Source: an archaeon
GTDB taxonomy: Archaea > Hydrothermarchaeota > Hydrothermarchaeia > JALTZZ01 > JALUTC01
NCBI GenBank assembly: GCA_027051265.1
Contig: JALTZH010000034.1
Location: 1-23,628 of the forward strand
Direction of reading: 5' to 3'
DNA length: 23,628 bases
In this document: in pieces, positions 1 through 23,628 of the stretch
Position numbering within the stretch: the first letter of the stretch is position 1
Layout: every line of letters begins with the position of its first letter
Made by a program: the position numbers and the translations under genes
Notes under the pieces: model-generated
Told to the model about the DNA's origin: nothing
Databases searched by the model: none
The model's input: the letters and a program-made list of their open reading frames with translations, nothing else

Positions 1-682
1 ATGTTGAATAAACAATCGTCCCTCCAGTTTTACATACCTTTAAAGCTACGTTTAACAAATCTTTTTGAACTTGAGTGCATTTTATAACATCTTTTTCTGT
101 CTTAAAACGTGCCTCTTTATTTTTGTTAAGAGTTCCTGTTCCAGTACATGGTGCATCTAGTAAAACTTTATCAAATCTTATATTTAATTTTACACTATTT
201 CTTGCATCATCTCTTATAACGATTACATTTTTAACTCCAAGTCTTGTTAAATTACTTCTTAACGCTTTAACTCTCTCTCTATTTATATCAAAAGCTACTA
301 TACAACCTTTATTGTTCATCAACTGGGAAATGTAACTCGTTTTCATACCTGGAGCTGATGTCATATCTAGAATAATTTCATTAGATTTCGGATCTAAAAC
401 TTCAACAGCATACATAGATGCGGGATCCTGTATGGTATAGTAACCGAGTAAATATTCCGTTGTTGCACCTATTGAGTATTTCGATTCTAGCACATAATAG
501 CCATATTTCGTATAATACACCTTTTTAAGTTTCATTTTATCTCTTATCCTTTTAATAAAACTTCTTTCATTTATTTTTAACGTATTAATTCTTATACATG
601 TTGGAATTTTTGTTTCTATTAAACTTCTAAAGTTATTCCCAAACAGTTTTTTATATCTATCTACGAGAAATTTAGAGTACAT
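1..682 (-). CDS. NOL1/NOP2/Sun-family m5C RNA methyltransferase (3' end outside window)
   Basis: I translated this partial gene from the minus strand. It starts at ATG 682-680 and runs open off the left edge, giving 227 codons. The protein shows the SAM-binding motif DMTSAPGMKTSYIS, an acidic strand VAFDIN, the catalytic-type motif LLDAPCTGTG with the PC cysteine, and the beginning of the second cysteine motif VYST at the cut edge. These mark the Nol1/Nop2/Sun (RsmB/NSUN) family, which makes 5-methylcytosine in rRNA or tRNA using SAM. The N-terminal ~90 residues (PTCIRINTLK) resemble the usual RNA-binding lead-in; no separate PUA domain is visible in the part present. The start lies 4 nt after the stop of the nuclease gene, so it is the last visible gene of a long minus-strand operon. 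The exact RNA target cannot be told from sequence. Confidence 0.9.
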   Translation of the reverse strand, partial: MYSKFLVDRYKKLFGNNFRSLIETKIPTCIRINTLKINERSFIKRIRDKMKLKKVYYTKYGYYVLESKYSIGATTEYLLGYYTIQDPASMYAVEVLDPKSNEIILDMTSAPGMKTSYISQLMNNKGCIVAFDINRERVKALRSNLTRLGVKNVIVIRDDARNSVKLNIRFDKVLLDAPCTGTGTLNKNKEARFKTEKDVIKCTQVQKDLLNVALKVCKTGGTIVYST

Positions 683-686
683 TTAA

Positions 687-1457
687 TCATCTATAACTAT
701 ATCTTAACACTATATATCCATCGGAATCAAAGAGATATAAGGTATCACCATCATTGTTCCATATGGGTTTATTGGAGCACCAGAATAGGTTGGACTTTCC
801 ATTCTTATCACATCCAGTATGAATTGTTATATAATCTTTTGGTTTTAAATAAACATTAGGAAATATGAACATATTGTTTGCTTCATCCAATATTAACCAT
901 TTTGATAAATTTATGGTATAATTACAATAATTTTTTAGTGTAACGTATTCCATGTTTAAATTATACTCATCTCTACCGATTGGATCCCATGAAAATTCAT
1001 GAACTTTTATACAGTTAAAATATCTTGATTTCTTCCATAGACATCCTAAACCATTTTTGTATGCATAGTTTTCAGCTTCAATTATTTCTCTAGAATACTT
1101 TTCGTAACCCATTATATAAGCTTTAGCATATCCATCTCTAACCATTTTCTCATTTATTAACGTATCGTTAACCCATACCCATGCGAGAATTCTTCCATAT
1201 TCATCTCTCAGATATTTATCAAACTCCAATCTAATTTTTCTCCCTTTAATTAATGATTCCAGATATCTTTTGGATTCCTCATAACACGGCTGATAACGTT
1301 CAGGAGCATTTATTCCTAAAAGTCTTATTTTTTCATTCCCAACGATTATTGTATCGCCATCTATTACTCTTTTAACATATACTTCTTCTTTTAAATTTTT
1401 TTGGCAGGATATCAATAAAATTGCTACAAAAATAAGTAGATAAAAATACTTTCTCAT
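687..1457 (-). CDS. Lipoprotein staphylococcal-type nuclease with lamin-tail domain
   Basis: A 256-aa predicted exported thermonuclease. Residues 1-18 form a lipoprotein signal (hydrophobic stretch then LISC, lipid-anchor Cys18), suggesting attachment outside the membrane. Residues ~26-145 are a staphylococcal nuclease (SNc) fold: VIDGDTI with Asp35, the active-site arginines Arg45 (IRLLGIN) and Arg89 (DEYGR), and Glu53 in NAPE, matching Asp21, Arg35, Arg87 and Glu43 of the S. aureus enzyme. The Asp40 calcium ligand is Asn50 here, a change I believe occurs in other family members. Residues ~150-256 look like a lamin-tail (LTD) beta-sandwich (NMEYVTLKNYCN...LSKWLILDE...GDTLYLFDSDG), a common partner of extracellular nucleases. 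It overlaps the DUF61 stop by 4 bp (ATGA). Likely role: extracellular nucleic acid degradation or uptake; substrate unproven. Confidence 0.85.
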   Translation of the reverse strand: MRKYFYLLIFVAILLISCQKNLKEEVYVKRVIDGDTIIVGNEKIRLLGINAPERYQPCYEESKRYLESLIKGRKIRLEFDKYLRDEYGRILAWVWVNDTLINEKMVRDGYAKAYIMGYEKYSREIIEAENYAYKNGLGCLWKKSRYFNCIKVHEFSWDPIGRDEYNLNMEYVTLKNYCNYTINLSKWLILDEANNMFIFPNVYLKPKDYITIHTGCDKNGKSNLFWCSNKPIWNNDGDTLYLFDSDGYIVLRYSYR

Positions 1458-1882
1458 ATTATAAAAATGTACTGAGTTGTAGTTGGTAACAATTTTCTAA
1501 TTTGTCTTAATTCATGTCTATAAATGAAAAGTTCATCCTTTTTTATTAATTCTTTTTTTAAAATTTTTGATATCAAATAACATTCAGCAATTCCAGATAT
1601 TTTATATACACCACTACCATAAGCATCTGGGTTAACCTCAATTAGTATTGGAATTTTGAGTAGTTTTAAATAATTATTAGGCATTATATTTTTAATCAAT
1701 TCAAGTTCTTCTTTATCTATTTCAACTTCTGATCCATCTCTTAATTTTATTGTTGGATTTTTCTCGTTAAAGAGTTCGTAGAAATATTTTCTAGTTATAG
1801 CAGTTCCAGAATTTAAAAGTTCCATGAGCTTTCGTTCCAAAATTTTATATATTGGATCATCATCTCTTACATTCTCTTTCAT
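1454..1882 (-). CDS. DUF61 / UPF0216 family protein
   Basis: A 142-aa soluble protein of the archaeal DUF61 (UPF0216) family. Evidence is the conserved core IPILIEVNPDAYGSGVYKISGIAECYLISKIL and the C-terminal signature IYRHELRQIRKLLPTTTQYIF, which I recognise from this family. No biochemical function is established that I know of. Residues 1-45 are charged and helical, and no membrane segment or signal is visible. The gene starts 3 nt after the stop of the vWA gene and its last 4 bp overlap the nuclease start, so it is translationally coupled within the SRP19 operon. Length looks normal for the family. Confidence 0.85.
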   Translation of the reverse strand: MKENVRDDDPIYKILERKLMELLNSGTAITRKYFYELFNEKNPTIKLRDGSEVEIDKEELELIKNIMPNNYLKLLKIPILIEVNPDAYGSGVYKISGIAECYLISKILKKELIKKDELFIYRHELRQIRKLLPTTTQYIFII

Positions 1883-1885
1883 AGA

Positions 1886-3145
1886 TTAAATTCTAATTAT
1901 TTTAACATCCTTTCTTTCAATTTTTGGAACTCTTTTTAATGTAAGTATAAGTGTTGGTTTGTTTGGTAAATTTTTTTCTACGTAATCATCTTCCTCTTCC
2001 CACAGGCAATCAGACATTATTATTAAGCATTCATAATCATGTTTCTTTGCTTCTCTAAGGAATGATTCAACTTTTGTTCCACCTCTTCCTTGAATTCTCT
2101 TCGTTTTAATCTTAACATCTTTATATGTTTTTAAAAACATAGGCCCATAAGCCTCTGTATCCCAGTAATATAAGATTATGTTAGTATACCTAATGATATC
2201 ATAGAGCTGTTGTATGAATAATTTAAGATCATAATCTGAAACTGATGCACTTGTATCAATACCTATTAAGATATTTTTTCTTTCAACACATCTCTTTCCA
2301 GGAATTATTCCCGGTAGTATTCTGTTAATTTTAGTCCAAGTTGATAACCTTTGATAAGCTCTTAGATTACTGTATACGAAGTACTTGAAATAACTTTTCC
2401 AATTTATTTTTGTTCTATACATTTCATTTATTTGAAATGCAAGCACCTTATCTTCTAATAAATAGAGATTTTCTCTAACAATGTTATCAAACTTTTCCTC
2501 TATATTTTCTTCATTATCTTCATAAAGTGTTCCATTTTGAATAACGGTTTTTTCCATTAGTTTTTCCTCGACAACTTCATTTATATCCAAATATTCCTTA
2601 AATCGCCCTCTTAAACTTAATGTTCTCTCTTGTATTTGTTCGATTTCTTCTCCGGTTGAATATATCTCAAAATCTTCTTTGTATAATTTTTGAACAATTT
2701 CTTCTAAACTCATTTTATAAATATTGTTACCGTATCGTCTCAAATTTCTGAATATCTTCATTAGTATACCAAAATTTATTGCTCTATAACTCTTCCCATC
2801 AATATCCCTAACAATATCTAAGGATATCCTATAATTAACAATAGCATCAGCTATTAAATTTATAATTTTTTCATCCACATTATACATATTCTTCAAGTTT
2901 TCAATTCTGTTCGGATGCTTAAATACAAGATGTAATATTTCATGTTCCAGAATTTTAATTTGACTTATTTTATTAAGGTTAAAAAACTTTTTAGTTAAAT
3001 ATAACCTAAATTTTTTATCAACACAAGCGATTCTATCTGTTGTTTCAACATATATTATTCTTAAATTTTTAAGTATATAATAATAAAACGGATTTCTATC
3101 CAGGATGGCAATTAACAGTTCTTTAAAGTTATCTATGATATTCAT
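1886..3145 (-). CDS. Putative metallopeptidase-like / vWA (MIDAS) protein, DUF2201 type
   Basis: A 419-aa protein with two parts. Residues ~1-110 resemble a zinc-peptidase-like domain: EHEILHLVFKH gives HExxH at 68-72, followed by LIADAIVNYR, where Asp100 is a plausible third ligand. Residues ~290-419 are a von Willebrand A-like domain with the MIDAS motif DTSAS (Asp297, Ser299, Ser301), GGTK near Thr357 and IIMSDC with Asp379. The same architecture (PF13203 plus PF09967-like) is known for proteins that usually pair with a MoxR-type AAA+ ATPase in metal-insertion or chaperone roles. No such ATPase is in this window. The middle, ~150-230, is highly charged. It lies 5 nt after SRP19 and 3 nt before DUF61. 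The specific job is unknown. Confidence 0.82.
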   Translation of the reverse strand: MNIIDNFKELLIAILDRNPFYYYILKNLRIIYVETTDRIACVDKKFRLYLTKKFFNLNKISQIKILEHEILHLVFKHPNRIENLKNMYNVDEKIINLIADAIVNYRISLDIVRDIDGKSYRAINFGILMKIFRNLRRYGNNIYKMSLEEIVQKLYKEDFEIYSTGEEIEQIQERTLSLRGRFKEYLDINEVVEEKLMEKTVIQNGTLYEDNEENIEEKFDNIVRENLYLLEDKVLAFQINEMYRTKINWKSYFKYFVYSNLRAYQRLSTWTKINRILPGIIPGKRCVERKNILIGIDTSASVSDYDLKLFIQQLYDIIRYTNIILYYWDTEAYGPMFLKTYKDVKIKTKRIQGRGGTKVESFLREAKKHDYECLIIMSDCLWEEEDDYVEKNLPNKPTLILTLKRVPKIERKDVKIIRI

Positions 3146-3150
3146 ATTAA

Positions 3151-3432
3151 TTATCTTTTATCCCTTATAGTTTTTACAGTCTTTGCTATTTCTTTAAGTA
3201 TTTCAAGCTTCGATTTTTTCTTGTCAACAATAATCCTACCTCTACTATAAAACCAATTTTTTGGATATTTTTTATCCTTCTGCATTTCGGGATTTAAACC
3301 TAAAATCTTGGCAGCTTCATAAATTTCTTCCAATCTCGGATTTGGAATACATAATTCTCTTCTTATTTTCCTACCTTCACTTCTAGATTTCTTTGCATCT
3401 ATATATTCAGGATAAATTATAATACGCTTCAT
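3151..3432 (-). CDS. Signal recognition particle protein SRP19
   Basis: A 93-aa SRP19 homologue, the protein that binds helices 6 and 8 of 7S RNA and promotes SRP54 loading. Diagnostic stretches are IYPEYIDAKKSRSEGRKI, NPRLEEIYEAAKILGLNPE, and KKYPKNWFYSRGRIIVDKK, all in the expected order; the length is typical. The ATG at 3432 is only 15 nt beyond the 3' end of tRNA-Val on the same strand. That leaves no room for a normal archaeal promoter between them, so the mRNA is probably either cut out of a tRNA-containing transcript or started from within the tRNA. It heads a run of five tightly packed protein genes. Confidence 0.93.
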   Translation of the reverse strand: MKRIIIYPEYIDAKKSRSEGRKIRRELCIPNPRLEEIYEAAKILGLNPEMQKDKKYPKNWFYSRGRIIVDKKKSKLEILKEIAKTVKTIRDKR

Positions 3433-3447
3433 ATTAATTATATTTAA

Positions 3448-3522
3448 TGGGCCCGCCCGGATTTGAACCGGGGACCTTCTCCGTGTCAGGGAGACGTCCT
3501 AACCTGGCTAGACCACGGGCCC
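3448..3522 (-). tRNA. tRNA-Val (anticodon GAC)
   Basis: The minus strand folds into a full cloverleaf: 7-bp acceptor GGGCCCG/CGGGCCC, D-stem GTCT/GGAC, anticodon stem TCTCC/GGAGA with loop CTGACAC (anticodon GAC, valine), a 5-nt variable loop, and T-arm CCCGG TTCAAAT CCGGG. The discriminator is A and CCA is not encoded. No intron is present. A C/D box RNA lies 5 nt upstream and SRP19 15 nt downstream, all in one direction. Confidence 0.96.
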
Positions 3523-3586
3523 ACGCATCAGCATGCCTCGAAATCATCATTTATTCAGTAAATATGGCCACCGGTCATCACTAAAT
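3523..3586 (-). ncRNA. C/D box guide sRNA, directly upstream of tRNA-Val
   Basis: On the minus strand there is an ordered set of four boxes: C GTGATGA (3581-3575), D' CTGA (3558-3555), C' ATGATGA (3550-3544) and D CTGA (3531-3528). The D' guide region is 16 nt (3574-3559) and the D guide region 12 nt (3543-3532). The D'-C' spacer is 4 nt. All boxes match the archaeal consensus (RUGAUGA, CUGA). Such RNAs direct 2'-O-methylation by fibrillarin, Nop5 and L7Ae at the target base paired five positions upstream of D or D'. I could not assign targets from memory. The outer boundaries are estimates, because box D is only 5 nt from the first base of tRNA-Val and RNase P or another cut must separate them. 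Confidence 0.85.
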
Positions 3587-3964
3587 TGCCAGCATTCTCT
3601 TACCATTCTCATAGAGATAACCAACCAGCTTTATTTGCTTAGTGATTAGGTTATTAGAGCTAAGCTTATAGGCTCAGCGACCACTAGGCTATTATAATTA
3701 CTAAAAAATAACAACAAACATTTCTATTCACTCCATCTTTATATATTTCCTTGCATATTCTTTTGCTTTTGCAAACTAAGAGAGAATATTGATTTTTAAT
3801 TTATATAATTCTTTATTTACGTAGTTTCACATTTTTTCAGTCTGGAAATCTCGTCTTTTAAACCAGGAAGTAAAATCTGTTTTTATATTCTCTTTGTAAT
3901 TTAAATTTTTAGAGAATAATAGAAACTCCTACGAGGACTTTCACTATATGTGATGAGGAAAAGG
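3587..3964. other. AT-rich intergenic stretch, no intact gene
   Basis: About 380 bp of mostly stop-rich, AT-rich sequence. The minus strand has a short open stretch (AKAKEYARKYIKME, about 3760-3800) that reads like the end of a protein but has no start and is broken. The promoter of the guide RNA/tRNA-Val transcript should lie here; I see no convincing box A. Around 3636-3690 short nested inverted repeats (GAGC/GCTC, TAGTG/CACTA) occur but do not make a recognisable RNA. Confidence 0.5.
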
Positions 3965-4210
3965 TCAGTCATAAAAAAGTAAATATTTCCAAAGAGGTAT
4001 AAATTTTATAAGGTTTTCTTTTCCGAACCATGACAATTTTCTCTCGTCCTCATAATCCCAGGTAATGATTATCAACTCCGGTTTGTCTTTCTTGAATAAT
4101 TCTTCCACTCTCATATAAGCTTTCTTGGAAACTTTATAATATTGAAATTTCAATGTGTTATACAACTTATGTACAGAAAATTCCTGTAAACGAAAACTGC
4201 AAAAAATTCT
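3965..4210 (-). pseudogene. C-terminal remnant of an archaeal AAA-type ATPase
   Basis: The minus strand is open for about 80 codons before the stop at 3965 but has only a TTG near 4165 as a possible start. The end of the product, PELIIITWDYEDERKLSWFGKENLIKFIPLWKYLL, resembles the closing segment of archaeal ATPases of the PF01637/DUF4143 type, which typically end in an IVTWD...IPLWKWLL-like stretch. No Walker motifs or ATPase core exist upstream; another frame there reads LLPALRCENFLQ before a stop. I infer a decayed gene tail, not a functional 66-aa protein. The family assignment rests on memory of that C-terminal pattern and is tentative. Confidence 0.45.
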
Positions 4211-4323
4211 CGCACCTTAGTGCAGGGAGGAGGTCAATCATTAAGTAAACATTTATCATGATAGTATGAAATTTCCTGTATATAGAGGAATAGAATAAAA
4301 GAATTCTTTAACTCATCTTTTAA

Positions 4324-4905
4324 TTATACGAAGTTTCGAAGAATCGAATTTCCATACGAATCGATTGCGACGATTAATGGTCCGAAATTTTTAACATAAA
4401 GATGATATATTCTTTCAGCTTCTCCTAATTCATCAAAATACGTAGCAACAACTTTTTCTATAAATTTTGAAGCAAGAGCTCCAGCACCACCAGTAAAAAG
4501 TAAATAACATATCTTATTCCTTTTAATTATATTTCTATTCATACCTCCTTTTCCTATAATTGCTTTTACGTTATACTTTCCTATAAGTTTATCCAAAAAA
4601 AGCTCCATCCTTGAAGATGTTGTTGGTCCTATTGATAATATTCTTCCATTCTTAAATATTGGTCCTGAAGTATATATAATATGTATTCTTAAATTTTTTA
4701 AAGGTTTTTCAATTAATAACTTACACGCTTTATCTCTTAACGTAAATATTTCTCCACTTAAATATAATATATCACCAGCAGAAAAAATTTTTGGATCAAA
4801 ATTTTCAATCAATACTTTTTTTCCACGCAACTCTACCTTACCATTGAAAGCAAAATCAGTATTATTTTCTCCATGTGATAAAGCATAAGCAATAGGATTA
4901 CTCAT
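4324..4905 (-). CDS. Fumarate hydratase class I beta-subunit-type protein
   Basis: A 193-aa protein corresponding to the C-terminal (beta) domain of class I fumarases and L-tartrate dehydratases. Signatures are FSAGDILYLSGEIFTLRDKACK, IYTSGPI, SIGPTTSSRMELFLDKLI, AIIGKGGMNR, TGGAGALASKFIEKV and GPLIVAIDSYGNS. Known family role: the beta subunit completes the active site of the [4Fe-4S] alpha subunit to interconvert fumarate and malate. No alpha subunit gene is in the window. An upstream ATG at 4923 exists, but ATG 4905-4903 overlaps the eL33 stop as ATGA and is the likelier start (MSNPIAYALSHG). Fumarase and tartrate dehydratase cannot be separated from this chain alone. Confidence 0.85.
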   Translation of the reverse strand: MSNPIAYALSHGENNTDFAFNGKVELRGKKVLIENFDPKIFSAGDILYLSGEIFTLRDKACKLLIEKPLKNLRIHIIYTSGPIFKNGRILSIGPTTSSRMELFLDKLIGKYNVKAIIGKGGMNRNIIKRNKICYLLFTGGAGALASKFIEKVVATYFDELGEAERIYHLYVKNFGPLIVAIDSYGNSILRNFV

Positions 4906-5168
4906 CTTACTTCTAGCTCCCATCCTAACGTAAATGGTGGTATTCCTCTTTCAAATCTCGCAACTAGCACACCATTATTTCCATGAAATCTTACGATTTT
5001 TCCGTTTATCCATGTTTTTTCATTTATTTTTAACCTTACTTTTCTTCCAATAATTTTTGTTTTGAAAGGATCAGCATTCATCAATTTTATAAGCACGTTT
5101 CTGTAATCCGGATGTCTATAACTTCCTTTAAAACCAACTATCTTTGCTTTTAGATTATCTTGTGGCAT
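4902..5168 (-). CDS. Large ribosomal subunit protein eL33 (L35Ae)
   Basis: An 88-aa ribosomal protein shared by archaea and eukaryotes and found only in some archaeal lineages. The motif GSYRHPDYRNVLIKL, the strand IGRKVRLKI, and the C-terminal signature GKIVRFHGNNGVLVARFERGIPPFTLGWELEV match L35Ae along its full length. It begins after a 41-nt spacer rich in A/T following the small cysteine-containing ORF, and its stop overlaps the fumarase beta start by 4 bp, so the two are likely translated from one message. Confidence 0.93.
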   Translation of the reverse strand: MPQDNLKAKIVGFKGSYRHPDYRNVLIKLMNADPFKTKIIGRKVRLKINEKTWINGKIVRFHGNNGVLVARFERGIPPFTLGWELEVR

Positions 5169-5209
5169 AATTTTATTTTTTTTTCTTAACTTTAAAATTA
5201 AAATTTTTC

Positions 5210-5368
5210 CTATAAAATTATTGCAAGTTCTGCTCTTATCTCATTAAAAAATTGTTTCCTCCTAGGACAATTAATCTCATTCCAGTATCTTGCAAAACAT
5301 CTCCCAATACAAACAATGCTTTTTTTCTCCATTTTATGTAGAGCAACAGTAAGTCTCTCTAAACTCAC
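5210..5368 (-). CDS. Small cysteine-containing protein between aroE and eL33
   Basis: This short ORF fills the aroE-eL33 gap. From GTG 5368 it encodes 52 aa; from the internal ATG 5332 it encodes 40 aa. I favour GTG because it starts 8 nt after the aroE stop and keeps the helical lead SLERLTVALHK. The product has Cys20, Cys24 and Cys34 in the order VCIGRCFARYWNEINCPRRKQFF, followed by the helix NEIRAELAIIL. The spacing could suit metal or nucleic-acid binding, but with only three cysteines a lone zinc site would need another ligand. I do not recognise the family. The compact, charged, tryptophan-containing sequence looks like a real protein rather than chance. Confidence 0.55.
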   Translation of the reverse strand: MSLERLTVALHKMEKKSIVCIGRCFARYWNEINCPRRKQFFNEIRAELAIIL

Positions 5369-5376
5369 AAATGCTA

Positions 5377-6240
5377 CTATACGGAAGAACGGTTAAAACT
5401 TAAGTGTTCCATTAAAACTTTTCTCATAATATTTTCCATCTCTTCCTCATTCATGATTTCAAACCATATCTTTAACGATTCGATCCCCTGATATATGAGC
5501 ATTCCAAGACCATCTATTGTTTTTGCACCAGCTTTTTTTGCTTCTTTTAAAAATCTTGTTTCAAGGGGATTATAAACAATATCCATAACTATTAAATCTT
5601 TCCTGAAATCTTCCCTATATAGTAAGGTTTCGTTTGTATTTGGATACATACCAACAGATGTTGCTTGGATAACGATATCCATCTCTTTTATCTTTTCTCT
5701 TAGAATTTTCCTATCCAATGGAATTGCAAAGGATTTTGTACCGGTTTTTTTTCTAATCTCATCAGAAAGCTTTAACGCTTTTTCAAAGGTTCTGTTCGAT
5801 ATATAAACATTTGCACGATTTAAAGCCAATTGAAACGCTATAGCTCTTGCAGCCCCACCTGCCCCTAGAATTAATACGTTCTTATCCTTTACATCAATTT
5901 TTAAAGCTTTAAGTGCTCCGATACCATCGGTATTGTAACCAATCGCTTTACCATTATCTATTTTAACAACGTTAACCGCTTGAATCAATTTTGCTTCTTT
6001 AGAAATATCGTCCAAATACTTCATGATCTCTATTTTATGAGGAATTGTTACATTAAAATTTATCTCTAATGCTTTAAAACAGTTCACAACATCTTTAAGT
6101 TTTTCTTTATCAACTTTAAAAGCGAGATATACATAATTCATTCCAAATTTCTTAAACACAGCGTTATGCATAATTGGTGATAGAGAATGTTCAACGGGAT
6201 TCCCTATTAAAGCTACGAGTTTTGTTTTCGCATCTATCAT
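5377..6240 (-). CDS. aroE: Shikimate dehydrogenase
   Basis: A 287-aa shikimate dehydrogenase, reducing 3-dehydroshikimate with NADPH in aromatic amino acid synthesis. Substrate-site motifs are present: SLSPIMHN (19-26), NFNVTIPHK with Lys69, AVNVV with Asn90 and YNTDGIGA with Asp105. The nucleotide-binding loop is LGAGGAARAIA (125-135), followed by SNRT. The C-terminal DGLGMLIYQG completes the family pattern. The length is typical with a ~15-residue tail. No other shikimate gene is nearby. It is divergent from nadX; after removing the inserted toxin-antitoxin segment, only 78 bp would have separated the two start codons. Confidence 0.95.
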   Translation of the reverse strand: MIDAKTKLVALIGNPVEHSLSPIMHNAVFKKFGMNYVYLAFKVDKEKLKDVVNCFKALEINFNVTIPHKIEIMKYLDDISKEAKLIQAVNVVKIDNGKAIGYNTDGIGALKALKIDVKDKNVLILGAGGAARAIAFQLALNRANVYISNRTFEKALKLSDEIRKKTGTKSFAIPLDRKILREKIKEMDIVIQATSVGMYPNTNETLLYREDFRKDLIVMDIVYNPLETRFLKEAKKAGAKTIDGLGMLIYQGIESLKIWFEIMNEEEMENIMRKVLMEHLSFNRSSV

Positions 6241-6287
6241 ATTAATTACTTAATGAACTTAATGATATTATATTTTATTATACTTAA

Positions 6288-6344
6288 TTTTGAACTTTTC
6301 AATGTTCGATATATTTTTATGAAAATAGGAATTATTGGTTGTGG
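6288..6344 (+). repeat. 57-bp direct repeat, left copy (nadX upstream region and first codons)
   Basis: Positions 6288-6344 are identical over 57 bp to 7169-7225. The copy contains the region just upstream of nadX, its ATG (here 6319-6321) and codons for MKIGIIGCG. After the repeat, the reading frame runs 20 unrelated codons and stops near 6408, so this copy is a dead start of nadX. The two copies are offset by 881 bp and bracket the toxin-antitoxin pair. Confidence 0.95.
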
Positions 6345-6418
6345 AATAATTTTCCTTAATTCAAAAGCTCCTATAATTCTAAAAAATTTTATCTCCATTT
6401 CATTTTAATCCTAATCCT

Positions 6419-6892
6419 TTAAGTTAAGTTTCGTAAAATTCTACTTTCTACACCTTTACTTACATAAAAGCCTTTTTTCTTTAACTCATCGATTAAAGAT
6501 TTTACATCTTTTATATATCCCTTTTTCTTAGCAAGAAGTAAAACACCTAGAGTTCCTATAACCTTTAACTTAAACCTTTTAGCAATTTTTCTTGAATCTT
6601 TATCATCAAGTATTATCAAATCTGCATTGTTTTCCATAGCAAGCACGATACTTTCAGCTTCACCATCATCTATATATTCTTTCAAAAATTCTGCAAGTCT
6701 TTTATCAGAGATTTCCACAACTCTTATAAAATCGGCTTTTCTTATTTCCTCAAATCCTTCCTTTTCTGGATGATATATTTCATTATAAACAGCTTTTGGA
6801 ATTAGTATTTCACCGAAAAGTTCTTTTAAAATTTTAAGCCTTTTTATCTTTGCAAGAGATATTATACATGTAGAGTCCGAAACTACTTTCAT
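6419..6892 (-). CDS. PIN-domain toxin, DUF3368 family
   Basis: A 157-aa PIN-like nuclease of the DUF3368 group. Acidic residues at the expected positions are Asp6 in VVSDSTCI, Glu38 in AVYNEI, Glu79 near DDGEAESIVLA and Asp96/Asp97 in LIILDDKDSRKIA; the C-terminal part has the DUF3368-type IGTLGVLLLAKKKGYI. Such proteins are RNases that act as toxins and are typically neutralised by UPF0175 proteins. Its start overlaps the antitoxin stop by 4 bp (6889-6892), the usual toxin-second order. The acidic set appears intact, so activity is likely. A T-rich stretch on the minus strand downstream of the stop may terminate the transcript. Confidence 0.9.
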   Translation of the reverse strand: MKVVSDSTCIISLAKIKRLKILKELFGEILIPKAVYNEIYHPEKEGFEEIRKADFIRVVEISDKRLAEFLKEYIDDGEAESIVLAMENNADLIILDDKDSRKIAKRFKLKVIGTLGVLLLAKKKGYIKDVKSLIDELKKKGFYVSKGVESRILRNLT

Positions 6893-7137
6893 AACCTTTC
6901 TATTACTCTTAAATCTTCTTCCAATTCTTCTTCATCGTAGGAAATGGGTATTTTTTCTTTCCGTAAAAGCTCTAAAAATTCCCATTTAGATAAGCCTGAA
7001 ATCCTTCTCGCTTGACCAAATGATACCAAACCCTTTTCATATAATCTTAAAGCAAGTTCTTGCTTTATTCTATTCTCGAGCTCTTCCTTTGGTATCTTTA
7101 TATTCTCAGGAATCTCTATGGTTATCGTTTTTGGCAT
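6889..7137 (-). CDS. UPF0175-family antitoxin
   Basis: An 82-aa protein of the UPF0175 antitoxin family, identified by a short N-terminal strand region (TITIEIPE) followed by LALRLYEKGLVSFGQARRISGLSKWEFLELLRKEKIPISYDEEELEEDL. The middle part is a predicted helix-turn-helix resembling the family's DNA-binding region, and the acidic C-terminal end would wrap the toxin. It is translated first and coupled to the DUF3368 toxin gene. It is divergent from nadX: only 62 bp separate the two start codons, so its own promoter and possible autoregulatory site share DNA with the right 57-bp repeat and the nadX promoter. Confidence 0.9.
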   Translation of the reverse strand: MPKTITIEIPENIKIPKEELENRIKQELALRLYEKGLVSFGQARRISGLSKWEFLELLRKEKIPISYDEEELEEDLRVIERL

Positions 7138-7168
7138 ATATTTTTTATCGGTTTTTAACGTTGAAAAT

Positions 7169-7225
7169 TTTTGAACTTTTCAATGTTCGATATATTTTTA
7201 TGAAAATAGGAATTATTGGTTGTGG
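7169..7225 (+). repeat. 57-bp direct repeat, right copy (functional nadX start)
   Basis: Perfect second copy of 6288-6344. Here the ATG at 7200-7202 continues into full-length nadX. The repeat includes an imperfect inverted motif (GAAC, 8 nt, GTTC) between 7173 and 7188 and an AT-rich TATATTTTTA just before the ATG, which could serve the divergent antitoxin promoter on the other strand. Confidence 0.95.
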
Positions 7226-7952
7226 GACAGTTTCGGAGATAATAGTTAATAATTTGGATTTACTCGATAATGTTAAACTCGTAGCATTATATGATAAAGA
7301 TTATGAGAAAGCTTTAACTCTTTCAAAAATATCCAATGCAATTCCGTATAAGAATTTTCACGAATTTATAAAGCAGGATTTCAAAATATGTATCGAAGCT
7401 GCTTCTATTGAAGCTGTAAAGAAATATGCAGAAAAGGTTATAGAAAACAATAAGGACCTAGTAATATTAAGCGTTGGCGCTCTTCTTGATGAAGATTTTA
7501 GAAAGAGAATTTCCGAAAAGCTTAAAATTTATGGCAGAAAAATTTACATACCAAGTGGTGCAATCGGTGGTCTTGATGTATTGAAAGCAATTTCCTTATC
7601 AAATGTTCGTAAGATAAAATTAAGAACGATTAAGAATTCGAGAGCATTCAACAGCAATTCTTCTGGAAAGATTTTCGAAGGAGATTTATATGAAGCTATT
7701 AATAGATATCCAAGGAATGTAAACATTACAGCAAGTATTTATCTCGTATTAAATAGGAGGTTTAACGTCGAAATACTTTCGGAAAACATTGAAAAAAATG
7801 TTCACGAATTATTTGTTGAAAGCGATGCATGTGATTTATATTTAAAGCTGGAAAATAAGCCATCCAAAAATTATAGAACAAGTTATATAGCAGGATTATC
7901 GGTGATTGCGTTGCTAAAATCTTTAAACGAGAATATAATAATAGGGACATGA
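7200..7952 (+). CDS. nadX: L-aspartate dehydrogenase
   Basis: A 250-aa NAD(P)-dependent aspartate dehydrogenase, giving iminoaspartate for quinolinate synthesis without the oxygen-using NadB. The Rossmann start [16 protein letters not shown], the loop [10 protein letters not shown], the strongly conserved [13 protein letters not shown], and the C-terminal [29 protein letters not shown]...[10 protein letters not shown] fit the family. A longer frame is open upstream to 7020, but that would run through the antitoxin gene; ATG 7200 begins the conserved fold exactly. The stop overlaps the nadA ATG by 4 bp. The product's role is supported by its nadA-nadC neighbours. Confidence 0.93.
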
Positions 7953-8854
7953 ATTTAAAGGAAGAAATTTTAAGATTGAAAAAGGAAAAGAATGCAATAA
8001 TTTTAGCACATAATTATCAAAGACCAGAAATTCAGGATATCGCAGATTTTATCGGAGATTCTTTGGAATTATCGATGAAGGCTAAGGAAACCGATGCCGA
8101 TATAATAGTTTTCTGCGGTGTAGATTTCATGGCTGAGGTTGCGAAGATTGTGAACCCTGAGAAAAAGGTTTTACATCCAGAACCGAAAGCTAAATGTCCT
8201 ATGGCTGCGATGCTTAAACCAGAAATGATATTGGAAGCTAAAAGAAGGTATCCAAATGCAAAAGTCGTATTATATATAAATACGACGGCTAAATGTAAAG
8301 CATATGCCGATGCAATATGTACAAGTGCCAATGCCGTTGAAGTTGTGAAAAATATAGACTCCGATATTGTAATATTTGGTCCTGATGTAAATCTCGCTTA
8401 TTATGTGGAGAAAAGAACAGGTAAGAGAATAATACCTATACCTGAATATGGTCATTGTAGAGTGCATATCATGTTTGAACCCAAAGATGTTTGGGAAGCG
8501 AGAAAAAAATATCCGAATGCAAAATTACTCGTTCATCCGGAATGTATACCTGAAATTCAGGAAGAAGCAGATGAAATTGCAAGCACGGGACAAATGATAA
8601 AAAAGGCATGCTTACATGATGAATGGGTTGTTTTTACTGAGAGAGAAATGTGTTATAGATTAAGCAAGATATATCCGAATAAGAAATTTTATCCTGCTAG
8701 AGAAGATGCGATTTGTATAAATATGAAGAGAATAACACTAGAAAAGGTTTACGAAAGTTTAAAGTATGAGAGATTTGAGGTCAAGATAAATGAGGAGATA
8801 ATGAAAAGGGCTAAAATTGCAATAGAAAACATGTTCAAACTCATGAAGAAATGA
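7949..8854 (+). CDS. nadA: Quinolinate synthase
   Basis: A 301-aa quinolinate synthase that condenses iminoaspartate with dihydroxyacetone phosphate. Three cysteines for the [4Fe-4S] cluster are at Cys83 (KAKCPM), Cys170 (YGHC) and Cys256 (DAICINM), spaced as in the structurally known thermophile enzymes. Other family motifs are [72 protein letters not shown] and [21 protein letters not shown]. The length is normal. It starts inside the nadX stop and ends inside the nadC start (ATGA in both cases), consistent with one operon and coupled translation. Confidence 0.96.
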
Positions 8855-9699
8855 TCGTTAAAAAACTGATACAATATTTGGAAGAAGATGTTCCATTTGA
8901 AGATATAACGAGCAAAATTTTACCAAAGGAATTGAAGATTAGAGCAAAAATTATTACAAGAGAGGATTGTATAATAGCTGGATTGGAAATTATCAAAGAA
9001 CTGCTAAAATCGTTTAACATTTCCTTCAAGAGTAGATATAACGATGGAGATTTTGTTAAATCTAACGATTCCATAGCAATTTTGGAAGGGAATGCTAGGA
9101 ATATATTTTTGGTGGAAAGAACTTGTTTAAATATATTATCAAGAATGAGTGGAATTGCAACAAAAACGAGAAGAATCGTAGATAAAGTTAGGAAGATAAA
9201 TAAAAGGGTTATAATTGCTGCAACGAGAAAAACATGTCCAGGATTTCAATTCCTCGATAAGCTTGCGGTTGAAATTGGAGGAGGTTCAACTCATAGATAT
9301 TCGTTAAGTGATATGATATTGATAAAAAAGAATCATGTAAGAATTTTAGGTTTGGAAGAAGCAATAAAAAGAGCGAGGAGATATTCAACGTTTAAGAAAA
9401 TTGAGGTAGAAGTTGAAGATATAGACTCGGCAATTAAAGCTGCGGAATTAGGTGCCGATATAATAATGCTCGATAATATGGAACCTAAAAATGTTGAAAA
9501 AGTTTTGGAAGAATTAAGGAAGAGAAATTTGAGGGATAAGGTTTTAATAGAAGTATCCGGAGGAATTAATGAGGAAAATATTTTGGAATATGCAAAACTG
9601 GATATCGATATTATAAGCATTGGAGAATTAACACATAGCGTGAAATCAATAGATATGAGCTTAATCTTTGAGAAAATTTTGGAAAATGATAAAGAATGA
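8851..9699 (+). CDS. nadC: Nicotinate-nucleotide pyrophosphorylase (quinolinate phosphoribosyltransferase)
   Basis: A 282-aa enzyme converting quinolinate and PRPP to nicotinate mononucleotide. Recognisable parts are [13 protein letters not shown] near the N-terminus, [22 protein letters not shown], the active-site stretch [58 protein letters not shown], and the closing [29 protein letters not shown]. It is the third gene of nadX-nadA-nadC. Its TGA ends at 9699, immediately next to the 3' end of tRNA-Asp on the opposite strand, so the two transcripts converge with no spacer. Confidence 0.96.
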
Positions 9700-9774
9700 C
9701 GTCCCGGCCGGGATTTGAACCCGGGTCGCGGGATTGACAGTCCCGCATGATAGGCCGGGCTACACCACCGGGAC
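9700..9774 (-). tRNA. tRNA-Asp (anticodon GTC)
   Basis: The minus strand gives a cloverleaf with acceptor GTCCCGG/CCGGGAC, a short three-pair D-stem, anticodon stem CGGGA/TCCCG with loop CTGTCAA (anticodon GTC, aspartate), a 4-nt variable loop typical of tRNA-Asp, and T-arm CCGGG TTCAAAT CCCGG. Discriminator is G; CCA is not encoded. It sits 12 nt after 5S rRNA on the same strand and is probably co-transcribed with it. Confidence 0.96.
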
Positions 9775-9786
9775 AAAATTTAATTC

Positions 9787-9912
<126 letters not shown>

Positions 9913-10000
9913 AATAATATTATTAAAAAATAACAAAAAAATTTTAATTACAAGAACTATTAAGTGATAAAGTTTGGTTTGAGTTAAAAATAGAAAAAGT

Positions 10001-10378
10001 TTAAACGAATTCAATCTCTTTTTCGTTTATCCACGTACCGTGTAAATTACAGTTTGCCATAGCAACTAGTTTTTTCTTACCAGGTTTATCGTATTTTATT
10101 GAAATCTTAACTTTAGGTTCTGAAACTACAGGTTCTAAATTTATTGAAGATAACATTCTTTCGTTTAAAAATACACTTACCCATCTTATCCAATGATTTA
10201 ACTCGTTTGGATGCTTCAGAAACTCACCAACAATGATTTCAATTTCAAATGGCTCATTAACTTTCACTCTATCTGGTGCTTTAATTATAGGTACATGTTT
10301 CTTTTCAAGATCTGTTAAATTGTTCCAATCCTTAACTCTGTTTAGTTCATCTAAACTAAATTCTGCCAAATTTCTCAC
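10001..10378 (-). CDS. Superoxide reductase (neelaredoxin-type desulfoferrodoxin)
   Basis: A 125-aa superoxide reductase, which reduces superoxide to peroxide at a mononuclear iron centre without making oxygen. The four-histidine, one-cysteine iron site is visible: KHVP with His28, KHPNELNHWIRW with His56 and His62, and CNLHGTW with Cys110 and His113. Glu25 just before KHVP matches the conserved glutamate that can occupy the sixth iron position. The N-terminal desulforedoxin domain is absent, so this is the short (class II) form. It follows rubrerythrin by 14 nt, which supplies the peroxide-removing partner. Expected role: oxygen defence in an anaerobe. Confidence 0.94.
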   Translation of the reverse strand: MRNLAEFSLDELNRVKDWNNLTDLEKKHVPIIKAPDRVKVNEPFEIEIIVGEFLKHPNELNHWIRWVSVFLNERMLSSINLEPVVSEPKVKISIKYDKPGKKKLVAMANCNLHGTWINEKEIEFV

Positions 10379-10392
10379 CTAAAAATAAAAGA

Positions 10393-10896
10393 TTAAAACT
10401 CTTTAAATTTATCTTTACCTGCACCACAAAGGGGACATTTGTCTGGAGCTTCACCTTCTACCGTATATCCACAGACACTGCATACGAAAATCTTACCAAC
10501 GGTAACATCTTTTCCTTGTTTGACTGCATCTAATGCTTTTTTATATAAGTCAGCATGTATCTTTTCCGCTTCCATAGCTCTTTTAAAACTTTTTTTCGCA
10601 TTTTCTTCTTTTTGTAATTCAGCTACAGCTATATAAGATGGATACATCTCATCAACTTCAAACGTCTCACCACCTATTGCTGCTTGAATATTGTTCTCTG
10701 TTTTTCCAACTTGTCCAAGAACTTTAAGATGATTTGTTGCATGTATTTGTTCTGCATATGCTGCAGCTCTGAAGATCCTTGCAACGTTTTTATATCCTTC
10801 GTTCTCTGCAACTTCAGCAAATATTAAATATTTCATATGTGCTTGAGATTCTCCAGCAAAGGCATTTTGCAAATTATTTTTTGTCATTTCCTTCAT
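10393..10896 (-). CDS. Rubrerythrin
   Basis: A 167-aa rubrerythrin with a ferritin-like diiron domain (1-130) and a C-terminal rubredoxin domain (135-167). Diiron ligands are suggested by [10 protein letters not shown] (Glu16), YAEQIHA (Glu49, His52), and the second half EEN...[10 protein letters not shown] (Glu97, His114 region). Rubredoxin cysteines form two CxxC pairs, Cys139/Cys142 (FVCSVCGY) and Cys154/Cys157 (CPLCGA). It reduces hydrogen peroxide to water. First gene of a two-gene operon with superoxide reductase. The message may be nearly leaderless, since a box A-like ATTTAAATAA lies about 25-35 nt before the ATG. Confidence 0.95.
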
Positions 10897-10920
10897 GGTA
10901 TATTTTTATAATTTTTACTA

Positions 10921-10962
10921 TTATTTAAATTTTTTGTTCGATTTTCGTCAAATATTGTTCGA
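10921..10962 (-). promoter_or_regulatory. Rubrerythrin-SOR promoter with paired TTGTTCGA repeats
   Basis: On the minus strand, ATTTAAATAA (10930-10921) sits where a TATA box would give a start near the rubrerythrin ATG. Just upstream on the plus strand are two exact copies of TTGTTCGA, at 10934-10941 and 10955-10962, 21 bp apart, about two helical turns. This spacing next to the BRE position suggests a regulator site. The regulator is unknown. Confidence 0.4.
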
Positions 10963-11052
10963 AAAAGTTTTCTTTTTTGTAAGATAAAAATAAGAAGTTT
11001 CTAGTAGGATTTTATGATTTTTAGATATAAGTTAAGATATTAAGCTTTAATT

Positions 11053-11604
11053 ATGATTATAGGTATTTTAGCAATACAAGGAAGTGTAATAGAGCATAAA
11101 AAAATTCTTGATAACATAGGTATAAGAAATATTTATGTTAAAGATTTTGATTCGATAAAAAAAGTTGATGGTATAATAATACCAGGCGGTGAAAGTACAA
11201 CTATAACAAAAATTCTTAGAAAGAAAAAGCTCGACGAATATATAAAGGAAAACGAACTCCCAACTTTTGGTACTTGTGCTGGTGCAATTGTAATGTCTAA
11301 AGAGATAATCGGTATGAATCAATACTGTATGGGATTAATAGATATGAAGATTCAAAGAAATGCATATGGAAGACAAAGAGAAAGCTTTGAAACGGAAATC
11401 GATATAAAAGGTATAGGAAAATTTTGGGGCGTCTTTATAAGAGCTCCAATAATAAGAGAGGTAGGTAAAGGTGTTGAAGTGTTATCAACGCATGAAAACA
11501 ATCCTGTACTTGTAAGGCAGAAATATCATCTAGCAGCAACTTTTCATCCAGAATTAACAGATGATGCAAGAATACATAAACTGTTTATAGAAATGATAAG
11601 GTAA
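11053..11604 (+). CDS. pdxT: Pyridoxal 5'-phosphate synthase glutaminase subunit PdxT
   Basis: A 183-aa class I glutaminase that feeds ammonia to PdxS for vitamin B6 synthesis. The start GILAIQGSVIEHKK, the oxyanion region IIPGGESTTITKIL, catalytic Cys75 in TFGTCAGAIVMSKEI, and the His165/Glu167 pair in TFHPEL form the full triad; NAYGRQRESFE is the family's typical middle motif. PdxS is not in the window. The final codons ATA AGG TAA are duplicated at 12069-12077 because a mobile element inserted exactly after the stop; the protein is intact. A possible box A (about 11021-11030) lies ~26 bp before the ATG, suggesting a leaderless message. Confidence 0.95.
   Translation: MIIGILAIQGSVIEHKKILDNIGIRNIYVKDFDSIKKVDGIIIPGGESTTITKILRKKKLDEYIKENELPTFGTCAGAIVMSKEIIGMNQYCMGLIDMKIQRNAYGRQRESFETEIDIKGIGKFWGVFIRAPIIREVGKGVEVLSTHENNPVLVRQKYHLAATFHPELTDDARIHKLFIEMIR
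11596..11604 (+). repeat. Target-site duplication, left copy
   Basis: ATAAGGTAA immediately before the left inverted repeat; it is the last two codons and stop of pdxT. The identical 9 bp occur at 12069-12077, immediately after the right inverted repeat. Confidence 0.88.
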
Positions 11605-12068
11605 TGCTCTGTTGCAATTTAAACGATATGAAAATTTTCGAGGTTAAATTTTTTCTTTAATAAATAATAGATTTGAATAAGTTCGTAGAGATGCTTAAGA
11701 AAGACAAGGAAACAAGAGCTAAAATAGCTGATATTCTTGCAACTGAAATCGCTTTGAAATCTAGAAAATTAATCGTTAGAGCAGTGCTTAAGGAAGTCGC
11801 TACAAAGGATGACATAAAGGAGCTTAGAAAAGAGATTAGAGAAACAGAAGAGAGATTAAAGAGAGATTTGAAGGAATACGTCGATATTAAAGTTGAAGGT
11901 TTAAGAAAAGAAATGAAAAATTTAGAGATGAAATTTAATGAAAGAATCATAAGCTCGGAGAAGAGGCTCGATATGCTTTCAAGATTTATGCTTGGAACAT
12001 TTATAGGTATAATCTTAACCCCCGTTTCTATAATCTTGACGAAACTTCTTTAAACTTGCAACAGAGCA
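11605..12068. mobile_element. 464-bp IS6-like mobile cassette without transposase
   Basis: The segment starts with TGCTCTGTTGCAA (11605-11617) and ends with its exact reverse complement (12056-12068); with a 1-nt gap the match continues through TTTAAA, about 19-20 bp. A perfect 9-bp direct repeat, ATAAGGTAA, flanks both ends. The terminal sequence resembles the ends of IS6/IS26/IS257-family elements (GG..CTGTTGCAAA), which make 8-bp duplications; one of the nine bases may match by chance. The only gene inside codes for a coiled-coil membrane protein, with no DDE transposase. It behaves like a mobile insertion cassette that would need a transposase in trans. Removing it leaves pdxT and the dehydrogenase gene 21 nt apart. 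Confidence 0.85.
11673..12053 (+). CDS. Coiled-coil protein with C-terminal membrane segment (element passenger)
   Basis: A 126-aa protein from a TTG start, or 120 aa from ATG 11691. The second may be right, as a box A-like TTTAATAAAT (11656-11665) is 26-35 bp before that ATG. Residues ~1-45 are helical and charged; 46-103 form a heptad-like coiled coil (TKDDIKELRKEIRETEERLKRDLKEYVDIKVEGLRKEM...); 104-124 is a hydrophobic membrane helix with a short tail. It resembles the many small DUF1640-like coiled-coil/TM proteins of thermophilic archaea; no function is established. It fills the 464-bp element, and its stop codon lies inside the right terminal repeat, the position a transposase gene would have in a normal IS. 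Confidence 0.75.
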   Translation: MNKFVEMLKKDKETRAKIADILATEIALKSRKLIVRAVLKEVATKDDIKELRKEIRETEERLKRDLKEYVDIKVEGLRKEMKNLEMKFNERIISSEKRLDMLSRFMLGTFIGIILTPVSIILTKLL

Positions 12069-12077
12069 ATAAGGTAA
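12069..12077 (+). repeat. Target-site duplication, right copy
   Basis: Second copy of ATAAGGTAA, directly after the right inverted repeat and 21 nt before the ATG of the dehydrogenase gene. Confidence 0.88.
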
Positions 12078-12098
12078 AGTAAATAAAAATTAAATTTT

Positions 12099-13223
12099 AT
12101 GTATAAAATAGCTGTATTTAAAGGTGATGGTGTAGGTCCGGAAGTGATAAGAGAAGCGATCAAAGTTTTGAATACAATTTCAGAAATTTATGGTATAGAT
12201 TTCGAATTCCTAGATTATCCGTATGGTGCAGAACACTATTTGAAAACGGGTGAAACATTACCTGACTATGTATTAGACGAGTTAAAAGAATGTGATGCCA
12301 TTCTATTCTCCGCTGTTGGAGATCCAAGAGTAAAACCCGGAATTCTAGAACAAGAAATATTATTAAAATTAAGATTCCATTTTGATCTCTATGTAAATTT
12401 AAGACCAATTATAACTTTTGAGGGCGTGAAAACACCAATAAATAAAAGAGTAAGAATATACTATATAAGAGAAAATACCGAAGACTTCTATGTTGCTGCT
12501 GGAGATCATGTAAGTAAAACTAAATATACATCAAAACTTAATATAAAAAGAAACTTATATAATATTAAAATGAATATTGACATAGAATCGGATGAAGAAT
12601 TTGCCTATCAAATTGGAGTCATATCTAAAAAAGGAGCTGAAAGAGTTATAAGATTTGCGTTTGAGTTTGCTAAAGAGAAAGGTCTTAGTAAAGTTACTTC
12701 CGTAGATAAAGCTAATGTTTTATCCTACATCTACAATTTTTGGAGAGATATATTTAAAGATGTAGCATCTAAATTTCCAGAGATATCATATGAATTTGTT
12801 TACGTAGATGCGATGGCAATGTATCTCATAACTAAACCCGAAAGTTTTGAGGTTATAGTCTCACCAAACATGTTTGGAGATATATTAACAGATTTAGGAG
12901 CAGCAATCCAAGGTGGTATTGGATTAGCACCATCAGCCAACATAAACCCAGAGAAAAAATTTGGAATGTTTGAACCCATACATGGTTCAGCGCCGGATAT
13001 TGCTGGTAAAAACATTTCCAATCCAATAGCTATGATTTTAAGCACAGCACTGATGCTAGATTTTCTTGGAGAAAAAGATGCATCAAAAATCGTTGAAAAA
13101 TCCGTATCGGAAATATTAAAAGAAGGTAAATATCTTACACCAGATTTGGGAGGAAATGCTAAAACATATCAAGTCGGAGATGCGATTTGTAAAAAATTAA
13201 AAGAAATATCAAAACAATTTTAA
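12099..13223 (+). CDS. 3-isopropylmalate dehydrogenase-family beta-decarboxylating dehydrogenase
   Basis: A 374-aa member of the isocitrate/isopropylmalate dehydrogenase family. The N-terminal GDGVGPEVI, arginines of KLRFHFDLYVNLRP (Arg92, Arg102) and IRENTEDFY (Arg124, Tyr131), the lysine motif TSVDKANVL, the metal-binding SPNMFGDILTDLGAA and the adenosine-loop region FEPIHGSAPDIAGKNISNPIAMILS are all present. The segment LLKLRFHFDLYVNLRP favours LeuB-like enzymes over isocitrate dehydrogenase, but ENTEDFY differs from common ENTGG/REGTEG patterns, so homoisocitrate or tartrate-type activity is possible. No leuA, leuC or leuD is nearby. It probably formed an operon with pdxT before the mobile element inserted. 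Confidence 0.85.
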   Translation: MYKIAVFKGDGVGPEVIREAIKVLNTISEIYGIDFEFLDYPYGAEHYLKTGETLPDYVLDELKECDAILFSAVGDPRVKPGILEQEILLKLRFHFDLYVNLRPIITFEGVKTPINKRVRIYYIRENTEDFYVAAGDHVSKTKYTSKLNIKRNLYNIKMNIDIESDEEFAYQIGVISKKGAERVIRFAFEFAKEKGLSKVTSVDKANVLSYIYNFWRDIFKDVASKFPEISYEFVYVDAMAMYLITKPESFEVIVSPNMFGDILTDLGAAIQGGIGLAPSANINPEKKFGMFEPIHGSAPDIAGKNISNPIAMILSTALMLDFLGEKDASKIVEKSVSEILKEGKYLTPDLGGNAKTYQVGDAICKKLKEISKQF

Positions 13224-13226
13224 TTT

Positions 13227-13403
13227 ATGGTGGTATGTAGAGCTACAGAATGGCAGAGAAAGAATCTTGTAAGATGTAACCAAGATGCCAATTCATGCAA
13301 AATATGTTGCATTTTTCATATATGTAAATATAACTGGAAAGATAGAGAAGTTTGGAAGAAATGTGAATTCTTTAATAGAGGTTCCTGTAGTTATAAACCA
13401 TGA
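13227..13403 (+). CDS. 58-aa cysteine-rich protein overlapping the GPN GTPase start
   Basis: This ATG-started ORF begins 3 nt after the dehydrogenase stop and its TGA overlaps the GPN GTPase ATG (ATGA at 13400-13403). The 58-aa product has eight cysteines (4, 17, 24, 27, 28, 33, 46, 54), His31 and three tryptophans. Notable stretches are SCKICCIFHIC and KKCEFFNRGSCSY; the latter looks like the first half of a CCCH zinc finger. It probably binds zinc or another metal and perhaps nucleic acid. I cannot name a family. The stop-start overlap and non-random composition make a real gene likely; it may act with the GPN GTPase. Confidence 0.68.
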   Translation: MVVCRATEWQRKNLVRCNQDANSCKICCIFHICKYNWKDREVWKKCEFFNRGSCSYKP

Positions 13404-14158
13404 TTTTCATATACTTTGTTGGAACAGCAGGTTCGGGAAAAACTACATTAACGGCAGGATTTAAATATTGGTTGAATTTACAGGGTTTAGACTGTATAAC
13501 AATAAATTTGGATCCAGGTGTTGAACATCTACCATATAGCTGTGATGTTGATATAAGAGACTGGATTAGACTCGACGATGTTATGCTGCAGTATAATCTT
13601 GGACCAAATGGTGCGCAGATCGTAGCAGCTGATCTGATTGCTGTTCATATAAAGGATGTTAAAAATGTTATAGAAGAGTTTAAAACGGATTATGCATTAG
13701 TTGATACACCGGGACAAGTTGAATTGTTTACTCTAAGAGAATCGAGTAGATACATCATAGATATGTTAGGTAGAAACAATTCCGTTATAATATTCTTACT
13801 CGATCCATTGGTTGCTAAAACACCAAGTGGTTTTATATCTTTACTTCTACTAGCAGCATCCGTAAGCTTTAGATTTGATCTACCGATGATGTTGGTATTA
13901 TCAAAGATGGATATACTTAAGAAAGAGGAAGTTGAAAAAATTGTAAAATGGAGCGAGGATTTAGATTTGCTTTACGAGGACTTAATAAAAGAGAAAGGCA
14001 TGAATGCAAGATTCTCAGAAGATTTGTTTAAAGTATTGAAGGAAGAGGGTATATATAAAAAAATATATCCAGTATCTGCAAACTTAAATTATGGTATGGA
14101 AGATATATACAATTTTATTCAACAAGTTTTCTTTGGAGGTGAAGAAATTTATTACTAG
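13400..14158 (+). CDS. GPN-loop GTPase
   Basis: A 252-aa archaeal GPN-loop GTPase, homologous to the eukaryotic GPN1-3 proteins that help assemble RNA polymerase II. It has the P-loop GTAGSGKTT (8-16), the switch region LDPGVEHLPY with DVDIRDWI, the defining GPN motif LGPNGA at 68-71, the G3 motif VDTPGQVELF (101-110) and the base-specificity motif SKMD (168-171). C-terminal YPVSANLNYGMEDIYNFIQ is typical. The length matches the Pyrococcus homologue. It overlaps the small cysteine-rich gene by 4 bp. In archaea the exact partner is not settled. Confidence 0.94.
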   Translation: MIFIYFVGTAGSGKTTLTAGFKYWLNLQGLDCITINLDPGVEHLPYSCDVDIRDWIRLDDVMLQYNLGPNGAQIVAADLIAVHIKDVKNVIEEFKTDYALVDTPGQVELFTLRESSRYIIDMLGRNNSVIIFLLDPLVAKTPSGFISLLLLAASVSFRFDLPMMLVLSKMDILKKEEVEKIVKWSEDLDLLYEDLIKEKGMNARFSEDLFKVLKEEGIYKKIYPVSANLNYGMEDIYNFIQQVFFGGEEIYY

Positions 14159-15087
14159 AATCTTACTGACTCCTTCTCGCTAGAGATGATGAAGATTTTT
14201 GAAGGAGACTATTCGTTTGTTTGGGAAAGAAATGTACAATGTTGCATTTGTAGCATTTAAATACTTTTGTTAACATGCTATATAACGTGAAGAAAATAAT
14301 AGGTTGGAGATATATGATGTATTAACATTATAATTAACCTTGGTTTCCATCAAAAGTAATAGGATCGAAAGTATAAAAAATATAAGCAACAAAGGCATGT
14401 CAAGCATCCAAATCGAAGAAAAAATTTGCTCGTTGATAAAGTTATAACAATTATGGTTTATGTCACTTTTTGATGGGAATTAAAGTTATAATTAAACGCT
14501 CTTGCTTTGTTACAAGTTAAATAACGAATCATGAAACAAATCAAAAAATCTTAAAAAAATTTTTGCAACGTATCTTAAGAAACGTTACAATTTTTTCGTC
14601 ACGTTTTTTTAAGGTTGTTGGTTGAAGAATATTATCTCAATCATGTCTTCGTTATTTGTCTTTCGATACCTATGTAAGTGAGAGGTTTTCAATCAAAAGA
14701 GTTATAAGAGCGAAAGCTGAATATGTTTACTATCCAAATATGGATTTTGAGCTGTATCATAAATTAATTCTGATATAATGGTTAAAATATTCGGGATTCA
14801 GGACAGGTGGAAATTTGTAGAAGTTTGAGGAGAATACACCAAACCTTTGGACATTATTGACCTCAACTCCTCTTTCATTGAAGAGCAAATCATCGTTTCT
14901 TTGTCTCAATCTGGGCAACCTCGAACACAGCTCATGGTTATCTTGAGCGTTATGCGGTTAGCTACAAGAGCATGTTAAGTAAGTTTTTTTTTCTTTGATT
15001 TTATTTTTATCAAATTATTATTCCTTTATCTCGAATAATCTCGAATATTGCCAAGCCACTCTAACAAAAAGAATTACAAAAAAATAA
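14159..15087. other. Gene-poor region with probable decayed sequence
   Basis: About 930 bp with no intact gene. Short open pieces on the plus strand (about 14642-14778, SFDTYVSERFSIKRVIRAKAEYVYYPNMDFELYHKL; and about 14829-14976, broken between frames) read like protein fragments interrupted by stops and shifts; I do not recognise them. At 14502-14520 TTGCTTTGTTACAAGTTAA closely resembles the end of the 464-bp element (TTGCTCTGTTGCAAGTTTAA), suggesting an old, decayed IS6-like insertion. A run of nine T at 14984-14992 may end plus-strand transcripts. The stretch separates convergent transcription from the GPN gene and the surface-protein operon. Confidence 0.5.
15078..15084 (-). terminator. 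T-tract terminator after the surface-protein gene
   Basis: On the minus strand a run of seven T directly follows the stop of the 1302-aa gene. Archaeal termination relies on such T-tracts, so this probably ends the two-gene surface-protein transcript. Confidence 0.45.
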
Positions 15088-18000
15088 TTAATTTATGTTA
15101 TATTTAATCTCCTTTATAACACTGTTAATATTGTTCTTCCAAGCTTCAGCGGTAAGAAATCTGTTGGCACCTGCGAATATATAGACTGTTTGACTGCCCC
15201 TGAATACGGACTTTTTCTTGATAAACACTTTTCCTTTACTTATGTTAGCTCTTTCTTCAGATGTTGTTATCTCTGTAACAATATCACCTATACCTTCGTA
15301 AGCTTCATGTCCGCCAAGAACGATTATGTAGCGCTTTGTCTTATACTCGCTGAAGTTGCTTGCATTTGTTGGATATACCTTTATTCCGTTTTTCTTAAGC
15401 TTCTCAACAAGCTCTTTAGCTAAGCTTAAATCTATGCTGTTTGCAAGAATCACGACTTCTGGCGAGTATTCTCCACCGGCAGAAGGTGTTGGTACTACCT
15501 GTTTTACCTTACCGCCTATCGCAAAAACGCTTGTATGGTTAACTACAGCATAAACGTAGCCTTTACCGGTTGCAGAATCGTAAAATCTTCCTGCTTCGTA
15601 AACGAACAAGCCACCTCTGTTATCAGGTATCGTTTCGTTTTCATACTCTATAGTGCTTATCCAAGCAGAGCCGTTCCAGTAGAAGAGTGCTAAAGTATTT
15701 GGATCAAGGTTTTCTAACTCTTCCTTTGTGAAATGTATTTTCACGAGTATTTTACTTAAATTTCTTACAGGAGTATTGTTTTTGACTTCAATATATTTAA
15801 CACCTTTATCAGCTTTTCCCAAGCTTGTACTCTTGTTTAAATCTTGATACAGAGAGAAGCTTGTTACAATTGTGGATATATTAAGAGTTGTATTCGTTAA
15901 AGCGCTTACATTTATAACGACGTCACTTGTATTTATTATTATACTCGATGTATTTGCTATTATATTTGTTGCGTTCAATTTAAGAAGCTTTACGATAGTA
16001 ATGGTATATAATGGACTTTTACCAATATTTCCTGCAATATCTATACCATAAGCTCTTATGTTATATCTACCTTCCTCTAAGCTTATATTTTTCTTAAAGA
16101 TTCTTCCTAAGCCTTTTAGTGAGATATTTATTTTTTTCTTGCCTGAAATTTCTATCCAAGCCTTACTAAGGTCTTCATTTGCTATTATTTTTATATAAAT
16201 TTTTTTATCTTTTTCTAAGTAACTTCCATTTATTGGTGAAATCATGCTTATAATTGGTGGTAATTTATCCTCCTGAATTCTCAAAGGTAAGTGATCGACA
16301 TTGTTCGTAATAAGACTATAACTATTATCACAAATACCATCGTCATCACTATCATTACATGTTTCGCTAAAACCAGTACCGTTAGGTGCTGCCCAAAAGT
16401 TTCCACCTATATAAGGTCCGCCTATTACATTTGTACCTGCATGTTTTGTGGTGTTCCAGTAATTTGTATAAATATTTCTATAGAAGCGATAGTTGTTAGA
16501 GTTATTGAAGTAATTGTTAAAAATTGAGTTATTAGCTGATGAATAAATGAATATACCGTATTCTCCACTACTTTTGATTATATTTCCGGATATTTCATTG
16601 TTATGTGAATAATAAAGAAGGATTCCTCTCCTATTGTAAGATATCTCATTGCTCTCTATGATACTATAATGTTCACCACTAAATGCAATTCCGTAATAGT
16701 TATTGCTTGAGATGTTATTGTTGCTGATGTTGTTATAACTTCCTCCTCCAGACAAAATAACGATACCATTGATATCGTTGCGAGTAATTATATTGTTTGA
16801 GATTGTGTTATTGCTTGAAGCTCTGATTTGAATGCCATCTCCGGTGTTATATGAAATATTGTTTGAAATTAATAAATTAAGGTTGCTGGACTCTATATAT
16901 ATACCTGCTGTATTTCCACAGTTGTTAACAACATTATTATCTTCAAAAGTGTTTTTATTACTGTATTTAACAATTACACCGAATCGTCTGTTGTTACTTA
17001 TGTGGTTTTTCGTTATTGTATTGCTATCGGAATATAAGAGATAGAGGCCAGCATTGTTCCAATATCCTAATCGATTGTTATAAGAGAGATTATTATCCGT
17101 TATTGTGTTGTTATTAGAATAGTTTATATATAATCCTTTATATTTATTTGTTGTCACTATGTTATTCTTTATTATATTGTTTGATGAATTCTCAAGCTCT
17201 ATACCGTTATAATCGTTAGAACCTACATAATTGCTTATTATGCTGTTGTTATTAGAATTTAAAAGCTTAATTCCATACTCATTAGAAGTTGCTACAACGT
17301 TTTCTACGCCTCCGTTTTGGGTGTTGTTAAAGTATATTCCGTAGTTCCAATCACTTATCCTTAGATTCTTTATGGTTACATTTGTATTGTCACTAATGTA
17401 TATCCCATAGGTATTTGCCGAATCTATGCCGTCTATCACGTAGCCTCTGCCATCAAAAACAACATTGCTCGTACTGATGTTTATACATACGGTTTCTGTA
17501 CTGTTTATTACACTACCTGTAAGCTGATAGTAACCAGATTCGACTATATTCGTGCAGGAAGATATCTCTTTTCCGATACTGAAGTAAGCTACAACACTTG
17601 AATTTACATTTCCTAAGCTGTCATTAGCATAGATTCTTATCGTATGCCTTCCATCGGTTAGATTAACCGTGTCAACATAGTAACCATTGTTAAGGCTTAA
17701 GGTTATATTAGCTATACCATCTATCTCGGCTATTACTGTATTAACTCCACTCGGATCGCTTGCAGAGATGTTTATTTGAACTACGCGTGAAAGAAGTGTC
17801 GTTCTGTTTAGAGGAGAAATTACGACTATAGTTGGCGGTGTTAAGTCGTTAAGAGCGTATAGCTTTCCGCGGTTTGGCCAGCGTGATGAACCAATGTAAA
17901 TTGTACCATCGCTTCCAATTGCTGGAAAATACAATCCTTCATTAGCAGAAAATACCCACCTGAGAGTTCCGTCAGGATAGAAAGAGTAGAGTTTAGTGGA

Positions 18001-18996
18001 AACTGCGATATAAACGTTTCCTAGCGTATCAACGATTGGGGTTCTGTCGGTATATCTAATTGTGTAGTTCCACTTCACCGTACCGTTTGAATAGAATGCA
18101 TAAAGAGTGTCCCCTAGTGGTATGTAAATTGTGCCATCTTCAGCAACCGCTGGAGTACTGTAAACATCATAATTTTGATTTGTATCTGTATAGTTCCACT
18201 TTATACTTCCATTTTCTGGATAGAGTGCATAAAGTGTGGAATAGCCATTGCTATCTGATGCACCCACATAAATAGTACCGTTCTTTCCTATGGTCACGGA
18301 TTGTTTGGGATTTCCTAGGTTAATGCTCCACTTTTGGGTGCCATTCGGGTAAACAGCGTATAGCTTACCTCCACCGTTTGGATTGTTTGCTGTAATGTAT
18401 ATTATACCATCACTTCCAACCGCTGGTGAGGAACGATCTATCCAGTCTGCTGCTTTGAATCGCCACTTTAGCGTTCCGTTAGGATAGAGAGCATAAATGT
18501 AATCGTCATCACTCCCAAAGTATACTGTTCCATCGCTCGCTATAGCGGGTGAGGAGTCAATATCGTCATTAGTTGTGTACTTCCACTTCAAACTACCGTT
18601 GGGAAATAAAGCGTATAGGTTGTTATCTTTGCTTCCAAAATATATTGTTCCATCACTCGCTATTGCTGGAGAACTCTTTATATAAGGATAATATGAATAC
18701 GTTGTATTAATTGTAAAGCTCCATTTTAAAGTACCATTTGGATAGAAAGCATAGAGTTTTTTACCTCCAGCAATATAAATCGTTCCATCTAAAGCTATTG
18801 CTGGGGAACTTTCTACATCACCTGTTGGATAATTCCACTTAATGTCAGGCTTCGCAGTTCCATTGTATTGACTCTGTCCAGTGTGGTTCAAATCATGCTG
18901 GAACATTGGCCAAGGTGAATTAACAAGTTTGGCATTAGCAATCCCTAACAGAATAATTACAAAAACCAAACCAATGATTAAGAATCTAAATCTCAT
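15088..18996 (-). CDS. Large exported surface protein: PQQ-like beta-propeller plus NosD-like beta-helix
   Basis: A 1302-aa secreted or cell-surface protein. Residues 1-22 are a signal peptide (cleavage after ANA). Residues ~27-383 form seven PQQ-like propeller repeats, each with a YPNGTLKW-like strand (85, 131, 171, 216, 259, 302, 340) and SSPAIASDGTIYFGS. Residues ~387-473 are an Ig-like domain. Residues ~480-905 are a right-handed beta-helix with Asn-rich coils ending in a NosD-type GNFW...DSDDDGICD...DHLPL. A second Ig-like domain follows (~912-985), then a PGF-pre-PGF-like region ending NHTSVFAIGG, and a ~130-aa C-terminal domain (VVILANSIDLSLAKELVEKL...IVLGGHEAYEG). Many N-glycosylation sequons. 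No C-terminal anchor. Its ATG overlaps the stop of the membrane-protein gene. Confidence 0.9.
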   Translation of the reverse strand: MRFRFLIIGLVFVIILLGIANAKLVNSPWPMFQHDLNHTGQSQYNGTAKPDIKWNYPTGDVESSPAIALDGTIYIAGGKKLYAFYPNGTLKWSFTINTTYSYYPYIKSSPAIASDGTIYFGSKDNNLYALFPNGSLKWKYTTNDDIDSSPAIASDGTVYFGSDDDYIYALYPNGTLKWRFKAADWIDRSSPAVGSDGIIYITANNPNGGGKLYAVYPNGTQKWSINLGNPKQSVTIGKNGTIYVGASDSNGYSTLYALYPENGSIKWNYTDTNQNYDVYSTPAVAEDGTIYIPLGDTLYAFYSNGTVKWNYTIRYTDRTPIVDTLGNVYIAVSTKLYSFYPDGTLRWVFSANEGLYFPAIGSDGTIYIGSSRWPNRGKLYALNDLTPPTIVVISPLNRTTLLSRVVQINISASDPSGVNTVIAEIDGIANITLSLNNGYYVDTVNLTDGRHTIRIYANDSLGNVNSSVVAYFSIGKEISSCTNIVESGYYQLTGSVINSTETVCINISTSNVVFDGRGYVIDGIDSANTYGIYISDNTNVTIKNLRISDWNYGIYFNNTQNGGVENVVATSNEYGIKLLNSNNNSIISNYVGSNDYNGIELENSSNNIIKNNIVTTNKYKGLYINYSNNNTITDNNLSYNNRLGYWNNAGLYLLYSDSNTITKNHISNNRRFGVIVKYSNKNTFEDNNVVNNCGNTAGIYIESSNLNLLISNNISYNTGDGIQIRASSNNTISNNIITRNDINGIVILSGGGSYNNISNNNISSNNYYGIAFSGEHYSIIESNEISYNRRGILLYYSHNNEISGNIIKSSGEYGIFIYSSANNSIFNNYFNNSNNYRFYRNIYTNYWNTTKHAGTNVIGGPYIGGNFWAAPNGTGFSETCNDSDDDGICDNSYSLITNNVDHLPLRIQEDKLPPIISMISPINGSYLEKDKKIYIKIIANEDLSKAWIEISGKKKINISLKGLGRIFKKNISLEEGRYNIRAYGIDIAGNIGKSPLYTITIVKLLKLNATNIIANTSSIIINTSDVVINVSALTNTTLNISTIVTSFSLYQDLNKSTSLGKADKGVKYIEVKNNTPVRNLSKILVKIHFTKEELENLDPNTLALFYWNGSAWISTIEYENETIPDNRGGLFVYEAGRFYDSATGKGYVYAVVNHTSVFAIGGKVKQVVPTPSAGGEYSPEVVILANSIDLSLAKELVEKLKKNGIKVYPTNASNFSEYKTKRYIIVLGGHEAYEGIGDIVTEITTSEERANISKGKVFIKKKSVFRGSQTVYIFAGANRFLTAEAWKNNINSVIKEIKYNIN

Positions 18997-19778
18997 TCTT
19001 CTTTACCTCCTGGAGCTTTAACTTTAATTTGGGAACAAATTCCAGTAGAAGTACAAACTTCAATTATACATTCTTTCTCAGGATACCATTTAAAACTTAG
19101 AGGAAGATTTAATAAGGATCGTGGAGGAATTTTAAGTTTCGGTACTTCTATATGTTTATTATTTATATAAATAGCATCAATTTCTGCGATTTTTTCACCT
19201 CTATTTCTTAAGCTAAGCAAGAGCTTACCATTCCTAAACTCAACGTTTTCTATTTCAATTACTTCTTCCTCTCTAGAAACTTGCTGTACAGTTCTTGAAC
19301 CAAAATAGAACCCGACAATTGTAGTTGCCATGGCTATAAAAGCTGATATAATTTCATTTGTTCTCTCGTGTCTTAATAGTATAAGTATAAATAGTAGAAC
19401 AACAAAAGCTATAACGAACGTTCCAGCAATTGCTCTCCGTATCTCTCCTTTATCAAGTTTTAGGTTCGAGATATATCCAAGAGATACAAGGAAAATAAAG
19501 GTTGCAAAAACAGGTAGAATTGTTATAAAGACTTCTTTTTTATCTATATTATATCCTTTTTCCTGAGAAACTTGTTCTGCATTAGCTGTACGGAAAAAAA
19601 GTAGAAACAAAACAAAGAATATAATCGAAAACATTAAAATTTTAGATTTTCTTTTAGATTTTAGCCATGTAATTTCAAAGAGTTTTATTCTAAATAATCC
19701 TCTATACACAACTTCACCATCCAATAAAATCCCACAGAAGAAGATTATAAGTAGCTTCTCTATGCTACTTACAATCAA
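18993..19778 (-). CDS. Multi-helix membrane protein, partner of the surface protein
   Basis: A 261-aa membrane protein from the first ATG. A second ATG (19634, Met49) starts a clean signal-like segment, MFSIIFFVLFLLFFRTANA, and may be the true start, giving 213 aa. Further hydrophobic segments lie at ~84-104, ~117-135 and ~140-158; the last ends in IVGFYFGSRTVQQ, a motif I have seen at the end of membrane bundles in archaeal proteins of unknown role. Residues ~165-255 form a beta-rich soluble domain (ENVEFRNGKLLLSLRNRGEKIAEIDAIYINN...PPRSLLNLPLSFKW) with two cysteines flanking STGI. It is upstream of and coupled to the beta-propeller/beta-helix gene by a 4-bp overlap, so it could anchor that protein. 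No known family function. Confidence 0.75.
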   Translation of the reverse strand: MIVSSIEKLLIIFFCGILLDGEVVYRGLFRIKLFEITWLKSKRKSKILMFSIIFFVLFLLFFRTANAEQVSQEKGYNIDKKEVFITILPVFATFIFLVSLGYISNLKLDKGEIRRAIAGTFVIAFVVLLFILILLRHERTNEIISAFIAMATTIVGFYFGSRTVQQVSREEEVIEIENVEFRNGKLLLSLRNRGEKIAEIDAIYINNKHIEVPKLKIPPRSLLNLPLSFKWYPEKECIIEVCTSTGICSQIKVKAPGGKEE

Positions 19779-19791
19779 CTTCCGTGGGATT
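19728..19791 (-). repeat. 64-nt hairpin overlapping the 5' end of the membrane-protein gene
   Basis: Two 28-nt arms, 19728-19755 and 19764-19791, are reverse complements at 24 of 28 positions around an 8-nt loop (19756-19763). The outer part is AATCCCAC/GTGGGATT and the inner part GTAGC/GCTAC. It covers the first ATG (19778) of the membrane-protein gene and lies just downstream of a likely promoter. It could control translation or be a small palindromic mobile repeat. Confidence 0.85.
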
Positions 19792-19831
19792 ATATAGTTA
19801 CTTTATTTCTAAATATTATTTAAATATTATC

Positions 19832-19840
19832 ATATATAAA
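19832..19840 (-). promoter_or_regulatory. Probable box A of the surface-protein operon
   Basis: The minus strand reads TTTATATAT here, a good archaeal TATA box. Transcription would start near 19808-19812, about 30-35 nt before the first ATG and just before the 64-nt hairpin, so the hairpin would lie at the 5' end of the message. Confidence 0.5.
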
Positions 19841-19993
19841 TGTTTTGTCAATACAAGTTTATTAAAATTAAAATAAAAACTTAGTAATGATTATAAATAA
19901 ACGGGATATAATTATATTACTTCAAGATATATTTATACTGCATATATCAATGCTTATTAAACAGTAACAATGCTACCTATCTATAGAAGAATA

Positions 19994-20791
19994 TTAAATA
20001 TTTAAAAATGATCTAAGAAATTTTGCCTTTTCAACAGCATCTTCATATAGGTTTAAGATTTCATCAGGTTTAAAGCTTCCTCTTCCACCTTTTTGTATTG
20101 CACATATCGTATCGTCTTGTTTTATACCAAAAGTTATTCTTGCATCCATTATTTCTTCTTCCTCATAACATGGATCAAGAACTATATGCTCGCCTATTTT
20201 TGCATAAGTCACTTCCAAAGGATAATTTTTTATGGGTAGACGTTTACTTGTTTTTTCTTCATATATTATTTTGTCGTCTTCTAGCTTAGGAAAACGTGCA
20301 TCCATTAAAGCAGAAACTGCAGCTAAACAACATGCATCTATTAGATTCCCATCGTAATTCAACGTATAAATATCAACGTAAACAAGCCATACTTTTTCTC
20401 CCTCTGTAATACATAATCCTTCTAAATCTAAGACTTCTCCTTCTCTCAAAGCTCTATCAACAACTCTTGAAAGTTCAATACTATTTTCATCAGGTGGTCC
20501 AGGTTCAAAAGCAACAGATGCTAATGGTATGAGTTCAGTATTTATTATCAACGCACCTTCATTAGGTGTATCTGGATATGGAGAACCTATTGATAATTTA
20601 ACTCCAGCTAAAACCTCAGTTTCACCGATTTTAACTAAAGCTGAACCTTCCGCTTTTTTTATAACTCCCTGTTGCACTTCGATACTCCTATATTCGTAAA
20701 ATTTTCTACCATCTACTCTCTTACCTTTTTTAAGTATATCCAATATAAAATTTCTTTTAAGATTAGCTAAAATCTCATCTTTCGGTTTCAT
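19994..20791 (-). CDS. rrp42: Exosome complex subunit Rrp42
   Basis: The non-catalytic RNase PH-like subunit of the archaeal exosome, which pairs with Rrp41 in a hexameric ring for 3'-5' RNA decay and tailing. Motifs are [83 protein letters not shown] and a C-terminal IQKGGRGSF. The frame is open to 20836, but ATG 20791 (MKPKDEIL) gives the usual ~24 residues before RVDGR and reduces the overlap with rrp41 to 17 bp. Last gene of the psmA-SBDS-rrp4-rrp41-rrp42 operon. Confidence 0.95.
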
Positions 20792-21509
20792 AACGTTCAC
20801 CATATCTCTCATACAAAGTTTTCTTCTGTAACTCATACACTTTCATAGCACCAGAGATTGCTAGATCTAAAGCTTTCTTGAATTCATCTTTGGTTAAATT
20901 ACCATCCATTTGTAATAATACAATTTCACCAGTTTTTGGAACTATAGCTACGGGTAGATCTGCCTCACCATAGTTATCTTCAATCTCAAATAAATCTAAA
21001 ACTATTTCTCCATCAACTTTTCCAGCAGCACATGCAGATACGAGATCTTTCATTGGAATACCAGCATCAGCTAATGCTAAACTTGCTGCAACAATACTAG
21101 CACATCTAGTACCACCGTCACTCTGTAACACTTTTATATATACATCTATCACTGTCTGTGGAAATAGGTGTAAAAATATTACGTTTTCTAAGGCTTCTCT
21201 AATAACTTTGCTTAGCTCTATACTTCTTCTATCTGGTCCAGGTTTTTTTCTTTCTTTAACTGAGAACGTTGCCATGCTGTAAATACATCTAAGCATTGCT
21301 TTATCCGGTTTAGCTAGATGTTTGGGATGCAACTCTCTAGGACCATGAACAGCACAGAGTATTTTATTTCCACCCCATTCTAGATATGAGGAACCATCAG
21401 CGTTTTTTAACACGCCTACTCTCATTTTTATTGGTCTTAAATCATATAATCCACGACCATCTAATCTTTTCCCATTTATTATCATTCTTTCAGGCTTTCC
21501 AATCTTCAT
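20775..21509 (-). CDS. rrp41: Exosome complex catalytic subunit Rrp41
   Basis: The 244-aa catalytic RNase PH-like subunit of the exosome, phosphorolysing RNA with Rrp42. It has [35 protein letters not shown], the phosphate-binding arginines in [10 protein letters not shown] (Arg94, Arg95), the core [24 protein letters not shown], and catalytic Asp184 in [10 protein letters not shown]. It starts 9 nt after rrp4 and overlaps rrp42, implying translational coupling and matched amounts of the two ring subunits. Confidence 0.96.
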
Positions 21510-21517
21510 AAAATCAC

Positions 21518-22186
21518 CTATTTTGGGATTTCTCTTTTTTCAATAATTTCTTTTACTCTATCTGTTAGTCCTGAAGTATGGGCATTCTTAACAATATATT
21601 CTATTATCTTCTCTGCATAAAGGACATCGTCAACATTTCCATTCAACCATATTCTGCCATTTTGTGCTACAATTATTGATATCTTGAGTTTTTCTTTTAA
21701 CATTTTAATCATGGAAGATTTTCTTCCAATTATTCTAGGAACCTTTACTGGAGGAATTTCTATCAATCTACCTTTTTTCAAAATTTTTACTCTTTTATCT
21801 TTAAGTGATAGAACGGCTTTTCTTTCTCTACCAAATTCTTTAACAAGTATGTAAGCAACAGTACCAAGAGGGAGGAGTTTCCTTAAATCTTCTTTAGGTA
21901 AATCGATTGGTCTTAAAAATTCTTCAACTGGTAAAATGCCTATATAAGGAGAGTTTATATCAAATATCCAGTTTGAAAATTCTATATCTTTTACATATCC
22001 TATTATTAGATCACCAGGTTTTGGAATATATTTTCCTGCTAATGGTATTATTTTTTTATAGTTTTGATTTTCCTCTAGTAATCCATATATTGAAGAATAG
22101 TATGAATTATTAATCCTATAAAATAAACCTTGTACCTTAACATTTTTTCCAATAAATTCTCCAGGTATTATTACCTTCCTCTCCAT
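21518..22186 (-). CDS. rrp4: Exosome RNA-binding subunit Rrp4
   Basis: A 222-aa exosome cap protein that binds substrate RNA at the ring entrance. Order: N-terminal domain ([10 protein letters not shown]...[25 protein letters not shown]), an S1 domain (~58-130: [33 protein letters not shown]...[22 protein letters not shown]), and a KH domain (~140-205: [39 protein letters not shown]). Its ATG lies 16 bp inside the end of the SBDS gene, consistent with coupled translation. Confidence 0.95.
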
Positions 22187-22893
22187 TTTTCAACACCTTT
22201 ACTCTCCAAAAGTTTACTTTCAACATTACCTCTTGTTGCATTTGAAATTTCGCGTAGAAATTCATCCACAACCCCAGCCGGCACTTCGATCAAAAATAAA
22301 TAATATTCGTTCCTCCATTCATCTTTAATTAGATTACCATAATTTTTTATAATATTATAAACCTTTGCATAATAATTTGCAGGAATTTTACAAGCTATGA
22401 TTTTATACTCTAATTTTATTGGCAGGATGAATCTAATTGCTTTTAAAACGTTAGGAATTTGTTTCTCAGCATCTTTGAACGGATCAATGTTTATCTTCGC
22501 CTCCTCGATCGCTTTCTCGATTCTTTCTGGTGGATGAGGTGTATTTGTTTGAGGATTAATAGCGTATCTTGAAATAATGTAAGCAATTTGTTTCCTTTTA
22601 GCTTTGATCAATTTTCTTCTTTGATCTTTTGTTAATTGAATTTCTCCCTTTTTAATTATTGTTTCAGCAATTTTAACTATGTCCGTAGTTCCGAATGCTT
22701 TTATCAAGCTTTCCTCACTAACTCTAATACCTTTTCTTGCATCTTTAAATACTTCTTCAACAACTAATGCTTTGGTTATGTCTTTTTCTTTTCCTAGTTT
22801 TATATTAAAGGCTACATCGGGATCAACATATATCTCAAATCGCTCTTTTCCGATATCAATTCTTGCTATTACAGCTTTTTCCAGACTAGTCAT
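22171..22893 (-). CDS. SBDS/Sdo1 ribosome maturation protein homologue
   Basis: A 240-aa archaeal homologue of the Shwachman-Bodian-Diamond syndrome protein, which in eukaryotes helps release eIF6/Tif6 from the 60S subunit. The N-terminal FYSH domain includes [48 protein letters not shown] and FGTTD; the middle helical domain contains [43 protein letters not shown]; the C-terminal ferredoxin-like domain follows to ~235. The start overlaps psmA's stop (22890-22893) and the end overlaps rrp4, the standard archaeal arrangement. Confidence 0.95.
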
Positions 22894-23627
22894 TCTTTCT
22901 TTTCTTCTTTTATCTTCTTATACATTTCTATATATCTTTTGATTTCATCTTGAGAGAGTTTTTTAAAACCAGAAGGTTCAATTATTGCAATTTCAACGTT
23001 TATTTCAGAAATTTTCCCATCCGTAACTTTATCTAAAGCTTTTAAACCAAGTATTATTGCTTCTTCTTTTGTCATGTTATCCTTGTATTCTTTTTCAAAC
23101 AATTCCATACATGTTTCACGACCTATTCCTATGGCTGTAGCTTTGTACTCGAGTAATGCACCACTGGGATCCGTTTCAAAAAGCCGTGGTGTATCTCCAC
23201 TCACTCCAGCAATTAGTAAAGAAATTCCAAACGGTCTTACACCACCGTGTTGAGTATAAACCTGCTTGTAATCACATATTCTCTTTGCAAGTAATTCTAC
23301 ATCGATCTCCTCGTTATATAGAAGTCTATAAACCTGCGCCTCAATTCTAGCTCTATCAATCAATACTCTACCATCTGCAACTAATCCAGAAGTTACTGCA
23401 CCAATATGATCGTCGATCTGGAATATTTTTTCAATACTTCTAGGTTCTATAAGTTTGGAAGTAACTCTTTTATCAACGATTAATATTACACCATCTTTAA
23501 ATTTTATTCCAATTGAAGTAGTTCCTCTTTTTACAGCTTCTCTAGCATATTCAACCTGATATAATCTTCCTTCTGGACTAAATACTGTTATTGCTCTATC
23601 ATAACCCATCGCAGGAAATGGTTGCAC
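22890..23627 (-). CDS. psmA: Proteasome alpha subunit
   Basis: A 245-aa 20S proteasome alpha-ring subunit. The gating N-terminus and H0 signature [35 protein letters not shown] is unmistakable, and the later [25 protein letters not shown] and C-terminal charged helix fit the family. A GTG at 23627 gives [10 protein letters not shown], a suitable short lead; but the window ends one base further, so an upstream start cannot be ruled out. First visible gene of the operon with the ribosome-maturation and exosome genes. Confidence 0.96.
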
Positions 23628-23628
23628 G

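Follow-up and report, generated by a model that had tools for sequence, protein, structure and literature searches.

A 464-bp element at positions 11605-12068 of the window (the whole 23,628-nucleotide stretch of DNA analysed here) is likely a mobile insertion cassette that an IS5-type transposase moved in trans. It holds one 126-codon coiled-coil gene and no transposase ORF, is bounded by terminal inverted repeats and a target duplication, has dispersed relatives, and has its ends in common with broken IS5-type elements. These features are the ones that define mobile insertion cassettes; only a live partner IS was not found. Cassettes of this kind are already known; what is new is an archaeal one with an unusual, selected passenger. 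The host, an uncultured and probably heat-loving archaeon, is represented by a 1.46-Mb MAG (G000) that is 95% complete, and G002 denotes a relative at the order level that comes from the same sample.

An earlier, sequence-only reading of this DNA had described 13-bp perfect inverted repeats bounded by a perfect 9-bp direct repeat, and both proved exact. The repeats, TGCTCTGTTGCAA, occupy 11605-11617 on the forward strand and 12056-12068 on the reverse strand (reading TTGCAACAGAGCA on the forward strand). An imperfect extension of the left repeat reaches about 11624, and the longer arms, 11602-11626 and 12047-12071, are 84% complementary over 25 nt. The target duplication ATAAGGTAA lies at 11596-11604 and is copied at 12069-12077, with a match of 9/9. 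No further TGCTCTGTTGCAA was found in the window at up to one mismatch, and none of 100 shuffles of the window reached two matches to the end motif. The target site is the 3' end of pdxT (SNO glutamine amidotransferase, 11053-11604, +), which remains intact because its stop codon (11602-11604) falls within the left copy of ATAAGGTAA. Excision of the segment together with one ATAAGGTAA copy would put pdxT 21 nt (12078-12098) from the ATG, at 12099, of the next gene, a putative isocitrate/isopropylmalate-type dehydrogenase named by eye from its sequence (12099-13223, +); the insertion at the pdxT stop and the 21-nt spacing had thus been reckoned correctly.

The element and its surroundings, 3,320 bp in all, recur without a difference in a second assembly of the same sample series (WAOB01000053.1, S141). 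This argues against misassembly, although the second assembly does not represent an independent organism. No empty pdxT-dehydrogenase site was found; pdxT was not detected in G001, a genome of the same genus, and the other pdxT relatives, about 55% identical or less, are too diverged for an empty-site comparison. The arrangement is not conserved in the more distant G002, where the region downstream of pdxT lacks such a gene.

Within the element, the coiled-coil gene (11673-12053, +) is the only supported ORF, an antisense ORF being without support, so the description of a non-autonomous element with a passenger and without a transposase stands. The gene starts with TTG; the ATG of its homologues aligns with an ATA at 11664, and the usual ATG is lost in this copy. 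Its stop codon, which had been placed inside the right repeat, lies within the imperfect extension (12051-12053) and outside the 13-bp perfect part, which follows 2 nt past the stop. The 5' region GATATGAAAATTTTCGAGGTTAAATTTTTT (11618-11672, +) is conserved in passenger-A copies with and without ends and is likely the gene's own promoter. The conserved upstream stretch TTTCGAGGTTAAATTTTTT, also present in passenger copies without ends, is probably that promoter.

The passenger consists of a head, an ATKDD beta-layer, a coiled-coil stalk and a hydrophobic C-terminal helix that would anchor it in the membrane, as the sequence-only description of a coiled-coil, membrane-tailed protein had anticipated. 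It is homologous to PDB 6H9L, which a family-A profile matches with an E-value of 4e-9 over head and stalk. The beta-layer motif reads VATKDD in subfamily A and LATKND in subfamily B, with the hydrophobic C-terminal helix after it; DUF1640 stalks open with a beta-layer of consensus [aliphatic]-A-T-K-[polar]-[DE] (PMC4786415). The passenger resembles DUF1640/CCDC90-like proteins and 6H9L in its head, in a beta-layer where the stalk begins, in the coiled coil and in the C-terminal membrane helix, and differs from DUF1640/CCDC90-like proteins in that some of its copies ride on cassettes and in scoring below the PF07798 cut-off. Against that gathering cut-off of 33.5 bits, B scores 18 bits and a G002 copy (C5) 12.8 bits, while the window copy gives no hit; the passenger was consequently filed as a DUF1640/CCDC90-like relative and not as a member. 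A single-chain AlphaFold model (pLDDT 77, pTM 0.33) shows one long helix, and a fold search with it returned no useful match. The product probably forms membrane-anchored oligomers with a head-neck-stalk-anchor build of DUF1640/CCDC90-like type. In G002, three B proteins (L122, L123 and L127) of 146, 175 and 214 aa have nearly identical heads and anchors, their stalk length varying by internal coiled-coil repeats.

In A and B alike, pairs of copies with finite dS give a dN/dS of about 0.05-0.25, which indicates that the passenger is maintained by purifying selection and is not filler. Many A pairs are near synonymous saturation, so the less diverged B pairs, with dN/dS of 0.09-0.15 at dS of 0.35-0.43, provide the sounder evidence. 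Since a gene under purifying selection sits within IS ends, the cassette can be regarded as a carrier that multiplies not just the element itself but a host-type gene. A detectable homologue of the passenger is present in 7 of the 61 genomes surveyed, G000 counted.

The terminal repeat, which the sequence-only reading had proposed to seek in the host and its relatives, is dispersed through both G000 and G002. In pattern searches of the genomes, on which all end-motif counts rest, the motif with up to one mismatch matched 12 times in G000, against 2 for a reversed-pattern control, and 46 times in G002, against 1, with 13 of the 46 being coding sequence of another IS. Matches to CGCTCTGTTGCAAAG in G002, at first taken as ends, are such coding sequence and were removed. 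Used as a query in G000, the element retrieved copies at 72-74% identity, the similarity stopping at or just inside its borders. Two gene-free mini-elements in G000 carry target duplications, one of 119 bp (C43, L051) with TTAAAAGAG matching 9/9 and one of 149 bp (C48, L052) matching 8/9. In G002, a 514-bp cassette with the paralogous gene B (C65) is flanked by TTTGTTTTT (9/9), and a second gene-B cassette with diverged ends (C119) by TTTAATTTT (9/9, read from the sequence). Counting the window element, five cassettes and mini-elements thus have a recognisable target duplication, always of 9 bp, with four of them exact and one 8/9. A systematic count over 443 kb of retrieved DNA gave 53 inward-facing pairs of ends, each end having up to three mismatches and the two being separated by 50-1500 bp. 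In four of these pairs a 9-bp duplication is present with no more than one mismatch; the chance expectation was 0.2 on average when flanks were shuffled among pairs and 0 for eight scrambled end motifs.

Twenty-one passenger copies were examined, of which 10 have at least one end, three both ends and the rest, about half, none. A single end survives at the expected place in C20, C84 (two copies), C138 (two copies), G002 C5 and G002 C36; one of the ten, the C84 left end TGCTTCTGTTGTAAG, has one inserted base and was recognised by eye only, and in C138 the right end that the A copy retains lies 50 nt beyond its stop. In the best-preserved end-bearing copies, which span two subfamilies and two genomes, the stop codon is 1-7 nt from the right end. 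The random control for ends around passenger copies used contigs picked for having ends and so overstates chance matches. Several neighbouring arrangements were also recorded. In G002 C36 (L123 1886-1895), an asparagine-synthase-like gene has its stop codon supplied by the left end of the cassette. In G000 C153 (L050 827-1822), fragments of an IS607-type resolvase and of TnpB (Cas12f1-like TNB) adjoin a perfect TTGCAACAGAGCA end. Two passenger-A copies without ends (G000 C173, L002 350-490; G000 C75, L004 950-1082) each have, 30-90 bp downstream, a hairpin that is convergent with the gene and resembles the right end of an IS200/IS605-type TnpB element.

Sequence comparisons indicate that the partner transposase was most likely of IS5 type and not IS6, because IS5 remnants share the cassette ends, IS903 duplications are 9 bp against 8 bp for IS6, and the IS6 ends differ. 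G002 contains about a dozen elements with broken transposase genes and TGCTCTGTTGCAAGTTT ends, the first 13-17 bp of these elements being the same as those of the cassette. A read-through composite, joined by hand from the broken copies for searching only, matched NF033579 (IS5 family) with an E-value of 3e-20, below the curated cut-off, and PF01609 (DDE_Tnp_1) with 5e-9, above the cut-off; IS5 elements of the IS903 group generate 9-bp target duplications (PMC12670165). Six both-ended IS5-type remnants in G002 (L119, L120, L121, L124, L126 and L128) have no recognisable target duplication, which may reflect age or recombination among copies, and the 9-bp length accordingly comes from the cassettes and mini-elements and not from the IS. 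The sequence-only reading had instead assigned the ends to the IS6 family (IS26/IS257-like), whose transposase would then recognise them. Their first 14 or so bases resemble IS6-type ends, as that reading had noted for the ends, IS6 transposases are present in G002, and IS6 elements are common in archaea (PMC7986276). However, IS6 elements make 8-bp duplications (PMC7986276), not the 9 bp seen here; G000 has no match to the IS6 transposase (PF13610); and the two IS6 copies of G002, a protein fragment of which matches NF033587 (IS6), are bounded by ATGTCAACTTTTTA-type repeats and lack TGCTCTGTTGCAA ends. These observations largely refute the IS6 assignment, which we now consider very unlikely. 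A full IS6 transposase gene with the same ends was sought and none was found, nor was an intact transposase of any family with TGCTCTGTTGCAA-type ends in 23 genomes of the phylum; IS5_2 has no match in G000. As the MAG is 95% complete, the absence of the partner IS from G000 is not proven, and it bears on the present state only, not on past mobilisation. The only DDE_Tnp_1 gene found in the host (C257, a 470-aa ORF) belongs to an intact IS1634-family element of 1,518 bp (L281 583-2100) and is an unlikely partner, its 14-bp perfect ends being TAACTTCGCCACTT; an IS5 copy in G002 C97 was set aside because its ends differ.

Two further explanations dispense with cassette multiplication. The passenger could be an ordinary, slowly spreading host gene family, and its copy in the window a one-time capture between two solitary IS ends that has not multiplied as a cassette. 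Purifying selection suits host genes, the conserved 5' sequence also occurs in copies without ends, and about half of the 21 copies lack ends where these would be expected. Against this, in both gene subfamilies and both genomes there are copies, ten altogether, with one or two ends retained near a fixed distance; homology among copies does not run past the ends, breaking off there or just inside; and two other cassettes have target duplications of their own. We consider a single capture improbable. The inverted repeats might instead form a pdxT terminator or structured RNA, and the arms do pair in a predicted fold, but they are 438 nt apart with a gene between them, the fold energy is no better than that of shuffles (z -0.52), and neither the exact 9-bp direct repeats nor the dispersed copies would be explained. 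The duplication and the dispersed copies refute this account, to which we give almost no weight; the repeats are not a terminator. Transfer by viruses was likewise rejected, as neither a passenger relative nor TGCTCTGTTGCAAGTTTAAA was found in viral contigs.

Under the cassette explanation, the coiled-coil gene and its own upstream region would have come to lie between the terminal repeats of a 9-bp-duplicating IS5-family IS. A transposase of IS5 type, supplied in trans, would have recognised both repeats, cut out or copied the cassette and inserted it, through a staggered cut of 9 bp, at the 3' end of pdxT, where the passenger would be expressed from its own promoter as an oligomeric, membrane-anchored protein. 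The related cassettes elsewhere in G000 and in G002 suggest that some genes of the passenger type have probably been spread by an IS5-type transposase, and the copies without ends, about half, imply that transposition accounts for only part of the spread. The proposal that such coiled-coil genes spread as non-autonomous IS6-type elements thus holds insofar as some copies moved with these ends, and fails on the IS6 type. Its extension to the orphan coiled-coil genes of thermophilic archaea is supported within this order only, since no repeats with a duplication were found around the more distant passenger homologues in other genomes. More speculatively, the cassettes may be one old lineage, split into A and B, of a transposase-less element to which the coiled-coil gene belongs as an integral and selected component, and this lineage would provide a general route for the multiplication of membrane-anchored coiled-coil families in thermophilic archaea; we regard this as possible and rather doubtful. 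Such a lineage would have kept its layout in A and B, consisting of an end, about 53-68 bp, the gene, its stop, 1-7 nt and an end.

Mobile insertion cassettes have been described as MIC231 of Bacillus cereus, in the citation given by PMC2266710, and as the qnrD cassettes (PMC3913671). The present element is similar to these in having IS ends, a target duplication and a passenger without a transposase, for which mobilisation in trans is expected. It differs in its archaeal host, in IS5-type instead of IS4/IS231 ends, in the lack of an intact partner IS among the genomes searched, and in its passenger, a conserved membrane protein with a coiled coil, subject to purifying selection. With the IS5/IS903 group it shares the 9-bp duplication and the same 17-bp ends found on the DDE_Tnp_1/IS5-type transposase remnants of G002, whereas it contains no transposase, and its assignment to IS5 is at the level of the family, not of the sub-group. 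Archaeal MITEs (reviewed in PMC10969869) are likewise short and non-autonomous with ends in common, and the 119- and 149-bp copies are MITE-like; unlike MITEs, the 464-bp element includes a protein gene under selection.

Small membrane proteins with coiled coils are found in many genomes of archaea and bacteria, frequently with several divergent copies in each. In the present case the DNA itself shows how such genes can spread, as transposon ends around a gene kept by selection, which offers a testable reason for the expansion of orphan coiled-coil families. Annotation should therefore check orphan genes for flanking transposon ends, even where there is no transposase. Two other regions of the window, both on the reverse strand, were noted in passing. 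A UPF0175 / DUF3368-PIN gene pair at 6419-7137 is likely a VapBC-like toxin-antitoxin module, and a secreted-looking protein of 1,302 aa is encoded at 15088-18996, with PQQ-like and NosD-like repeat regions recognised by eye.
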